Shown here piece by piece: positions 1-64,000 of a stretch of DNA of 64,000 bases (position 1 is the stretch's first letter; every line of letters starts with the position of its first letter). The notes beneath the pieces are model-generated. The model saw nothing but the letters and a program-made list of their open reading frames with translations, had not been told where the DNA came from and did no database searches. The stretch comes from Novosphingobium sp. ZN18A2. GTDB taxonomy: Bacteria > Pseudomonadota > Alphaproteobacteria > Sphingomonadales > Sphingomonadaceae. A program made the position numbers and the translations under genes. The stretch is from the NCBI RefSeq assembly GCF_036784765.1, contig NZ_CP136651.1, positions 868,001 through 932,000 on the forward strand. The letters run 5' to 3'.

Positions 1-1946
1 GCCAGGTCGGCTTCGCGCGTATCGCCCGACAGCACGAAGGCGGTATCGTCGATAGAGAAATCCAGTCCCAGCTTGCGGCCGGTTGAAAGCTGGTCGAGGT
101 CTTCGCGGTTCAGCGATGCCAGCCCGGCATCGATCAGCGCCGCGTCGCCAAGCTGGGCGTAGACAGCATCCTTCACCGGGATCGCCGCGTATCCTCCGCC
201 AAAGCGGACGCGCACGATGACGCGGCCGGGTTCGGCATCGTTGGGCCACAACAGCGCCTTCACGCCGTTCGAAAGATCGACCGTCTCGATACCGAGCAGC
301 CCGGCGGGCTTTGCGGAGGCCAGTTTGCCCGGTGTGCCGATGGCGGGAAGTTCGGAAAACGTGATGTTGCGCGCCGTGATACGGCTGCCGCCATCCGCGC
401 GGACGGGCGCGACAAGCGCCGCCTTGATCGCGGCGGACGTCGCTTCGCCGTCCTTGGGCGTTACGTACATCGCGCGTTCGACCGTGCCCTTGAACAGGTC
501 GCGCGTATGGTCGAGCACGGCCTGCGGAGTGAACAGCGGAATCGACTTGCGGAAGATGCTGTAAACGGCGTCGGGCGCGGCAACCGTTTCGCGGATGTCC
601 ACGGCCTGCACCAGATTGTCCGCCACGGTCGATGCCGCCAGCGTTTCCTGCGTTTCCACCGGAACCTTGAAGGCCACGTCGAACTCGGCCAACTCACGCT
701 TGATCTCCGCCTCGCTGGGCGGCGTGTCCACCGCATCGGCGATCACTTCGCGCACATCGCGCAAGGCCGCCTTCCAGTCGTCGCCCAGCGGGGTGACGCT
801 GATGGTGGTGATATTGGCCGATCGGCTGGCGTCGCTGCTGTCGACCGAGGCGAACAGGAAGCTGCCGCCCGCGCGCGCCTTGGCTTCCAGCCGGCGGTTG
901 ATCAGCGTCATCGCCAGCCGGTCTATCATCAGTCCCTGGTTATAGACGATGGTATCGTTCTTCTTGCGCCAGGGCCGTTCGATCGCGACGGTCAGGATGC
1001 GCGGCATTTCCGGTTCCACCATCACCTTGACGGTGCCGATGGGATGGCCCGCGTCGTCGTTCGCGGGCGCCTGCGGTTTACCGAAATCGGGCGCGGCGGG
1101 CTTTGGCCCCTTTGCCTTCCAGCCGCCGAACCACTGCTTGATCTCCGCGATCATGGCGTTGGGATCCTGATCCCCCGCGACGATGACGATGGTATTGTCG
1201 GGCCTGTACCACTTGTCGTGGAAGGTCTTGATCGACTTTGCGCTCGCCGCCTCCAGCGTCGCGTCCGTGCCGATCGGTGCGCGATCGGCAAGCGGCTGGC
1301 CCTCGAACAGAAGCTCACGCTGCGCATCGGCGACGCGCGCCTGCGCGCCTGCGCGTTCGCGCTTTTCGGCCAGCACGATGGGCACTTCGGTCTTCACGCC
1401 GTGATTGGTGAAGATCGGAGAGATGATCATGCCGGACAGCAGCTTGAACGTCTCGTCCAGCTTGGCCGGCGTCATGTCCGGAACGTCCAGCTTGTAAACG
1501 GTCTGCGTCGGGCTGGTTTCGGCGTTGGTGTCGCTGCCGAAGGTGGCGCCCAGGCGCTGCCACGTGGGAATCGTCTCGCCTTCCTTGAGGTATTTCGATT
1601 CGCGGAAGGTCAGGTGCTCGAGAAGGTGTGCATAACCGCGCTGCGCTTCGGTTTCGTACATCGATCCGGCGTCGACAAGGACGCGGACCGACATCTGGTC
1701 GGGCGGGACGCCGTTGTGCCGCACCGCATAGCGCAGCCCGTTGGGCAGGGTGCCGAAGATCCATGCCTTGTCCTGCGGGACGTCGCTGCCCTTGTAGAGC
1801 CAGTCCGAGCCGGGTTGCGGCGGAACCGTACTGGCGGCGGGGCTGCTATCCGACGCTTGCTGCTGCGCATCCGCCGGGGCGGCGAACGCGATCAGGGGAA
1901 GAAGGAAAAAGCCGAAACGCCGGGCGGCGCGCTGAAACAGGGACAT
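1..1946 (-). CDS. M16 family zinc metallopeptidase (insulinase/pitrilysin type), partial
   Basis: Probably a periplasmic zinc protease that degrades peptides. About 648 residues are visible, and the C-terminus lies beyond the window edge. Residues 1-27 look like a signal peptide (hydrophobic FGFFLLPLIAFAAP, then ADAQ). The inverted zinc motif HLLEH is at residues 107-111, inside the usual YAHLLEHLTF context. M16 proteins of this kind are about 950 aa, with an active N-half and an inactive C-half, and the visible part covers the active half and some of the second. The ATG at 1946 gives a complete signal sequence. The family is clear; the physiological substrate cannot be told. Confidence 0.9.
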   Translation of the reverse strand, partial: MSLFQRAARRFGFFLLPLIAFAAPADAQQQASDSSPAASTVPPQPGSDWLYKGSDVPQDKAWIFGTLPNGLRYAVRHNGVPPDQMSVRVLVDAGSMYETEAQRGYAHLLEHLTFRESKYLKEGETIPTWQRLGATFGSDTNAETSPTQTVYKLDVPDMTPAKLDETFKLLSGMIISPIFTNHGVKTEVPIVLAEKRERAGAQARVADAQRELLFEGQPLADRAPIGTDATLEAASAKSIKTFHDKWYRPDNTIVIVAGDQDPNAMIAEIKQWFGGWKAKGPKPAAPDFGKPQAPANDDAGHPIGTVKVMVEPEMPRILTVAIERPWRKKNDTIVYNQGLMIDRLAMTLINRRLEAKARAGGSFLFASVDSSDASRSANITTISVTPLGDDWKAALRDVREVIADAVDTPPSEAEIKRELAEFDVAFKVPVETQETLAASTVADNLVQAVDIRETVAAPDAVYSIFRKSIPLFTPQAVLDHTRDLFKGTVERAMYVTPKDGEATSAAIKAALVAPVRADGGSRITARNITFSELPAIGTPGKLASAKPAGLLGIETVDLSNGVKALLWPNDAEPGRVIVRVRFGGGYAAIPVKDAVYAQLGDAALIDAGLASLNREDLDQLSTGRKLGLDFSIDDTAFVLSGDTREADL

Positions 1947-2033
1947 GGGCGCGAATATAGGGGCGCAAGCGATGAAGGACCAGTGAATAGGCGGGCCGAT
2001 TTCCGGCCCGCGCATCGAATCCCGCCGGGACCG

Positions 2034-2588
2034 CTATTTCTGTTGCGGTTCGTTCGCGCCCGACTTCGCTTCTTCCGCCGCCTGCTGCTTGCGCATTTTC
2101 TCGACTTCGGCTGCCGTCTTGAAATCGAGCAGCTCAACCTGGAACACAAGATTTGCATTCGCCGGGATCGGCCCCGCGGCCTTTTCGCCGTAACCAAGCG
2201 CGGCGGGGACGCAGAAGCGGTAGATCGAACCGGTGTTCATCAACTGCACGCCTTCGCCGAACCCTTTGACCACGCCGGCAACCGGGAAGGCGGAGCGCTG
2301 GTCCTGGTCGAACGCCTTACCGTCCGCCGCGAGATAGCCGATATAGTTGACGAGCACGTAATCCTGCGCGCCCGGCTTCGCGCCTTCGCCGGCTTTCAGT
2401 TCGGTATAACCCAGGCCCGACGCGGTCTTTTGCGTGCAGGCGCGCTGGGCGGCGGGCACCACCGGTTCCAGCGGAAGCGGGATGATCCCGCCGTTGCCCG
2501 CCGGAGCGGCGGCGATCGCGGGAGCGGCAAGAAGGACCGGGGCAAGGCCGGCGGCGAGGCGCAGGGGCGCGCGGAAGATTGTTTTCAT
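2034..2588 (-). CDS. FKBP-type peptidyl-prolyl cis-trans isomerase, exported
   Basis: A prolyl isomerase that assists folding of exported proteins. It is 184 aa with an N-terminal signal peptide (about 27 residues, ending AIAAAPA) and one FKBP domain at about residues 60-160. The domain is recognisable from DYVLVNYIGYLAADGKAFD, VVKGFGEGVQLMNTGSIYRFCVPAALGYGEKAAGPIPANANLVF and QVELLDF, with the usual VxYxG and IPxNxxLxFxVEL pattern. The tail is charged and rich in E, K and Q. It lies 87 bp downstream of the M16 peptidase start, on the same strand, so the two may be co-transcribed. Periplasmic location is inferred from the signal peptide. Confidence 0.9.
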   Translation of the reverse strand: MKTIFRAPLRLAAGLAPVLLAAPAIAAAPAGNGGIIPLPLEPVVPAAQRACTQKTASGLGYTELKAGEGAKPGAQDYVLVNYIGYLAADGKAFDQDQRSAFPVAGVVKGFGEGVQLMNTGSIYRFCVPAALGYGEKAAGPIPANANLVFQVELLDFKTAAEVEKMRKQQAAEEAKSGANEPQQK

Positions 2589-2718
2589 CGCATGCGCTGA
2601 TAGCGGCCGCGCGGGGCCGCGAAAAGGGAAATGCGGACAATCTCCGAAATGTCGAAAGCGAAACGCGACCCTGCCTGACCCTTGACCGTGTGCGCTGCCC
2701 GCCTACATGACGAAGACC

Positions 2719-3294
2719 ATGTTCATAGAAACCGAAACCACGCCCAATCCGGCCACGCTCAAATTCCTGCCGGGCGAGCAGGTGATGACCGCCGGAACCC
2801 GCGAATTCACGACGCCGGAGGAAGCGGAAGCCAGTCCGCTGGCCGATGCCCTGTTCGCACTGGGTGATGTGACGGGCGTGTTCTTCGGGCGTGATTTCGT
2901 TTCGGTCACGGCCGGTCCGGGCACGCAATGGAGCACGTTGAAGCCGCAAGTCGCTTCGGTCCTGCTCGACCATTTCGTTTCGGGTGCGCCGTTGTTCAGC
3001 GGCGGAAGCGCCGAAGGGATCGCCGTTCCGGGCGAGGACGACATGATGGAAGACGATCCCAATGACGCGGATGTCGTCGCCCAGATCCGCGAACTGATCG
3101 ATACGCGCGTGCGCCCGGCGGTTGCCAACGATGGCGGCGATATCGTCTATCGCGGTTTCCGCGAAGGTGTGGTGTTCCTGAAAATGCAGGGCGCCTGTTC
3201 GGGCTGTCCTTCGTCGACCGCGACGCTGAAGCACGGCATCGAGACGCTGCTGAAGCACTACGTTCCCGAAGTCACGGAAGTCCGCGCCGCCTGA
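2719..3294 (+). CDS. NifU-like iron-sulfur carrier (Nfu/NfuA family)
   Basis: A scaffold or carrier that passes Fe-S clusters to apo-proteins in the cytosol. The protein has an N-terminal Nfu_N domain (FIETETTPNPATLKFLPG at the start) and a C-terminal NifU domain containing the cluster-ligating CSGCPSS (CxxC) before the STATLKHGIE helix. The total is about 191 aa, the usual length. An in-frame ATG lies 12 bp upstream at 2707. I prefer 2719 because family members begin MFI-x-TExTPNPAT. Despite the NifU name nothing suggests nitrogen fixation; these proteins serve housekeeping Fe-S maturation. The Fe-S enzymes MiaB and MoaA are encoded in this window. Confidence 0.92.
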   Translation: MFIETETTPNPATLKFLPGEQVMTAGTREFTTPEEAEASPLADALFALGDVTGVFFGRDFVSVTAGPGTQWSTLKPQVASVLLDHFVSGAPLFSGGSAEGIAVPGEDDMMEDDPNDADVVAQIRELIDTRVRPAVANDGGDIVYRGFREGVVFLKMQGACSGCPSSTATLKHGIETLLKHYVPEVTEVRAA

Positions 3295-3330
3295 CCGGCG
3301 TGGCGCGCAACAACAGGCGAGAATCGATAC

Positions 3331-3924
3331 ATGGCCGAACCGCTCGACGCCCACGCGCTCGATCAGCTTTTCCGCACCGCGCGGACTTATAACGGATACC
3401 TCGACAAGCCGGTCAGCGAAGACCAGTTGCGCGCGATCTGGGATCTGATGAAGATGGGCCCCACGTCCGCCAACCAGCAGCCGGTGCGCATGGTGTGGTG
3501 CGTAAGCCAGGAAGCGAAGGAAAAGCTTGCCGCGCTTGCGGGCGGGACCAATCCCGACAAGATCCGCAAGGCGCCGGTAACGGCGATCATCGGCATGGAC
3601 CTCGATTTTCACGAGCAACTGCCGTGGCTGTTCCCGCACACCGATGCGAAATCGTGGTTCGAAGGCAACGAGGCGCTGCGCGAATCGCATGCGTTCCGCA
3701 ATTCCTCGCTGCAAGGCGCCTATTTCATCATGGCCGCGCGCGCCTTGGGGCTTGATACCGGGCCGATGTCCGGCTTTTCGAACGAGGCGGTGGACAAGGC
3801 GTTTTTCGCCGACCAGCCGCGCGTCCGGTCCAACTTCATCTCGACGCTGGGCTATGGCGATCCCGCGACCATCTTCGAGCGCAGTCCGCGCCCCGAATTC
3901 GAGAAATTCAACCGCATAGACTGA
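3331..3924 (+). CDS. RutE/HadB-type nitroreductase (malonic semialdehyde reductase family)
   Basis: An FMN-dependent nitroreductase-fold oxidoreductase of 197 aa. The N-terminal RTYNGYLDKPVSEDQLRAIWDLMKMGPTSANQQPVR block and the internal LGLDTGPMSGF segment match the RutE subgroup, which in E. coli reduces malonic semialdehyde during uracil catabolism. No other rut gene is present in the window, so the physiological substrate is open and a broader quinone or nitro-compound reductase role is possible. It starts 36 bp after nfu and ends 13 bp before tsaB, so it is probably part of one transcription unit with them. Confidence 0.85.
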   Translation: MAEPLDAHALDQLFRTARTYNGYLDKPVSEDQLRAIWDLMKMGPTSANQQPVRMVWCVSQEAKEKLAALAGGTNPDKIRKAPVTAIIGMDLDFHEQLPWLFPHTDAKSWFEGNEALRESHAFRNSSLQGAYFIMAARALGLDTGPMSGFSNEAVDKAFFADQPRVRSNFISTLGYGDPATIFERSPRPEFEKFNRID

Positions 3925-3937
3925 AGGAAGGGCGGGG

Positions 3938-4561
3938 GTGCGCAAGCTCGTCATCGATTGCGCGACCGAAGGCTGTTCGGCCGCACTGTTCGACGAGACG
4001 GGCGCGCTCGTTGCCGGAACGTTCGAAATGCTTGGCCGCGGCCATGCCGAACGGCTCGTCCCGATGATCGCCGAACTGCTGGATAAAGGCAGGACCGGTA
4101 CGATCGCGGTCGATACCGGCCCCGGCAGCTTTACAGGCATACGCGTGGGGCTTGCCGCCGCGCGGGCGCTGTCGCTGGCCTGGAACGCGCCGCTTGCGGG
4201 ATATGAAAGCCTGGCACTGGTCGCCGCCATGGCCGCGGCGGAATATCCCGGCATGGACATCGACGTGGCGATGACGGGCGGGCACGGCGAATGGTTCGTG
4301 CAGTCGTTCGATGCCGGCGCCGCGCCGCTTGGCGCACTCGTCTCGCTCAAGCCGGAAGAAGCCGCCCGGCGTTCGGGGGCGCCGCTCGTCGTGGGCAGCC
4401 AGGCAGAGGCGCTCGCCGCGCTTCGTGGCGGCGGCGTGGTCGCCCGGCAGATGTTGCCGGATGCGCGCAAGTTCGCGTTGCTTCCGGCCGATGCCCTGTC
4501 TGCACGGGTTTCCCCCAGCTATGGACGCGCGCCCGATGCGCGTCTGCCTGCGCGGGGATGA
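3938..4561 (+). CDS. tsaB: tRNA threonylcarbamoyladenosine biosynthesis protein TsaB
   Basis: Non-catalytic partner of TsaD in making t6A37 on ANN-decoding tRNAs. It is 207 aa with an ASKHA fold. The N-terminal KLVIDCATEGCSAALFDETG and the segment DTGPGSFTGIRVGLAAARAL are typical TsaB signatures. The start is GTG (3938), 13 bp after the preceding stop, with a GGAAGGGCGGG purine stretch just upstream. The stop overlaps the rimI start as ATGA. The tsaB-rimI pairing is common in proteobacteria. Confidence 0.95.
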   Translation: MRKLVIDCATEGCSAALFDETGALVAGTFEMLGRGHAERLVPMIAELLDKGRTGTIAVDTGPGSFTGIRVGLAAARALSLAWNAPLAGYESLALVAAMAAAEYPGMDIDVAMTGGHGEWFVQSFDAGAAPLGALVSLKPEEAARRSGAPLVVGSQAEALAALRGGGVVARQMLPDARKFALLPADALSARVSPSYGRAPDARLPARG

Positions 4562-5028
4562 TCGCGCCGGAAGACGATATCGACCGCATCATGGCGGTCA
4601 TGGAGGCGGCCTTTCCCCCGGAGTTCGGGGAGGCGTGGAACCGCCGGCAATTGATAGACGCCATGATCGTCGGCAATTGCCGCTATGGCCTGATCGGGCC
4701 GGAAGGCGATGAACCGGTTCGCGAAGGTGACGAAGTCGCGGGCTTTTTCCTGGCGCGCTCGGTGCTCGACGAAGAAGAACTGCTTCTCTTCGCAATTCAT
4801 CCCTCGTTCCGGCGCAGGGGGTTAGGCGGAATACTGTTGCGGCGCTTCATCGAAACAGCGCGAAACCGCGGCATGCACAGGCTTTTCCTTGAAATGCGCC
4901 GCGGAAACCCCGCTGCCGGGCTTTATGCCGCGCACGGTTTCCGCCCTGTGGGAATAAGGCCCGGATATTATCGCACCACCGACGGTGTGCGGCTTGACGC
5001 GATCAGTCAGGAGCTTGTTCTGGTATAA
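4558..5028 (+). CDS. rimI: Ribosomal protein bS18-alanine N-acetyltransferase RimI-like (GNAT)
   Basis: GNAT-family acetyltransferase predicted to acetylate the N-terminal alanine of ribosomal protein bS18. It is 156 aa from the ATG that overlaps the tsaB stop (ATGA, 4558-4561). The acetyl-CoA pyrophosphate-binding loop is HPSFRRRGLGGILLRRF, followed by FLEMRRGNPAAGLYAAHGF, the RimI-type substrate/CoA segment. The open frame continues upstream inside tsaB, but the overlapping ATG gives the family length. Translational coupling to tsaB is likely. Confidence 0.9.
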   Translation: MIAPEDDIDRIMAVMEAAFPPEFGEAWNRRQLIDAMIVGNCRYGLIGPEGDEPVREGDEVAGFFLARSVLDEEELLLFAIHPSFRRRGLGGILLRRFIETARNRGMHRLFLEMRRGNPAAGLYAAHGFRPVGIRPGYYRTTDGVRLDAISQELVLV

Positions 5029-5035
5029 TTTACCA
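5021..5035. promoter_or_regulatory. Short inverted repeat at the rimI stop, upstream of mucR
   Basis: TGGTA-TAATT-TACCA is a perfect 5-bp inverted repeat around an AT-rich centre. It sits at the rimI stop and at the edge of the roughly 170-bp AT-rich leader of mucR. MucR-type regulators bind AT-rich DNA and often repress themselves, so this could be part of an autoregulatory region. That is only an inference. Confidence 0.3.
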
Positions 5036-5201
5036 TGAATTTACAGCCCGTTGGGAATTTTCGGTAAAAAATCAGAACAGTTCCTGCCATAATGGTTGTT
5101 TCCTTGGAAATCGCCCTTATAGACATTAATGACAGCTCGTCGGATTGTTTTCCATTAAATCGGCCGATGTAATGGCCATCAAGCAAGATAGGGTCACGAA
5201 A

Positions 5202-5642
5202 ATGAGCGAAGCTGAAAACGACATGCGTGAGACGTTGATCACGCTTACATCCGATATCGTTGCTGCCCACGTGAGCAACAACAGTGTCGCGGTTGGCGAT
5301 CTTCCCACGTTGATTTCGAACGTCTATACTTCCCTTGCCGGCCTTTCGGCGGATGAGCCGGCCGAAGAACCCGCGCCTGAGCCTGCGGTTTCGATCCGTT
5401 CTTCGGTAAAGAACGATCACATCGTCTGCCTGGAAGACGGGAAGAAGCTGAAGATGCTCAAACGGCATCTTGCCACGCGTTACAACATGACTCCGGAACA
5501 GTACCGCGCCCGCTGGAACCTTCCGGCCGATTATCCGATGGTCGCGCCGGCCTATGCCGAAAAGCGCCGCGAACTGGCGAAGAAGATCGGTCTTGGCCGC
5601 AAGCCTTCGGCAAAGCGTGGCCGGGGCAAGGCTTCTTCCTGA
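5202..5642 (+). CDS. MucR/Ros family transcriptional regulator
   Basis: A 146-aa DNA-binding regulator of the MucR/Ros family, which in alphaproteobacteria acts as a global H-NS-like silencer. The N-terminal oligomerisation region (RETLITLTSDIVAAHVSNNSV) and the C-terminal degenerate zinc-finger domain (HIVCLEDGKKLKMLKRHLATRYNMTPEQYRARW) are both present. In the finger the second Cys is replaced (CLED) and the expected second His after RHL is Arg (ATRYNMTP), so metal binding may be lost. The tail is basic (GRKPSAKRGRGKASS). I chose the ATG at 5202 because homologues begin shortly before RETL; an upstream in-frame start at 5145 would add 19 unusual residues. Confidence 0.9.
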   Translation: MSEAENDMRETLITLTSDIVAAHVSNNSVAVGDLPTLISNVYTSLAGLSADEPAEEPAPEPAVSIRSSVKNDHIVCLEDGKKLKMLKRHLATRYNMTPEQYRARWNLPADYPMVAPAYAEKRRELAKKIGLGRKPSAKRGRGKASS

Positions 5643-5671
5643 AGCGCAACGGTCAATTGACATGTTGAGGA

Positions 5672-5704
5672 AATGGCCCGCCGGTCTATGATTGGCGGGC
5701 CATT
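5672..5704 (+). terminator. Hairpin terminator between mucR and fur
   Basis: An 11-bp perfect stem (AATGGCCCGCC and GGCGGGCCATT) with an 11-nt loop lies 29 bp after the mucR stop and 18 bp before the fur start. The T-run is poor (CAACTT), so it may attenuate rather than stop transcription. It could also influence fur translation because it ends close to the fur start. Confidence 0.6.
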
Positions 5705-5722
5705 CAACTTGCGGGACCGACA

Positions 5723-6145
5723 TTGCACCAGGCGATCGACATCGAAGCACTTTGCGCGGAACGGGGACTGCGCATTACCGAACAGCGGCGCGTGATCGCG
5801 CGTGTCCTGTCGGAAAGCGACGATCATCCCGATGTGGAAAAGCTGCACGAGCGTGCGGCCGCCATCGACCCCAGGATATCGATAGCGACCGTTTACCGCA
5901 CCGTTCGCCTTTTCGAGGAAGCGGGTATCCTCGATCGCCACGATTTCGGCGACGGGCGCGCCCGCTATGAAGCGACGCCCGAGGCGCATCACGACCACCT
6001 GATCGACGTGGAAAGCGGCAAGGTGATAGAGTTCGTCGATCCCGAGCTTGAGGCGCTCCAGCGGCAGATCGCGGAAAAGCTGGGTTACCGGCTGGTCGAT
6101 CACCGCATGGAACTTTACGGCGTCCGGCTTGACCGCGAGGGCTGA
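5723..6145 (+). CDS. fur: Fur family metal-responsive transcriptional regulator
   Basis: A 140-aa Fur-fold repressor with a winged helix at residues 1-80 (TVYRTVRLFEEAGI recognition helix) and a dimerisation/metal domain containing the HHDHLI histidine cluster. The E. coli structural-zinc cysteines are absent (HLIDVESGKVIEF instead of a CxxC), as in many alphaproteobacterial Fur/Mur proteins. It could therefore sense iron or manganese. The start is TTG at 5723 (MHQAIDIEAL). No in-frame ATG gives the full N-terminal helix. Confidence 0.88.
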   Translation: MHQAIDIEALCAERGLRITEQRRVIARVLSESDDHPDVEKLHERAAAIDPRISIATVYRTVRLFEEAGILDRHDFGDGRARYEATPEAHHDHLIDVESGKVIEFVDPELEALQRQIAEKLGYRLVDHRMELYGVRLDREG

Positions 6146-7007
6146 TCCCGCCTTCCTTCGCGCAGAGGCCGCCGCCGGGCGACCGGCCCCGATTTCCGTT
6201 GCAGGCTGGGTCCGCATCGTGTTGCGCGTGTTGGGGCTTGTGCTTGCGCTTCTGGTCTGCGTGCCGCTGCATTACCTTTATCGCACGGTGCATTACGGCT
6301 CGCCTTTCCCCAAATGGTTCCTGTGGACCGCGACAAGGTTGGCCGGTGCGCGCGTCACGCGGCACGGGGTGCCCCTGCGGCGCGACGTTTTCTTTATTTC
6401 GAACCACGTTTCGTGGGTGGATATCCTGGCCATCGCCGGGGAAAGCGGCACGGCCTTTGTCGCCAAGGCGGAGCTGGAGCGCGCGCCGATTGTCGGCTGG
6501 CTGTCAAAGCTCAACCGCACGGTTTTTGTTTCCCGCGAGAACCGGATGGCCGTGGCCGCGCAGATCAACGCGCTGAAAGAGGCGCTGGCGGACAACTGGT
6601 CCGTCACCGTGTTTCCCGAAGGCACGACGACCGACGGACAATCGCTGCTGCCGTTCAAGACCGCGATGCTGCGCGTGCTCGAACCGCCGCCGCCCGGCGT
6701 GCTCGTCCAGCCGGTGATGCTCGATTACGGAGAGATCGCGGAATGGATCGGCTGGACCGGCGTGGAAAGCGGACTGGACAACGCAAAGCGCGTGCTGGCC
6801 CGGCGCGGATCGTTTCGCCTTCATATCCACTTCCTCGATCCGTTCGATCCCGAGCCGCATGGCGGGCGCAAGGGCATCGCGACCGAGAGCCGCCGTCGGA
6901 TCGAACAGGCGCTGGTCGGCGCGCTGGGCAAGCCGTTGCGCCCTTTTGCGCATGACGTGGCGCCCGTGCGCTATGTTCCGCCGCGCCCCGAACCGCCGAT
7001 GGGGTAA
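6129..7007 (+). CDS. plsC: 1-acyl-sn-glycerol-3-phosphate acyltransferase (PlsC type)
   Basis: A membrane-bound acyltransferase that adds the second acyl chain to lysophosphatidic acid in phospholipid synthesis. It is about 292 aa. A hydrophobic segment (VRIVLRVLGLVLALLVCVPLHYLY) is followed by the catalytic NHVSWVD (NHx4D box) and the FPEGTTTDG substrate box. The TTG at 6129 overlaps the fur stop by 17 bp. The frame stays open upstream inside fur, so the start is uncertain. Acyl-ornithine or other lyso-lipid substrates cannot be excluded. Confidence 0.88.
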   Translation: MTARADPAFLRAEAAAGRPAPISVAGWVRIVLRVLGLVLALLVCVPLHYLYRTVHYGSPFPKWFLWTATRLAGARVTRHGVPLRRDVFFISNHVSWVDILAIAGESGTAFVAKAELERAPIVGWLSKLNRTVFVSRENRMAVAAQINALKEALADNWSVTVFPEGTTTDGQSLLPFKTAMLRVLEPPPPGVLVQPVMLDYGEIAEWIGWTGVESGLDNAKRVLARRGSFRLHIHFLDPFDPEPHGGRKGIATESRRRIEQALVGALGKPLRPFAHDVAPVRYVPPRPEPPMG

Positions 7008-7059
7008 GGACGCGCAACGGCTTTGAACTGTGCCCGGTTTTGGCGTAGGGGCGCGGGCC

Positions 7060-8397
7060 ATGCGTTCCACCGATCAACCCAAGACCTATCGCGTAAAGAG
7101 CTTCGGCTGCCAGATGAACGTCTATGATGGCGAACGGATGGCCGAACTGCTGGGCGCGCAAGGCATGACCGCCACGTCCGAAGGCGACGAGGCGGACCTT
7201 GTCGTTCTCAACACCTGCCATATCCGCGAAAAGGCGACCGAAAAGGTCTATTCCGATATCGGCCGCCTGCGCCGGGAAGACGGTTCCAGCCCGCTGATCG
7301 CGGTGGCCGGATGCGTTGCCCAGGCCGAGGGTGAAGAGATCATGGCGCGCGCACCCAGCGTAAAGGTCGTGGTCGGCCCGCAGGCCTATCACCGCCTGCC
7401 CGACATGGTGGCCGAAGCCGCCGCCGGCCGCCGCGCGACCGAAACCGATATGCCGGCGGAGGCCAAGTTCGCCGCGCTTCCGCGCCGCCGCAAGTCGGGG
7501 CCGAGCGCGTTCCTGACGATCCAGGAAGGGTGTGACAAGTTCTGCACCTATTGCGTGGTGCCCTATACCCGCGGGGCAGAGCTTTCGCGCCCCTTCGCCG
7601 ACCTTGTGGACGAGGCGAAGATGCTGGTGGAAGGCGGCGCGCGTGAAATCACGCTGCTGGGCCAGAACGTCAACGCGTGGCGCGGCGAAGACGCGAGAGG
7701 GCGTTCCGCAGGACTTGCTGGGCTGGCCGAAGCGCTGGCGGAAATCCCCGAGCTCAGGCGCATCCGCTATACGACCAGCCACCCCGCGGACATGGATGAT
7801 GCGCTGATCGAGGCGCATGGCACGAACGCCAAGCTGATGCCGTTCCTGCACCTGCCGGTCCAGGCTGGCAGCGACCGCGTGCTGAAGGCGATGAACCGCA
7901 GCCATACGGCCGAAAGCTACCTGAAATTGCTCGACCGCATTCGCGCGGCGCGGCCCGACATCGCGCTTTCGGGCGATTTCATCGTCGGTTTCCCCGGTGA
8001 GACGGACGCGGAATTCGAAGACACGCTGCGCCTGATCGATGCAGTCGGCTATGCGCAGGCTTTCAGCTTCAAGTATTCGGCCCGCCCCGGCACCCCCGCC
8101 GCGACGATGGATGGCCAGGTGGCACCGCAAGTGATGGACGAACGGCTCCAGCGCCTTCAGGCCGCGCTCAATCGCGATCAATTGGCGTTCAACCGCGCTT
8201 CTGTTGGCAAGACCTGCGACGTTCTGGTTGAGCGCAAGGGCCGCCATCCCGGCCAGTGGCTCGGCAAGTCCCCCTGGCTGCAATCGGTGCATTTCACCGG
8301 AGAGGTTGCAATCGGCGACCTGGTACGTGTGGAACTGGTGGAGGCGGGGCCGAATTCGCTGTCCGGTGTCATGGTTAGAGCCTTGGCCGGCGCCTAG
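7060..8397 (+). CDS. miaB: tRNA-2-methylthio-N6-dimethylallyladenosine synthase MiaB
   Basis: Radical SAM methylthiotransferase that converts i6A37 to ms2i6A37 in tRNA. It is 445 aa. The N-terminal UPF0004 domain carries the three auxiliary-cluster cysteines in FGCQMN, NTCHIRE and GCVAQ. The radical SAM motif is CDKFCTYC, and the C-terminal TRAM region is at about residues 375-440. The ATG at 7060 gives the usual MRS...[10 protein letters not shown] start; an in-frame GTG at 7030 would add ten residues. The TAG stop lies inside the outer end of a 73-bp palindromic repeat. Confidence 0.96.
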
Positions 8398-8465
8398 TGG
8401 ATTGATTTTGACATTTGTCGCTACCCGGCCGGCAGGAATGCAAATGTCAGAATCTCACCACTAGG
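8393..8465. repeat. 73-bp palindromic intergenic element, copy 1
   Basis: The ends are CCTAGTGG and CCACTAGG. Inner arms GATTTTGACATTTG and CAAATGTCAGAATC (13 of 14 paired) flank a 20-nt centre. The reverse complement of 16449-16521 matches it over the full 73 bp with about 7 differences. The left end contains the miaB stop codon. It looks like a REP- or MITE-type element; no transposase is nearby. Confidence 0.85.
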
Positions 8466-8597
8466 CTGTGGATTGAGACATTTATGACGCCGAATCGCGT
8501 CATCGCGCGCTTGCGCCCGGGGGTATGCGGCCTATCTTGATCGGTGACGGCCACGCACGTGGCGCGGCCGAACGAAAGGAGCAAGTCACCCGCTCTC

Positions 8598-9638
8598 ATG
8601 GCCCGCAAGCAAGCTCGCGCCCACGAAGAAGAGGCGCAGATCCTTCGTCCCGAAGCCCCCCGCAGGGCCAGGGTTGAGGTCATTTTTGACGAGCCCGCCG
8701 TTCTTGGCGCGCTGTTCGGCCAGTTCGACACGAACCTTGTTCAGATCGAGAACCGGCTGGGCGTATTCATCTCGGCGCGCGGCAACCGCGTCCAGATCGA
8801 AGGCCCGGACGATGCCGTCGCCCGCGCGCGCGATGTGCTTCGCGGGCTGCACCAGCGGTTGCAACAAGGACACGAGGCGGATGCCGGAGCGGTGGAATCG
8901 CTGATCGCCATGTCGAACGAACCCACGCTGGACGGGATCATCACCGGGGACCAGCACGGCACCCCGCCGATCATGATCCGTACTCGCAAGAAAACGATCG
9001 TGCCGCGTTCGGCGATGCAGATCGACTATATGAAGGCGCTGGCGCGGGACGACATCATCTTCGCGCTCGGCCCGGCGGGCACGGGCAAGACCTATCTTGC
9101 CGTCGCGCAGGCGGTCAGCCAGTTGATAACCGGCAGCGTCCAGCGCCTGATCCTGTCACGCCCGGCGGTTGAGGCGGGCGAGCGGCTGGGCTTCCTGCCC
9201 GGCGACATGAAGGACAAGGTCGATCCCTACCTGCGCCCGCTTTACGATGCGCTTTATGATTGCATGCCGCCCGAACAGGTGGAGCGGCGCATCGCCAGCG
9301 GCGAGATAGAGATCGCGCCAATCGCCTTCATGCGCGGGCGCACGCTGGCCGACGCCTTCGTTATCCTTGACGAGGCGCAGAACACCACGCGCGAACAGAT
9401 GAAGATGTTCCTCACCCGCTTCGGCCAGAACAGCCGCATGGTGATCTGCGGCGACCCCCGGCAGGTCGACATCCCCGGCGGCGATTCGCATTCGGGCCTG
9501 ATCGACGCGGTGAACCGGCTGGAAGGGGTGGAGGACATCAACGTGACGCGCTTTTCCAGTGCGGACGTGGTGCGCCACCCGATCGTCGGCCGCATCGTCG
9601 AGGCTTACGAAGGGAAGCGCGAGGGCCACGGGCATTGA
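8598..9638 (+). CDS. PhoH family ATPase (PhoH-like/YbeZ type)
   Basis: A cytoplasmic P-loop ATPase of the YbeZ/PhoH-like family, functionally linked to rRNA processing through its neighbour YbeY. It is 346 aa from the ATG at 8598. A KH-like N-terminal region (residues 15-100) is followed by Walker A GPAGTGKTYLA and Walker B VILDEAQN. A GTG at 8544 could extend the protein by 18 residues. The AAAGGAG ribosome-binding-like sequence lies about 16 nt from the ATG, so the start is uncertain. It overlaps ybeY by four bases. Confidence 0.92.
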   Translation: MARKQARAHEEEAQILRPEAPRRARVEVIFDEPAVLGALFGQFDTNLVQIENRLGVFISARGNRVQIEGPDDAVARARDVLRGLHQRLQQGHEADAGAVESLIAMSNEPTLDGIITGDQHGTPPIMIRTRKKTIVPRSAMQIDYMKALARDDIIFALGPAGTGKTYLAVAQAVSQLITGSVQRLILSRPAVEAGERLGFLPGDMKDKVDPYLRPLYDALYDCMPPEQVERRIASGEIEIAPIAFMRGRTLADAFVILDEAQNTTREQMKMFLTRFGQNSRMVICGDPRQVDIPGGDSHSGLIDAVNRLEGVEDINVTRFSSADVVRHPIVGRIVEAYEGKREGHGH

Positions 9639-10150
9639 CCGCACCCACGCTCGAACTCGATGTCGATCCGGTCTGGGGGCAGGAAAGCGACTGGGAAGCG
9701 CTTGCCAACAGGGCCGCTGCCGCCGCTGCGCGAGTGGCTCCCGAACTGGCGCATCCCAGCCTGCTGGTCAGCGTGGTTTTCGCCGACGACGACGAGGTGC
9801 ACGGCCTCAATCGCCAGTGGCGGGCGAAGGACAAACCCACCAACGTGTTGTCCTTTCCGATGCTCAGCCGCGACGAAGTGCTCCATGCCGCGGGTGACGA
9901 GGGCGCGCCGGGGATGCTGGGCGACCTGATCCTGGCCCACGGCGTCTGCGCGCGCGAAGCGACGGAAAAGGGCATCGCGGTGGAAGATCACGCCGTGCAC
10001 CTTGTGGTCCACGGATTGCTCCACCTGGCCGGTTACGACCACGAAACCGGAGATGCCGAAGCCGAAGCGATGGAGGCGCTGGAAACGAAGGCGCTTGCGC
10101 TTCTGGGCCTGCCGGACCCATATGGCGGTTCGGTGGACAAGCAGGGATAA
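9635..10150 (+). CDS. ybeY: Endoribonuclease YbeY
   Basis: Zinc-dependent endoribonuclease for 16S rRNA 3'-end maturation and ribosome quality control. It is 171 aa. The zinc signature HLVVHGLLHLAGYDH (HxxxHxxxxxH pattern) is near the C-terminus, and NVLSFP lies mid-protein. The start is TTG overlapping the phoH stop (TTGA at 9635-9638). The order phoH-ybeY-corC matches the conserved proteobacterial ybeZ-ybeY-ybeX cluster. Confidence 0.95.
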   Translation: MTAPTLELDVDPVWGQESDWEALANRAAAAAARVAPELAHPSLLVSVVFADDDEVHGLNRQWRAKDKPTNVLSFPMLSRDEVLHAAGDEGAPGMLGDLILAHGVCAREATEKGIAVEDHAVHLVVHGLLHLAGYDHETGDAEAEAMEALETKALALLGLPDPYGGSVDKQG

Positions 10151-10158
10151 AGAAAGCC

Positions 10159-11097
10159 ATGGCCTCGAACGGCCACATTCCAGATTCGAACGCCGGAGAA
10201 CCGGACAGTAGCAGCCCTCTGTGGCGCGCGATTCGCGCGTGGTTCGGCCGCGACGACGGCGACCAGTCGCTGCGCGCGCAGATCGAGGAGGCGATCGACG
10301 AGCACGAGGGCGAACCCGGCCTTGCCGGAAGCCTGGCCGGCGATCTTTCGCCGACCGAGCGGCAGATGCTGCGCAACCTGCTGCATTTCAGCGAACACGA
10401 TGCAGACGACGTGGCCATCCCGCGCGGGGAAATCGTGGCGATCCGCGCATCCGCCCCGTTCGAGGATCTTGTCGCCGCCTTTGCCGAGCACGGCCACAGC
10501 CGCCTGCCGGTCTATGGCGAATCGCTGGACGAAGTTGTGGGCATGATCCACATCAAGGACGTGTTCCCGATCATCGCCGGCATGGCCATCGGCAACAAGA
10601 CGCCGCCGAAGGAATGGAACGGCCTTATGCGCCAGCCGCTGTTCGTGCCGCAGGCGCGCGGCGCGTTGGACGTGCTGGCCGACATGCGGGCGAAGCGCAC
10701 GCACCTTGCGGTGGTGATCGACGAGTATTCGGGCACTGACGGCATCATCACCATCGAGGATCTGGTCGAGGAGATCGTCGGTGAGATCGAGGACGAGCAT
10801 GACGATGCACCGCAGGTCATGCTGACCCCGATCGACGAGCGCACTTGGGACGCCGATGCTCGGGCCGAGCTTGACGACGTGGCCGAAACGATCGACCGGC
10901 GCCTGGCCGAAGTGGAGGAAGACGTGGATACCGTGGGCGGCCTTGCGGTGGTTCTGGCGGGCGAAGTGCCCGAGGTGGGCCGCGTGGTCGAACATCCCAG
11001 CGGCTGGAAAATCGAAGTGACCGGCGGCGATGACCGGCGGCTCACCCGCCTGCGCCTCCACGCGCCCGAGCCCGCGATAGAGGACCACGCCGAGTGA
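10159..11097 (+). CDS. corC: CorC/YbeX family CBS-domain protein
   Basis: A cytoplasmic 312-aa protein with tandem CBS domains (about residues 80-200) and a C-terminal CorC_HlyC transporter-associated domain (about 215-300). It is annotated variously as hemolysin or Mg/Co efflux. Motifs include IPRGEIVAI, HSRLPVYGESLDEVVGMIHIKD and VVIDEYSGTDGIITIEDLVEEIVGEIEDEHD, all typical of YbeX. It follows ybeY by 8 bp and overlaps the next gene by four (GTGA). The E. coli partner lnt does not follow here. Confidence 0.93.
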   Translation: MASNGHIPDSNAGEPDSSSPLWRAIRAWFGRDDGDQSLRAQIEEAIDEHEGEPGLAGSLAGDLSPTERQMLRNLLHFSEHDADDVAIPRGEIVAIRASAPFEDLVAAFAEHGHSRLPVYGESLDEVVGMIHIKDVFPIIAGMAIGNKTPPKEWNGLMRQPLFVPQARGALDVLADMRAKRTHLAVVIDEYSGTDGIITIEDLVEEIVGEIEDEHDDAPQVMLTPIDERTWDADARAELDDVAETIDRRLAEVEEDVDTVGGLAVVLAGEVPEVGRVVEHPSGWKIEVTGGDDRRLTRLRLHAPEPAIEDHAE

Positions 11098-11975
11098 TCC
11101 GCCGCCTGCCGCCCCTGCGTTCGCTTGAGGCGTTCATCCGCGTTGTCCGCTCAGGCTCCGCCAAGACGGCGGCGGCCGAACTGGCGCTCAGCCCCTCGGC
11201 GTTGTCGCGCCGGCTGGGCGCGCTGGAAGAATTCGTGGGCAAGCCGGTGTTCGAACGGCGCCACCAGTCGCTGAAGCTGACCGATGACGGGCAGGCGCTT
11301 TACGATGCGGTCGCGCCGCTGATGGACGAGATGACAGAGCGGATCGACCGGCTGGTCGATACCGGCAAGGTCATGCGCCTGCGTCTGGGCGTATTGCCGC
11401 TGTTTGGCAGCCAGCGCCTATTCCCGCGGCTGGGCGAACTGCGCAAGCTGCACCCGCAGCTGCACATCGATATCGATTCCTCGCACCAGGGCGCGGCCAA
11501 GCTGGGCGATACGATCGACGCCGCCATCGTGTTGAGCGAGGGGCCGGACCCGGCACTTCACGCGGTGCAGCTGGACCACAATCGCGTCTATGCGATCACG
11601 TCGAAGGAACTGGCGGCCGAACTGGGGCCGGTGCCCGACAAGGAGAAGCTGGCGAAGCAGACGTTCCTTGTGCACAGCGACCTTCCGGCCAGTTTCGAGG
11701 CGTGGAAACGGGCGCTGGGGCTAGAGGGGCTTGAGCCTGCCGCAATCGACCATTTCGATGCGGGGCAGCTTATCCTGGAAGCAGCGGCGCAAGGGCTGGG
11801 CATCGCGATCATGCATGACGACCATTACGTGCGCGCGCACGATTCGCGGCTGTCCAAGCTCTATGACACAGAGATTGCCAGCCCTTACAGCTATTGGTTC
11901 GTCTGCCGCCCCCGCGCCCTGCAGTCACGGCCGGTGCGATTGTTCCACGACTGGCTGATGAAGGCGGGGCTTTAG
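11094..11975 (+). CDS. LysR family transcriptional regulator (GcvA-like)
   Basis: A 293-aa LysR-type regulator. The N-terminal helix-turn-helix (LRSLEAFIRVVRSGSAKTAAAELALSPSALSRRLGALEE) is followed by a periplasmic-binding-type effector domain. The LPPLRSLEAF start and SPSALSRRLGALEE resemble the GcvA subgroup. It starts with GTG overlapping the corC stop (GTGA) and so is probably co-transcribed with phoH-ybeY-corC. Its target genes are unknown. Its TAG stop is the first three bases of the 272-bp inverted-repeat element. Confidence 0.88.
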   Translation: MIRRLPPLRSLEAFIRVVRSGSAKTAAAELALSPSALSRRLGALEEFVGKPVFERRHQSLKLTDDGQALYDAVAPLMDEMTERIDRLVDTGKVMRLRLGVLPLFGSQRLFPRLGELRKLHPQLHIDIDSSHQGAAKLGDTIDAAIVLSEGPDPALHAVQLDHNRVYAITSKELAAELGPVPDKEKLAKQTFLVHSDLPASFEAWKRALGLEGLEPAAIDHFDAGQLILEAAAQGLGIAIMHDDHYVRAHDSRLSKLYDTEIASPYSYWFVCRPRALQSRPVRLFHDWLMKAGL

Positions 11976-12244
11976 AGCGTTTTCCGATCAATCTGGGTCA
12001 CCGTGACGGAGCCGATTTTGGCCGGTCGCGAGGAGCGAGAAGCAGCGCGATGCGGGCCATCGTGCGCGACGAGCGACGCTGCGATCGGCCAAAAGGGGCC
12101 CGCCGCGAAGCGGTTGCGTGAGGGAGCCCGCTGGACAGCGTTGCGCCGCTTGCAGGGGCGGGACAGCCCCTGCTGCACGCCGCGCCTTGCCAGCGGGCTC
12201 CCTCACGCAATCACGGCGATCCGGATTGGTCGGAAAACGCTCTA
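11973..12244. repeat. 272-bp nested inverted-repeat element (MITE-like) filling a convergent intergenic space
   Basis: The terminal inverted repeats are 34 bp long (11973-12006 and 12211-12244; 30 of 34 paired, beginning TAGAGCGTTTTCCGA). Inside are two further hairpins. One pairs 12016-12029 with 12081-12094 (13 of 14). The other is a perfect 21-bp inverted repeat, 12114-12134 with 12190-12210. Both ends supply stop codons: TAG of the lysR gene and, on the minus strand, TAG of the glycosyltransferase. No coding capacity was recognised. Confidence 0.85.
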
Positions 12245-13363
12245 GTACCGCCCCCACACGAAGCGCGAGGACAGCGCGTAGTTCCAGACCGATCCGATCA
12301 CGATGCCGGCAATCGCGGCGGGATAGTCGTGCATCCCCATGCGCACCAGCGCGGCGGCGACGCCGACGTTGGCCAGCAGGCCCACCGAACAGGTCAGCGC
12401 GAAACGTGCCCATCCGCGCAGCACCGGGAAAAATCCGCGCAGGCGCTTGTCCGAATAGGTCAGTTCGTTGTTGAGCAGGAAGTTGAAGGTCATCGCCACG
12501 ACCGCGGCGCTTGTCTGGCCGACGACGAAGGCGGCTTCCTTCGAATAGCGGTTGAACACGAAGTCCGCGCCCAGGATATGCAGCACGGCGGCCAGCACGG
12601 CCATGTGCACCACCACGCCCATCGCGCCGATCGTGCCGAACAGCGCAAAGCGGGTGGGGATGATGCGGCCCAGCCACTTGTCGTAAAGCCCGACGAGGAA
12701 TTCGAAGGCGACCGTGCGGTCCAGCTTGCTTTCCCCGTGCGTGCGGGCGGAAAAGTTCATCGGGAATTCCTTGACGCGCAGCGGTTCGTCCACCGTTGCC
12801 ATGATGTCGAGCAGGATCTTGAAGCCGACGCCGGACAGTCGGTGTGCATCGGCGCGCAGCGTTTCGGTGCGCAGCAGGAACATCCCGCTCATCGGGTCTG
12901 AAAGTTCGACGCCGGTCACCTTGCGTGCGATGCGGTTGGCGATGCCGCTGGCCTTTTCGCGCTTCGGCGCATTCCATTCGGCGGTGCTTGCCCCTTCCGC
13001 GAAGCGTGAGGCAACCGCGATGTCGTAATCGCCGCTTTCCACCGCGGCCAGCATTTGCGGCAGCAGCTTCGGATCGTGCTGAAGGTCCGCATCCATCACC
13101 GCCACGCATGGTGCAGCGGTGGCCATCATTCCTTCGATCGCGGCAGAGGCAAGCCCGCGCCGGCCGATCCGCTGGATCACGCGGATGCGCGGATCGGTTT
13201 GCGAAATCCGGCGCGCCTCGTCGGCGGTGCCGTCTTTCGAATCGTCGTCAACGAAAATGGCCTCCCACGCCACGCCCTGCAGCGCGGCATCGAGCCTGTC
13301 GATAACCGGCGCGATATTCGCGCGTTCGTTCAGCGTGGGGAGGATTACGGCAAGCTGGATCAT
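12242..13363 (-). CDS. Polyprenol-phosphate glycosyltransferase (GT2) fused to a GtrA-type membrane domain
   Basis: A 373-aa membrane enzyme. Residues 1-230 are a GT-A family 2 glycosyltransferase of the dolichol-phosphate-mannose synthase type, with VILPTLNERANI, VDDDSKDGT and the DxD-containing DADLQHDP. Residues 240-373 hold about four transmembrane helices of the GtrA family (FALFGTIGAMGVVVHMAV and NFLLNNELTY). It probably makes and/or flips a polyprenyl-phosphate-linked sugar for glycosylation of envelope polymers. The donor and acceptor are unknown. It lies upstream of leuB on the same strand with a 51-bp gap. Confidence 0.9.
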   Translation of the reverse strand: MIQLAVILPTLNERANIAPVIDRLDAALQGVAWEAIFVDDDSKDGTADEARRISQTDPRIRVIQRIGRRGLASAAIEGMMATAAPCVAVMDADLQHDPKLLPQMLAAVESGDYDIAVASRFAEGASTAEWNAPKREKASGIANRIARKVTGVELSDPMSGMFLLRTETLRADAHRLSGVGFKILLDIMATVDEPLRVKEFPMNFSARTHGESKLDRTVAFEFLVGLYDKWLGRIIPTRFALFGTIGAMGVVVHMAVLAAVLHILGADFVFNRYSKEAAFVVGQTSAAVVAMTFNFLLNNELTYSDKRLRGFFPVLRGWARFALTCSVGLLANVGVAAALVRMGMHDYPAAIAGIVIGSVWNYALSSRFVWGRY

Positions 13364-13414
13364 TGGACGGTTTCGTTTGTGACCGTTTTTCCGGGGGGCG
13401 ACAAGCGCGCGCCC

Positions 13415-14473
13415 TTACAACCTTGAAAGCACCGCGTCACCGATTTCCTTTGTCCCGGCCTTTCCGCCCAGGTCTCCGCCCCGCACGCCGGCAGCCAGTG
13501 CCCCGGCCACGGCCGCCTCTATGCGGTCGGCATGGCTGTCCAGCCCCAGCGAATGGCGCAGCAGCATCGCGGCGGAAAGAATCGTTGCCATCGGGTTGGC
13601 CAGGCCCTGTCCGGCGATGTCCGGTGCGGAGCCGTGGATCGGCTCGTACAGGCCGAACGTGCCGTATTCGGTCTGGCGCTCGCCCAGCGAGGCCGAGGCG
13701 AGAAGGCCGATCGATCCGACGCACATGCTCGCCTGGTCAGACAGGATATCGCCGAACAGGTTGCCGGTAACGACAACGTCGAACTGTCCGGGGCGGCGCA
13801 CCAGCTGCATCGCCGCGTTATCGACATACATGTGTTCCAGCGCGACTTCGGGGTATTCCTTCGCTACTTCGATCACCACGTCGCGCCACAGTTGCGAGGT
13901 TTCCAGCACATTGGCCTTGTCGACGGAGCACAGGCGCTTGCCCCGGCCCATCGCCGCGCGGAACGCGACGTGGGCGATACGGCGCACTTCGCTTTCCGAA
14001 TAGGACATGATGTCATATCCCTCGCGCTCTCCGCTTTCCGTTTCGCGGAAGCCCTTTTCGCCGAAATAGACGTCGCCGTTCAGCTCGCGCACGATCAGCA
14101 GGTCGATCGCGCCGGCGATCTCGGGCTTGAGCGCGGAAAAATCCTCAAGCCCGGCAAATACGCGCGCGGGGCGCAAGTTGGCGAACAGCGTCAGTTCCTT
14201 GCGCAGGCCCAGGATCGCCTGTTCCGGGCGCAGGTTGCGCTCCAGCGAATCGCAATCGGGGTCGCCCACCGCGCCGAACAGGATGCCGTCCGCCGCGCGG
14301 GCGACGTCCAGCGTGTCGGGCGGAAGGGGGTGGCCATAGGCCTTGTATGCCGCGCCGCCGACCGGGGCTTCCTTCAACTCGATTCCGGGAAGGTCCAGCG
14401 CTTCGATCACGCGCACTGCCTCATGCGTCACTTCGGGGCCGATCCCGTCACCGGGCAGGACTGCGATCTTCAT
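13415..14473 (-). CDS. leuB: 3-isopropylmalate dehydrogenase
   Basis: NAD-dependent oxidative decarboxylation of 3-isopropylmalate in leucine biosynthesis. It is 352 aa. The N-terminus [14 protein letters not shown], the [13 protein letters not shown] segment, [15 protein letters not shown] and the [19 protein letters not shown] signature are all present. I used the ATG at 14473 because LeuB usually starts [10 protein letters not shown]; another ATG lies three codons upstream at 14482. recO lies 31 bp upstream on the same strand. Confidence 0.96.
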
Positions 14474-14504
14474 TGGTTTCATTTCCCTTCGGGGTCGGTC
14501 GGGT

Positions 14505-15113
14505 TCAGTCGGCGGATATCCGCTTGAGCCGATCAAGCAGAATCGCGCGCGCCGCCATAACATCGCCGCGCCTGTCGGCAAGCAGGTGCGATTCGATTGC
14601 GCGGCCCTGCCGGTCCAGGCGGGCAATCAGGCTGGTCCAGTCCTCATCGGCCGCCGCGCGCGCGGCAAGGCCGTATCCCACCTCGCGCAGCAACAGCGCC
14701 TCATAGGCGGCAAGCGCCACTGCCCAGCCGCGCGCGGACGGGGCGTGGCAGATCGCATCGAGCAATGCCGACAGCGCTTCGTGGAGCGCGGGATAGGGGT
14801 GGCCTTCGGGCAAGGCGGACGCGGCCAGAGCGGTAGCCCATCCGATGGCCGCGCTGGGCAGCGGTTCGCCCAGCCACGGCCCGCGGCTTTCCACCAGCTC
14901 CAGGCGCGCCGAAGGCAGGCGGTTGTCGCCGCGCTCGTTGATTTCGGCGTCCAGCACGTTTCCGGGAATCAGCAGGGGGCGAAGCTGTCGCCCGCGCGCC
15001 CCGGCGACATAGGCGGCCAGCAGGCCGTGTCCGGCAGTCAGCAACCGCACGACAGCGCCGTGTTCGCCGTGCGGACGGCTTGCGCACAGGATGGCGGACG
15101 CGCGGATGAGCAT
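14505..15113 (-). CDS. recO: DNA repair protein RecO
   Basis: Recombination mediator that, with RecR, loads RecA onto SSB-coated ssDNA. It is 202 aa from the ATG at 15113. The N-terminal OB-fold region ([33 protein letters not shown]) and the helical part with [15 protein letters not shown] are recognisable. The zinc-binding cysteines found in some RecO proteins are absent. An open frame upstream is antisense to apaG and not real. It is divergent from apaG. Confidence 0.85.
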
Positions 15114-15237
15114 TGCCGTGGGCTTTGGACCTGCGGCGGCACATCGGCAAGCCCGGCAATTCATAGCCCAAAATCGAATCCGCCATGCAAAACAATCCAT
15201 CGTGGAAAACAGGGCCGATCTGGGATACCCTTGCCAT

Positions 15238-15636
15238 ATGAAGGAGCTCTTCCAGCACGTTGCCATGACGCACGGTGTCACCGTGCGCGTTGCCGTGAAC
15301 TTCCTGCCCGAACAATCGCGGGTCGAAGCCGGCAAGTGGTTCTGGGTCTATCATATCCGTATCGAGAACGCCTCTGACGAAGCCTTTACGCTTGTCACAC
15401 GTCACTGGCGGATCACCGACGGGCGCGGCGTGGTGAACTTCGTGGACGGCGAAGGCGTGGTGGGCGACCAGCCCCGGCTTGAGCCGGGCGAATCGCACGA
15501 TTACGTCTCCGGCTGCCCGCTCGGCACATCGCACGGCAGCATGGAAGGCCACTACACCATGCGCCGCGACGACGGTTCGCTGTTCGAAGTGGCGATTCCC
15601 TTCTTTCCGCTGGCGGCTCCGGCCACGGCGGACTGA
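15238..15636 (+). CDS. apaG: ApaG domain protein
   Basis: A 132-aa single-domain ApaG protein with an immunoglobulin-like beta fold. Genetics in enterobacteria link it to Co2+ resistance and Mg2+ efflux, but the biochemical role is undefined. Family features are FWVYHIRIEN, LVTRHWRITDGRG, GEGVVGDQPRLEPGESHDY and GSMEGHY, which includes the conserved glycine-rich nucleotide-like loop. The ATG at 15238 follows a purine-poor leader; a later ATG at 15265 is possible. It lies 16 bp before the next LysR gene. Confidence 0.93.
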   Translation: MKELFQHVAMTHGVTVRVAVNFLPEQSRVEAGKWFWVYHIRIENASDEAFTLVTRHWRITDGRGVVNFVDGEGVVGDQPRLEPGESHDYVSGCPLGTSHGSMEGHYTMRRDDGSLFEVAIPFFPLAAPATAD

Positions 15637-15652
15637 ACCAAAGACCGGAACC

Positions 15653-16453
15653 ATGAAGCGGACGCACCTCCCGCTGAACGGGCTGCGCGTGCTCGATGCC
15701 GCGGCCCGGCATCTGTCCTTCACCCGCGCGGCAGACGAGCTTGCGGTTACCCCCGCCGCCGTGGGGCAGCAGATCCGCGCGCTGGAAGACCTGCTGGGCG
15801 TCGTGCTGTTCCGCCGAACGCCCAAGGGGCTGGAACTGACGGACGAAGCCGCTGCCGGGCTCGACGCTGTGCGCGAAGGCTTCCTGCGGTTCGAGGAAGG
15901 CGTGCAGGCGATACAGGCCGGCCAGTCGAGCCATGTCTATACCATCGCCTGCCCGCGCGACTTTTTCGCCGCATGGCTGGGGCCGCGGCTGGCGGCGTTT
16001 CGCGGCGAAAATCCGCAGATGCGCTTCGTGCTTGTCGCCGGCGAGAGCGAGGTGGACTTCACCGAAGCCAACCTGGACCTGGCGGTTCGCTGGTCCGAAG
16101 GGCCGGGCGACCTGGAAGGCATCGCGCTGGGTGGGCCGGACATGGTCGTCGTCTCGCCGCCGGGGTCATCGGGCGACGTGCCGTGGATAGGCTGGCCGGG
16201 CGATCCCTTTCCGGCGGGCGAGGGGCAGGACCCGGCGATGAGCGTGGCCGATGCCGGAACGGCGATCAGCGCCGCCGGTTCGGGGCTGGGCCGCGCGCGC
16301 GTTCCCGCCCTGCTTGCCGAAGCCGCGACCGCGACGGGCGCTGTTTCCGCGTCTCCGGCAGAGCGGGCTTGTCGCAAGGGATACTGGCTGGTCGCCCCGC
16401 TTCCGCAATGGCGCCAGAAGAAGGTCCGCGCGCTGGTCGCCGCGTTATCCTAG
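15653..16453 (+). CDS. LysR family transcriptional regulator (GcvA-like, short)
   Basis: A 266-aa LysR-type regulator, somewhat shorter than the usual 295-305 aa. The helix-turn-helix (LRVLDAAARHLSFTRAADELAVTPAAVGQQIRALEDLLG) is of the GcvA type. The effector domain seems shortened in its second half. It follows apaG by 16 bp, so the two may share a transcript. Its final TAG lies inside the outer end of the second 73-bp repeat. Targets are unknown. Confidence 0.87.
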   Translation: MKRTHLPLNGLRVLDAAARHLSFTRAADELAVTPAAVGQQIRALEDLLGVVLFRRTPKGLELTDEAAAGLDAVREGFLRFEEGVQAIQAGQSSHVYTIACPRDFFAAWLGPRLAAFRGENPQMRFVLVAGESEVDFTEANLDLAVRWSEGPGDLEGIALGGPDMVVVSPPGSSGDVPWIGWPGDPFPAGEGQDPAMSVADAGTAISAAGSGLGRARVPALLAEAATATGAVSASPAERACRKGYWLVAPLPQWRQKKVRALVAALS

Positions 16454-16521
16454 TGGTCCGATTCTGACATTTGCATCCCTGCCGGCTGGGTAGCGACAAA
16501 TGTCAGAATCAATCCACCGGG
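16449..16521. repeat. 73-bp palindromic intergenic element, copy 2 (opposite orientation)
   Basis: The left end CCTAGTGG contains the stop codon of the preceding LysR gene. The inner arms are GATTCTGACATTTG and CAAATGTCAGAATC, a perfect 14-bp pair. The right end is CCACCGGG, two bases off CCACTAGG. It is the same length as copy 1 at 8393-8465, inverted, with about 66 of 73 identical positions. Confidence 0.85.
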
Positions 16522-16551
16522 CGCGGTGCGTGATGTGTCCGGCAATTGGGC

Positions 16552-16594
16552 CGAAATTCCGTTGCCTCGAAGACGGCGCCGTTTCGGAATTTCG
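16552..16594. promoter_or_regulatory. 10-bp inverted repeat upstream of hisZ
   Basis: CGAAATTCCG and CGGAATTTCG are perfect arms separated by 23 bp, lying 67-109 bp upstream of hisZ. It could be a hairpin in the hisZ leader or an operator; nothing more specific can be said. It directly follows the 73-bp repeat. Confidence 0.45.
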
Positions 16595-16660
16595 CGTTCC
16601 CACCCCAGATCCGGTCATCCGCCGTTCGACAATGCGTAACCTTCGGGGTAAGGGCGCGCC

Positions 16661-17800
16661 GTGATGATGGACGATGCCGCACCCGACCTGTTGCCCGAAG
16701 GGCTGGAAGACCGCCTCCCGCCAGAGGCCGCCGCAGCTACGCGCGTGATGCGCGCGATCCAGGACGTGATGCACTCGCACGGATACGACCGCGTGCTGCC
16801 GCCGATGATCGAATACGAACGGTCGCTGGCCGGGCGCATGGCGGGCATCAACGCGCGGCGCATGTTCCGCTTCGTCGATCCGTCCAGCCTCAGGATGATG
16901 GCGCTGCGCGCGGACTATACCCCGCAGATCGGGCGCATCGCACAGACCCGGCTGGCCGATGCGCCGCGTCCGCTGCGCCTGTGGTATGCAGGCCAGGTGC
17001 TGACCATCAAGCCGGAAGGGCTCGATCCGGCGCGCGAATGGCTCCAGTGCGGGGGTGAGCTTGTCGGCGCGGACAATGTCGCCGCCGCGAGCGAGATCGT
17101 GACGATGGCGATCGAGGCGCTCGAAACCGCGGGTGCGACGGGCATCAGCGTGGATTTCACCCTGCCCGACCTTGTCGATACGCTGGCGGCAGACGCCATG
17201 CCGCTGCCCGCCGAACGGATTGAGGCCGTCCGGCGCGAGCTTGACGCGAAGGACGCGGGCGGTCTGGTGGAGGCCGGCGGCGAGGGTTACCTGCCGCTGC
17301 TCTATGCAACCGGCGAATTCGATACCGCGATAGAGCGGCTCGCGGCCTTTGACGCGGCAACCGGATCGGGCGGCGGCGCGCTTGCCAGCCGGATCGCGGG
17401 GCTGAAGGAGATTGCTGCATCGCTGGGCGGGCGTGTGCGGCTGACACTCGACCCGTCGGAGCGCCACGGCTTCGAATATCAGAGCTGGTTCGGTTTCACG
17501 CTCTATGCCGATGGCGTGCGCGGTGCGCTGGGTCGCGGCGGGACGTACAGGATCGCCGGTGAGGGCAAGGGGGAGCCGGCAACCGGCTTTTCGCTCTATC
17601 CCGATGCGCTGGTCGATATCGTCGCACTGGCGGATGCGCGCGAAGACCTGCTGTTCCTGCCGCTGGGGCACAACCGGGAAGAGGCCGCGCGACTGCGCAG
17701 CATCGGCTGGCGCACGGTGGCCGCGCTGTCGGAAGGCGATGCGCCGGGCGTTCTGGGCTGTACGCACATGCTGACAAGCGAAGGGCCACAACCGGTCTGA
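16661..17800 (+). CDS. hisZ: ATP phosphoribosyltransferase regulatory subunit HisZ
   Basis: A histidyl-tRNA-synthetase-like regulatory subunit that activates short-form HisG in the first step of histidine biosynthesis. It is 379 aa. Class II aaRS-like motifs are LPPMIEYERSLAG, MFRFVDPSSLRMMALRADYTPQIGRIA and FGFTLYADGVRGALGRGGTY, and the catalytic HisRS residues are not all kept. The start could be GTG 16661, ATG 16664 or ATG 16667, which are consecutive codons. It implies a short HisG elsewhere. hisZ next to purA is a common alphaproteobacterial arrangement; here a reductase gene separates them. Confidence 0.92.
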   Translation: MMMDDAAPDLLPEGLEDRLPPEAAAATRVMRAIQDVMHSHGYDRVLPPMIEYERSLAGRMAGINARRMFRFVDPSSLRMMALRADYTPQIGRIAQTRLADAPRPLRLWYAGQVLTIKPEGLDPAREWLQCGGELVGADNVAAASEIVTMAIEALETAGATGISVDFTLPDLVDTLAADAMPLPAERIEAVRRELDAKDAGGLVEAGGEGYLPLLYATGEFDTAIERLAAFDAATGSGGGALASRIAGLKEIAASLGGRVRLTLDPSERHGFEYQSWFGFTLYADGVRGALGRGGTYRIAGEGKGEPATGFSLYPDALVDIVALADAREDLLFLPLGHNREEAARLRSIGWRTVAALSEGDAPGVLGCTHMLTSEGPQPV

Positions 17801-17845
17801 CGGCTGCGGCCCCGCTGTTAGTCCATCCGTTCGGGCGGGGTTCGA

Positions 17846-18682
17846 TCAGAGTCCGGAGAACGTCGCCGGGTCCGGCCCGATGCGGCCATTGGCATCGTCG
17901 AGCATTTCGATCCGGCCCATCTGGTCACGCTTGAGGTGCGTGGAAAGCGCCGCGAAGTTGTCAGCCGCGTGGGCGTGGCTGCTCGCCTTGGGGATCGGCG
18001 CGAGGCCGTTCTGCAGGTGCCAGCGCAGCACCACGGCGGCAGGCGTCGCGCCCGTTTCCTCGGCGATCTCGCGGATCACGGGGTTGTTCATGGCCTTGCC
18101 CTGGCCCAGCGGCGACCAGCTTTGCGTCGCGATGCCCATGTCCGCGTGGACTTTGCGCAGTTCGCGTTGCTGGAACGTGGGATGGAGTTCGACCTGGTTG
18201 ACCGCCGGGACCACGCCGGTTTCCTTGTCCAGCCGTTCCAGGTGTTCGGGCAGGAAGTTCGAAACGCCGATCGACAGCGCCTTGCCTTCGTCGCGAAGCT
18301 CGATCATCGCCTTCCAGCTCTCGACGTAGAGGTCCTGTTCGGGGCAGGGCCAGTGGAGCAGCAAAAGGTCCACGTTGTCGCGACCCAGCCTTTCGAGCGA
18401 GCGGTCGAGCGCGGCGCGCGTGCCTTCGTGGCCCTGGTCGCGATTCCACACCTTGGTCGTCAGCCAGACCTGGTTGCGGCCGCGCAGGCCTTCGCCGACG
18501 CCGTCCTCGTTCTCGTAGATGGCGGCGGTGTCGACCAGTTTGTAGCCGATGTCCACGGCATCGCGGACACACTCCGCCGCGTCACTGTCGGGCACCTGCC
18601 AGGTGCCGAAACCGAACTGGGGCATCTCGCGGCCGTCGTTGAGTATGATGACGGGTTGGGGGACGAGAACTCCTGCGCGCAT
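17846..18682 (-). CDS. Aldo/keto reductase (2,5-diketo-D-gluconate reductase-like)
   Basis: An NADPH-dependent aldehyde/ketone reductase of the AKR5-like group, 278 aa. The AKR tetrad can be seen: D and Y in YKLVDTAAIYENEDG, K in WLTTKVW and H in LLLLHWP. The C-terminal NADPH-binding stretch is IPKASSHAHAADNF, where family members have IPKSxxxxRxxxN. The ATG at 18682 follows a good AAGGAGATAAC ribosome-binding site. The frame stays open upstream but without protein-like sequence. It sits alone, opposite to hisZ and purA. Confidence 0.93.
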   Translation of the reverse strand: MRAGVLVPQPVIILNDGREMPQFGFGTWQVPDSDAAECVRDAVDIGYKLVDTAAIYENEDGVGEGLRGRNQVWLTTKVWNRDQGHEGTRAALDRSLERLGRDNVDLLLLHWPCPEQDLYVESWKAMIELRDEGKALSIGVSNFLPEHLERLDKETGVVPAVNQVELHPTFQQRELRKVHADMGIATQSWSPLGQGKAMNNPVIREIAEETGATPAAVVLRWHLQNGLAPIPKASSHAHAADNFAALSTHLKRDQMGRIEMLDDANGRIGPDPATFSGL

Positions 18683-19030
18683 GTTATCTCCTTGTTGCCA
18701 AACGCAATCGCTGTGCCGGTGCAAGTCCTGCGATCCGAAGGCCAGGGGGCCGGGACCGGAGCTGCCGTGAAGACAGGCTGGCACGCTGCAAACGGCAGGC
18801 GGACCAGGGAGATGCACACCCGGATACGAAACGACAACGACCGGAAGGCCGGATCGATCCGAAAATGCCCCGCTCAATCGCCGAACAGTTCGGCGAGCCT
18901 GCGACCGGAATGGGCGATCGCTGCATGGCCATAGGGCACCGGGACGCCGATTGATTTCGGCGTGGCCGCGCAGCCCTTCGCGCGAATAGCAGCCGAGGTC
19001 AACCTTGCCGCCCGTCGCGCACGGGTCCAG

Positions 19031-19053
19031 TTCCGGCCTGATTCTGGCCGGAA
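19031..19053. other. Hairpin in the purA upstream gap
   Basis: TTCCGGCC and GGCCGGAA form a perfect 8-bp stem around a 7-nt loop. Outer CCAG and CTGG extend it with one bulged base. It has no T-run. It may be a transcript end signal or an intergenic palindrome. Confidence 0.5.
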
Positions 19054-19115
19054 TCTGGGCATTGTTCCCCTGTGCGCTGTGAACCGGAATTTTCGGGTCG
19101 CATTCCAACCGTGGC

Positions 19116-19144
19116 TTGACTCGCCCTTCCCCCTCCCATTAGGG
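19116..19144 (+). promoter_or_regulatory. Candidate purA promoter
   Basis: TTGACT, a 17-bp spacer and TTAGGG are arranged like a sigma70-type promoter. They would place the transcript start about 110 nt before purA. The -10 box is weak by E. coli standards; GC-rich alphaproteobacterial promoters often are. Confidence 0.4.
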
Positions 19145-19260
19145 CGCGCTCCGCAAATCCGCGCGTCGGCACATCGCCACGCGTACCGGACATCCGCATC
19201 GCCGAGTCCTGTCGAAGGGCGATTGACGGATCCACCCTGGCAGGTGGAGAACCTGTATCC

Positions 19261-20565
19261 ATGGCCAACGTAACCGTAATCGGCGCCCAGTGGGGCGATG
19301 AAGGCAAGGGCAAGATCGTCGACTGGCTGGCGAGCCGCGCCGATGCCGTCGTGCGCTTCCAGGGCGGACACAATGCCGGCCATACGCTGGTGGTCGGCGA
19401 CCAGACCTACAAGCTCAGCCTGTTGCCCTCGGGCATCGTCACCGGCACACTTTCGATCATCGGCAACGGCGTGGTGCTGGACCCCTGGCACCTGAAGGCG
19501 GAGATCGGGAAGCTGGAAGGGCAGGGCGTCAAGATCAATGCGGACAACTTCGCCATCGCCGATAACTGCCCGTTGATCCTTCCGCTGCACCGCGACCTTG
19601 ACGGATTGCGTGAAACCGCGGCGGGGGCGGGCAAGATCGGCACGACGGGTCGCGGCATCGGCCCAGCCTATGAAGACAAGGTGGGACGCCGCGCGATCCG
19701 GGTGTGCGATCTGGCGCATCTCGACGCGCTCGATGCGCAGCTTGATCGCCTTTGCGCGCATCACGATGCGTTGCGCGCCGGGTTCGGGGAACCGCCGGTA
19801 GATCGCCAGGCGCTGATCGCGGAACTGAAGGAAATAGCGCCCTTCGTGCTGCAATTCGCCCAGCCGGTGTGGAAGCGGTTGAAGAAAGTGCGCAAGGCGG
19901 GCGCGCGCATCCTGTTCGAAGGCGCGCAGGGCGTGCTGCTGGATGTCGATCACGGTACCTATCCCTTCGTCACCAGCTCGAACACGGTCAGCGGCACGGC
20001 GGCAAGCGGGTCTGGCCTTGGCCCCTCGTCCACCGGGTTCGTGCTGGGGATCGTCAAGGCTTACACCACGCGCGTTGGATCGGGTCCGTTCCCGACCGAG
20101 CTTGACGACGATACCGGCCAGCGCCTTGGCGAACGCGGGCATGAATTCGGCACCGTCACCGGCCGCAAGCGCCGCTGCGGATGGTTCGACGCGGTGCTGG
20201 TGCGCCAGTCCTGCGCGATTTCGGGCGTGACCGGGATCGCGCTTACCAAGCTCGACGTGCTCGACGGGTTCGATACGGTGAAGATCTGCACCGGCTATCG
20301 GCTGCGCGGGCAGGACGGCAAGAGCCGCATCTTGGACTATTTCCCCAGCCACGCGGCAGACCAGGCCGCGGTCGAGCCGATCTACGAGGAAATGGAAGGC
20401 TGGAGCGGGACAACGGCGGGCGCGCGGTCGTGGGCGGACCTGCCGGCACAGGCGATCAAGTATATCCAGCGCGTGCAGGAACTGATCGAAACGCCCGTCG
20501 CGCTCGTTTCCACCAGCCCCGAGCGCGAGGATACCATCCTTGTGCGCGATCCCTTTATCGACTGA
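19261..20565 (+). CDS. purA: Adenylosuccinate synthetase
   Basis: GTP-dependent conversion of IMP and aspartate to adenylosuccinate in AMP synthesis. It is 434 aa, full length. The GTP-binding QWGDEGKGK motif is at residues 10-18 with the catalytic Asp. HNAGHT, the [11 protein letters not shown] segment, [16 protein letters not shown] and [13 protein letters not shown] are all present. The ATG at 19261 follows GTGGAGAACC. It is followed after 4 bp by an L,D-transpeptidase gene, which is probably co-transcribed. Confidence 0.97.
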
Positions 20566-20569
20566 CGCC

Positions 20570-21073
20570 ATGCGCGCCCGCCTCTTCCTTCCCCTGACGT
20601 TGCTTCTTGCGGTGGGAGAGGCGGGCAGCGTCGCCGCGCAGGCAGGCGACCCCGGCGATGTCGATTTCGTGCTGGTCGAAAAGGCGGCGCGTCGGCTGAC
20701 GCTCTATTCGCAGGGCCGCGCCGTGCGCGTTTACAACGCGATCCAGCTGGGCGGGGCGCCCGTTGGCGCCAAGCATTTCGAAGGGGACGAACGCACGCCC
20801 GAGGGGCGCTATACGATCGATTATGGCAATCCCGACAGCGCCTATCACCTTTCGCTGCACATCTCTTATCCCTCGCCGCGCGATACCGCCTATGCGCGGG
20901 CGCATGGGCGCTCGCCCGGCGGAATGATCATGATCCACGGGCAGCCGAACGGCTGGGCTGCCGGGCGTGCGCCGGGCGACTGGACCGATGGCTGCATTGC
21001 GCTGAGCAACGCGCAGATAGAGCAGCTTTGGGAAACGGTGGGCGACGGTACGCCGATTGAGATCAGGCCCTGA
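20570..21073 (+). CDS. L,D-transpeptidase (YkuD domain), exported
   Basis: A periplasmic 167-aa protein with a signal peptide (about residues 1-23) and one YkuD domain. The catalytic region reads MIMIHGQPNG and WTDGCIALSN, matching the family HGxx plus S/T-x-G-C pattern with the nucleophile in DGC. Such enzymes make 3-3 crosslinks in peptidoglycan or attach proteins to it. This small single-domain form lacks a separate peptidoglycan-binding domain. The ATG at 20570 leaves 4 bp after purA, implying a shared transcript with no obvious functional link. Confidence 0.9.
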   Translation: MRARLFLPLTLLLAVGEAGSVAAQAGDPGDVDFVLVEKAARRLTLYSQGRAVRVYNAIQLGGAPVGAKHFEGDERTPEGRYTIDYGNPDSAYHLSLHISYPSPRDTAYARAHGRSPGGMIMIHGQPNGWAAGRAPGDWTDGCIALSNAQIEQLWETVGDGTPIEIRP

Positions 21074-21129
21074 ACCGCCCGCCTGGGCTGCTCTGTCAGG
21101 GGCGGCAAACGCCGCACATCTCCCGTATT

Positions 21130-21153
21130 CACGATCAAATCGGATTAATCGTG
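21130..21153. promoter_or_regulatory. 24-bp imperfect palindrome upstream of the winged-helix regulator
   Basis: CACGAT and ATCGTG flank a 12-bp centre, and 9 of 12 positions pair in each half. It ends 63 bp before the regulator gene at 21217, so it may be an operator for that protein. It could alternatively end the purA transcript. Confidence 0.45.
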
Positions 21154-21216
21154 TCCGCAAAAATGGCTGCGCGCGCGCTATGATGGCGTGGTCACGCAAA
21201 ATTCGGGAGATGGGCA

Positions 21217-22230
21217 ATGGTCGGCCCCGGCACGTCGTTTCAGCACTGGGATGGCCAACAATTCGGCCGGCAACGGGCCGTGGGCCTGTTCGCGTCCGAC
21301 GAATTCTCTCTTCAATTGCTCACGCGGATATCGTCCGACGTGGGGGTGGACCTGAAAATGTCCTGTTCCATTGAAGACTTGGCCGCAGCGCCCGGCCTGC
21401 TGGACGAACTGGATCATATCACGATTGCGTTCGATCGTGTCGATACCGTGGCAGAGGCCGCGGCCGAGGTGATGAAGCAGGCGATGGCCGTGCGCCCGGC
21501 ATTGCGGGCGCTGGTGCTCGTCCCGATGGAGTTGCTCGAACTCGCATGGCGTGCATTCGATCCCTCGCAGGCGAACGTGCTGGTGAACCCGTTCGGATCG
21601 GAAATCGCCCAGGCGCTGATCCGATGCGCCGGCCCGCAGCCAAGCGACCAAGTCCGCGACGATAGCGAGACGTCGGACGATCTTGTCAGGTCGCTGATGA
21701 AGGAAGTTACCCGCCTGTCGCACAGGCTGGATCGGCTGATGCAGGGCGGCCAGCAATCGGGTGGCTTGCTGTTCGCGCAACCTGATGACGATGCAACGCA
21801 GGGCGGCGTCAGCGACAGGAAGCAGGGCTATAAGGCCGAAAGCGAGAGGGAAGGCGGCACGATAAGGCGATTGCGCCCGGCGTTACCCGATCCGCGACTG
21901 GTGCGCCGCGTAATCCGCCAGCGCCAGCTGCGCGCGCGTTTTCTCGATGCGGACCTGTTTGCCGATCCCGCGTGGGACATCCTGCTGGATCTGACGGCGG
22001 CGAGGGGGGAGCATACGCGGGTTTCGGTTACGTCGCTCTGCATCGCCTCGGGCGTTCCGCCCACCACCGCGCTGCGCTGGATCGGGCAGATGACCGAAGG
22101 GGGCCTGTTGCAGCGGGTTGACGACGAAGCGGACCGTCGCCGCGCCTTCATAGACCTTACGGACAAGGCGGCGGATGCGATGGCCCGCTATTTCGCCGAA
22201 GTGGGCACGGGCGTCCAGGGCGGGGTCTGA
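21217..22230 (+). CDS. Winged-helix (MarR-like) transcriptional regulator with an N-terminal receiver-like domain
   Basis: A 337-aa protein with three parts. Residues 15-140 form an alpha/beta region resembling a degenerate receiver or ANTAR-type sensor (VGLFASDEFSLQLLTRIS, DHITIAFDRVDTVAEA). Residues about 150-170 form a short coiled coil (RSLMKEVTRLSHRLDRLMQ). Residues about 235-325 form a winged helix with VSVTSLCIASGVPPTTALRW and a beta wing. It therefore looks like a sensor-linker-HTH protein. The ATG at 21217 has GGGAGATGGGCA upstream. Function and targets are not recognised. It converges with the copper ATPase gene. Confidence 0.75.
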   Translation: MVGPGTSFQHWDGQQFGRQRAVGLFASDEFSLQLLTRISSDVGVDLKMSCSIEDLAAAPGLLDELDHITIAFDRVDTVAEAAAEVMKQAMAVRPALRALVLVPMELLELAWRAFDPSQANVLVNPFGSEIAQALIRCAGPQPSDQVRDDSETSDDLVRSLMKEVTRLSHRLDRLMQGGQQSGGLLFAQPDDDATQGGVSDRKQGYKAESEREGGTIRRLRPALPDPRLVRRVIRQRQLRARFLDADLFADPAWDILLDLTAARGEHTRVSVTSLCIASGVPPTTALRWIGQMTEGGLLQRVDDEADRRRAFIDLTDKAADAMARYFAEVGTGVQGGV

Positions 22231-22288
22231 AAGACGCCGGTGCTGCGCCAGCCCGGCTGTGTATTCGCCCACCGCCGCGCCCGCCGGA

Positions 22289-22307
22289 GGCGTGGGGTGG
22301 CCACGCC
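22289..22307. terminator. Small GC hairpin between convergent genes
   Basis: GGCGTGG, a 5-nt loop and CCACGCC lie between the stops of the winged-helix regulator and the copper ATPase. There is no T-run, so this is only a weak bidirectional terminator candidate. Confidence 0.35.
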
Positions 22308-22318
22308 CGCCGGTGCCG

Positions 22319-24655
22319 TCAAAGCTCCGCCCGGCGCAGCCGCAGGGCGTTGCCGATGACTGAAACCGACGACATGCTCATCGCGGCGGCGGCGATCATC
22401 GGGCTCAGCAATATTCCGAAGAACGGGTAGAGCACGCCCGCCGCCACCGGCACGCCGATGGTGTTGTAACCGAACGCGAACAACAGGTTCTGTCGGATAT
22501 TGCGCATCGTCAGGCGCGACAGGCGACGCGCCTTGGCGATTCCCAGCAAATCCCCGCTGACCAGCGTTACGCCCGCGCTTTCCATCGCCACGTCTGTGCC
22601 CGTGCCCATCGCGATCCCCACGTCCGCCGCGGCGAGGGCGGGGGCATCGTTGATCCCGTCGCCCGCCATGGCCACCTTGCGACCCGCGGATTTCAACTCG
22701 CCGACGATGCGGTGCTTGTCTTCGGGCGATACGTCCGCATGGACTTCGTCGATGCCCAGTTCGCCGGCCACGGCATGGGCCGTGGCGGCGGCATCGCCTG
22801 TCAGCATCACCACGCGCACGTTCTGGTGGTGCAGGCGCTTCACCGCCTCGGCACTGCTCTGCTTGATCGGGTCTGCAACCGATAGCAGGCCGGCCAGTGC
22901 GCCATCGACCGCGACATACATCACCGTTCGGCCCTTCGCGCGACCGGCCTCTGCCTGCTTGTCCGCATTTGCGTCAGCGATTCCCAGGCTCTCCATCAGG
23001 CGCGCATTGCCTATGGCAACCGTGCGTCCGCCCACCTCGGCCCGCGCGCCTTGCCCGGTGATCGATTCGAAGTTTTCGGCCTCCTGCAAGGCAGCGCCGC
23101 GTTCGGTCGCACCCGCGACGATGGCGGCGCCGAGAGGATGTTCGCTGCCGCGCTCTACGCTTGCGGCAAGGGCCAGCAGGTCGCCTTCGGGGAAGTCGCC
23201 GATCGGTTCCACGGCGACGAGCCGGGGCTTGCCTTCGGTCAGCGTGCCCGTCTTGTCCACCACCACGGTATCGATCGTCTCCAGCGCCTGAAGCGCTTCG
23301 GCGTCGCGGATCAGGATGCCGTTCTGCGCGCCCTTGCCGGTGCCGACCATGATCGACATCGGCGTGGCAAGGCCCAGCGCGCAGGGGCAGGCAATGATCA
23401 GCACGGCGATGGCGTTGACCAGCGCATAGGCGAGCGCGGGCGGCGGCCCCCAGATTGCCCATGCGATGAAAGCGACGATGGCGCTGGCCACGACGGACGG
23501 CACGAACCACGCCGCCACGCGGTCTGCCAGGTTCTGGATCGGGGCGCGGCTGCGCTGCGCGGCGGCGACCATCTGCACGATGCGCGACAGCAGCGTGTCG
23601 CGCCCGACATGTTCGGCCACCATCACAAGGCTGCCGTTTCCGTTGACGGTGCCGCCGGTCAGCCGGTCGCCCGCGGTCTTTGCCACGGGCATCGGTTCGC
23701 CGGTTACCATCGATTCGTCGACGTGGCTCGATCCGCTTTCGACCGTGCCGTCCACCGGGATCTTCGCGCCGGGGCGCACGCGCAGCCGGTCGCCCGGATG
23801 AACGTCCGCCAGCGGCACTTCACTGTCACCATCCTCGCCGATCCGGACAGCGACCGGCGGCGCAAGTTCCAGCAGCGCGCGCAGGGCGCCGGACGTTTGC
23901 CCGCGCGCCTTCAGTTCCAGCACTTGCCCCAGCAGGACGAGCGTCGTGATGACAGCCGCCGCTTCGAAATAGACGCCCACCCGCCCGGCATGGTCGCGAA
24001 ATGCAGAGGGGAACAGGTCCGGCGCGACGGTGGCGACAAGGCTGAAGCCATAGGCGATGGCGACGCCCAGCCCGATCAGTGTGAACATGTTGGGATTGCG
24101 CGTGCGTACCGACGCGACAGCGCGCGCGAAGAAAGGCGCCGCGCCCCAGAACACCACCGGCGTCGCCAGCGCCAGCTGCACCCATTGCGCCCAGCCCGGC
24201 GAGATCAGTGCACCAAGCGGGTTGCCGGGCAGCATTTCGGCCATCGCATAGAGGAACAGCGGCACGGTGAAGATCGCGCTGATCCAGAAGCGTCGGCGCA
24301 TATCGATCAGTTCGGGGTCCGGCCCGTCATCAAGACTCACTTCCTCGGGCTCTAGTGCCATGCCGCAGATCGGGCAGGTTCCGGGGCCTTCCTGCCGCAC
24401 CTCGGGGTGCATCGGGCAGGTGTAGATCGCGCCGGGCACGACCGGTTCCGGCTCGCGCGGGGAGAGGTATTTCGCGGGATCGGCAACGAATTTCGTGCGG
24501 CATCCCGCCGAACAGAAGTGATAGTCCGTGCCGTCATGTTCGGCGTGATGCGGAGACTTTTCGGGGTCGACCGTCATCCCGCAAACGGGGTCGATAACCG
24601 TGCCCTGTGCCGAATCGTCGTGCGCCCCCGCGCAGCAATGAGCGTGCTGTTCCAT
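22319..24655 (-). CDS. Copper-translocating P1B-type ATPase with YHS and metal-binding zinc-ribbon-like N-terminus
   Basis: ATP-driven export of copper (Cu+ or related soft metal) from the cytoplasm. It is 778 aa. The N-terminus is His/Cys rich (residues 5-12). It has a YHS domain at about 20-65 ([16 protein letters not shown]) and a heavy-metal-binding domain at about 77-103 ([19 protein letters not shown]). The ATPase core follows: TGE at 318-320, the CPC metal site at 423-425, DKTGT phosphorylation site at 467-471 and [10 protein letters not shown] in the hinge. No classical GMTCxxC HMA domain is seen. It is divergent from csoR and forms one unit with the small membrane-protein gene upstream. 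Confidence 0.95.
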
Positions 24656-24694
24656 AAAGTGGCAATCCTTGGGCCGAAGCGGCCGTTCCCGGTG

Positions 24695-25042
24695 TCAGTC
24701 GGGCTTGTTCGAAGCGCGTCGTTCGAAAAAGCGGTAGAGCGAGATGAAGACGGCGGCGACATACCAGCCAAGCGCATAGGCAACGGCGACACCGAAGACG
24801 ACGTGCCACACCCCGTAAGCGCCATAGCCGTAGCCGGCCATTTGCCAGCCGCCCGCGTGCCAGCCTCCCGGCCCGGCGCCGTTCATCATCCAGCCCCGGC
24901 CGCCTGCCTGCGTCATCGCGCCGGTCATCGGACCGTGCCAGCCGCCAGGGCCGGCCATGTGCGTCAGGCGCAGCAGCGCAAGCGGCAGGTAGGCAAGGAC
25001 GAAGGTGAGCGAAAGTGCGTTTCCGGTCGTAGAGATGCGCAT
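24695..25042 (-). CDS. Small membrane protein in the copper island (Gly/Trp/Met-rich loop)
   Basis: A 115-aa predicted membrane protein with two hydrophobic segments (about residues 8-28 and 78-102). The loop between them is rich in Gly, Trp, Met and His (AGPGGWHGPMTGAMTQAGG, GWMMNGAGPGGWHAGGW). It resembles the DUF5676-type small membrane proteins found next to copper ATPases, but I am not certain of the family. The ATG at 25042 follows a strong GAGGAGATAT ribosome-binding site. It is transcribed ahead of the ATPase with a 39-bp gap. A role in metal binding or membrane partnering with the ATPase is an inference from context. Confidence 0.75.
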   Translation of the reverse strand: MRISTTGNALSLTFVLAYLPLALLRLTHMAGPGGWHGPMTGAMTQAGGRGWMMNGAGPGGWHAGGWQMAGYGYGAYGVWHVVFGVAVAYALGWYVAAVFISLYRFFERRASNKPD

Positions 25043-25115
25043 CGGATATCTCCTCGTCAGCGAAAGGGGGATGGCGGGATTGCGACTCGGCCGCATCCCT
25101 GTTCCCCCGATTGCC

Positions 25116-25123
25116 TATACCCC
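25116..25123. promoter_or_regulatory. Second copper-box half site on the ATPase side
   Basis: TATACCCC followed by TACCC repeats the half-site sequence of the palindrome at 25149-25167. It lies close to where the divergent ATPase-side promoter should be. It may let the same repressor control both directions. Confidence 0.4.
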
Positions 25124-25140
25124 TACCCTGTATTTTCCGA

Positions 25141-25169
25141 TTGCGCAATATACCCCATGAGGGTATAGG
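25141..25169 (+). promoter_or_regulatory. csoR promoter with CsoR-type operator in the spacer
   Basis: TTGCGC (25141-25146), a 17-bp spacer and TATAGG (25164-25169) fit a sigma70-type promoter. Within it, TATACCCCATGAGGGTATA (25149-25167) is a perfect 7-bp inverted repeat with a 5-bp centre. It resembles known CsoR boxes with TACCC/GGGTA halves. Binding there would block the -10 region. Predicted transcript start is about 30 nt before csoR. Confidence 0.65.
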
Positions 25170-25207
25170 TCAGTGCGTCATCGCAAGGCTGAAACGGCTA
25201 TCGGAAA

Positions 25208-25480
25208 ATGCACGCGAAGTTCTCCAGGGAAATCACCCGCATGAAGCGGATCGAGGGTCAGGCCCGCGGCGTGGTGCGGATGATGGAGGACGAACGGTAT
25301 TGCATCGACATCCTCCAGCAGCTTTCCGCGATCGAATCCGCCGTGCGCGCGACCAAGTCCAAGGTGCTGGAGATCCACGCCGCGCATTGTATCGAGGATG
25401 CGATCAAGACGGGCGACACTGAAGACCAGCGCCAGAAGTTCCGCGAACTGGTTGACCTGTTCGAAAAGGTCGGGCGGTGA
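25208..25480 (+). CDS. csoR: CsoR family copper-sensing repressor
   Basis: A 90-aa all-helical metal-sensing repressor (CsoR/RcnR family, formerly DUF156). The Cu(I) ligands fit the CsoR pattern C-x24-H-x3-C at C32, H57 and C61. The N-terminal MKRIEGQARGVVRMM motif is typical. Copper binding should release DNA and derepress the island. The ATG at 25208 gives the usual about ten residues before the RxEGQ helix, though its ribosome-binding site is weak; an internal ATG at 25241 is the alternative. It overlaps the next gene by four bases (GTGA). Confidence 0.93.
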   Translation: MHAKFSREITRMKRIEGQARGVVRMMEDERYCIDILQQLSAIESAVRATKSKVLEIHAAHCIEDAIKTGDTEDQRQKFRELVDLFEKVGR

Positions 25481-25866
25481 TCCGGCTCCGATTCCTTCAA
25501 CGCGCGGTGCGCCGGGCCTGTTCCGCGCTTGCGATGTTGGTGGCGGCCCTGATGCTGGCCGCCGCCCCCGCGTTGGCGGCGATGCCCGCTGCGGGTGTTC
25601 CGGCCCCCGTTCATCCGTTTCATGCCGGGCACGCGGACGGCGATGCCTGCGCCGAAGCCGGGCAGCACCACGCCCCATCGCATGACGGGGCGATGCCTGC
25701 GCACTGCCTTGCCAGTTGTCTTGCGGCAATGGCCGTAACCAGCCCGGTCGTTCCATTCGCCAATTTGCCGCGCCCCGTATTGCAGGGGTTACCCGAAGCG
25801 CGCGGCATCGATGCGCTCGTACCCCACTCCCTGCCGGTCGATCCGCCCCCGCCGCGCCTTTCCTGA
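25477..25866 (+). CDS. Small exported His/Cys-containing protein of the copper island
   Basis: A 129-aa protein with an N-terminal signal or anchor segment (CSALAMLVAALMLAAAPALA). It is followed by a His-rich stretch (HPFHAGHADGDACAEAGQHH) and then HCLASCLAAM, with a Cys pair. It starts with GTG overlapping the csoR stop, so it is translationally coupled to csoR. The His/Cys content and position suggest periplasmic metal binding. It resembles small DUF2946-type proteins in copper clusters, but I cannot assign a family. Confidence 0.7.
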   Translation: MIRLRFLQRAVRRACSALAMLVAALMLAAAPALAAMPAAGVPAPVHPFHAGHADGDACAEAGQHHAPSHDGAMPAHCLASCLAAMAVTSPVVPFANLPRPVLQGLPEARGIDALVPHSLPVDPPPPRLS

Positions 25867-25912
25867 GTTGCCGACGTTTACCCCGTCAACAACCCGATTC
25901 AGGAGTAAGACC

Positions 25913-26389
25913 ATGAAGACCATTGCAATGTTTGCCGCGCTGACACTCGCAGCCGCCCCCGTTTCGCTTTTTGCCGCAGAGGCGGCGCCTCCCCAGCCCG
26001 ACGCGACCGCCATGCCGTGTCCGGCAATGCCCCACAACCCGATGGGCCAGCACCAGATGGGTGCGATGCAGGGTCGCGTGAAAGGCGGAGGCGCGATGCA
26101 GGGGCAGATGCCCATGCAGGGCCAGATGCAAGGGCAAATGCACGGCCAGATGAATGGTCAGCAGATGCAGGGCCATCAGATGCAGGGCCAGAAGATGCAG
26201 GGCCAGAAGATGCAGGGCCAGAAGATGCAGGGAATGCCGATGCAGGGTGGCATGTCCGGTAACGGCCATGGCGCCATGATGGGACAGGGTCAGGCCGCGA
26301 TGGCGGGCCACATGGGCATGTCCGGCGGTATGATGCCGTGCCAGGCGAGCCCCACGCCCCAGCCCGAGGCAAAGCCAAAGGGCAACTGA
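25913..26389 (+). CDS. Exported Met/Gln-repeat protein, putative copper-binding
   Basis: A 158-aa protein with a signal peptide (about residues 1-22). The mature part is dominated by short repeats of the type M-Q-G-Q/H/K, including three perfect 15-bp DNA repeats encoding QKMQG at 26188-26232. Single Cys residues lie near each end (MPCPAM, MMPCQAS). Methionine-rich repeats with His are typical of periplasmic Cu(I) chaperone or storage proteins. The position between csoR and copA supports that role. It lies 46 bp after the His/Cys protein. I know no close named family. Confidence 0.8.
   Translation: MKTIAMFAALTLAAAPVSLFAAEAAPPQPDATAMPCPAMPHNPMGQHQMGAMQGRVKGGGAMQGQMPMQGQMQGQMHGQMNGQQMQGHQMQGQKMQGQKMQGQKMQGMPMQGGMSGNGHGAMMGQGQAAMAGHMGMSGGMMPCQASPTPQPEAKPKGN
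26188..26232 (+). repeat. Three perfect 15-bp tandem repeats inside the Met-rich gene
   Basis: The unit CCAGAAGATGCAGGG occurs three times without change, preceded by a near copy with CCATC. The repeats are coding and in frame (15 bp is five codons), so copy-number change would lengthen or shorten the Met-rich region without a frameshift. Confidence 0.9.
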
Positions 26390-26497
26390 CACCCGCACCC
26401 GCATCGGTCGACGGCAGGACGCGCGGACTCTTTGTCCGCGTGCCCCGCCGCCTTACCTGAAATGCTCCTGCGACCGGCGGATGCCGGAAGGACAATC

Positions 26498-28255
26498 ATG
26501 CTCAATCCAACGCTACACCGGCGCGCCCTGCTGGGCGGCGCCCTTGCCGCTGGCGGCGGCGCGGCCATCTCGGCCCTGTTTCCCCAATGGGCGCGTGCCC
26601 AGACCGCGCATCTCCCGGCCGGCGGCGCGGACGCGCTTACGGGCGAGGAGATCGCACTGTCGATCGCCCGCACACCCTTTACGCTGGGTGGACGCACCGG
26701 CAGCGCCACCACCGTCAACGGCACGCTTCCCGGCCCTCTGATTCGCCTGCGCGAAGGGCAGGACGTGCGGCTTTCGGTAACCAACCACCTCGATGTCGAC
26801 AGTTCGATCCACTGGCACGGGCTGCTCGTTCCGTTCCAGATGGACGGCGTGCCGGGCGTGACCTTCCCCGGCATTCGCCCGAACGAAACCTTCCGGTACG
26901 GCTTCCCGATCCGGCAATCGGGCACCTACTGGTATCACAGCCATTCGGGCGGGCAGGAAGGCACCGGGCTGATCGGCCCTATCGTGATCGATCCGGCCGC
27001 TGGCGAGCGCGTGCACGCCGACCGCGAGATGATCGTGATGCTCTCCGACTGGAGCTTCATGACGCCGATGGAAATTCTGCGGAAGCTGAAGGCGCAGCCC
27101 GACTATTTCAACTATCAGCAGCAGGCCTGGTTCGAAGCGCCATCGGGCAAGCCGATGAGCGTGGCCGACAAGCTGAAGTGGGGCCGCATGCGGATGTCTC
27201 CGTCGGACATCGCGGACGTGACCGGCGCGACCTATACCTACCTCGTCAACGGACAAGGGCCGGACGCGAACTGGACCGGGCTGTTCCGTCCCGGTGAGCG
27301 GGTGCGCCTGCGCGTTATCAATTCCTCGGCCATGACGATCTTCAACCTGCGTATCCCCGGCCTGCCGCTCACCGTGGTGGCAGCGGACGGCAGCGATGTG
27401 AAGCCGGTGGAGACGGACGAGATCCAGATCGGGGTTGCCGAAACCTATGACCTGATCGTGACGCCTGACGATCGCGCCTACACGCTGTTCGCCGAATCGG
27501 TCGACCGGTCGGGCTATGCCCGTGGCACGCTGGCGCCGCGCGCGGGAATGACCGCCCCGATCCCCCCGCTGCGCAAGCCGCCGCTGCTGACCATGAAGGA
27601 TATGGGCATGGGCGGAATGGCCGGTATGGCGGGAATGTCCGGCATGGATCATGCCATGAATCACGGTGCTGACGGCGGCATGAAGATGCACGGTTCGATG
27701 TCGATGCGCGATCCGGCCAATGCCCCCGGTGTCGCGCTTACGCCCGGCGTCGACATGATCGCGCCAATGCCGGTGGACCGTACCGGTGACCGCGGCCTGG
27801 GGCTCGACGGCGTGAAGCACCGCGTGCTGGTTTATACCGATCTGGAAGCGCCCGAACCGCGCCATGACATATCCCCGCCTACGCGTGAGATCGTTGTCCA
27901 CCTGACCGGCAACATGGAGCGATACATGTGGTCGTTCGACGGCAGGCGCTTTTCCGAAATCGTCGAGCCGATCCGCCTCGCGCGCGATGAACGGGTGCGC
28001 TTCAAACTGGTCAACGAGACGATGATGACCCACCCGATCCACTTGCACGGGTTCCTGTTCGATCTCGTCAACGGCAAGGGGGACCGGCTGCCGAAGAAGC
28101 ACACCGTCAATGTGCTGCCGGGCGGCTTCGTCGCGTTCGACCTTACCGCGGACGAGCCGGGGGACTGGGCATTCCACTGCCACCTGCTGCTGCACATGAT
28201 GTCGGGGATGTTCAACGTCGTGACCGTGCGCCCGCTCGATGGAGGTGCGGCATGA
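26498..28255 (+). CDS. copA: Multicopper oxidase CopA, copper resistance
   Basis: A periplasmic multicopper oxidase (585 aa) exported by Tat (RRALLGG at the N-terminus, with a hydrophobic stretch to about residue 35). It probably oxidises Cu(I) to Cu(II). The copper ligands are HWHG at 105-108, HSHS at 147-150, HPIHLHG near 510 and HCHLLLH at 560-566. A Met-rich insert (MKDMGMGGMAGMAGMSGMDH) lies in the middle, as in Pseudomonas CopA. The ATG at 26498 puts the twin arginines at residues 8-9. It overlaps copB by four bases (ATGA). Confidence 0.95.
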   Translation: MLNPTLHRRALLGGALAAGGGAAISALFPQWARAQTAHLPAGGADALTGEEIALSIARTPFTLGGRTGSATTVNGTLPGPLIRLREGQDVRLSVTNHLDVDSSIHWHGLLVPFQMDGVPGVTFPGIRPNETFRYGFPIRQSGTYWYHSHSGGQEGTGLIGPIVIDPAAGERVHADREMIVMLSDWSFMTPMEILRKLKAQPDYFNYQQQAWFEAPSGKPMSVADKLKWGRMRMSPSDIADVTGATYTYLVNGQGPDANWTGLFRPGERVRLRVINSSAMTIFNLRIPGLPLTVVAADGSDVKPVETDEIQIGVAETYDLIVTPDDRAYTLFAESVDRSGYARGTLAPRAGMTAPIPPLRKPPLLTMKDMGMGGMAGMAGMSGMDHAMNHGADGGMKMHGSMSMRDPANAPGVALTPGVDMIAPMPVDRTGDRGLGLDGVKHRVLVYTDLEAPEPRHDISPPTREIVVHLTGNMERYMWSFDGRRFSEIVEPIRLARDERVRFKLVNETMMTHPIHLHGFLFDLVNGKGDRLPKKHTVNVLPGGFVAFDLTADEPGDWAFHCHLLLHMMSGMFNVVTVRPLDGGAA

Positions 28256-29250
28256 AACAGGCACTCGCAATTCCCGCCGCACTCGCCGCCGCGCTTTGGC
28301 TTACGCCCGCACTGGCCCAGTCACCCAGTCATGACGGGCACGGCATGTCGGGCATGGACATGCCTGGCATGAAGGACAGTCCGGCTGCCGAACCGTCCGA
28401 TGCGAAGCCCGATGCGATGCAGGGCATGGATCATTCGGGGCACACCATGACGATGGATGCCAGCCCGATGCACGCCATGCCGATGAAGTCAGACGGCGCA
28501 ATTCCGCAATCGCCGCCGCCCCCCGCCGCGCAGTCCGGTCCCGCCCACGCCGCGGATGCCTTCTACCCGGACGGCGAGATGGCCCATGCGCGCGAAATGG
28601 TGACGCATGAGATGGGCGGCCTGAAAACGACCGTCGTTATGGTCGACCGGCTGGAAGCGCAGACCGGAAAAGGCGGCGGCAGCTGGGCCTGGGAGGGCGC
28701 CTTGCGCACCGGCGGAGATATCGACCGGCTGTGGATCAAGACCGAAGGCGAAGGCGAGCTTGACGGGGGAATAGACGATTCCGAAGTTCAGGCGCTGTGG
28801 GGCCATGCGATCGGCCCCTGGTTCGACCTTCAGGCCGGTGTGCGGCAGCAGTTCATGCCCGGTCCGGACCGCACGCAGCTTTCCGTGGGAGTGGAAGGGC
28901 TTGCGCCCTATATGTTCGATATCTCGGCGGAAGCGTTCGTTTCCACGCAGGGAGAATTTACCGCGAAAATCGGCGCGGAAATCGACCAGCGGTTGACCCA
29001 GCGACTAATCCTGCAGCCGCGTGTCGAGGCGAACCTTTCGGCGCAGGATGTCCCGGAAATCGGCCTTGGTGCGGGTGTTACTTCGCTTCAGACCGGGGTC
29101 AGGCTGCGCTACGAATTCCGGCGCGAATTCGCGCCCTATGTGGGCGTTGAATGGCAGAAGCAGTTCGGTCGCACCGCGGACTATACCAGGGCCGACGGCG
29201 GAAATGCCGACAGGGTCGTCGCACTGGTCGGCCTTAGGGCGTGGTTCTGA
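28252..29250 (+). CDS. copB: Copper resistance protein CopB (outer membrane)
   Basis: A 332-aa outer-membrane protein of the CopB family (PF05275 type). It has a signal peptide (residues 1-22), then a Met/His-rich N-terminal stretch (HDGHGMSGMDMPGMKD, MDHSGHTMTMD) that probably binds copper, a Pro-rich linker, and a C-terminal beta-barrel ending in Phe (VALVGLRAWF). WAWEGALRTGGDIDRLWIKTEGE is a family block. Its ATG overlaps the copA stop, giving the classic copAB pair. Confidence 0.94.
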   Translation: MKQALAIPAALAAALWLTPALAQSPSHDGHGMSGMDMPGMKDSPAAEPSDAKPDAMQGMDHSGHTMTMDASPMHAMPMKSDGAIPQSPPPPAAQSGPAHAADAFYPDGEMAHAREMVTHEMGGLKTTVVMVDRLEAQTGKGGGSWAWEGALRTGGDIDRLWIKTEGEGELDGGIDDSEVQALWGHAIGPWFDLQAGVRQQFMPGPDRTQLSVGVEGLAPYMFDISAEAFVSTQGEFTAKIGAEIDQRLTQRLILQPRVEANLSAQDVPEIGLGAGVTSLQTGVRLRYEFRREFAPYVGVEWQKQFGRTADYTRADGGNADRVVALVGLRAWF

Positions 29251-29261
29251 CCGGCATGCAA

Positions 29262-29291
29262 GCGGCCGGATCGCCCCGGTGGTCCGGCCGC
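29262..29291 (+). terminator. Hairpin after copB
   Basis: GCGGCCGGA and TCCGGCCGC form a perfect 9-bp stem around a 12-nt loop, starting 12 bp after the copB stop. There is no T-run. It probably ends or protects the copper transcript. Confidence 0.5.
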
Positions 29292-29298
29292 GACGTCT

Positions 29299-29381
29299 CC
29301 AGTGCGGATGACTGGTCCAGTGCGGATGACCGGCCAGCAACATGACCGGCCAGCAACATGACCGGCCAGCACCATGACCGG
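29299..29381. repeat. Five-unit tandem repeat (16-18 bp) upstream of tRNA-Val
   Basis: There are two units of the type CCAGTGCGGATGACyGG(T), then three units CCAGCAACATGACCGG (the third with one change). All share CCAG...ATGACyGG. There are no spacers and no coding frame. It lies between copB and the tRNA. Confidence 0.85.
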
Positions 29382-29429
29382 ATTGACGCGCCGCGAAAAA
29401 CGCCCCAATAGCGCGCTTCCTGCGAATGC

Positions 29430-29505
29430 GGGCGGTTAGCTCAGTTGGTAGAGCATCTCGTTTACACCGAGAGGGTCGGCGGTTCGAGCCCGTCACCGCC
29501 CACCA
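29430..29505 (+). tRNA. tRNA-Val (anticodon UAC)
   Basis: A complete cloverleaf with an encoded CCA end. Acceptor GGGCGGT pairs with ACCGCCC, the D-arm contains TAGCTCAGTTGGTAGAG, and the anticodon stem TCTCG/CGAGA holds loop TTTACAC with anticodon TAC at 29463-29465. The T-arm is GTTCGAGCC. A 12-bp-stem terminator follows 12 bp later. Confidence 0.97.
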
Positions 29506-29516
29506 TTTCCGCGTCT

Positions 29517-29543
29517 CGCAAGTCGTCCGGGGGACGACTTGCG
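29517..29543 (+). terminator. Strong hairpin terminator after tRNA-Val
   Basis: CGCAAGTCGTCC and GGACGACTTGCG form a perfect 12-bp stem with a 3-nt loop (GGG). It is followed by CGAAAATTCC. It should end the tRNA transcript and may also serve the convergent tlpA gene. Confidence 0.8.
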
Positions 29544-29613
29544 CGAAAATTCCCGAGCCTAGGCGAAGGGGTGAAGCGTCTCGTAACGCTTCTCAGTCCG
29601 CAGCCGGTCCCTG

Positions 29614-30216
29614 CTATTTGCCTGCCAGTGTTTCGGCCAGCATCGCGTCGGTTCGCGCGCCTGCCCAGTCGTGCGCGCCGATCATGCGCCACACTTCCTT
29701 GCCCTTCGCGTCGTACAGCACCGTCGTCGGCAGCAGGCCGGTGTTGTAATGGAAGCTGAGGTTGGTGTCGGGGTCCATCCACGGTTCAAGGTGCTTGAAC
29801 GGATGGCTGGAAAAGAACGGAGCAACCTTCGCGGCGCCCTGCATGTCCTGGCTGACGGTCACCACGCGCAGCTTGCCCGCATATTTGCCGGCAAGTTCGT
29901 CCAGCATCGGCATTTCCACCACGCATGGCCCGCACCACGTTGCCCACAGGTTGATCAGCACCGGTTTGCCTTCGAGTTCGGTCAGGCGCAGCGTGCGACC
30001 GGACGGATCGGCAAAGGTAAAGTCGGGCATCGCTTCGCCGCGGTGCGATATGTCCAGCGTGCCGTTCTGCTCCGCGCTTGCGCCGGGCACCTGATCCGGG
30101 CCGCTTTCGCTCTGCTGTTGCACGGGAGCGGGGCTTTGCCTATCGCACCCGCCCAGCGCGAGGAGCGCGGCAGCAGGGACCAGGACTTTGGCGGATCGCG
30201 GCGATAAAATGGGCAA
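29614..30216 (-). CDS. TlpA-type thioredoxin-like lipoprotein
   Basis: A periplasmic thiol-disulfide oxidoreductase anchored by lipid, about 200 aa. The lipobox LGGC puts the acylated Cys at residue 24. The thioredoxin active site WCGPC is at 94-98, inside [16 protein letters not shown]. Such TlpA/ResA proteins reduce cytochrome c or cytochrome oxidase sites; the aa3 oxidase genes are in the same window. No ATG is available in the signal region. TTG 30216 (or TTG 30228) is used, which overlaps the divergent argH start. Confidence 0.87.
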
Positions 30217-31615
30217 TTCGGGCTCCAACCAGATGTGGGGCGGCAGGTTCGCCGCGGGTCCGTCGGCGATCATGCGCGAGATAAACGCCTCGATTCCCTT
30301 CGACAAGGCTCTGTGGCGGCAGGACATCGCGGCAAGCAAGGCGCATGTGGAAATGCTGGGCGCGAAGGGCATCGTCTCGGCAGCGGATGCCGCGACCATC
30401 GCGGACGGGCTGGACAAGGTCGCCGCCGAATACGAAGCGAACGGCGTGCCCGAGGACTGGGATCTCGAAGACATCCACATGACCACCGAAAGCCGCCTTG
30501 CCGAACTGATCGGCCCGGCGGCGGGGCGGCTGCATACCGCGCGCAGCCGCAACGATCAGGTGGCGACCGACTTCCGACTGTGGGTGCGTGAGGCACTGGA
30601 CCAGGCGGACGCGGGGCTGAAGGCGCTCCAGCAAGCGCTGGTGGTGCGGGCGGGCGAACACGCGGACAGCATCATGCCGGGCTTCACCCACTTGCAGACC
30701 GCGCAGCCGGTGACGCTGGGCCATCACCTCATGGCCTATTACGAAATGGTGCGGCGCGACCGTTCGCGCCTTGCCGATGCCCGCGCGCGGATGAACGAAT
30801 GCCCGCTGGGATCGGCGGCGCTGGCGGGGACCGGCTTTCCGATCGACCGGCAGGCCACCGCGCGGGCGCTGGGTTTCGACAAGCCGACCGACAACAGCCT
30901 CGATTCGGTGTCCGACCGCGATTTCGCGCTCGATTACCTGATGGCGGCCACACAGTGTTCGCTGCACCTTTCGCGGTTGGCCGAAGAGTTCATCATCTGG
31001 GCCAGCCAGCCCTTCGGCTTCGTTACGCTGCCCGACAGCCTTTCGACCGGCAGTTCGATCATGCCGCAAAAGAAGAATCCGGATGCGGCGGAACTGGTGC
31101 GCGGCCATGCGGGGCGGATTGCCGGGTGCCTTACCGCGCTGACGATCACCATGAAGGGGCTTCCGCTCGCCTATTCCAAGGACATGCAGGACGACAAGCC
31201 GCCGGTGTTCGAGGCGGCAAGCCTGCTTGCCCTGTCCATCGCGGCGATGACCGGCATGGTCGCCGATGCGAAATTCCGGACAGAGCGGATGCGCGGCGCG
31301 GCAGAGCTTGGCTATGCCACGGCAACGGACCTGGCCGACTGGCTGGTTCGCGTGGCCGATATCCCCTTCCGAGAGGCGCATCACATCACCGGCGCGGTGG
31401 TGAAGGCGGCGGAAAGCGCGGGGCTGGCGCTTGACCAGTTGTCGCTGGACGACCTCAAGGCGATCGACCCGCGCATCGACGAGCGCATCTATGATGCGCT
31501 GTCGGTCGAGGCTTCCGTCGCCGCGCGCGCCAGCCATGGCGGAACCGCGCCCGACGAGGTAAGGAAGCGCGTGGCCGAGGCGCGCAAGGCGCTCGGCCTT
31601 GAAGGAGACGCATAG
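30209..31615 (+). CDS. argH: Argininosuccinate lyase
   Basis: Last step of arginine biosynthesis (argininosuccinate to arginine and fumarate). It is 468 aa from the ATG at 30209. The N-terminal [39 protein letters not shown] and the superfamily signature [11 protein letters not shown] are present. The next gene starts at the last base of its TAG stop. The start region overlaps by 8 bp the divergent tlpA start. Confidence 0.97.
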
Positions 31616-31866
31616 TGCCGCGTGCCGCCGCCGCAAAGATTGTCGCGCTTGCCGCGCTGGCGCTGTCCGGATGCGGCAACCGGCGCGAGCTGAAACCCGT
31701 GGCGGGCGCGGACCTTCCGCCGCCCGCCTATGGCCAGGGCTATCGTCCCAGTTCGGACGACCTGCTCAAGCTGCCGGTCCAGGCAGCGCCCGCACGCAAC
31801 GTAGAATTGCGGCAACGGTCCGAAGATCGCGAAGACGATCCTTTCGACCTGCCGCCGGAAAACTGA
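31615..31866 (+). CDS. Small lipoprotein, LptM-like
   Basis: An 83-aa lipoprotein with the lipobox LSGCGN (Cys at about residue 20) and a short proline-rich mature part (LPPPAYGQGYRPSSDDLLKLP). Small lipoproteins of the LptM/YifL type, which assist LptD assembly in the outer membrane, are regularly found between argH and lysA in proteobacteria. The position and shape match. Start GTG shares a base with the argH stop. lysA follows 16 bp later. Confidence 0.8.
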   Translation: MPRAAAAKIVALAALALSGCGNRRELKPVAGADLPPPAYGQGYRPSSDDLLKLPVQAAPARNVELRQRSEDREDDPFDLPPEN

Positions 31867-31882
31867 CCGGAACGACCCTTCG

Positions 31883-33145
31883 ATGGACCATTTTCAGCTT
31901 CGTAACGGCGTCCTTTACGCCGAAGACGTGCCCCTGCCGCGCATTGCGGAGGCGGTGGGCACGCCCGTCTATGTCTATTCGCGCGCCACGCTGGTGCGCC
32001 ATGCCCGCGTGTTCCGCGAAGGCCTCTCGGCCCTCGACAATCCGCACATCGCCTTTGCGGTGAAGGCGAACCCCAACCTTGCGGTGCTGAAGGTGCTGCA
32101 AAAGGAAGGCTATGGCGCCGATGTGGTTTCGGGTGGAGAAATGGCCCGCGCGCTGGCCGCCGACATGGCGCCGCGCGACATCGTGTTCTCGGGCGTGGGC
32201 AAGACCCATGCCGAACTGCTCCAGGGTCTCGAGGCCGGGATAGGGCAGTTCAACCTCGAATCCGAGGAAGAGGGATACGAACTGGCGATGCTGGCCGAAC
32301 GGCACGGCAAGCGCGCCGCTTGCGCGCTGCGCGTGAATCCGGATGTGGATGCGCGCACCCACGCGAAGATTTCTACCGGCAAGCGCGAAAACAAGTTCGG
32401 CGTGCCGATCGATCGTGCCGCGGCGATCTATGCCGCGCTTGCCGCGCAGCCGGGGCTGGATATGCGCGGCATCGCCGTGCACATCGGCAGCCAGCTTTCC
32501 GACCTTGAGCCGATGGAGACCGCGTTCGCGAAGGTGGGCGCGCTGATCGCGGACCTGCGCGGACAGGGCCTTTCGGTCACGCATGCCGATCTCGGCGGCG
32601 GGTTGGGTGTGCCATACAAGGCAGGCGACGTGATGCCTTCGCCCGCCGAATACGGCGCGATGGTGGCCCGCGCGACGCGGGGCTGGGACGTGCGCCTGAT
32701 GTTCGAGCCGGGGCGCGTGATCGCAGGCAACGCCGGCGTTCTGATGACGCGCGTGATCCGTTCGAAGCGCAGCGGTAACGGTCCGCCGTTCGTGATCGTG
32801 GACGCCGCGATGAACGATCTTGCCCGGCCCGCGATGTACGGCGCCTGGCACGATTTCGAAGCCGTCGAACCCACGGGTGATCGCATGACCGCACACATCG
32901 CCGGGCCGATCTGCGAAACCGGCGATACGTTCGCGATGGACCGCGAAACAGATGCGCTGAAGTCCGGCGATCTTGCCGTGTTCCGCACCGCCGGAGCCTA
33001 TGGCGCGACAATGGCATCCAGCTATAACAGCCGGGGTTTTGTGGCCGAAGTGCTGGTGGATGGAGACAAGTTCGCCGTCGTCGCCGATCGCATTGCCCCG
33101 CAGGCGATCCAGGATGCCGAGCGGGTTCCGGACTGGCTGGCCTGA
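31883..33145 (+). CDS. lysA: Diaminopimelate decarboxylase
   Basis: PLP-dependent decarboxylation of meso-diaminopimelate to lysine, 420 aa. The PLP lysine lies in FAVKANPN. HIGSQL, GGGLGVPY, EPGRVIAGNAG and the active-site ICETGDTFAMD (usually CESGDxF) are visible. The ATG at 31883 is close to the preceding lipoprotein stop, so argH, the lipoprotein and lysA probably form one operon, continuing 1 bp later into the siroheme-type gene. Confidence 0.97.
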   Translation: MDHFQLRNGVLYAEDVPLPRIAEAVGTPVYVYSRATLVRHARVFREGLSALDNPHIAFAVKANPNLAVLKVLQKEGYGADVVSGGEMARALAADMAPRDIVFSGVGKTHAELLQGLEAGIGQFNLESEEEGYELAMLAERHGKRAACALRVNPDVDARTHAKISTGKRENKFGVPIDRAAAIYAALAAQPGLDMRGIAVHIGSQLSDLEPMETAFAKVGALIADLRGQGLSVTHADLGGGLGVPYKAGDVMPSPAEYGAMVARATRGWDVRLMFEPGRVIAGNAGVLMTRVIRSKRSGNGPPFVIVDAAMNDLARPAMYGAWHDFEAVEPTGDRMTAHIAGPICETGDTFAMDRETDALKSGDLAVFRTAGAYGATMASSYNSRGFVAEVLVDGDKFAVVADRIAPQAIQDAERVPDWLA

Positions 33146-33146
33146 C

Positions 33147-33920
33147 ATGAAAAGCCTGCCGCTGTTCCACCGCGTTTCCGGCCAGCCGGTGATCGTGCTG
33201 GGCAGCGGGGAGGCGGCGAAAGCGAAACGGCGGCTGGTGGAACGGGCCGGCGGACAGGTTTTCGATTCAATCGACGAAGGCGTGGATCGCGGTGCGCGGC
33301 TTGCCTTCGTTGCGCACGAAAGCGCGGCGGCGACCGAGGCCGATTGCCTGCGGCTGCGCGGGCTGGGCCTGCTGGTGAACGCGACCGACAGGCCCGAACT
33401 TTGCGATTTCACGGTGCCATCGCTGGTCGACCGCGATCCCGTGCTGGTCGCGGTGGGGACGGGCGGCGCATCGGCAGGGCTGGCGAAAGCGTTGCGTCTT
33501 CGGCTTGATGCACTGCTGCCACAGCGGCTGGGCGCCCTGGCGAATGCCCTTTTCGCGGCGCGCGGCCGATTGCGCGCGCGCTTTCCCGAAGCGGCGGACC
33601 GTCGCCGCGCGCTCGATGCGGCGCTCGACGCGGGCGGCCCGCTGGACCCGCTCGACGGCGACGCGGCGGAGAGGGTCGAGGAATGGGCCGAAGGCACGAT
33701 GGGCGATCATGCGGTGCGGGTTGAAATCCGGCTCCGCTCGGTCGATCCCGACGAACTGACGCTGCGAGAGGCGCGCTGGCTGGGCCGTGCCGACGTGCTG
33801 GTGATCGACGGGGCGATCCCGCCCGCCATCCTGGCCCGCGCCCGCGCCGACGCGGTTCGCGTTCCCGCGGGCACCAGGGTTCCGCTCAAGGGAACCGTGG
33901 TTACGCTTCGCGTGTCCTAG
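33147..33920 (+). CDS. Siroheme synthase N-terminal type (precorrin-2 dehydrogenase/ferrochelatase) with a truncated methyltransferase tail
   Basis: A 257-aa protein. Residues 1-190 match the CysG N-terminal module: the NAD-binding VIVLGSGEAAKAKRR, NATDRPELCDFTVPSLVDRD and VAVGTGGASAGLAKALR. It should oxidise precorrin-2 and insert iron. Residues about 192-241 (VDPDELTLREARWLGRADVLVI, IPPAILARARADAVRV) look like the first 50 residues of the uroporphyrinogen-III methyltransferase domain, after which the protein ends. The methyltransferase core is absent, so that activity must come from another gene. It starts 1 bp after lysA. Its stop shares a CTAG with the convergent thioesterase. Confidence 0.82.
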   Translation: MKSLPLFHRVSGQPVIVLGSGEAAKAKRRLVERAGGQVFDSIDEGVDRGARLAFVAHESAAATEADCLRLRGLGLLVNATDRPELCDFTVPSLVDRDPVLVAVGTGGASAGLAKALRLRLDALLPQRLGALANALFAARGRLRARFPEAADRRRALDAALDAGGPLDPLDGDAAERVEEWAEGTMGDHAVRVEIRLRSVDPDELTLREARWLGRADVLVIDGAIPPAILARARADAVRVPAGTRVPLKGTVVTLRVS

Positions 33921-34354
33921 GCGGCCCGGTCGTCGTTCGGCTTTAGCAGGAAGTTCATCCAGGCTGACGCCACCGGCTTGTCGCGCGCGTCCTGCCAGGC
34001 TTCGACACGAAGATTGGCCACGCGCCGTCCGGACCGGATGATCCGCCCCATCGCGAACGTGCGTTGCTCTGTCCCGCCGCGCAAATATTCGATCGAGATG
34101 TTGACCGGCTTGAAACGCACCTGCACGCCCTTTTCGTCAAGCGCGGCATGCAGCGCGGCATGGGCCGCCATTTCCAGCAGTCCGCCCAGCGCGCCGCCGT
34201 GGAGATATCCGGGGCGGCCTTCGATCTTGTGGCTGAAATCGTAGGCGAGCACCGGCACGCCATCGTCGAACCGGTCCACCTCCATGCCCATGGTGCGGGC
34301 ATAGGGCGGCAGCACCGAAGCGATGCGCTGGATTTCGTCGTCCATGTCGCTCAA
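33917..34354 (-). CDS. PaaI-type hotdog thioesterase
   Basis: A 145-aa single hotdog-fold protein of the PaaI/4HBT superfamily, predicted to hydrolyse acyl-CoA thioesters. The GYLHGGALGGLLEMAAHAAL motif carries the usual HGG and the helix with the catalytic acidic residue. The substrate is unknown. It overlaps the upstream thioesterase gene by four bases (ATGA), so the two are a translationally coupled pair that may form a heteromer. Confidence 0.88.
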   Translation of the reverse strand: MSDMDDEIQRIASVLPPYARTMGMEVDRFDDGVPVLAYDFSHKIEGRPGYLHGGALGGLLEMAAHAALHAALDEKGVQVRFKPVNISIEYLRGGTEQRTFAMGRIIRSGRRVANLRVEAWQDARDKPVASAWMNFLLKPNDDRAA

Positions 34355-34830
34355 CCCTCGCCGATCAGGATGAAGATGCCCGCGGCATGGGCAATCGGAT
34401 CGTCAAGATCGCCTTCATGGGCAATACCGCGCACAAAGGCCATCGACCGCTTGATCTGATAGCATTCGCCGCGACCGTAGATCTTCTTGCCCGGCGTTGC
34501 GGCGCGCAGATAGTCGATACGCAGATCCAGCGTGACCTGAGGCTGGAACTTTCCGCGCTTCACCCAAACCCCGATCGACGTCGCGTTGTCGAGTAGCGAG
34601 ATGACCGGGCCGGATGCCAACACGCCCGTTTCCGCCATGCCGACCAGGTCTTCGCGCCAGGGCAGGGCAAGTTCCACCCAGTTATCGCCGTGATCGGAAT
34701 ATTCCATCCCGATATAACCGCTGTGGCCGCGCCCCGTCATCGACGAACCCAGGGTTTTCGGATCGAAGTCCCTCGCCAGTTCGGTGAACAGGGCCCACGC
34801 GCTTTTGCTGTTTTCCGGATCGCTCCCCAT
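34351..34830 (-). CDS. PaaI-type hotdog thioesterase (second of pair)
   Basis: A 159-aa hotdog-fold protein with VLASGPVISLLDNATSIGVW in place of the classical HGG helix start, so the active-site region differs from that of its partner. The later strand block VTLDLRIDYLRAATPGKKIYG is typical of the family. It starts with ATG and overlaps the next thioesterase gene. It is divergent from the small-peptide operon at 34949, with 118 bp between them. Confidence 0.87.
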   Translation of the reverse strand: MGSDPENSKSAWALFTELARDFDPKTLGSSMTGRGHSGYIGMEYSDHGDNWVELALPWREDLVGMAETGVLASGPVISLLDNATSIGVWVKRGKFQPQVTLDLRIDYLRAATPGKKIYGRGECYQIKRSMAFVRGIAHEGDLDDPIAHAAGIFILIGEG

Positions 34831-34941
34831 TCCCGGTTCCTGCCTGCCCGCGGATGCTGTTGCAATCTTTTAATTCGCCTGTTTCGCGTGGTTGCGCTCC
34901 TTTCGGATGCCCGGTGCAAGGCCGGTTGCCGAATGGAGAAT

Positions 34942-35109
34942 AACCGAAATGAACCTTCCTGACCTCGCGATCGAAACGCTTCCGGACCTGCCGCTGGAAA
35001 GCGGCGTGTTTGGTTCCACCAGCCGCCCCGACGCAGGGCTTTCGATGGCGGATGACCTTGTGATCGTCATCATGGTCTACACCTACAACCGTAATGAACC
35101 TTCCTGACC
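34942..35109 (+). repeat. 23-bp direct repeat covering the two peptide-gene starts
   Basis: The copies are 34942-34964 and 35087-35109 and match at 22 of 23 positions. Each has AACCG, one variable base, then AATGAACCTTCCTGACC. Each contains the ATG and the codons for MNLPD of one of the tiny ORFs. The second copy also encodes the last residues of the first ORF, in another frame. Confidence 0.9.
34949..35107 (+). CDS. Small peptide 1, putative precursor peptide (52 aa)
   Basis: A 52-aa ORF starting at ATG 34949 with GGAGAA about 9 nt upstream. The N-terminal half is acidic and repeats LPDL (MNLPDLAIETLPDLPLE). The middle is Gly/Ser-rich. The C-terminus is very hydrophobic and then aromatic/polar (LVIVIMVYTYNRNEPS). 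A leader-plus-core layout of this kind is typical of ribosomally made, modified peptides, but no known class signature is visible. An in-frame upstream ATG (34892) would add 19 unusual residues. It overlaps the next tiny ORF by 14 bp. Whether it is translated is inferred. Confidence 0.6.
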   Translation: MNLPDLAIETLPDLPLESGVFGSTSRPDAGLSMADDLVIVIMVYTYNRNEPS

Positions 35110-35168
35110 GGTTGATCATCGTCATGGTCGATATCCACACCCGCTTCCGGGCGGCCCATGCGGATTGA
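35094..35168 (+). CDS. Small peptide 2, putative shortened precursor (24 aa)
   Basis: A 24-aa ORF with the same first five codons as peptide 1 (MNLPD). It is then joined directly to a segment resembling the peptide 1 core: LIIVMVDIHTR aligns with VIVIMVYTYNR (identical I, M, V and R). It has no leader region. Its stop overlaps the start of the HEAT-repeat gene (ATG at 35158), which suggests translational coupling. It may be a real second peptide, a leaderless variant, or only a coupling ORF. Confidence 0.45.
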   Translation: MNLPDRLIIVMVDIHTRFRAAHAD

Positions 35169-36144
35169 CCCCGCGATGGCGGCGCTGCGCGACGATCCTT
35201 CGCCGGTCGTCGCGCAGTCCCGCGCCGCCGGAGAAGCGCTGGATGCCTGGCGCGCGGGTGCCGCGACGCGCGCCGTGCTCGATGCGCTGGACGCCTATGG
35301 CGCCGGCAGGCCGCTGGCCGGGTGCACGGCACTGAACGCGGCAATGGAACCGGAGTCGGCGCGTCATTTCGTCTCGGGCGTCATGGCGGCGCTGGTTGGC
35401 GCAATGCGGTCCGGCCCGCTCGGCCAGCCGCGGCTGGTTTCCTCCAGCGTGGGCGCGATTCACCGGCTGACGCTTGCCGCCAGCGGCCGCGCCGTGCTTT
35501 CGCTGGCGCTGGTTGATGGCGATGCACTGGCGCAAGGGCTCAGCCGGATTTCCCCGCGCGTCGTTTTCCAGCCGGGGGAAACCTGCCTGACCATCTTGTC
35601 GGGGCGAGGGCGGGGACGGATCGCGCGGCTTGGCGCGGGCGACCTGCACCTGCGCCGTGTTGCCTTTCTGCCGGTCGCGCTCAATTCCGGCAAACGGCTT
35701 TTGCTCGATGCCGGGTGCGAAGCGCTCGACCTGCTTGGTGTCGACGGGTCGTTGGTGAGCCTGCGCCTGCATCGCCGCGCGGAGGAGATACAGCCGATCC
35801 GCGAATACGATCTGGAAACGGGCAGCCTGGTCCACCAGTCCGCCGGCGAACCGCGTGAGAGCCGCCTTGCGCTTGCGGCGGCATTGCTGGGTCGCATGAA
35901 GCGGCGCGATGCACTTCCCGCGCTGGGCGCACTGGTGCGCGGCACGGGAAGCGCGGAACTGCGCTGGCAGGCCCTGCGCGAAGCATTGGCGCTCGATACC
36001 GCGCAAGGCTTCGCCCTGTTGCGGGAAATCGCCGTGCGGTGTGACGATCCGCTGGCATCGGCTGCGGTCCGGCTATCGCAGGATCTGTGTGCCCGGCATC
36101 CGCAACTCGCCGCCCTTGCAGGAGACGCGCTTTGCCCCGCGTAA
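35158..36144 (+). CDS. HEAT-repeat protein of the small-peptide operon
   Basis: A 328-aa protein of unknown function. Residues about 20-90 are helical. Residues about 95-225 look beta-rich and could be a cupin-like barrel (ISPRVVFQPGETCLTILSG, LHLRRVAFLPVALNSGKRLLLDAG). Residues about 236-315 are HEAT-like helical repeats (ALPALGALVRGTGSAELRWQALREALALD). The ATG at 35158 lies inside peptide 2, and the end overlaps the next gene by 13 bp, so all four ORFs are tightly linked. I do not recognise a characterised family. A partner or scaffold role for the following protein is an inference. Confidence 0.7.
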   Translation: MRIDPAMAALRDDPSPVVAQSRAAGEALDAWRAGAATRAVLDALDAYGAGRPLAGCTALNAAMEPESARHFVSGVMAALVGAMRSGPLGQPRLVSSSVGAIHRLTLAASGRAVLSLALVDGDALAQGLSRISPRVVFQPGETCLTILSGRGRGRIARLGAGDLHLRRVAFLPVALNSGKRLLLDAGCEALDLLGVDGSLVSLRLHRRAEEIQPIREYDLETGSLVHQSAGEPRESRLALAAALLGRMKRRDALPALGALVRGTGSAELRWQALREALALDTAQGFALLREIAVRCDDPLASAAVRLSQDLCARHPQLAALAGDALCPA

Positions 36145-37034
36145 TCGACTGCGCCGACCAAGGTGCAATTTCGCTGGCCGAATGCACGGACCGGCTGGCC
36201 CGGCGCGGCTTCGACCCGGCCGATGAAGAAAGCCTGCACGAAGCCGCGCGAGACTTGCGTCGGCTGGGCAACGATCGCTCTTTCCTGGGCGATCTTTTGC
36301 TGGATGAGCTTGAGCGTGGATTTTCGGCGGCGGCCGAACATGGCGAAAGCTATGGGCCGCAGGTGGTCATGCTGGCAAATCCGTGTGGCGATTGCTTCCT
36401 GCGTGCCAACATCTGGCCCGCCGCCAGCGAAACGATCCTGCGCGCCAGCGGCGGCGATGCCTTTGCATTCGGATTGCCGCACGATCACAACTTCGATTTC
36501 CTGACGCTCGGCTATTTCGGCCCCGGCTATCGCAGCGACTATTATACCTACGACTATCAGGCTGTTGCGGGCTGGAGCGGCGAACCCGCGCACTTGCACT
36601 TTGTTGAACGCGGCGGTCTGAAAGAGGGCGAGATCATGCTTTATCGCGCGCATCTCGACGTCCACAGCCAGATCCCGCCAGAGGCGCTTTCGGTTTCGAT
36701 CAATGTCATGCACATGGACGCCGCGCAGGGTTGGTTCGATCAGTACGCCTTCGATACGCGGAACGACACGGTACTGCGGATCCTCAGCCAGGGCGCCAAC
36801 GACGTGGTGCTGCGCATGGCCGTGGCGATGGGAAGTGACGATGCGCGCGCACTGGCAGAGGATTTCGGCCTTCGCCATCCCAGCGACCGGATGCGCCTTG
36901 CCGCATGGGACGCGCTGGCGCTGGCCGACCCTGCCCCCGCATCGCGCGTGGCCATCTGGGAGCGGGCAGAGGCGCGCGGAAGCCCGATGGTCTCGCGCGA
37001 GGCGCAGCGCCGACTTGCCCTCATTCCGGCGTAG
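36132..37034 (+). CDS. Cupin-like putative metalloenzyme with HEAT-like tail
   Basis: A 300-aa protein. The core at residues 80-200 holds NPCGDCFLRANIWP, GLPHDHNFDFLTLGYFGPGY (H117, H119), HLHF (H154, H156), a further His pair at 174/178 and H194. Together these suggest a metal-binding cupin or 2-oxoglutarate-oxygenase-like barrel. Residues about 212-300 are helical, HEAT-like. Start TTG 36132 has AGGAG about seven bases upstream. Homologues may carry the label transposase in databases, but nothing here resembles one. Modification of the small peptide is a hypothesis. Confidence 0.7.
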   Translation: MPRVIDCADQGAISLAECTDRLARRGFDPADEESLHEAARDLRRLGNDRSFLGDLLLDELERGFSAAAEHGESYGPQVVMLANPCGDCFLRANIWPAASETILRASGGDAFAFGLPHDHNFDFLTLGYFGPGYRSDYYTYDYQAVAGWSGEPAHLHFVERGGLKEGEIMLYRAHLDVHSQIPPEALSVSINVMHMDAAQGWFDQYAFDTRNDTVLRILSQGANDVVLRMAVAMGSDDARALAEDFGLRHPSDRMRLAAWDALALADPAPASRVAIWERAEARGSPMVSREAQRRLALIPA

Positions 37035-37057
37035 TGATTCCGCCTTAGGTCCTGACC

Positions 37058-37537
37058 CTAGAATGCGGAGCCGGCCAGCGCGTCTATCGCGCCTTGCAAA
37101 ATCAGCGCGGCGGCGTGCGAATCGATCCGGTCAGAACGTTTCGCGCGGCTGAAATCCTGTTCTATCATCGCCCGTTCGGCAGCCTGCGTGGTCCAGCGTT
37201 CGTCCCACAACAGGATCGGCAGGCCGAATTCGGCAAGGTTGCGCGCCATCGCGCGGGATGCCTGGCTGCGCGGGCTTTCGCTGCCGTCCATGTTGAGCGG
37301 CAGGCCGATCACCATGCCTTTCACACCGCGCTCTTTCACAAGCGCCGCCAGTTGCGCCTTGTCGGCGGCGAATTTCCTGCGGGCGATCGTCTTGCCCGCG
37401 CCGGCAAAGCGCCAGCCCGCGTCGCACAGGGCGGTTCCGATCGTCTTCGTGCCGGCGTCGAGGCCGAGCAGGACCCCGCCATCGGGCAAAGCCGCCCGGA
37501 AATCGGGCACGAAGGACGTGATCAGTGCGTCTGCCAC
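37058..37537 (-). CDS. ruvX: RuvX/YqgF family pre-16S rRNA nuclease (putative Holliday junction resolvase)
   Basis: A 159-aa RNase H-like nuclease needed for 16S rRNA 5' processing in E. coli. [15 protein letters not shown] (catalytic Asp), [17 protein letters not shown] and [15 protein letters not shown] are family blocks. Start GTG at 37537 lies inside the end of the DUF3089 gene (16-bp overlap). It is the last gene of the pyrE-to-ruvX minus-strand operon and converges with the cupin-like gene. Confidence 0.94.
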
Positions 37538-38640
37538 CAGGCCGCCTCGCGCCGTGCCGCGTCTTCGCGCAGGTTCACCCAGAACAACGGGATATCGTAA
37601 AGGTGATAGTTGTTGCCCGGCAGCACGAAACTGCCCAGATCGGGCGGGTCGCCGATCAGCAACATGCCGTCGGGCGCGCAGCGCGCCGGAACCTTGCCCG
37701 GTTCAATGGTGCCGTCGGTCAATTCGGAATTGGGAACCAGCGTGCCGTGGTTCGCGGCGGCATCGGCGCTCCCGCCCACGCTGCCGGTCAGCGGGTTGGT
37801 GCACAGGATCGGGGTGCCCGCGCGCGGCTTTCCGTCCAGACCGGGCCAGCGGCCATAGGCTTCGATCACCATCGACGGGTCCGCAGGCTCCGCAAAGCTT
37901 TCCCAGCTCATCACGCAACCGGCCTGGGTCGGCGTGGCGCAGGCGGGCAGGCCCATGAACGGCAGGTCGTGCACGGTCGATACCGGCCAGCCGATCACGT
38001 AGGCGGCGATCACCCGCTTCGCCAGCGGCGTGCCGGCCACCCGGTCTTTCAGCAGGTGCATCAGTTGCAGCGCGCCCTGGCTGTGCCCGGCAAGGATGAT
38101 CGGCGTATCCTTCGGCGTGCTGGAGAGGAAATAGTCGAAGGCCTTGTCGATATCGCCATAGGCGAGGGCAACGGCCTCCTGCGCGGCGGGGCCGTCGGTC
38201 AGGAACGTGCCGATGGTCGCCTGGCGATAGCGCGGCGCCCACAGGTCCACCGAACGATTGAACGGGCTGGCCATCGCCTTTACCAGCAGATCGGCGCGCT
38301 GGCGGGAATCGTGGTCGTCCAGCGGGCCGTTCCAGTGTTCGCGGGCAAGATAGCTGGTCGGGTGGATGAAGAACACCGCCGCGCGCGATTGCGGCGCGGC
38401 ACCCTGCTTCCAGCCCGATGGAATCCACTGCGCGGGATCGGTCGGCCCCTTGCCGGGGCGGGCGATCCACATTGCGGGATCGTCATAGACCTTTTCCGCC
38501 AGCGGCTTCTGCTGTTCGAAGGCGACGCGCGGCACGAAGGCGAACTTGGTCAGCTCGGTCGACCAGATGCGCATGGCAATCAGCGCTGCGATCACCAGGA
38601 CGATCAGGAATGCGAAGAAATAAAGGAACTTGCGGGCCAT
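37522..38640 (-). CDS. DUF3089 family alpha/beta hydrolase, membrane-anchored
   Basis: A 372-aa protein with an N-terminal transmembrane helix ([19 protein letters not shown]). A lipase-like domain follows, with FFIHPTSYL, the nucleophile elbow GHSQGALQL and WGPxYRQ-type block [14 protein letters not shown]3089 proteins are predicted serine hydrolases of unknown substrate. It lies 30 bp after the AI-2E transporter gene on the same strand. Confidence 0.87.
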
Positions 38641-38670
38641 GTTCTGGCGGTGCTCCGGTGTTCGGACGGG

Positions 38671-39798
38671 TCAGGATCGGTCGGGCATTGCCGGGGCGGA
38701 TGCCGGCCCGGAAGAGGCTGGTTCTCCGTCCAGAGCGTTGCGGCGATTGGATTGGCGTTCAAGCGCGATCTTGAGCATCGCGACGAAAGGATCGGCAAGC
38801 GCAAGGCCCAGGATGCCGAACATCACCCCGAAGATCAGCTGCGCGCCCAGCACCAGCGCGGGGGCAAGGTCCACGGTCTTGCGCGCGACCATCGGCACGA
38901 TGATGTTGCCGTCCACGGTCTGCACCACGACATAGACGATGATGCAGTAGATCCCCATGTCGACGCCGCCGGAAAAGCCGACAAGCACCATCAGTGTGCC
39001 CGAAATCGGCGCGCCGATGTTCGGCAGGAACGCCAGCAGCCCGGTCAGCAGGCCCAGCAGCGCGGCCATCGGCACACCGTAGATCGCCAGCAATACGCCG
39101 GTTGCCACGCCCTCTATCGCCATGCCCAGCAGGCGCCCGGCAAGCAGCATCCGCAACGATCGGCCCATGTGCCGCGCGGTTTCCTCGAAATAGCTGCGCT
39201 CTGCCGCGGGCAGCATCCACGAAATTCCGCGGCGGTAAAGCGCGGGCTCCAGCGAGATGTAGATCCCCAGGATCATGATCAGGAACAGCGTGGTCAGCCC
39301 GCCGAAAACGCCGCCGATCCAGCGCGTTACCGACCCCACGCCGTCCAGGACGGAACTCATCAGGCTGCGCAGGTCGAACTGCGCCACGTCTATGCCGTGG
39401 CTGCGCGCCCAGTCGAGCAGGTGGGTCACTTGCGCCTGGATCACGTCGGGCATCTGGGCCGCCTGGTTGGCGATCTGGTTGCCGCCGAAGATCACCAGCC
39501 AGACAAGGAACCCCGCGGTCGCGACAAGGACCATGACGATGCGGATGGTGCGCGGCAGGGGCAGCACCCGCCCGATCAGCCGCGCGCCGCCATCGATCAT
39601 CGCGGCGAAGACGATTCCGCCGAAGATCACCAGAAGCGGCTGGGCAAGCAGGACCACAAGCGCGGCCAGCGCGGCCATGCCGATCCAGACCGCGGCTTTC
39701 TTCGCTTCGGTGCGGATCAGGACGTCGCGAAAGTCGGTCGGGCCGGGCTCGTGCGATTCGCCGCTGATCCTTGCCCCGCTTTCTCCCCTGTCCTTCAT
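38671..39798 (-). CDS. AI-2E family transporter (PerM-like)
   Basis: A 375-aa polytopic membrane protein with about eight transmembrane helices. FLPNIGAPISGTLMVLVGF and VVQTVDGNIIVPMVARKTVDLAP are diagnostic for the AI-2E/PerM family. Substrates range from autoinducer-2 to ions and are unknown here. ATG at 39798 overlaps the lepB stop (ATGA), so it is translated as part of the lepB operon. Upstream in-frame residues inside lepB were not counted. Confidence 0.9.
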   Translation of the reverse strand: MKDRGESGARISGESHEPGPTDFRDVLIRTEAKKAAVWIGMAALAALVVLLAQPLLVIFGGIVFAAMIDGGARLIGRVLPLPRTIRIVMVLVATAGFLVWLVIFGGNQIANQAAQMPDVIQAQVTHLLDWARSHGIDVAQFDLRSLMSSVLDGVGSVTRWIGGVFGGLTTLFLIMILGIYISLEPALYRRGISWMLPAAERSYFEETARHMGRSLRMLLAGRLLGMAIEGVATGVLLAIYGVPMAALLGLLTGLLAFLPNIGAPISGTLMVLVGFSGGVDMGIYCIIVYVVVQTVDGNIIVPMVARKTVDLAPALVLGAQLIFGVMFGILGLALADPFVAMLKIALERQSNRRNALDGEPASSGPASAPAMPDRS

Positions 39799-40697
39799 CG
39801 TTCGATCTTGCGCCTGTCGATCGGCGTGCGCAAGCTGGTGAGCGCGCGTTGGCGACGCAGGGACTTCCACCACGATAGCGGGTTCCAGCTTTCGCTGCCG
39901 TCGAGCGAGAAGGTGATGAATTCGGCCCGGCCGCCCACATCGGACAGCGGCACCGGCCCGCCAAGCCCCTTTTCTGAGATCGGCGCGCGGCTGTCCGCCG
40001 AAACGTCGCGGTTGTCCCCCATCAGGAACACGTGGCCCGGCGGGACGAGCGTTTCGGGATAATTGTCGAGCGGCTGGCCCTGTCGCAGGTCCACGATGCG
40101 ATAGGTCGCGCCGTTGGGCATCGTTTCGCGCAGGATCGGAAGCTCGCAGAATTCCCTGCCCGATGCGTCGCGATAGCGCGCGCCGGGATAATCGGACGGG
40201 TAGCAGGGCTGGTTCGGGTCGACCGGCAGTTCCAGCGGCGGTTCCACTTCCTGCGGAACGGGCTTGCCGTTGAGGATGATCTGCCCGTTCTTCACCGCGA
40301 TCCGGTCACCCGGCAGGGCCACGACGCGCTTGATATAGTCCTCGTCGTCGTTGGGCGGGACGACGATCACGATGTCGCCATATTGCGGATTATGCGGAAA
40401 TATCCGCCACTTGCCACGCGGCAGGACGTGGAACGAAGCGGATGCCCAGTCCCAGCCATAGGGATATTTCGCCACGATCAGCCGGTCGCCCACCAGCAGG
40501 TTGGGCACCATCGACGTGGAGGGGATGTAGAACGGTTTCGCAACAAGGCTGTGGAAGGCGAGAACCAGCAGCAGCATCGCGCCAAGCCCGCGCAGTTCGG
40601 CCCACCAGTCGACGCCGGTTTCGGGTTCTGCGGGCGTTCCGGATTCCGCTGGGGCGTGGGAAGACGCTGGGTCGTCCGGCGACTGCTCTTCGTTCAC
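39795..40697 (-). CDS. lepB: Signal peptidase I
   Basis: Membrane serine protease that removes signal peptides of secreted proteins, about 300 aa. After an acidic, Pro-rich N-terminus and one transmembrane segment ([19 protein letters not shown]), box B contains the catalytic Ser ([16 protein letters not shown]). Box D has the Lys ([14 protein letters not shown]) and box E is [17 protein letters not shown]. The start is GTG overlapping the acpS stop (GTGA). Confidence 0.96.
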
Positions 40698-41095
40698 AGC
40701 GCACGCGCCTCTATCACCACGAAGGCCTGGGCCCATGGATGATCGTCTGTCAGCGTCAGGTGCACGATCGCTTCGTGTCCGTCGGGCGTAATCGCCGCCA
40801 GCCGCGCCGCCGCACCGCCAGTAAGTGCCAGTGTGGGCGCGCCGGAGCGGGCATTGACCACGCCGATATCCTTCATGAAAACACCCGCCTTGAAGCCGGT
40901 TCCCACGGCCTTCGAAAAGGCCTCCTTGGCGGCGAACCGCTTCGCGTATGTTCCCGCGCGGGTATAGGGGCGGCGCGCGGCCTTGGCCCGCTCCACCTCC
41001 GTAAACACGCGCAGTTCGAAGCGCTCGCCAAAGCGGTCGAGCGAACTGGCGATACGCTCGATATTGCAGAGGTCGGAACCGATGGCGATGATCAT
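40694..41095 (-). CDS. acpS: Holo-[acyl-carrier-protein] synthase
   Basis: Transfers 4'-phosphopantetheine from CoA to acyl carrier protein. It is 133 aa. [13 protein letters not shown] carries the metal-binding Asp, and [15 protein letters not shown] has the Glu and the conserved KEAxxKA motif. It overlaps both neighbours by four bases (pdxJ and lepB). The pdxJ-acpS-lepB order is common in alphaproteobacteria. Confidence 0.96.
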
Positions 41096-41841
41096 CGCGC
41101 CGAATCCATCAGCTCGCGCATCCGCCGGATGCTTGCTTCCAGCCCGGTGAAAATCGCCTCTCCGATCAGGTAGTGTCCGATGTTGAGCTCCGCGATCTGC
41201 GGGATGGCGGCAACCGGCACCACGTTTTCATACGTGAGCCCGTGGCCCGCGTGGGGTTCGATGCCGTTCTTTGCCGCCAGTGCTGCCATGTCCGCGATAC
41301 GCTTGAGTTCCGCCGCGCGTTCCTCGCCCGACAGATTCGCATATTCGCCGGTGTGGAATTCGACCACCGGAGCCTTGAGCTTCATCGCCGCTTCCACCTG
41401 CCGCGCGTCGGGCTCGATAAACAGGCTGACGCGGATGCCCGCATCGCCCAGCCGCGCGACCAGAGGAGCCAGCCGGTCGAACTGGCCCGCCGCGTCAAGC
41501 CCGCCCTCGGTGGTCCGCTCCTCGCGCTTTTCGGGCACGATGCAGGCGGCGTGGGGTTTGTGGCGCAGCGCGATGCCGACCATTTCTTCAGTCGCCGCCA
41601 TTTCCAGGTTCAGCGGCAGATTGGTCGCCGCCCGGATACGCGCGATATCGTCGTCGCGGATATGGCGTCGGTCTTCGCGCAAGTGCGCGGTAATGCCGTC
41701 GCCGCCCGCGCCCGCCACCATTTCCGCCGCGCGCACCGGATCGGGATGGTCTCCGCCGCGCGCGTTGCGGATCGTCGCGACGTGATCGATGTTCACGCCC
41801 AGCCGCAGCTTGCCCGGGCTCAGCACGCTCGCCATCGGCAT
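41092..41841 (-). CDS. pdxJ: Pyridoxine 5'-phosphate synthase
   Basis: Condenses 1-deoxyxylulose 5-phosphate and 3-amino-2-oxopropyl phosphate to pyridoxine 5'-phosphate in vitamin B6 synthesis. It is 249 aa, a TIM barrel. [37 protein letters not shown] and [11 protein letters not shown] are family signatures. The start may be ATG 41841 or 41835 (MPMASVL). It lies 34 bp after pyrE and overlaps acpS. Confidence 0.97.
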
Positions 41842-41875
41842 TATCCTTTCAGTTGAGCGGGAAGGGGCCGCGGGG

Positions 41876-42460
41876 TCAGGGCTTGGCGCGGCTGCCGGGC
41901 TTTACCGCGGGCGTCGCGGCAAGTTCGGGCGGCAGTTCGTCGTCGGCATAGGTCGGGAAGGATAGCGTGACGAGCGGGTAGAACGGAACGCCAAGATCGA
42001 CGCTGCCCGCCGAACGGTCGACCAGCGCCGCCTCTGCTATCACTTCGCCGCCCGCGTCCTCTATCGCCTTGATCGCCTCGCGGCTGGAAAGGCCGGTGGT
42101 GACCACGTCTTCCACCATCAAAACCTTTTCGCCGGGTTCGATCGAAAACCCGCGGCGCAGTTCGAACGTGCCTTCGGGCCGCTCTACAAACATCGCTTCC
42201 ACCCCGAGCGCGCGGCCCATTTCGTGGCCGATGATGACGCCGCCCATCGCCGGGGCGATCACCTTGCCGATCTGCTGGCGCAGTTCGCGCGGCATCTTCG
42301 CGGCAAGCGCCGCGGCAAGGCGCGACGCGCGCATCGGGTCCATCAGGACACGCGCGCATTGCAGGTAGTGCGCACTGTGCCGTCCCGACGAGAGCAGGAA
42401 GTGCCCTTCGAGCAACGCCTGGCTCGAACGGAACTCGGCGAGGACTTCTTCATCTTGCAT
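41876..42460 (-). CDS. pyrE: Orotate phosphoribosyltransferase
   Basis: Pyrimidine synthesis enzyme that joins orotate and PRPP, 194 aa. The PRPP-binding motif [18 protein letters not shown] is present, with [17 protein letters not shown] near the N-terminus. The C-terminus ([11 protein letters not shown]) is slightly extended. It is the first gene of the minus-strand operon and is divergent from coxB with about 190 bp between them. pyrC lies at the other end of this window. Confidence 0.96.
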
Positions 42461-42649
42461 GTCTTGAAACTTCTTCCATGATTTCGACGCCGCCCATTAG
42501 ACGGCGACGTTGCGCTAGGTCAAAAATCGCCGTAGGGGCGGTTGAGTGGACGGGCAAGATATGCGAATGTGCTAATAAGCCCGCCGGGTTTGAAACAGGG
42601 GCGCACGGGGAAGTCATGCGCCGAACAGGGACAGGTGGAAACTACGGCG

Positions 42650-43759
42650 ATGAGTCTTTCTGACACCATTCGAACCTTCGGCAAAGCGGCGCGCGGCGCG
42701 GCTCTTGCGCTCGCACTGACGATCGCGCCTCAGGCGATGGCTCAGGCCGCGGCTCCGGCCCAAGCACCGCTTCCGGCGGCCAATGCGGCCCCGGCCGCAG
42801 CCGGCGCGACCGCCGCGACCGATTCGGCAGCGACCGCCGCAGCGGCAGGCGATGCGGTAACCTATGTTCCGCAAAAGCCGGTTCCCGGCATCGGCATGCC
42901 GGTTGACGGGGGCATCACCTTCCAGAAGCAGTTCTCGCCCACCGGGCAGGAAGCTCTGGCGATGAACGATTACGTGCTGCTGCCGATCATCATCACGATC
43001 ACCATTTTCGTGCTGATTCTGCTGCTGATCGTGATCGCGCGCTTCAACAGCCGTGTGAACCCGGTCGCTTCCAAGACGGCGCACAACACCATGATCGAAG
43101 TGATCTGGACGCTTGTCCCGGTGCTGATCCTGGTGGTGATCGCGGTCCCCTCGATCCGCCTTCTGGCCGCGCAGTACAAGGCGCCGCCGAAGAACGCGCT
43201 GACCGTAAAGGCCACCGGATACCAGTGGTACTGGGGTTACACCTATCCCGACAACGGCGGCTTCGAAGTCATTTCCTACATGCTCAACACCCCGGGTGAG
43301 CCGATCGTGAACCCCGGCGTTCGCGAAGACGGCACCAAGCCCTGGGACGGCCCGCACCACCTTGAAGTGGACAACCGCATGGTCGTTCCGGCCGGTGTGC
43401 CGATCCGCCTGCAGACCACCGGCGCCGACGTGATCCACTCGTTCGCCGTGCCGTCGCTGTGGTTCAAGCTCGACGCCATTCCGGGCCGCATCAACGAAAA
43501 GCTGCTCTATATCGACAAGCCCGGCGTCTATTACGGCCAGTGCTCGGAACTTTGCGGCACCAAGCACGGCTATATGCCGATCGCCGTCGAAGCGGTTTCG
43601 GTCCCGGTATTCAACGCCTGGGTCAAGCAGCAGGGCGGAACCGTCAACCCGGACATGGCGGGTGAAGCCGGCGTTGTTGCGCCGGCGGCCGATGCCAAGA
43701 CCGTTCCCGCGGACGCGCAGGCGCCCGCTGCCACCGAATCGCCGGCGCCCGCCGCCTGA
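42650..43759 (+). CDS. coxB: Cytochrome c oxidase subunit II
   Basis: Electron-entry subunit of the aa3-type terminal oxidase. It is 369 aa, with a signal peptide and two transmembrane helices (about 108-130 and 148-170). The CuA site is H263, C298, E300, C302, H306 and M309 (CSELCGTKHGYMP). The aromatic patch is YQWYWGYTYP. It has an Ala/Pro-rich insert between the signal peptide and the first helix (residues about 32-68) and an Ala/Pro-rich C-terminal tail. These low-complexity ends are longer than in typical CoxB. The ATG at 42650 gives a normal signal peptide. Confidence 0.96.
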   Translation: MSLSDTIRTFGKAARGAALALALTIAPQAMAQAAAPAQAPLPAANAAPAAAGATAATDSAATAAAAGDAVTYVPQKPVPGIGMPVDGGITFQKQFSPTGQEALAMNDYVLLPIIITITIFVLILLLIVIARFNSRVNPVASKTAHNTMIEVIWTLVPVLILVVIAVPSIRLLAAQYKAPPKNALTVKATGYQWYWGYTYPDNGGFEVISYMLNTPGEPIVNPGVREDGTKPWDGPHHLEVDNRMVVPAGVPIRLQTTGADVIHSFAVPSLWFKLDAIPGRINEKLLYIDKPGVYYGQCSELCGTKHGYMPIAVEAVSVPVFNAWVKQQGGTVNPDMAGEAGVVAPAADAKTVPADAQAPAATESPAPAA

Positions 43760-43793
43760 GCCGATAATCATCTGAAGGACAGGGACCAACAAG

Positions 43794-45488
43794 ATGGCCT
43801 CCATTCCCGCCGAGACCGAGGGCTTCCAGGCCCACCACGATGACCACGCGCACGAGCACGACCACAAGCCGGGCTTTTTCGCGCGCTGGTTCATGTCGAC
43901 CAATCACAAGGACATCGGGACGCTCTACCTTGTCTTCGCGATCTTCGCGGGGGTGATCGGTGGTGCCGTTTCGGGCATCATGCGCGCCGAACTGGCGCAG
44001 CCGGGTATCCAGTACCTTGGCTGGTGGGCCACGTTCCTTGGTGAAAACGGGGCTGATTTCAGCACCACGCTGCACCTGTGGAACGTGCTGATCACCGCGC
44101 ACGGCCTGATCATGGTGTTCTTCATGGTCATGCCCGCAATGATCGGCGGGTTCGGCAACTGGTTCGTGCCGCTGATGATCGGCGCGCCGGACATGGCCTT
44201 CCCGCGCATGAACAACATCTCGTTCTGGCTGACGGTTGCCGGCTTCTGTTCGCTTATGATTTCGGCCTTCGTGCCGGGTGACGCAGTGGGCAACGGCGCC
44301 GGTACGGGCTGGACGGTCTATGCTCCGCTATCGACATACGGGTCGCAAGGGCCGGCGGTCGATTTCGCGATCTTCTCGCTGCACCTTGCCGGTGCGGCCT
44401 CGATCATGGGCGCGATCAATTTCATCACCACCATCCTGAACATGCGCGCTCCGGGCATGACGCTGCACAAGATGCCGCTGTTCGTGTGGTCGGTGCTCGT
44501 CACCGCGTTCCTGCTTCTGCTGGCGCTGCCGGTGCTGGCCGCGGCGATCACCATGCTGATCACCGACCGTAACTTCGGCACCACGTTCTTCGATGCTTCG
44601 GGTGGCGGCGATCCGGTGCTTTATCAGCACCTGTTCTGGTTCTTCGGCCACCCCGAGGTTTACATCATGATCCTGCCGGGCTTCGGCATGATCAGCCAGA
44701 TCGTCTCGACCTTCTCGAAGAAGCCGGTGTTCGGCTATCTCGGCATGGCTTATGCCATGGTCGCGATCGGCGTGGTCGGGTTCATCGTGTGGGCGCACCA
44801 CATGTACACCACCGGCCTCGACCTCAATACGAAGATGTATTTCACCGCCGCCACGATGGTTATCGCGGTGCCGACCGGCATCAAGATCTTCTCGTGGATC
44901 GCGACGATGTGGGGCGGCAGCCTTGAGTTCAAGTCGCCCATGGTCTGGGCGCTGGGCTTCATCTTCCTGTTCACCGTCGGCGGCGTGACCGGCGTGGTGC
45001 TTGCCAACGGCGGCATCGACGACAACCTGCAGGACACCTACTACGTGGTGGCGCACTTCCACTATGTGCTGTCGCTGGGTGCGGTGACCTCGCTCTTCGC
45101 CGGGTTCTATTACTGGTTCCCGAAGATGAGCGGGCGGATGCATTCCGAGCTGCTCAGCCACATCCAGTTCTGGGTGTTCTTCGTGGGCGTGAACCTGATC
45201 TTCTTCCCGATGCACTTCCTGGGCGTTCAGGGCATGCCGCGCCGGTATCCCGACTATACCCCGGCGTTCGAGTACTGGAACAAGATCGCGACCCACGGCT
45301 ATGAAATCATGAGCGTCAGCGTGGTGATCTTCTTCATCAACATCGCCTATGCGTTCATCGCCGGAAAGAGGGCCGCGCCCAACTATTGGGGCGAAGGCGC
45401 GACCACGCTTGAGTGGACGCTGTCGAGCCCGCCGCCGTTCCACCAGTTCGAGACCCTTCCGGTCATCGACGACAAGGCTCACGCCTGA
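43794..45488 (+). CDS. coxA: Cytochrome c oxidase subunit I
   Basis: Catalytic heme a/a3-CuB subunit of the aa3 oxidase. It is 564 aa with 12 transmembrane helices. [41 protein letters not shown] (with the His-Tyr CuB crosslink), [11 protein letters not shown] and [15 protein letters not shown] are all present, including the K-channel and heme-ligand histidines. The N-terminus is His-rich ([14 protein letters not shown]). It begins 34 bp after coxB. A strong hairpin terminator follows 26 bp after its stop. Confidence 0.98.
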
Positions 45489-45514
45489 GCCGGGTAACGA
45501 CGGACCGAACACCG

Positions 45515-45544
45515 AACACCCCGGTCCGGAAGGGCCGGGGTGTT
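45515..45544 (+). terminator. Hairpin terminator after coxA
   Basis: AACACCCCGG and CCGGGGTGTT form a perfect 10-bp stem with a 10-nt loop, followed by CTGTTT. It separates coxBA from the hydrolase-ctaB-coxF-ctaG block, which would then need its own promoter or read-through. Confidence 0.8.
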
Positions 45545-45606
45545 CTGTTTCGGAGCCGTGAATTTGGTGGCCAGCCGCACGTCGGATAGCCGCCGGGGAG
45601 AGTGCA

Positions 45607-46590
45607 ATGGTCGAAATGCGACGGATCGATGCAGGAGAGCTGACCTTGCGTGCCGCCGTTGCGGGAACGGGTCCGCTCGTGCTGATGGTCCACGGCTTTC
45701 CCGAAAGCTGGTATTCGTGGCGTCACCAGATCGGCCCGGTCGCCGACGCTGGCTTTACGGCCTGCGCGATCGACGTGCGCGGCTATGGCGGGTCTGACAA
45801 GCCGCAAGAGGTTTCGGCCTATGCGATGGAGCGCATCGTGGGCGATGTTGTGGGCGTTGCCAGGGCGCTTTCGCCCGATGCGCCCGCCATCCTTGTCGGC
45901 CACGATTGGGGCGCACCGATCGTGTGGAATTCGGCGCTGACCCATCCCGAACAGTTTCGCGCCGTCGCGGGGATGTCTGTCCCGTTCGCCGGTGTGCCTG
46001 AGCGCCCCTTTACAGAGGTGTTCCGTGAACACTTCACTTCGAAGGGACGGTTCTTCTACCAGGAATACTTCCAGGAACCGGGCGTCGCAGAGGCGGAGGC
46101 CGAAGCCGATCCGCGCGCATTCGTGCGGCGCATGATGTATTCGATTTCAGGGGACGTTCCGTCGGGCGATTACTGGAGCAAGCCGGCGGGCGCGACGTTC
46201 CTTGAAGGGCTGCCGGACGTTGACGATCCGGACGGGCTGCCGGCGTGGCTGACGGATGAAGACCTTTCGTTCTACGAAGCGGAGTTCCGGCAGTCGGGAT
46301 TTCGCGGGCCGCTCAACCGATATCGCAACCACGAAGCAGACTATGCGTGGCTGCAGGGCTGGAAAGGCAAGCGGATCGAACAGCCCGCGCTGTTCATCGG
46401 CGGGGACCGCGATCCGGCAACGGGCCTTTTCGGCGCGGTATCCGATCCGGTGGCCATGATGCGCATGTTCGCGCCCAAAGTGGAAGGCCATGTCCTTGAA
46501 GGATGCGGACACTGGACCCAGCAGGAACGGCCCCGACAGGTCAACGCGCTTTTGCTCGACTGGCTGAATCGGCTGGAAGCGGGTAATTGA
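45607..46590 (+). CDS. Alpha/beta hydrolase, epoxide hydrolase-like
   Basis: A 327-aa cytoplasmic alpha/beta hydrolase. The oxyanion motif [13 protein letters not shown], nucleophile elbow VGHDWGAPI (Asp nucleophile, as in epoxide hydrolases and dehalogenases) and catalytic His in [12 protein letters not shown] are present. Two Tyr-bearing cap segments fit an epoxide hydrolase. The substrate is unknown. The ATG follows GGGGAGAGTGCA. It stops exactly where ctaB starts (TGATG overlap), so it is coupled to the cytochrome-oxidase assembly genes although no functional link is obvious. Confidence 0.9.
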
Positions 46591-47516
46591 TGCAATCCAT
46601 GTCCCAAACGATTCAACCGACGATGCCCGCAGACTGGCGAGACTTTTACGCGCTGACCAAACCGCGCGTGATGAGCCTTGTCATATTTACCGGGCTTTGC
46701 GGAATGCTGGCGGCCCCGGTGTCGATCCATCCGGTGCTGGGCTTTACCGCCATCCTGTGCATCGCGGTTGGCGCGGGCGGGGCGGCGGCGCTCAACCAGT
46801 GGTGGGAAGCCGATATCGACGCGGGCATGAAGCGCACGGCCAAACGTCCGCTTCCCGCCGGGCGGATGGACCGCACCAGCGCGCGCGATTTCGGCGTGGC
46901 GCTTTCGGTCGGTTCGGTCCTTGTCATGGGCCTTGCGATCCACTGGCTCGCGGCGGCGCTGCTGGCGCTTTCGATCGTCTATTATGCGTGGTTCTACACC
47001 GTCTGGCTGAAGCCGCGCACCCCGCAGAACATCGTGATCGGCGGCGGCGCGGGGGCGTTCCCGCCGCTGATCGGCTGGGTGGCGGCAACCGGGCACGTCA
47101 CGCTGATGCCGGTGCTGTTGTTCCTGATCATCTTCTTCTGGACGCCGCCGCATTTCTGGGCGCTCGCGCTGTTCGTGCAGACCGATTATGCGAAGGTGGG
47201 CATTCCGATGATGCCGGTCGTCGCCGGGGAAGCGTCGACCCGCCGACAGATCCTGATCTATGCGATTGTCCTGCTGCCGCTGGCCCTGACACCGTGGCTG
47301 ATCGGCGGGACGGGCGCGGTATATGGCGTGTCGGCGCTCGTCCTTGGCACCGCGTTCCTGATCTTCGCCGCGCGGGTGGGCTTGCGCCGCACGGGTGAGA
47401 ACGATGCGATGAAGCCGGAAAAGCGGCTTTTCGCGTTCTCGATCCTCTATCTTTTCGCGCTGTTCGCCATGCTGGTTGCGGACCGTTTCGCGAGCGTGCA
47501 AGGGTGGCTGGCATGA
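46590..47516 (+). CDS. ctaB: Protoheme IX farnesyltransferase (heme O synthase)
   Basis: UbiA-family prenyltransferase that adds farnesyl to heme b, making heme O for the aa3 oxidase. It is 308 aa with about eight transmembrane helices. The allylic diphosphate-binding [21 protein letters not shown] and the second Asp-rich region [16 protein letters not shown] fit CtaB. The ATG at 46590 shares a base with the preceding stop; a TTG one codon upstream is also possible. It overlaps the next small gene by four bases. Confidence 0.96.
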
Positions 47517-47731
47517 CCGAGGATCGCGACGACAAGGACGAAACCCCGATCCGTGAATATCACGGTGCGCCGGGCGATATCCGGTGGGATACCCTGTCAG
47601 AGGAAGAAAGCAGGCTGATCCGCGCTCGCCAGCGTTCGCGCAATCGCGCGCTGGCGCTGGTGCTGGTGGCCCTGGTGGTGCTGTTCTTCGCGATCACCAT
47701 CGTGAAGATGAAGGTCAAGGGGCAGATGTAA
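47513..47731 (+). CDS. CoxF-like small membrane protein
   Basis: A 72-aa protein with an acidic N-terminus, a basic stretch (RARQRSRNR) and one C-terminal transmembrane helix ([21 protein letters not shown]). It sits exactly between ctaB and ctaG, overlapping ctaB by four bases, which is where the poorly characterised CoxF protein lies in alphaproteobacterial cox operons. Function is unknown; an assembly role is suggested by position only. Confidence 0.8.
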
Positions 47732-47737
47732 GGCGGC

Positions 47738-48340
47738 ATGGCCAGCTCCGCTCCACGAAACAGCGCCCCCGGAGGCGACGAGGCGCAGCACAGCCGGAAC
47801 AGGCGCGTGGGCCTGATCATGGCGCTGGTGGCGCTTGGCATGCTGGGGCTCGGCTATGCGGCGGTGCCGCTGTATCGCGTGTTCTGCCAGGTCACCGGCT
47901 ATGGCGGCACGCCCAAACGCGTGGACGAAGCCGCGGCCAGTGGCGTGAAAGCGATCGGCAAGCCCATGTCCGTGCGCTTCGATGCCAACATCGATCGCGA
48001 CATGCCGTGGGCGTTCAAGCCGGAACAGACCACGCAGGACGTGATCATCGGATCGCGTTCGATGGCGTTCTTCACGGCGGAAAACAATTCGGACAAGACC
48101 ATTACCGGCACCGCCAGTTTCAACGTGATGCCCGAAGCGGCGGCCGCCTATTTCAACAAGATCCAGTGCTTCTGCTTTACCCAGCAGACGCTGAAACCGC
48201 ATGAAAAGGTGCGGATGCCCGTCATCTATTACGTCGATCCGAAGATCCTTGAGGATCCCGATTCGAAAGACACCGAACAGATAACCTTGAGCTATACGTT
48301 CCACGTCTCGCCCGACAGTCCGTCGCTCCAGACAGATTGA
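47738..48340 (+). CDS. ctaG: Cytochrome c oxidase assembly protein CtaG (Cox11 family)
   Basis: Copper chaperone that delivers CuB to subunit I. It is 200 aa with one N-terminal transmembrane helix (VGLIMALVALGMLGLGYAAVPLYRVFCQVTGYGGT). The conserved Cu(I)-binding motif CFCF lies in NKIQCFCFTQQTL. Cox11/CtaG is required for aa3 oxidase. It begins 6 bp after the CoxF-like gene. Confidence 0.95.
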   Translation: MASSAPRNSAPGGDEAQHSRNRRVGLIMALVALGMLGLGYAAVPLYRVFCQVTGYGGTPKRVDEAAASGVKAIGKPMSVRFDANIDRDMPWAFKPEQTTQDVIIGSRSMAFFTAENNSDKTITGTASFNVMPEAAAAYFNKIQCFCFTQQTLKPHEKVRMPVIYYVDPKILEDPDSKDTEQITLSYTFHVSPDSPSLQTD

Positions 48341-48464
48341 GCCACGTGGGACAAGGGACCGGAAAGTGACTGGACCGGGCCGCAGGGCGGCGATAAAGGC
48401 GTATTGACAATCACAGGGCCGCGCGCGGCGAGCCTCAGCCATATGTGGGGGAAATAGACAGATC

Positions 48465-49286
48465 ATGGCCGGCACCAAGAACCACGACTATCATATCCTG
48501 CCGCCCGACATCGTCCCGTTGACCACGACGATCGGCGCACTGACGTTCACTTCGGGCATGGTCCTGTTCATGCACTCGTTGCCGGGTGGCCATTTTGTGC
48601 CCTGGCTCGGCATGGCGATCCTGCTTGCTTCGATGTTCCAGTGGTTCACGAAGATCGTCGCCGAAGCGAAGGCGGGTGACCATACGCCGGTGGTGCAACT
48701 GCACCAGCGCTATGGCATGATCCTGTTCATCGCTTCGGAAGTGATGTTCTTCGTCGGCTGGTTCTGGGCCTATTTCGATTTCGCCCTGTTCCCGTCGCAG
48801 CTTTCCGACGTGATCGGCGGCCAGTGGCCCCCGAAGGCAATCGAAGCGGTGATGGACCCGTTCGACCTGCCGCTGCTCAACACGCTGATCCTGCTGTGTT
48901 CGGGCACCACGGTCACCTGGGCGCACCATTCGCTGATCCACGGCGATCGCGACGGTTTGAAGAAGGGGCTGTGGGCAACGATCCTGCTGGGCATGCTGTT
49001 CACCTCGCTGCAGGCTTACGAATACCTGCACGCGCCGTTCCCCTTCGGCAAGAACACCTATGGTTCGGCGTTCTACATGGCGACCGGCTTCCACGGCTTC
49101 CACGTGATCGTCGGCACGATTTTCCTGATGGTCTGCCTGAAGCGCGCCTACAACGGCGATTTCACGCCGCGCCAGCACTTCGGCTTCGAAGCGGCGGCAT
49201 GGTACTGGCACTTCGTCGACGTGGTGTGGCTGTTCCTTTTCGTGGTGGTCTACATCTGGGGCGGCTGGGGCTATCCGACGCACTGA
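48465..49286 (+). CDS. coxC: Cytochrome c oxidase subunit III
   Basis: Core membrane subunit of the aa3 oxidase with seven transmembrane helices, 273 aa. FIASEVMFFVGWFWAYF, HHSLIHGDRDG, YGSAFYMATGFHGFHVIVGT and the C-terminal WYWHFVDVVWLFLFVVVYIWGGWG are strong family matches. It begins 124 bp after ctaG, a gap with no gene. The DUF983 gene starts at the last base of its stop (TGATG). Confidence 0.97.
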   Translation: MAGTKNHDYHILPPDIVPLTTTIGALTFTSGMVLFMHSLPGGHFVPWLGMAILLASMFQWFTKIVAEAKAGDHTPVVQLHQRYGMILFIASEVMFFVGWFWAYFDFALFPSQLSDVIGGQWPPKAIEAVMDPFDLPLLNTLILLCSGTTVTWAHHSLIHGDRDGLKKGLWATILLGMLFTSLQAYEYLHAPFPFGKNTYGSAFYMATGFHGFHVIVGTIFLMVCLKRAYNGDFTPRQHFGFEAAAWYWHFVDVVWLFLFVVVYIWGGWGYPTH

Positions 49287-49693
49287 TGGCCGACACGCCG
49301 GAAAACGAAACACCGGACAAACAGACGGAAGGGCAGCCCGGCTTGGTCGCGGCTGCCCTTTCCGCTTCGTGTCCCAAGTGCGGCACCAAGGGGATGCTGT
49401 TCGACGGCATCGCCCAGTTCGCCAAGCGCTGCCGCGTGTGCGGACTCGATTATACGCAGTTCAACGTGGGGGACGGGCCTGCCGCGTTCCTGACGCTGAT
49501 CATCGGGACAATCATCGTCATCCTTGCCATCGCGGTCGATTTCGCATGGGCGCCGCCGCTGTGGGTCCACGCGATGCTGTGGATTCCGATAACCGCCGCC
49601 GCCGTGATCGGTTCGCTGCGCGTGGCAAAGGCGGCGCTTCTGATTGCCGAATATCGCCGCAAGGCCGGCGAAGGCCGGATCAAGGACGAGTGA
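49286..49693 (+). CDS. DUF983 family protein with zinc-ribbon motif
   Basis: A 135-aa protein typical of cytochrome-oxidase operons of alphaproteobacteria. Two CxxC pairs (CPKCGTKG and CRVCGLDY) form a zinc ribbon, followed by two transmembrane helices (LTLIIGTIIVILAIAVDFAW and HAMLWIPITAAAVIGSL). Its role in oxidase assembly is unproven. It overlaps coxC (TGATG) and is followed after 25 bp by surf1. Confidence 0.9.
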   Translation: MADTPENETPDKQTEGQPGLVAAALSASCPKCGTKGMLFDGIAQFAKRCRVCGLDYTQFNVGDGPAAFLTLIIGTIIVILAIAVDFAWAPPLWVHAMLWIPITAAAVIGSLRVAKAALLIAEYRRKAGEGRIKDE

Positions 49694-49718
49694 CCCGGTT
49701 CGCCGGGCAGACAAGGCC

Positions 49719-50312
49719 ATGATTCGCCGCATCCCCGTTTTTCCGACGCTGCTCGTCCTTGCAGCGGTAGCCACGATGGTCTGGCTTGGCGTGTGGCAGC
49801 TTCACCGCCTTGCATGGAAAGAGGGGCTGCTTGCGCATTACGCGGCGGCCGAAAACAATCCCACCCCCGTTCCCTGGCCCGGCGATCCCGACGCGGTCGA
49901 GCAGGCGCTGTTCCGGCGCAGCTCGGTCGATTGTGTATCGGTTGCAGGTGTTGACGCACTGGCCGGTCGCAGCGCCTCGGGGCAGACGGGCTGGGCGCAG
50001 GAAGCGCACTGCACCCTGGCTGGCGGCGGAAAGGCGGATGTCGTGATCGGTTGGGCGGCCCGCCCCGAAACGGCCACGTGGTCGGGTGGAAAAGTGAGCG
50101 GCATCGTAGCCCCCGGAGCGCGGGGGACCGCGCGGCTGATCGCCGACAGGCCGCAGGCCGGCTTGCAGGCAAACGCCCGCCCCGACCAGAGCGAGATCCC
50201 CAACAACCACTTCGCCTATGCCGTGCAGTGGTTCACTTTCGCGGCCATCGCGCTGATCATCTATGTCCTTGCCTTGCGCAAGCGCCTTGCCGGGGACGGC
50301 GTGCGCCGCTAA
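49719..50312 (+). CDS. SURF1 family cytochrome oxidase assembly protein
   Basis: A 197-aa membrane protein with transmembrane helices at both ends (FPTLLVLAAVATMVWLGVWQLHRL and FTFAAIALIIYVLAL) and a central periplasmic domain. The WLGVWQLHR and NNHFAYAVQWFTFA blocks are SURF1 signatures. It assists heme a insertion into subunit I. The central region is shorter and more divergent than in Paracoccus Surf1. It follows DUF983 and precedes thrC by 11 bp. Confidence 0.9.
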   Translation: MIRRIPVFPTLLVLAAVATMVWLGVWQLHRLAWKEGLLAHYAAAENNPTPVPWPGDPDAVEQALFRRSSVDCVSVAGVDALAGRSASGQTGWAQEAHCTLAGGGKADVVIGWAARPETATWSGGKVSGIVAPGARGTARLIADRPQAGLQANARPDQSEIPNNHFAYAVQWFTFAAIALIIYVLALRKRLAGDGVRR

Positions 50313-50323
50313 CCGCGCGGTTC

Positions 50324-51730
50324 ATGGACTACGTCAGCACTCGCGGCAGCGCGCCCGCGCTCGATTTCCAGGGTGTCACCCTCGCCGGCCTCGCTTCGGA
50401 CGGCGGCCTTTACGTGCCGCGCGAGTGGCCGCGCTTCACAGAGGCCGAGATCGCCGCGATGGCGGGCCTGCCCTATGCAGAGCTTGCTGCAAGGGTCATG
50501 CAACCCTTCGTGGGGGACAGCCTTTCGCCCGATTGCCTGCTGGACCTTGCACGGCAGGCTTACGGCCGCTTCGCGCACGTGGCGGTAACCCCGCTGGTCC
50601 AGCTGGATGAACGGCAATGGGTGCTTGAACTGTTCCACGGCCCGACGCTGGCGTTCAAGGACGTGGCGCTTCAACTGCTGGGCCTGCTGTTCGAAGAGTT
50701 CCTGGCGCGCGGGGACGAACATATCACCATCGTCGGCGCGACAAGCGGCGATACCGGATCGGCGGCCATCGACGCGGTGGCCGGCCGGGCCAAGGTGGAT
50801 ATCTTCATGCTGCACCCGCAAGGGCGCGTTTCCGATGTGCAGCGCCGCCAAATGACCACGGTGCTGGCCCCCAACGTGCACAACATCGCCATCGACGGCA
50901 GCTTCGACGATGCCCAGGCGATGGTGAAGCGGATGTTCGCCGATACGGCGATGACGGGTCGTTTCGCGATCAGCGCGGTCAATTCGATCAACTGGGCGCG
51001 GCTGATGGCGCAAGTCGTCTATTATTTCGCCAGCGCGCTGCAACTGGGCGCGCCGCACCGCAAGGTGGCCTTCAGCGTTCCCACCGGCAATTTCGGTGAC
51101 GTGTTCGCCGGTTATGTGGCGGCGAAGATGGGCTTGCCGATCGAACGGCTGATCGTGGCGACCAACGTCAACGATATCCTGCATCGCGCGCTTTTGACCG
51201 GCGATTATTCGGCCGGAACCGTCACGCCCACGGCCGCGCCTTCGATGGATATCCAGGTCTCTTCCAACTTCGAACGCCTGCTGTTCGACGTGGGCGGGCG
51301 CGATGGCGCGGCGCTGGCCGAACAGATGCGCGGCTTCGAAGCGAAGAAGGCCATGCAGCTTACCAATGCGCAGCGCGAAGGCGCCGCGGCGTTGTTCACC
51401 TCGGCGCGCGCCGATGCGGGCGATATGCAGCAGGCGATGCGCTGGGCCTATGAGGAAACCGGGCAAGTGCTTGATCCGCATACCGCCATCGGCCTCCATG
51501 CGGCGCGCGCGGCCGAAGGCCTGCCGGCGGATGTGCCCGTGGTTACGCTTGCCACCGCGCATCCGGCCAAGTTTGTCGACGCAGTGGAGCGCGCAACCGG
51601 CTTCCGTCCGCCGCTACCCGCCCGCGTGGGCGACCTGTTCGAGCGTGAGGAACGCTTCGACGAACTGCCGGGCGATTACGATGCGGTGGCAGCCTATATC
51701 GCAGAGCGGGCGACACCGCGCGGCGGATGA
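50324..51730 (+). CDS. thrC: Threonine synthase
   Basis: PLP-dependent conversion of O-phosphohomoserine to threonine. It is 468 aa, of the long type. The N-terminus YVSTRGSAPALDFQG and the PLP lysine block HGPTLAFKDVALQLLG fit thrC, as do the phosphate-binding SGDTGSAAI and FSVPTGNFGDVFAGY. It overlaps the following methyltransferase gene (ATGA). The gene follows surf1 closely, so thrC may be read from the cox transcript. Confidence 0.96.
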   Translation: MDYVSTRGSAPALDFQGVTLAGLASDGGLYVPREWPRFTEAEIAAMAGLPYAELAARVMQPFVGDSLSPDCLLDLARQAYGRFAHVAVTPLVQLDERQWVLELFHGPTLAFKDVALQLLGLLFEEFLARGDEHITIVGATSGDTGSAAIDAVAGRAKVDIFMLHPQGRVSDVQRRQMTTVLAPNVHNIAIDGSFDDAQAMVKRMFADTAMTGRFAISAVNSINWARLMAQVVYYFASALQLGAPHRKVAFSVPTGNFGDVFAGYVAAKMGLPIERLIVATNVNDILHRALLTGDYSAGTVTPTAAPSMDIQVSSNFERLLFDVGGRDGAALAEQMRGFEAKKAMQLTNAQREGAAALFTSARADAGDMQQAMRWAYEETGQVLDPHTAIGLHAARAAEGLPADVPVVTLATAHPAKFVDAVERATGFRPPLPARVGDLFEREERFDELPGDYDAVAAYIAERATPRGG

Positions 51731-52629
51731 TGGCCGGTCTCGATCCGCAATCGAAGCTGCTCGCGGGGGAGAGCTGGGCCGATTTCGGCCTGATCGACAG
51801 CGGTCACGGCCGCAAGATCGAGCGATACGGGCCTTATCGTTTCATCCGTCCCGAACCGCAGGCGATGTGGGCGCCGCGCCACGGCGACTGGCAGGCCGAT
51901 GCCGAATTCGTGCCGGGTTCGGACGAGGACGGCGGTGGCCGCTGGCGGTTCGATAACCCGGCCCCGCGCGAAGGTTGGGAGCTTGCCTGGCCGAACGGCG
52001 GCGAATCGGTGCATTTCACATCGTCATGCACCCCGTTCCGCCACCTGGGTTTCTTTCCCGACATGGCCCCGGTGTGGGACTGGATGGGGCAGCAACTGGC
52101 CGGTCGCACCGATGCGGCGACGATGAACCTGTTCGGCTATACCGGCGTCGGCACGCTGGCCCTTTCCCGATACGGGCCGGTCACGCACGTCGATGCATCG
52201 AAGAAGTCGGTTGCCCAGGCGCGTGAAAACGCCGCGCTTTCGGGCATGACGGAGCGCCCGGTGCGCTGGATCGTGGACGATGCGGCCAAGTTCGCCGCGC
52301 GCGAAGTGCGTCGCGGGCGGCGCTATGACGGCATCATCATGGACCCGCCGAAGTTCGGGCGCGGACCGGGCGGAGAGGTGTGGCGCCTTGAAGAACATTT
52401 GCCCGCGCTGGTCGCAGACAGCCGCAAGCTGCTGGATGGTGACAGCCGCTTCCTGTTCCTTACCGTTTACGCGGTGCGGATGAGCAGCCTTGCGATTGGC
52501 GGATTGTTGGCCGACGCCTTTGCCGACATGCCGGGCATCATCGAACACGGCGAACTGGCGATACGTGAGGAAGGACCGGGCGGGCGCTTGTTGCCTACCG
52601 CGATCTTCGCGCGCTGGCGCAACGGCTGA
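51727..52629 (+). CDS. Class I SAM-dependent methyltransferase, RlmI-like
   Basis: A 300-aa Rossmann methyltransferase similar to the 23S rRNA m5C methyltransferase group. NLFGYTGVGTLALSRYG is the SAM-binding motif I, followed by VDASKKSVAQARENAALSG and the motif IV block IMDPPKFGRGPGGEVW. The catalytic Cys of RlmI is not evident in DPPKF, so the target (rRNA or other) is open. It overlaps thrC by four bases. Confidence 0.87.
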   Translation: MMAGLDPQSKLLAGESWADFGLIDSGHGRKIERYGPYRFIRPEPQAMWAPRHGDWQADAEFVPGSDEDGGGRWRFDNPAPREGWELAWPNGGESVHFTSSCTPFRHLGFFPDMAPVWDWMGQQLAGRTDAATMNLFGYTGVGTLALSRYGPVTHVDASKKSVAQARENAALSGMTERPVRWIVDDAAKFAAREVRRGRRYDGIIMDPPKFGRGPGGEVWRLEEHLPALVADSRKLLDGDSRFLFLTVYAVRMSSLAIGGLLADAFADMPGIIEHGELAIREEGPGGRLLPTAIFARWRNG

Positions 52630-52639
52630 AGGTTTGGCG

Positions 52640-53521
52640 ATGGGCGCCCGCGATTTTCTGTTGATGGTCGTCGTCTGCGTCGTCTGGGGATTCAGCAACG
52701 TCCTGTCGAAAGTTGTGGTGGGGGAATGGGACGTCCCGCCGCTGTTCTTCGCCGCGATCCGGTTTGGACTGGTCGCCTTGCTGACGGCGCCCTGGCTGCT
52801 GCCGGTGCCGCGACCGGCATGGCGCATCGTTGCCGTGGGGCTGGCGATGGGCGCGGGCAGCTTTGCCCTGCTGTTCGTCGGCCTGAAGACGGCAACGCCT
52901 TCGGCTGCCGCAGTGGTCGTGCAGGCGGGGGTGCCGATTACCACGCTGCTTTCCGTGCTTGTGCTGGGCGAGCGTATTCACTGGCGCAGGGGACTTGGCA
53001 TCGCATTGACGCTGGCGGGCGTGCTGGTGGTGATCTGGAAGCCGGGATTTGCGCTGTCTACCGGCCTGCTTTTCATCCTGGCGTCTGCCTTCACCAGCTC
53101 CATCGGGGCGATCATGATGAAGCAGATGCCCGATATCGCACCGCTGCGCTTCCAGGCGTGGGTGGGCTTGTCCACAGCAGTGCCCTTGGCGGCAATTTCC
53201 TGGGTCATCGAAAGCGGCCAATGGCAGACCGCCCACGCGGCGGGGTGGCCGTTCGTTGCCGCCGTGGTTTTCTCGGCCGTTGTCGTCTCGATCGGAGCGC
53301 ACACGGCGTATTATGGATTGATCGCCCGGCATGAGGCCAACCTCCTGGCGCCGCTGACGCTGATGACGCCGCTGTCCACGATCGCGCTTGGCATCCTGAT
53401 CACCGGGGACCGGCTTGACGCGCACATGGTCGCGGGCGCGGTGCTGGCACTGGCCGGCGTGCTGATCGTGGCGGTCCGGCGCAGCAGCGCGCCAGTGGTC
53501 GAAGTCCAGGAACGCGCCTGA
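52640..53521 (+). CDS. EamA/DMT family transporter
   Basis: A 293-aa inner-membrane protein with ten transmembrane helices in two EamA repeats, of the drug/metabolite transporter superfamily. It starts VVCVVWGFSNVLSKVVVGEW. LKTATPSAAAVVVQAGVPITTLLSVLVLGERIHWRRGLGI is the end of the first repeat, and EANLLAPLTLMTPLSTIALGI is in the second. The substrate is unknown. It begins 10 bp after the methyltransferase gene. Confidence 0.9.
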   Translation: MGARDFLLMVVVCVVWGFSNVLSKVVVGEWDVPPLFFAAIRFGLVALLTAPWLLPVPRPAWRIVAVGLAMGAGSFALLFVGLKTATPSAAAVVVQAGVPITTLLSVLVLGERIHWRRGLGIALTLAGVLVVIWKPGFALSTGLLFILASAFTSSIGAIMMKQMPDIAPLRFQAWVGLSTAVPLAAISWVIESGQWQTAHAAGWPFVAAVVFSAVVVSIGAHTAYYGLIARHEANLLAPLTLMTPLSTIALGILITGDRLDAHMVAGAVLALAGVLIVAVRRSSAPVVEVQERA

Positions 53522-53591
53522 TCTAAGCCCCTGCAAGCGACCCAACGTCGCCAGCGGACTTGATGGCCCAACCCCTGCGAGGCGGGCCGGT

Positions 53592-53610
53592 GTGGCCGAA
53601 AAGCGCTCTA
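53592..53610. repeat. Lone terminus resembling the 272-bp element
   Basis: Read on the minus strand it begins TAGAGCGCTTTTCGGCC, close to the element end TAGAGCGTTTTCCGATC at 11973. It includes the stop codon of the HerA-like gene. No matching left end was found in the 53522-53591 gap, so it may be a decayed or solo end. Confidence 0.45.
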
Positions 53611-55089
53611 ATCCAGCGCCGCCGTTTGCAGGCCAAGGCCCGGCACGCCGACCGTGCGCCTTCCGCCGAAATCGGTGCGCACCACGATCAGCCCGTCACG
53701 TTCCATGTAATCGAGCAGGCGCCGGATGCGGCCGGGCGAGTGTGTACCGTAAAGCCGGCCAAGCACGTCGTCGTCCGGGCAGGGTTCGCCCTCGATGGCC
53801 GCGCGTCCGATGGCAAGGAACGGGGCAAGCATATCGTCGGGCACGTTGCGCGCGGCTTCCAGCAAGCTGGCCCAGCGTTCGTCGCCCGCATCTTCCATGC
53901 CGTTGAGCGCAAGCGCGAAAAGGCGGCGGAAGCGGACGGCGTCCAGACGCGGATCGCCGATCCGCTCCATCCGGCAGCGGACGGAGAAATCCTGCATCAG
54001 CGAAGACGTGGGCTGGAACGTGGCGTCGGGCTCATCCGCCATGGCGCGCAATATGCCAAGGAACACGGCTTCGCGCTCCGCGTCGTCGAGCGGGGGCGGT
54101 GCGGTGCGTTCGTCGCCATCGGGCGGTGCCACCGCATCGGGCAGCGAAAAGCTGGAGATCGTTTCCACCAGCCGCTCGCTCTCGTCGCTCGACGCGCGGC
54201 GCGGCGGGGGCGGGGCGGGAACCTGCTCGTCTTCCGCCCAATCGGCAAAGAGCATGGCCTTCATGTCCTCAGGGCTCGCGTCCGGCAGGGGGGCGAGCGC
54301 GGGCGCGGCGGTTTTCGCGCCGGTCTTTACCGGGCCGATCCGCACCGACACCGGCCGGCGGCTGATCGCCGGGCCAAGGCCCAGGAAATGGCCGCGCGCA
54401 AGATCGCGGATCTGTTCCGCCTGCCGCCGCTCCATGCCCAAAAGGTCGGCCGCGCGCACCATGTCGATGTCCAGGAAGGTGCGGCCCATCAGGAAGTTCG
54501 AGGCTTCCGCAGCCACGTTCTTGGCCAGCTTGGCAAGGCGCTGCGTCGCGATCACCCCGGCTAGTCCGCGCTTGCGACCCCGGCACATCAGGTTGGTCAT
54601 CGCCGCAAGGCTGAGGCGGCGAACTTCGTCGGAAACGTCGCCTGCCGCCGAAGGGGCGAACATCTGCGCTTCGTCCACCACGACCAGCGCGGGGAACCAC
54701 TGTTCGCGCGGGGCATCGAACAGCGTGCCCAGGAATTGCGCGGCGCAGCGCATCTGTCCTTCGATCTCCAGCCCGTCCAGCGCCAGGACAACCGAGGCGC
54801 GGTGCTGGCGGATGCGGGCGGCGAGGCGGGCGATGCCGTTCGCATCGTGTTCGGAACCGTCGATCACGACATGGCCGAAGGGCTCGGCCAGCGTCACGAA
54901 GTCGCCTTCCGGGTCGATCACGATCTGCTGGACCAGTCCCGCGCTCTCTTCCATCAGGCGACGCAGCAGGTGCGATTTTCCCGAACCGGAGTTGCCCTGC
55001 ACCAGCAATCGCGTGGCGAGAAGTTCCTCCACGTCTATCGCAACGGATTTTCCGCCCGTTTCCTCGCCGATGATCACGCTTGCGCCCAC
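53608..55089 (-). CDS. HerA-like ATP-binding protein (DUF87 type)
   Basis: A 493-aa FtsK/HerA-superfamily ATPase. Walker A GNSGSGKSHLLRRL is at residues 32-39. QIVIDPEGDFVTLA and VVVDEAQMFAP (Walker B) follow, then GLAGVIATQRLAKLAKNVAAEASNFLMGRT. A long acidic/Pro-rich linker and a winged-helix-like C-terminus (GRIRRLLDYMERDGLIVVR) complete it. HerA proteins usually act with NurA in DNA end processing, but no nurA is adjacent, so it may be an orphan ATPase. It is divergent from folB. Confidence 0.87.
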   Translation of the reverse strand: MGASVIIGEETGGKSVAIDVEELLATRLLVQGNSGSGKSHLLRRLMEESAGLVQQIVIDPEGDFVTLAEPFGHVVIDGSEHDANGIARLAARIRQHRASVVLALDGLEIEGQMRCAAQFLGTLFDAPREQWFPALVVVDEAQMFAPSAAGDVSDEVRRLSLAAMTNLMCRGRKRGLAGVIATQRLAKLAKNVAAEASNFLMGRTFLDIDMVRAADLLGMERRQAEQIRDLARGHFLGLGPAISRRPVSVRIGPVKTGAKTAAPALAPLPDASPEDMKAMLFADWAEDEQVPAPPPPRRASSDESERLVETISSFSLPDAVAPPDGDERTAPPPLDDAEREAVFLGILRAMADEPDATFQPTSSLMQDFSVRCRMERIGDPRLDAVRFRRLFALALNGMEDAGDERWASLLEAARNVPDDMLAPFLAIGRAAIEGEPCPDDDVLGRLYGTHSPGRIRRLLDYMERDGLIVVRTDFGGRRTVGVPGLGLQTAALD

Positions 55090-55245
55090 CCGGTTCGCTT
55101 AGGCAATCGGGTGCGGGGCGGACAAGGGCGGCGGGCTGCCGCGCTGGGGAAAAAGAAACGCGTGCAGAATGAAACCCGCGCCGGCGTGGACTTTTGGCCA
55201 TAGGCCTGCCAAGGCGCAACGCCTGATTGCTGCAGGAATATTGCC

Positions 55246-55620
55246 TTGGCCGACAGCCTGTTTCTCGAAGTCGCGAATATCGAATCCGATGTGCTTACCG
55301 GGATCTACTCGGAAGAAACCGGGCGTCCGCAGCCATTGCGCATCACGATCCGCGCCGAACTGAAGGCGCTGGACTTCTACGGGCCGGATAATCCGCTGGA
55401 TGACAGCAAGAATTATATGGACCTCAAGTGGTCGGCCACGGAAGGCCTGCCGCGCGGGGTGCATTTCAAGTTGATTGAGGCCGTGGCCGATCACATCTGC
55501 GCCACGCTTTTCGCGCAGGACACGCGCATCCTTTCCGTCGAGGTGAAGATCGTCAAGCTGGCGATCAGCGAACATGGAGAGGAAATCGGCATCACCATGA
55601 AGCGGGACCGCAAGGGGTGA
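55246..55620 (+). CDS. folB: Dihydroneopterin aldolase
   Basis: A folate-pathway aldolase (and epimerase) that forms 6-hydroxymethyl-dihydropterin. It is 124 aa. FLEVANIESDVLTGIYSEETG is the usual opening strand, and VADHICATLFAQDTRILSVEVKIVKLAI carries the C-terminal block. Start is TTG at 55246 with GCAGGAAT eight bases upstream. It overlaps the SDR gene by four bases. Confidence 0.9.
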   Translation: MADSLFLEVANIESDVLTGIYSEETGRPQPLRITIRAELKALDFYGPDNPLDDSKNYMDLKWSATEGLPRGVHFKLIEAVADHICATLFAQDTRILSVEVKIVKLAISEHGEEIGITMKRDRKG

Positions 55621-56381
55621 GCGCGGAACGTCCGCTTGCGCTGGTAACCGGCGGCTGGCGGCGCATCGGCGCGGCCATTGCCCGCACGCTGGCGGCGGAC
55701 GGATGGGATCTGGTGCTCCACGCACACCATTCCGACACGTTCGAGGACGGGTTGCAGGCGGCGCTTGAAGCGAGCGGCGCGACCGTTTTCCGCGTGATCG
55801 CCGATCTTGGTCACGCGCCCAGCGCAGAGGCGCTTCCGGCCAATGCCCGGCGGCTGGCGGGAAGGGCCGCCTCGCTGCTGGTGAACAATGCCTCGCTTTT
55901 TTCGGAAGATACGATCGGCACGGTAACCGCGGATGCGCTTGAAGGGCATTTTCACGTGAACCTTTTCGCCCCGGTCCTGATGGCCCGCGCCTTCGCGGCA
56001 GAGCTGGACGGCGGGAAGGGCGCCATCGTCAACGTGCTGGACCAGCGGGTGGCCAACCCGGTGCCGGACCAGACCAGCTATACCCTGTCCAAGCAGGCGC
56101 TCCATGCCGCCGTGCGCACGCTGGCGCGATCGCTGGCGCCGCGCATAAGGGTGAACGGTGTAGCCCCCGGCCTGACCTTGCCGACTGACGATTACGGCGA
56201 TGACCAGTGGGAACGACTGGCACGGCTGATGCCGCTCGATCGGCTGGCCGAACCGGGAGAGATCGCGGAAGCGGTGCGCTATCTCGCGCGGGCGGGCGCG
56301 GTTACGGGGCAGACGGTGTTCGTCGATGCGGGCGCGCATCTTGAGTCTTACCCGCGAGACTTCGTATATATGGAAACGTGA
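55617..56381 (+). CDS. SDR family oxidoreductase, FolM/pteridine reductase-like
   Basis: A 254-aa short-chain dehydrogenase. The NADP-binding motif is TGGWRRIG, and the Arg points to NADPH. NNASLF replaces the common NNAG. The catalytic YTLSKQALH gives YxxxK. TGxxRRIG with YTLSKQ resembles pteridine/dihydromonapterin reductases. Its place between folB and moaA supports a pterin substrate. The start is GTG overlapping folB (GTGA). It overlaps moaA likewise. Confidence 0.85.
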   Translation: MSAERPLALVTGGWRRIGAAIARTLAADGWDLVLHAHHSDTFEDGLQAALEASGATVFRVIADLGHAPSAEALPANARRLAGRAASLLVNNASLFSEDTIGTVTADALEGHFHVNLFAPVLMARAFAAELDGGKGAIVNVLDQRVANPVPDQTSYTLSKQALHAAVRTLARSLAPRIRVNGVAPGLTLPTDDYGDDQWERLARLMPLDRLAEPGEIAEAVRYLARAGAVTGQTVFVDAGAHLESYPRDFVYMET

Positions 56382-57400
56382 CCCAGTCCGCCCCGCCTCT
56401 TTCCGCCGCACCGCTTGTCGACCGGTTCGACCGGCGCATCACCTATCTTCGCCTGTCGGTGACAGACCGGTGTGACCTTCGCTGCGCCTATTGCATGCCA
56501 GAGCGGATGGAGTTCCTGCCGCGCGCGGAAGTCCTGACGCTTGAGGAAATGCACCGGCTGGCGCTCTCTTTCATCGATCGCGGTGTGACGAAGATCCGCC
56601 TGACCGGTGGCGAGCCGCTGGTGCGACGCGACATGATGCAGCTGGTAAGGGCGCTTGGTCGCAAACTGGGTGACGGGCTGGAAGAGCTGACGCTTACCAC
56701 CAATGCCACCCGGCTGGCGGAATTTGCCGACGATCTGCGCGCAGCCGGGGTGGAGCGGGTCAACATCTCGCTCGACACGCGCGACCCGAACCTTTTCCGC
56801 CAGCTTTCGCGACGCGCCGTGCTGCCGCAGGTGCTGGACGGGATTGCCGCCGCGCGTGAAGCGGGGCTTAAGGTGAAGATCAACACCGTCGCCCTGAAAG
56901 GGCTGAACGAAGCGGAAATCCCTTCGCTGGTCGAATGGGCGCACGGGCAGGGTTTCGACCTGACGCTGATAGAAGTCATGCCGCTGGGCGAAGTGGAGGG
57001 CGACAGGTTCGATCATTACCTCCCGCTCGACGCGGTGCGGCGCGATCTGGAAGGGCGCTGGTCGCTTGCCGATATCCCGCTGCGCACCGGCGGTCCTTCG
57101 CGCTATGTCCAGGTGGCCGAAACGGGCGGACGCATCGGCTTTATCACGCCGCTCACCGGGAATTTCTGCGCGGGCTGCAACCGCGTGCGGGTGACGGCGA
57201 CGGGCCAGCTTTTCATGTGCCTTGGCGGCGAAGGCCAGGTGGACCTGCGCGCGGCCTTGCGCTCGGCCGATCCCGACGCGGCGCTGGCGCAGGCGTTCGA
57301 GCGCGCGATGGGCGAAAAGCCCGAAAAGCACCACTTCGTTATCGATCGTCCCGGCGCGGCACCGGCGCTGGCGCGCCATATGTCGACCACCGGGGGCTGA
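56378..57400 (+). CDS. moaA: GTP 3',8-cyclase MoaA
   Basis: Radical SAM enzyme for the first step of molybdenum cofactor synthesis. It is 340 aa. The SAM cluster motif is CDLRCAYCMPE, and the second cluster lies in NFCAGCNRVRVTATGQLFMCLGG. The C-terminal GG (STTGG), needed for activity, is present. The start is GTG overlapping the SDR stop by four bases. moaD follows 8 bp later. Confidence 0.97.
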   Translation: MTQSAPPLSAAPLVDRFDRRITYLRLSVTDRCDLRCAYCMPERMEFLPRAEVLTLEEMHRLALSFIDRGVTKIRLTGGEPLVRRDMMQLVRALGRKLGDGLEELTLTTNATRLAEFADDLRAAGVERVNISLDTRDPNLFRQLSRRAVLPQVLDGIAAAREAGLKVKINTVALKGLNEAEIPSLVEWAHGQGFDLTLIEVMPLGEVEGDRFDHYLPLDAVRRDLEGRWSLADIPLRTGGPSRYVQVAETGGRIGFITPLTGNFCAGCNRVRVTATGQLFMCLGGEGQVDLRAALRSADPDAALAQAFERAMGEKPEKHHFVIDRPGAAPALARHMSTTGG

Positions 57401-57408
57401 CGCGCGCG

Positions 57409-57657
57409 ATGGCCGTAACCCTGCAGTTTCTCGGCCGGCTTGAGGATATGGCCGGCGCGCCGGAGTTGCACCTTGCGCTGGAACAGCCGCAGGCGCTGGA
57501 AGTGCTGGTGCGCCACCTGGATGCCGCGCTGGCCAACGCGGTCATGGTGCCGGAAGTGCGCGTGGCGATAAACGGTGCGCTGGTCGCTCATCCGTGGGAG
57601 ACACTGGTCGGTCCCGGCGACGAAGTGGCGTTCCTTCCTCCTGTCAGTGGCGGCTGA
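57409..57657 (+). CDS. moaD: Molybdopterin synthase sulfur carrier subunit MoaD
   Basis: An 82-aa ubiquitin-fold protein with the C-terminal PPVSGG that is thiocarboxylated to deliver sulfur to molybdopterin. VRVAINGALVAHPWETLVGPGDEVAFLPP is typical. The ATG at 57409 lies in a GC-rich context with little ribosome-binding sequence. It overlaps moaE by 11 bp if moaE starts at its first GTG. Confidence 0.93.
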   Translation: MAVTLQFLGRLEDMAGAPELHLALEQPQALEVLVRHLDAALANAVMVPEVRVAINGALVAHPWETLVGPGDEVAFLPPVSGG

Positions 57658-58117
57658 CGTGCGCGCGGACGTGCGGCTGGCCCTGGGCGCCTTCGATCCC
57701 GCGCAAGAGAGCGCGCGCTTTGCGGCGATCCATCCCGAGGCCGGGGGCGTGGTCAGCTTTCTCGGACAGGTTCGTGCGGAAGCCGGCGAAGATGCCGTGC
57801 TTGAGCTTGAATTGCGCCACTTCGATCCGCTGACGCTTCCCGGCATGGACGAACTTGCGCAAGAGGCGCTGGCGCGCTGGCCACTGGACGGACTGTTGGT
57901 GATCCACCGCAGCGGCACGATGGCGCCGGGCGACCCGATCGTGCTGGTCGCTGCAGCCGCGCGGCACAGGCGCGATGCCTTTGCCGCGGCGGACTTCGTG
58001 ATGGATCACCTGAAAAGCCGGGCGTGGTTCTGGAAGCGGGAGCGGACGGCCAAAGGCTGGCGCTGGATAGAACCGCGCGAAGAAGACCATGCCGACCTTG
58101 CGCGGTGGACGCGCTAG
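57647..58117 (+). CDS. moaE: Molybdopterin synthase catalytic subunit MoaE
   Basis: Catalytic partner of MoaD that converts cPMP to molybdopterin, about 156 aa. GGVVSFLGQVR, DGLLVIHRSGTMAPGDPIVLV and the active-site region MDHLKSRAWFWKRE (usually APFWKKE) are recognisable. The start may be GTG 57647 or GTG 57659. Both overlap or nearly touch moaD, so coupled translation is likely. Confidence 0.93.
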   Translation: MAADVRADVRLALGAFDPAQESARFAAIHPEAGGVVSFLGQVRAEAGEDAVLELELRHFDPLTLPGMDELAQEALARWPLDGLLVIHRSGTMAPGDPIVLVAAAARHRRDAFAAADFVMDHLKSRAWFWKRERTAKGWRWIEPREEDHADLARWTR

Positions 58118-58120
58118 ATA

Positions 58121-58645
58121 TCAGCCGGCGAGACGCGCGGCATAGGCGTTTATTGTTTCGCTTTCCTGGCGAACGAGGACCGAAACGTCCACGTGCGCGG
58201 CGCGAATCGCGGAAAGATCCGTCGATGACTGGCCGGCCGAAGCGAGATTGGCGGCGAGCATCATCGCATCGAGATCGGCAAGGATAACCGAAGTATCGTT
58301 GCGCGCCGATTCGAGGCTGGCGAGTGACAGCAACGCCACCGACCATGCCTCGGTGCCCGTGCCGGCGCCTCTGCCGCTTGCGGTAAACCGGTCGGCCGCC
58401 GCCTTGCGATCCAGGAAGCGCTGGTGCGCTTCCGCCGCGTTGCCGCGCAACAGTGCGAGCTTGCGCAAAAGCGTGGCGTCCGGCGGCACGGGTGTGGCCG
58501 TTGCGGCGGGTTCCGGCGCGACCGGCAGGGCCGCCGCATAGGCGCGCTCTGCAGGGCGGGTCGCAAGCGAGGGGTAGCCGCCTTGCGCGCCCGCGCACGC
58601 GGAGAGCAGGACAAGCGGCACGAGAACGGGCAATATGCGACGCAT
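58121..58645 (-). CDS. Hypothetical lipoprotein
   Basis: A 174-aa protein with a lipobox (VLLSACAG, Cys about residue 17). The mature part is Ala-rich, mostly helical, with a coiled-coil-like region (LRKLALLRGNAAEAHQRFLDRKAAADRF). I recognise no domain. It converges with moaE, leaving only 3 bp. ATGs at 58645, 58651 and 58657 are all in frame; 58645 gives the usual signal length. Confidence 0.75.
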   Translation of the reverse strand: MRRILPVLVPLVLLSACAGAQGGYPSLATRPAERAYAAALPVAPEPAATATPVPPDATLLRKLALLRGNAAEAHQRFLDRKAAADRFTASGRGAGTGTEAWSVALLSLASLESARNDTSVILADLDAMMLAANLASAGQSSTDLSAIRAAHVDVSVLVRQESETINAYAARLAG

Positions 58646-58740
58646 GGCCATCGCCATAGCACGCCGCGCGCGCGCCGCCAGCCCGTGCCAGGGCGCCCAT
58701 CCGGATTCGCCCCGATGACCGATTTTCGGGCGATCGCGCG

Positions 58741-58769
58741 TTGACAGGAGCGGCCCGTTCGATTATCGG
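58741..58769 (+). promoter_or_regulatory. Candidate rplU promoter
   Basis: A perfect TTGACA (58741-58746), a 17-bp spacer and TATCGG (58764-58769) lie about 145 bp before rplU. The long leader (255 bp between genes) may hold ribosomal-protein regulation, but I see no definite structure. Confidence 0.55.
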
Positions 58770-58912
58770 CGCGTCTCTTTCCGGCACCCTGCCTGTTGCG
58801 GGGTACTGGCGTGTTGCCCGATTTTCGCGCGATTCGCACTTGCGGCAAGCCGTAAGCGTGGAGCACCGGGGAAGGCAGGGCAGCCACACACGAGAAACGG
58901 ATAGCAGAAACC

Positions 58913-59290
58913 ATGTTCGCAATAGTGCGCACGGGCGGCAAGCAGTACCGGGTAGCCGCCGGAGACAAGATCGCGGTCGAAAAGCTGGCTGGCGAAGCCG
59001 GTGACAAGATCACGCTGGGCGATGTCCTCCTCGCGGGCGAAGGCGCCGACCTTGCCGACGCGGCGAAGGTTGTCGTTTCGGCCGAGATCATCGCGCAGGC
59101 GAAGAGCGAAAAGGTCGTGGTGTTCAAGAAGCGCCGCCGCCACAACTATCGCCGCAAGAACGGCCACCGCCAGCAGATGACCCTGCTGCGCATCCTGGCC
59201 GTGGGCGACGAGAAGAAGAAGGCAGCGCCGAAAAAGGCCGCCGCCAAGACCGACGAGGCCCCGGCTGCTGACGCCGGCGCGGCCGCCTGA
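58913..59290 (+). CDS. rplU: 50S ribosomal protein L21
   Basis: A 125-aa ribosomal protein bL21. [25 protein letters not shown] at the start and [20 protein letters not shown] later identify it. The C-terminal extension ([22 protein letters not shown]) is Ala/Lys-rich, as in several alphaproteobacteria. It is paired with rpmA after a 24-bp gap. Confidence 0.98.
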
Positions 59291-59314
59291 ACGCAAGATT
59301 CGGAGTAGATCGAG

Positions 59315-59584
59315 ATGGCACACAAGAAAGCAGGCGGCTCCTCGCGTAATGGTCGCGATTCGGCAGGCCGTCGCCTTGGCGTGAAGAAGTTTGGCGGCGA
59401 ACAGGTCGTCGGCGGCAACATCATCGTGCGCCAGCGCGGGACCAAGGTGTATCCGGGCAACGGCGTCGGCATGGGCAAGGATCACACCCTGTTCGCGCTC
59501 ATCGAGGGTCGCGTCCGCTTCCACGCGGGCAAGCTCGGCCGCAAATACGTCTCGGTCGACATGGCAGCGGAAGCCGCCGAATAA
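59315..59584 (+). CDS. rpmA: 50S ribosomal protein L27
   Basis: An 89-aa ribosomal protein bL27. [16 protein letters not shown] followed by [13 protein letters not shown] is the diagnostic N-terminus, and no N-terminal cleavage peptide is present. [15 protein letters not shown] lies in the second half. A hairpin with a T-run (59654-59685) follows as terminator. Confidence 0.98.
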
Positions 59585-59653
59585 CCGGATGGTCGATAAA
59601 GGGCCGTCCTTGATGGGATGGCCCCGCCGGACCCGCAACAGGACCGGCTGAAT

Positions 59654-59685
59654 GAGGGAGAGGGGCCGACCCGTCTCCCTCTTTT
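59654..59685 (+). terminator. Rho-independent terminator after rplU-rpmA
   Basis: GAGGGAGA and TCTCCCTC form a perfect 8-bp stem with a 12-nt loop, followed by TTTT. It lies 70 bp after the rpmA stop. Confidence 0.85.
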
Positions 59686-59811
59686 CGTATCTCCCTCGTC
59701 ACCCCGCCCGCCCGGCGCAGTTTGCGCACCGGTCGGCGAAAGACGAAACACTTCCGTCATAGCAGGGCGTTACAGGCGCATCTGCCATGCGGGGGCGAGA
59801 GGAGTTGAGCC

Positions 59812-60408
59812 GTGTTCATTCGCACCGAACGCCTGTTCCTGAGGCCGGGCTGGCCCGAAGACTGGACCGAGTTGCTGGGCCTGATTGCCGACGAAGGCAT
59901 CGTGCGCAACCTTGCGCGCGCGCCGTGGCCCTATCGGTCCGAACACGCCCGTGACTTTGCCCGCAAGGGGCAACATCCGCGCATGCCGCACTTCTTCGTC
60001 ACGCTTCCCGGCGCGGGCGGGTCGACGCTGATCGGCACCGCTGGCCTGGGCCAGGCGGAGGACGGTTCGGTGCAACTGGGTTACTGGATCGCGCGCGATC
60101 ACTGGAACCGGGGTTACGCGACAGAGGCCGCGCGCGCGGTGCTGAGCCTTGCGCGGACGCTGGGACATGGCCGCATCACGGCGCGGCACTTCCTTGACAA
60201 TCCCGCCTCCGGCCGTGTGCTGCGCAAGGCAGGCTTCGCGCCGACCGGCCGTGTGACTGCATCGAGCAGCCTTGCCCGGCGCGAGCCTGCGCTGGCGGCG
60301 CTTTATGTGGTGGACTTCGACGATGCAGGCGGCAGCGATACGCCGGGCGGCAGCAATGCGCCGGGCGGTGACGACGCGATGGCCGGCAAGGTTCGACGCG
60401 CCGCCTGA
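59812..60408 (+). CDS. GNAT family N-acetyltransferase, RimJ/RimL-like
   Basis: A 198-aa acetyltransferase. RTERLFLRPGWPEDWTELLG begins the RimJ/RimL-type fold, and YWIARDHWNRGYATEAARAVL is the CoA-binding block (RGYATEA). The substrate is unknown. The start is GTG at 59812 after GAGAGGAGTTGAGCC. The C-terminal tail has a Gly/Asp/Ser repeat (GGSDTPGGSNAPGGDD) encoded by short tandem DNA repeats and not part of the fold. Confidence 0.87.
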   Translation: MFIRTERLFLRPGWPEDWTELLGLIADEGIVRNLARAPWPYRSEHARDFARKGQHPRMPHFFVTLPGAGGSTLIGTAGLGQAEDGSVQLGYWIARDHWNRGYATEAARAVLSLARTLGHGRITARHFLDNPASGRVLRKAGFAPTGRVTASSSLARREPALAALYVVDFDDAGGSDTPGGSNAPGGDDAMAGKVRRAA

Positions 60409-60416
60409 CCGGCAAT

Positions 60417-60453
60417 GACCGGGGCCGCTCCCGGAAAGGAAGCGGCCCCGGTC
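60417..60453. terminator. Strong bidirectional hairpin between convergent genes
   Basis: GACCGGGGCCGCT and AGCGGCCCCGGTC form a perfect 13-bp stem with an 11-nt loop. It lies between the GNAT gene and the convergent metal-hydrolase gene and can serve both. Confidence 0.85.
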
Positions 60454-60479
60454 GTGATTTGCCCGTCAGGTCGGACCGA

Positions 60480-61379
60480 TCACGCCGGTTGCATCACCGC
60501 GTCGGGAAATTCGCTGTCGGCCTTGGCAATCAGGCCGCGGTCGTCGTGGTTCCACGGGTGGAAGCCGGGCATGAAATAGCTCAGCCACGCCGGGAACACG
60601 CGGCGCAGAACACCGGGCGTCACCAGCAGATAGCTTGCCAGCCGCCATTTCCACTTCGCGCCGGTCAGCCCGTCCTGCGCAAGCAGGTCCAGCGTGTCTT
60701 CCACGCGGTTGGTGAGGAAGTTCTTCGTCACCACCAGCATCATCAGCGACTTCACCTTCCACCGCTTCCAGCGGCTCCAGTCCTTCGTCGCGTGCAGCCA
60801 GGTGTCATAGGCGACTCCCTTGTGCTCGATCTCCTCGATCGCGTGCCAGCGCCACATCGCGGCGCTTTCCGGTTCGGCGCCGGCGAAGTGTTTCGGGTTC
60901 GCCAGGAACTCGTGCGCCATCATCGCGGTATAGTGTTCCAGCGCCATCGTCGCGGCAAGGTTGAGGATCGCCGGGCGGTCCTTGGTCAATGCCAGCATCT
61001 CGGCCACGCGCTGGTCGATCTTGTCGATGTCGTATCCCGCTTCACTCGCCGCGCGGTTGAAGGCGACGTGTTCGCGGGTGTGATTGATCTCCTGCTTCAC
61101 AAACGCGCGAATCTCTGCCTCAAGCTTCGGCGATGCACCTTCGCGATGCGCTTTCACCGCCTCGATGAAGAAAGCCTCGCCGCGCGGGAAGGTGGCGGAA
61201 AGCGCATTGTGCCACGCGGTTGCTACCGGATCGCCCGCCAGCCACCAGCGGCCGGGCTTGCGTTCGCGGCCGAAGCGGCGATCGCGCACGGTGATGGCAA
61301 GGTCAGCAGGCGTCGGCGCGGACTTGCCCGTGGTGGCCGCGCGTTCTAGGTCGGAAGAAAGATTTGCCGGTGCGTTCAT
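60480..61379 (-). CDS. Metal-dependent hydrolase (PF10118 type)
   Basis: A 299-aa predicted metal-dependent hydrolase of the PF10118 family, with E/H clusters typical of a diiron-like helical bundle: EINHTREHVAFN and AIEEIEHKGVAYDTW, plus NLAATMALEHYTAMMAHEFL. WWLAGDPVATAWHNALSATFPRGEAFFIEAVK is the family opening. The substrate is unknown. Start ATG 61379 is preferred because the likely promoter puts the transcript start at that codon; TTG 61385 is in frame two codons upstream. It is divergent from a TetR gene whose product probably regulates it. Confidence 0.86.
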   Translation of the reverse strand: MNAPANLSSDLERAATTGKSAPTPADLAITVRDRRFGRERKPGRWWLAGDPVATAWHNALSATFPRGEAFFIEAVKAHREGASPKLEAEIRAFVKQEINHTREHVAFNRAASEAGYDIDKIDQRVAEMLALTKDRPAILNLAATMALEHYTAMMAHEFLANPKHFAGAEPESAAMWRWHAIEEIEHKGVAYDTWLHATKDWSRWKRWKVKSLMMLVVTKNFLTNRVEDTLDLLAQDGLTGAKWKWRLASYLLVTPGVLRRVFPAWLSYFMPGFHPWNHDDRGLIAKADSEFPDAVMQPA

Positions 61380-61386
61380 GCCCAAC

Positions 61387-61414
61387 AGGATAGATTAACT
61401 TACACTGATGTCAA
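61387..61414 (-). promoter_or_regulatory. Divergent promoter/operator between the metal hydrolase and tetR
   Basis: On the minus strand TTGACA (61414-61409), 16 bp and TATCCT (61392-61387) form a good sigma70-type promoter. The start point falls at about the ATG at 61379, so the mRNA may be leaderless. TTAAC (61395-61399) and GTCAA (61410-61414) form an imperfect inverted repeat across it, fitting a TetR operator. Confidence 0.6.
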
Positions 61415-61998
61415 TAAGAAAGCGTCTCAGCCCCGAGGAATCGCGCACCGCCGCGCTTGAAGCGGCACGCGCGCTGTTGATCGAAACCGGCCCGCAATCG
61501 GTTACGCTGAAGGCGGTGGCGGGCCGCATCGGGCGGACCCATGCCAACCTTTTGCACCATTTCGGATCGGCTTCCGGTCTCCAGAAGGCGCTGGCGAAAG
61601 ACCTTGCCTCCTCGATCTGCGCGAAGATTGCCGATGCGGTGATTGCCAGCCGTTCTGGCATCGGCACGCCGCGCGATGTGGTGGACCTGACGTTCGATGC
61701 CTTCGACAAGGAGGGCGCGGGCGCGCTTGCTTCATGGATGCTCTTGTCGGGTAACGAGGACGCGCTGGATCCCATCGTCGATGCGATCCACGACCTTGTG
61801 GTCGAACTCAACGAATTCGGTTCGGAACATTTGCGCGATTCCACCCTGGCGCTCACGCTCATGGCGTTGGGAGACGCGCTTCTGGGCGGGCCGCTTTCCG
61901 CGTCGCTGGAACTGCCACGTACCGCGGCGCGCGACCGGGCGGAAGCAATGTTGCTCGGCTCGATCGACCAGGCCGGAACCCTCGCGCCGGAAGGGTAA
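61408..61998 (+). CDS. TetR/AcrR family transcriptional regulator
   Basis: A 196-aa TetR-type repressor. The N-terminal helix-turn-helix is ESRTAALEAARALLIETGPQSVTLKAVAGRIGRTHANLLHHFGSASGLQKALA, with the ligand domain after it. The start ATG at 61408 overlaps the proposed operator, so autoregulation would be direct. It is divergent from the metal-hydrolase gene, its most likely target. It converges with ygfZ. Confidence 0.9.
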   Translation: MSIRKRLSPEESRTAALEAARALLIETGPQSVTLKAVAGRIGRTHANLLHHFGSASGLQKALAKDLASSICAKIADAVIASRSGIGTPRDVVDLTFDAFDKEGAGALASWMLLSGNEDALDPIVDAIHDLVVELNEFGSEHLRDSTLALTLMALGDALLGGPLSASLELPRTAARDRAEAMLLGSIDQAGTLAPEG

Positions 61999-62002
61999 GC
62001 GT

Positions 62003-62749
62003 TCAGTCTTCCCCGGCCGGCGACAGGTCCATCCAGTCGGGGGCAAGCGCCGGGTCGATGGCGTCCACCCGCAAGTGGTCCACCGCAAGCCCCAGGTCGG
62101 GATAGGCGGCGCGACGGCGCTTTTCGTCGGACGAATCCAGCGGCACCACGATCAGCCGGCGGTTCACTTTCTGCCGCCAGTTCATCCGCGCGGTGTTCTC
62201 CTGCCCGATGTAACAGCCCTTCGTGAATGAAACGCCGTTCAGTTCCACCGCGTTCGCCTCTAGCCACAGCGTTTCCGCATCGCCCAGTTCGGCGCGGCCT
62301 TCGGGTACGCCCAGCCGCAACCGGTGCGCGCGCCACGCGTCGTCCGCAGGCTCGTCAGTATCGGAAACGGGGGCGATCCAGCGTTGGCCCAGCGCGGCAA
62401 GCCGCGGATCGGCGGCACCGCCATCGCCCGGCTCGGGTTGCCAATAGACGCCCAGCGTTTCGTCGCGCGCAAGCTCTATCTTGCGACGCAGGCGATAGAG
62501 CGACAGGCGCTTGATCAGCGCGTCGGCCACGTCCGCTTCGCAATCGATCAGCAGCGCGTCCTCGCCCGAAGGCCAGACAAGGAAATCGAACAACGCCTTG
62601 CCCTGCGCGGTGAGCAGCGCCGTCCACACCGGAAGGTCTCCTGTCACGTCGCTGGTGACGAGGCCTTGCAGGAAGTCGGCCACGTTCTCGGCCGGATCGA
62701 GAGGAGTCAGGCGCACCACGGCGCGTTTCGAAAGTCTGGTTGCAGTCAT
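62003..62749 (-). CDS. ygfZ: Folate-binding protein YgfZ (GcvT-like)
   Basis: A 248-aa folate-dependent protein of the YgfZ/IBA57 family that helps repair or mature Fe-S clusters in enzymes such as MiaB. The YgfZ signature KGCYIGQENTARM carries the conserved Cys, and FLQGLVTSDVTG with LTAQGKALFDFLVW are in the N-terminal part. The ATG at 62749 gives the usual length. Its divergent neighbour is pyrC. Confidence 0.92.
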   Translation of the reverse strand: MTATRLSKRAVVRLTPLDPAENVADFLQGLVTSDVTGDLPVWTALLTAQGKALFDFLVWPSGEDALLIDCEADVADALIKRLSLYRLRRKIELARDETLGVYWQPEPGDGGAADPRLAALGQRWIAPVSDTDEPADDAWRAHRLRLGVPEGRAELGDAETLWLEANAVELNGVSFTKGCYIGQENTARMNWRQKVNRRLIVVPLDSSDEKRRRAAYPDLGLAVDHLRVDAIDPALAPDWMDLSPAGED

Positions 62750-62787
62750 GGATGACAGATAGGGGCCACCGGCCCTAAGGGGAAGGG

Positions 62788-63831
62788 ATGGCAACCGAGC
62801 AGATTCTCACCATCCGCCGTCCTGACGACTGGCACGTACACTTGCGCGACGGCGCTATCCTGGCCGGCGTAACGCCCTATACCGCGCGCCAGTTCGCTCG
62901 GGCGATCGTGATGCCCAACCTTTCTCCTCCGGTAACGACGGTGGACGCCGCCCGTGCCTATCGCGACCGGGTGCTGACAGCGGTGCCGAAGGGCATCGAT
63001 TTCACCCCGCTGATGACCTGTTACCTGACCGATTCGACCGATCCCGAAGACGTTGCGCGCGGGTTCGACGAAGGCGTGTTCACCGCCAGCAAGCTCTATC
63101 CTGCACACGCGACCACGGGGTCCGCCCACGGGGTGACAGATATTGCGAACATTGTGCCGGTGCTCGAGCGCATGGCGGAAATCGGGATGCCGCTGCTGGT
63201 CCACGGCGAAGTGACCGACCACGATATCGACATCTTCGACCGCGAAGCCGTGTTTATCGAACGCACGCTGGCGCCGCTTGTCGCGCGTTTGCCCGAACTG
63301 AAGGTGGTATTCGAACATATCACCACGCGGCAGGCGGTCGAGTTCGTGGAAAGCGCGGGTGACAGGGTGGGCGCGACGATCACGCCGCAGCACCTGCACA
63401 TCAACCGCAACGCGATGCTGGTCGGTGGAATCCGGCCGCATGCCTATTGCCTGCCCGTGGCCAAGCGGGAAGAGCACCGGCTCGCCCTGCGCAAGGCGGC
63501 GACCTCCGGATCGCCCAAGTATTTCCTGGGCACGGACAGCGCGCCGCACGCCGTCAGCGCCAAGGAATCGGCCTGCGGTTGCGCGGGCATCTTCAACGCG
63601 CCCTTCGCGCTGGAAAGCTATGCCACGGTGTTCGACGAAGAGAGCGCGCTTGACCGGCTGGAGGCATTTGCCAGCGAAAACGGGCCGAACTTCTATGGCC
63701 TGCCGCTGAACCGGGGCACCGTTACGCTGGAGCGGTGCGATGTGGAGGTTCCCGCAACTGTCGACGCGAACGGCACGCCCATCGTGCCGTTCCACGGCGG
63801 CACGAAGATTGGCTGGAAGCTGCGCGCATAG
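62788..63831 (+). CDS. pyrC: Dihydroorotase (type II, PyrC)
   Basis: Zinc amidohydrolase that cyclises carbamoyl-aspartate to dihydroorotate. It is 347 aa, single-domain class [12 protein letters not shown] (metal His), [10 protein letters not shown], the carbamylated Lys in [45 protein letters not shown] and FLGTDSAPH are all present. The ATG at 62788 follows AAGGGGAAGGG. Confidence 0.97.
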
Positions 63832-63834
63832 CGT

Positions 63835-64000
63835 TCAGGTGCCGCGCGGGTTTGGCGCGGTTTCCTTGCGCTTCGCCAGTATGTCCCGGACGAACAGCGT
63901 TATCGCGATCCAGATCAGCACGAAGCAGGCAAGGCGCGTCGGGCTCAAGGGTTCGCCGAAGACGAAATGCCCGATAAGAAACGCCAACGTGGGCGTCAGG
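63835..64000 (-). CDS. RarD-type EamA transporter, C-terminal part
   Basis: A partial membrane protein running off the window. The last 54 residues are visible: LTPTLAFLIGHFVFGEPLSP, then FVLIWIAITLFVRDILAKRK, which match the last helices of RarD/EamA transporters. Its stop is 3 bp past the pyrC stop, so the two genes converge. The substrate is unknown. Confidence 0.75.
   Translation of the reverse strand, partial: LTPTLAFLIGHFVFGEPLSPTRLACFVLIWIAITLFVRDILAKRKETAPNPRGT

What the first reader, a model, noticed from the sequence alone, without database searches (positions are those of the whole stretch)
34949..37034. Overlapping operon of two tiny peptides, a HEAT-repeat protein and a cupin-like protein: candidate new peptide-modification system
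Seen: four ORFs in one direction, each overlapping the next (52 aa, 24 aa, 328 aa, 300 aa). The tiny ORFs share the MNLPD start and a related hydrophobic core. The large proteins have a beta-rich core with a HEAT-like tail, and the second has a PHDHNFDF motif plus further His pairs. Inference: the small ORFs may be precursor peptides and the large proteins tailoring enzyme and partner. No lasso, lanthipeptide, YcaO, radical SAM or MNIO gene is present, so known classes do not fit.
Basis: partly seen in the sequence, partly recalled or inferred. Interest (0 to 1): 0.85.

Follow-up and report, generated by a model that had tools for sequence, protein, structure and literature searches.

The report
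Peptide cassette with dioxygenase-fold enzyme pair
This stretch carries a gene for a roughly 50-residue peptide that is kept, side by side with the same two overlapping genes, in many bacteria of one family and apparently in scattered distant ones; the two proteins are predicted to be an iron enzyme and its inactive twin that likely modify the peptide chemically, which would be an undescribed kind of peptide-tailoring system.

Summary
Four overlapping ORFs lie at 34949-37034. The 52-aa peptide and genes B and C form a conserved cassette: a peptide profile finds the small ORF upstream of B in 154 of 164 loci, plus three just outside the position cut-off; the only other hits (E<=0.1, 171 loci) are a contig-edge copy and a decayed cassette. 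Omega is below 1 in 72 of 73 pairs, median 0.30. C (300 aa) is predicted to have the cysteine/thiol-dioxygenase fold, with histidines at the expected iron-ligand positions (near-)invariant. B has the same predicted fold without that motif and is a paralogue of C (hhalign E 2.6e-12). The peptides lack a conserved cysteine, so thiol oxidation is unlikely. Best reading: a RiPP-like system in which C likely oxidises a Val/Ile-rich core and B likely holds the leader. NCBI names C relatives 'transposase'; here it is single-copy and syntenic. C relatives are named from Stenotrophomonas, Xanthomonas and Rubrivivax. The 24-aa ORF looks like a partial duplication. No modification, metal or product has been shown.

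The parts
34949..35107 (+). Precursor-like peptide gene, 52 aa: leader MNLPDLAIETLPDLPLESGVFGS, linker, core DDLVIVIMVYTYN
   Evidence: Peptide-profile score 59.4 bits; homologous ORF in 154 of 164 loci; omega median 0.30
35094..35168 (+). 24-aa ORF, probable partial tandem duplicate of the peptide gene (start region plus a core copy; most of the leader and the linker missing)
   Evidence: 23-nt repeat with one mismatch, core-like LIIVMV; it fills an unusually long gap (peptide stop 50 nt before B's start; the other 70 genuine picks end between 29 nt before and 11 nt after it)
34942..34964 (+). First copy of the 23-nt repeat covering the peptide start
35087..35109 (+). Second copy of the 23-nt repeat, start of the 24-aa ORF
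35158..36144 (+). Gene B, 328 aa: predicted thiol-dioxygenase-fold protein without the HxH motif, with a HEAT-like C-terminal tail; proposed pseudo-enzyme partner
36132..37034 (+). Gene C, 300 aa: predicted thiol-dioxygenase-fold enzyme with conserved H117, H119, H178; helical tail; relatives named 'transposase' by NCBI

Best explanation
The operon encodes a conserved peptide of about 50 residues and two paralogous proteins, and C, predicted to have the cysteine-dioxygenase fold with a three-histidine iron site, likely uses oxygen to modify the peptide's hydrophobic C-terminal core while its twin B, which lacks the histidine motif, likely holds the peptide's leader. SHOWN here: conservation of the peptide, its leader-linker-core pattern and purifying selection; the gene order peptide-B-C, with B and C overlapping or nearly abutting; paralogy of B and C; invariance of H117, H119 and D176 and near-invariance of H178; absence of a conserved Cys in the peptides; residence beside the same housekeeping genes in 51 of 59 long loci. 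PREDICTED: the folds of B and C. INFERRED: iron binding by the three histidines; that the peptide is the substrate; that B is the leader-binding subunit; that the reaction is an oxidation (hydroxylation, desaturation or cross-link) of Val/Ile or of the terminal Tyr; that the product acts inside the cell, because no transporter or protease gene is in the operon.
For: Small ORF upstream of B by profile in 154 of 164 loci at E<=0.1 (152 at 0.01); five further hits in 171 loci, of which L002, L040 and L136 also lie upstream of B, L175 lies at a contig edge and L151 is a decayed cassette. In the 296-genome order sample, C is in 97 genomes, the peptide in 92, both in 90; the two peptide-only hits are weak (E 0.004, 0.009) and inside 792- and 649-aa frames. 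Omega below 1 in 72 of 73 disjoint pairs; mean pN 0.15 leader, 0.30 linker (42 pairs), 0.18 core. C model pLDDT 92.8; the top PDB matches are thiol/cysteine dioxygenases. H117 167/167, H119 167/167, D176 167/167, S187 167/167, H178 166/167, N191 165/167 (three short matches of 170 left out). B-C paralogy: hhalign probability 97.6%, E 2.6e-12 over 264 columns; the C profile hits B of L198 nearly end to end at 4e-10, against a best of 7.5e-4 among 1600 shuffled B sequences. In 12 of 12 distant loci an ORF with a B-like (RW/AW-containing) end lies directly before C, and by eye a small ORF with a hydrophobic tail or an LP[DE]-like leader lies upstream in 9 of 12. Any Cys in only 16 of 154 peptides.
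Against: No experiment shows modification, metal or product. The profile match of C to 3-mercaptopropionate dioxygenases is not significant (hhalign probability 0.2% with A1, 1.4% with A6), so residue equivalence rests on fold and register. No Pfam dioxygenase model hits any of 74 C proteins. B and C of the window's own family show no profile link, and apart from L198 the next-best B hits of the C profile fall wholly or largely in the C-terminal, mostly HEAT, part. Neither tail is universal: B and C of L184 are only 239 and 234 aa. No transporter, protease or recognised RRE is in the operon; an AI-2E transporter and a signal peptidase gene lie 1.5-4 kb away on the other strand. Seven C-positive genomes of the order sample gave no peptide hit. 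In the most distant loci the peptides are called by eye and share little sequence. A fixed chromosomal place fits a housekeeping peptide as well as a tailored one.
Confidence: 0.6

Rival explanations
1. The peptide is not modified: it is a small third subunit or regulatory peptide that binds the B-C complex and controls or completes it, while C acts on another, unknown substrate.
For: No transporter or protease in the operon. The core is conserved between near relatives almost as strongly as the leader. Both the DD start and the Y-[ED] end of the core are strongly conserved in the main clade, as expected of a binding segment.
Against: Between clades the leader motif persists while the core is replaced (DDTIVVIMVYVYE, HPAFVPILVLTVMIA, VFEIAVTIALIIHD), the pattern of RiPP precursors. 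One candidate precursor has a repeated core-like motif (L202).
Confidence: 0.2
2. An oxygen- or metabolite-sensing module: B, C and the peptide relay a signal to transcription.
For: Nine of 30 divergent loci carry the same gene family after C, and the one member tested is a Trans_reg_C winged-helix protein. Thiol dioxygenases of the ADO/PCO type are known oxygen sensors (recalled).
Against: No such gene lies directly beside the cassette in the window, and the peptides have no conserved Cys.
Confidence: 0.09
3. The small ORF encodes a toxic or antimicrobial hydrophobic peptide, with B and C as maturation or immunity proteins.
For: Short peptides with Val/Ile-rich C-termini, clearest in some distant loci.
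Against: Fixed chromosomal place (51 of 59 long loci keep RuvX and DUF3089 genes alongside) and no export gene in the operon, unlike typical bacteriocin loci (recalled).
Confidence: 0.06
4. The small ORF is only a translated leader for attenuation, or a chance frame.
For: It lies directly upstream of B.
Against: Amino-acid-level constraint (median omega 0.30), conserved leader and core, no Rfam element at 34700-35400.
Confidence: 0.03
5. C is a transposase, as NCBI names its relatives.
For: Names given by sources.
Against: Predicted thiol-dioxygenase fold, one copy in the genome, conserved synteny, no Pfam or NCBIfam transposase match.
Confidence: 0.01

Closest known systems
Cysteine / 3-mercaptopropionate dioxygenases (PF05995; PDB 4tlf, 6u4l, 8vni)
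   Different: No significant sequence match; extra helical/HEAT-like tail; the residues at the SxHxY triad (positions recalled) are S-x-N-x-M; a paralogous partner B; cognate peptide without a conserved Cys
Cupin-like hydroxylase PbsQ / BpmG of the biphenomycin RiPPs (PMC12257519, passages read)
   Same: A cupin-fold protein acting on a ribosomal peptide, in an ORF overlapping its neighbour
   Different: PbsQ is described there as related to a JmjC-domain protein and works with an MNIO, an arginase and a B12-radical SAM enzyme; here no other tailoring gene was found next to B and C
Aminopyruvatide precursor ApyA with C-terminal YLYD (PMC13192836, passages read)
   Same: Core end [YF]-x-Y-[ED] in much of the main clade looks alike
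   Different: ApyA is tailored by an MNIO, a P450 and others, not found here; the motif is not kept in divergent clades
MNIO plus partner-protein RiPP systems such as bufferins (PMC12452194, start of abstract in a search listing; partner role partly recalled)
   Same: Short precursor, iron oxygenase and a dedicated partner protein
   Different: No significant MNIO-type Pfam match for B or C; the partner here is a paralogue of the enzyme; no Cys-rich core

Membership tests
RiPP pathway | Genetically encoded precursor with conserved leader and more variable downstream part | tested here: met
   Profile and alignment of 154 peptides; leader kept while core type differs between clades
RiPP pathway | Post-translational modification of the precursor by a neighbouring enzyme | not testable with these tools
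   Needs expression and mass spectrometry
RiPP pathway | RiPP recognition element (PqqD-like) in the cluster (common, not universal) | tested here: inconclusive
   No Pfam or NCBIfam match in B or C; structural RRE search not run
Thiol dioxygenase (PF05995) | Thiol-dioxygenase cupin fold | tested here: met
Thiol dioxygenase (PF05995) | Family profile match | tested here: not met
   PF05995 is not among the families matched by the 74 C proteins; hhalign not significant
Thiol dioxygenase (PF05995) | Three-histidine iron site | tested here: inconclusive
   H117 and H119 167/167, H178 166/167, in the register of MDO H97, H99, H150, but metal binding untested
Thiol dioxygenase (PF05995) | Outer-sphere Ser-His-Tyr (numbering recalled from the rat enzyme) | tested here: not met
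   By the hhalign register the positions are S189 (165/167 Ser), N191 (165/167 Asn) and 193 (Met 126, Leu 22, Val 15, Ile 2, Cys 1; the one row of 167 left is not shown)
Thiol dioxygenase (PF05995) | Thiol substrate | tested here: inconclusive
   The proposed peptide substrate has any Cys in only 16 of 154 cases, but that it is the substrate is itself inferred
Transposase | Multi-copy or mobile element protein | tested here: not met
   One copy in the genome; conserved neighbours
MNIO (DUF692) RiPP enzymes | PF05114-type TIM barrel (recalled) | tested here: not met
   No such Pfam match listed for B or C or their alignments; predicted fold is cupin

The most novel reading that the evidence does not exclude
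A new class of ribosomal peptide tailoring spread over Alpha- and Gammaproteobacteria: a thiol-dioxygenase-fold heterodimer, one active subunit and one leader-binding pseudo-enzyme with a HEAT tail, that uses O2 and a three-histidine iron to oxidise the Val/Ile-rich core of a cysteine-free precursor, retooling a thiol oxidase into a C-H oxidase of peptides and making a resident, intracellular peptide product of the Sphingomonadaceae.
Probability: 0.45. Interest if true: 0.9.

Novelty: new variant of a known kind. Interest (0 to 1): 0.8.

Why it matters
A family of at least 2062 protein clusters (E<=0.001 among the 7999 candidates scored) sits in databases as 'transposase' or 'hypothetical', next to a peptide gene that fits a RiPP precursor. 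If C modifies the peptide, a thiol-dioxygenase fold has been turned to peptide tailoring with a paralogous pseudo-enzyme as partner; no paper listed by my searches describes this (one search listed only 20 of 619). The system is small (three genes, about 2.1 kb), so one co-expression and mass-spectrometry experiment decides it. Its fixed place in the chromosome suggests a physiological peptide rather than a weapon.

Tried and rejected
Transposase label: rejected. Two precursor peptides: rejected as a general feature; only the 52-aa gene is conserved, and I could not reach the contigs of the nearest relatives (P0002-P0004, 75-76% identity) to see whether they share the 24-aa ORF. B versus C by profile with Sphingomonadaceae sequences alone gave nothing; the link appeared only with distant families. 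hhalign of C and of B with 3-mercaptopropionate dioxygenases was not significant. PDB sequence search with the C profile found only one E 0.63 match. Rfam and promoter/terminator scans were uninformative. Literature searches for a cysteine-dioxygenase-fold or HEAT/cupin RiPP enzyme listed none; one search looked for biphenomycin/MNIO papers and for small-protein and ribosome-profiling work with sphingomonad names, and none of the 20 listed of 235 holds those genus names. Omega over all 8516 pairs (median 0.50) mixes saturated and badly aligned pairs; the nearest-pair value is used instead. First peptide picks L008 (contig edge) and L021 (wrong frame) were dropped before building the profile; eight loci missed by that first filter were recovered later by the profile. 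The 164 loci come from two genome collections and were not deduplicated by species; 135 of 153 non-window peptides are distinct.

Full report
OBSERVATION. The window lies in a 3.3-Mb single-contig genome that holds one copy of C. The genus is probably Novosphingobium: a same-genus genome carries a protein 100% identical to one whose record name, cut off in the listing, begins Novosphingobium hassi. B has a sub-threshold HEAT_2 match and C has no Pfam match; neither has any NCBIfam match.

CONSERVATION OF THE CASSETTE. A scan of genome contigs with C found 117 relatives, of which the best 80 were kept; their titles are Sphingomonadales genera or broader bins. B was found by tblastn in 78 of these 80 (misses L069 and L078), and by profile in those two as well. 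Small ORFs upstream of B share the pattern M-x-LP-x-I-D-x(3)-LPDLD-x(2)-TG-x-FGS, a variable linker, then DD-[TSR]-four hydrophobics-M-[VT]-[YF]-x-Y-[ED] (single positions vary). A profile built from 70 of the first 72 picks (L008 and L021 dropped) plus the window peptide, and re-built over four rounds, finds the ORF upstream of B in 154 of 164 loci that have B and at least 300 bases upstream (E<=0.1; 152 at 0.01). Of the other five hits in 171 loci, three (L002, L040, L136) are also upstream but outside my position cut-off, one (L175) lies at a contig edge and one (L151) is the remains of a decayed cassette. Of the seven loci then left, six (L125, L127, L142, L143, L145, L146) show a candidate by eye and one (L021) does not. 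Median length is 52 aa (42-62); 128 of 154 have a purine-rich 4-mer in the ribosome-binding position (no background was computed); 16 of 154 contain any Cys.

SELECTION. In 73 disjoint nearest pairs, omega is below 1 in 72 and its median is 0.30. Mean pN is 0.15 in the leader, 0.30 in the linker (42 pairs) and 0.18 in the core at similar pS. So the peptide sequence is kept at the protein level, with a loose linker between two constrained parts.

LEADER KEPT, CORE REPLACED. In divergent members the leader motif persists while the C-terminal part changes: for example ...AIDIDALPLLDTAVGLFGS...VFEIAVTIALIIHD (L132)...KLDIEEIPQLDVDIN...HPAFVPILVLTVMIA (L145)...SIDINEIPHLDTNV...HPALISLMLLFSIVIR (L146). 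This is the behaviour of a precursor with a recognition leader. The DD and Y-[ED] of the main clade are therefore not universal; a hydrophobic, often Val/Ile-rich end is common to these examples.

DISTRIBUTION. C is in 97 of 296 genomes of the order, all in the window's own family and one of them (G118) only the decayed remnant, and in 3 of 289 of the class, again all own family; in 99 of 195 genomes of the genus. The peptide profile hits 92 of the same 296 genomes, 90 of them with C; the two others are weak hits inside frames of 649 and 792 aa, and seven C-positive genomes gave no peptide hit. This association is partly built in, since the profile comes from such loci; but among the 199 genomes without C only those two weak hits appear. 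With a wider profile, 16 of 398 phylum genomes match: 13 own-family and three outside the class, one of these weak. Around one outsider, 10 of 250 genomes of its order match, itself included; its C is 100% identical to a Stenotrophomonas record. Other records among 35 relatives are named from Xanthomonas campestris and Rubrivivax; where NCBI names one it says 'transposase', where JGI does, 'hypothetical protein'. Only unnamed or Stenotrophomonas-type loci, not those of Xanthomonas or Rubrivivax by name, were examined for the peptide.

PLACE IN THE GENOME. Of 59 long main loci, 51 keep the RuvX and DUF3089 genes and 35 the two 4HBT thioesterase genes seen beside the window's cassette; of 32 divergent 3.9-7-kb loci, 13 keep the thioesterases and 2 the RuvX gene. 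Vertical residence with losses explains this better than mobility. A signal peptidase and an AI-2E transporter gene are also neighbours in the window, on the other strand; the former is in 51 and the latter in 40 of the 59. I take them as housekeeping genes, but they cannot be excluded as helpers.

DISTANT CASSETTES. In L183, L184, L186 and L198-L206 (12 loci; L186 is a divergent own-family member) an ORF with a B-like end lies directly before C in all 12, recognised by eye, with Pfam HEAT matches checked for two of them. In L184 both proteins are short (239 and 234 aa), so the full helical tails are not universal. By eye, and without a statistical test, small ORFs with a hydrophobic C-terminal part lie upstream in L183, L184, L186, L200, L201 and L205, and ones with an LP[DE]/VPDM-like leader in L202, L203 and L204; L206 is unclear and L198 and L199 show none.

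THE 24-AA ORF. It starts with a 23-nt near-copy of the peptide gene's start and continues with a copy of the core codons. The peptide gene ends 50 nt before B here, while the other 70 genuine picks end between 29 nt before and 11 nt after the aligned start of B. A partial tandem duplication explains both. Whether it is translated is unknown.

MECHANISM. The simplest reading is a RiPP-like pathway: leader bound by the B-C complex, core presented to the iron of C, an O2-dependent change of Val/Ile or Tyr. A non-substrate peptide subunit is the main rival (0.2). A regulatory link is possible: nine of 30 divergent loci have one gene family after C, and the member tested is a Trans_reg_C winged-helix protein.

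COMPARISON. A cupin-fold hydroxylase acting on a RiPP is known (PbsQ/BpmG, PMC12257519, passages), and a YLYD core end is known in aminopyruvatide (PMC13192836, passages), but in both cases with other enzymes. C meets the fold but not the profile or triad features of thiol dioxygenases, so it is not filed as one. Searches listed no paper on such a cassette; listings were capped and the library holds only open-licence papers. I rate it a new variant of a known kind, because RiPP-like logic is known while this enzyme pair, as far as I could search, is not.

Noticed in passing
L119, L124-L127, L130, L133, L140, L142, downstream of C: A shared gene family follows C in the same direction in 9 of 30 divergent loci; the one tested, from L119, is a Trans_reg_C winged-helix protein, suggesting a regulator in the operon of one clade.
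   Followed up: partly
L151 (G118), 2883-3836 minus strand: Decayed cassette: a recognisable peptide frame with a weak remnant of C in the same stop-to-stop frame, and no B found.
   Followed up: partly
L202 (G1335): Two C-like genes close together, one with an upstream small ORF carrying a repeated core-like motif (TLFIFAARK and TAFIFAAQR).
   Followed up: no
L145 (G074) and L146 (G144): Second, very divergent cassettes in genomes that also hold a closer copy, each with its own leader-bearing small ORF by eye.
   Followed up: partly
C family in public records: NCBI names proteins of this family 'transposase' in several genera, a label that predicted fold, copy number here and synteny contradict.
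   Followed up: yes
L155 and L156: A true 3-mercaptopropionate dioxygenase relative sits next to what looks like a rhodanese-type protein gene, and in L156 also next to ABC-transporter-like genes (by eye), in other same-genus genomes.
   Followed up: no
L201, small ORF upstream of B: Candidate small ORF with a long Val/Gly/Ala repeat (AVAIGVAVGVGVAVGLGVGIAV) near its end.
   Followed up: no
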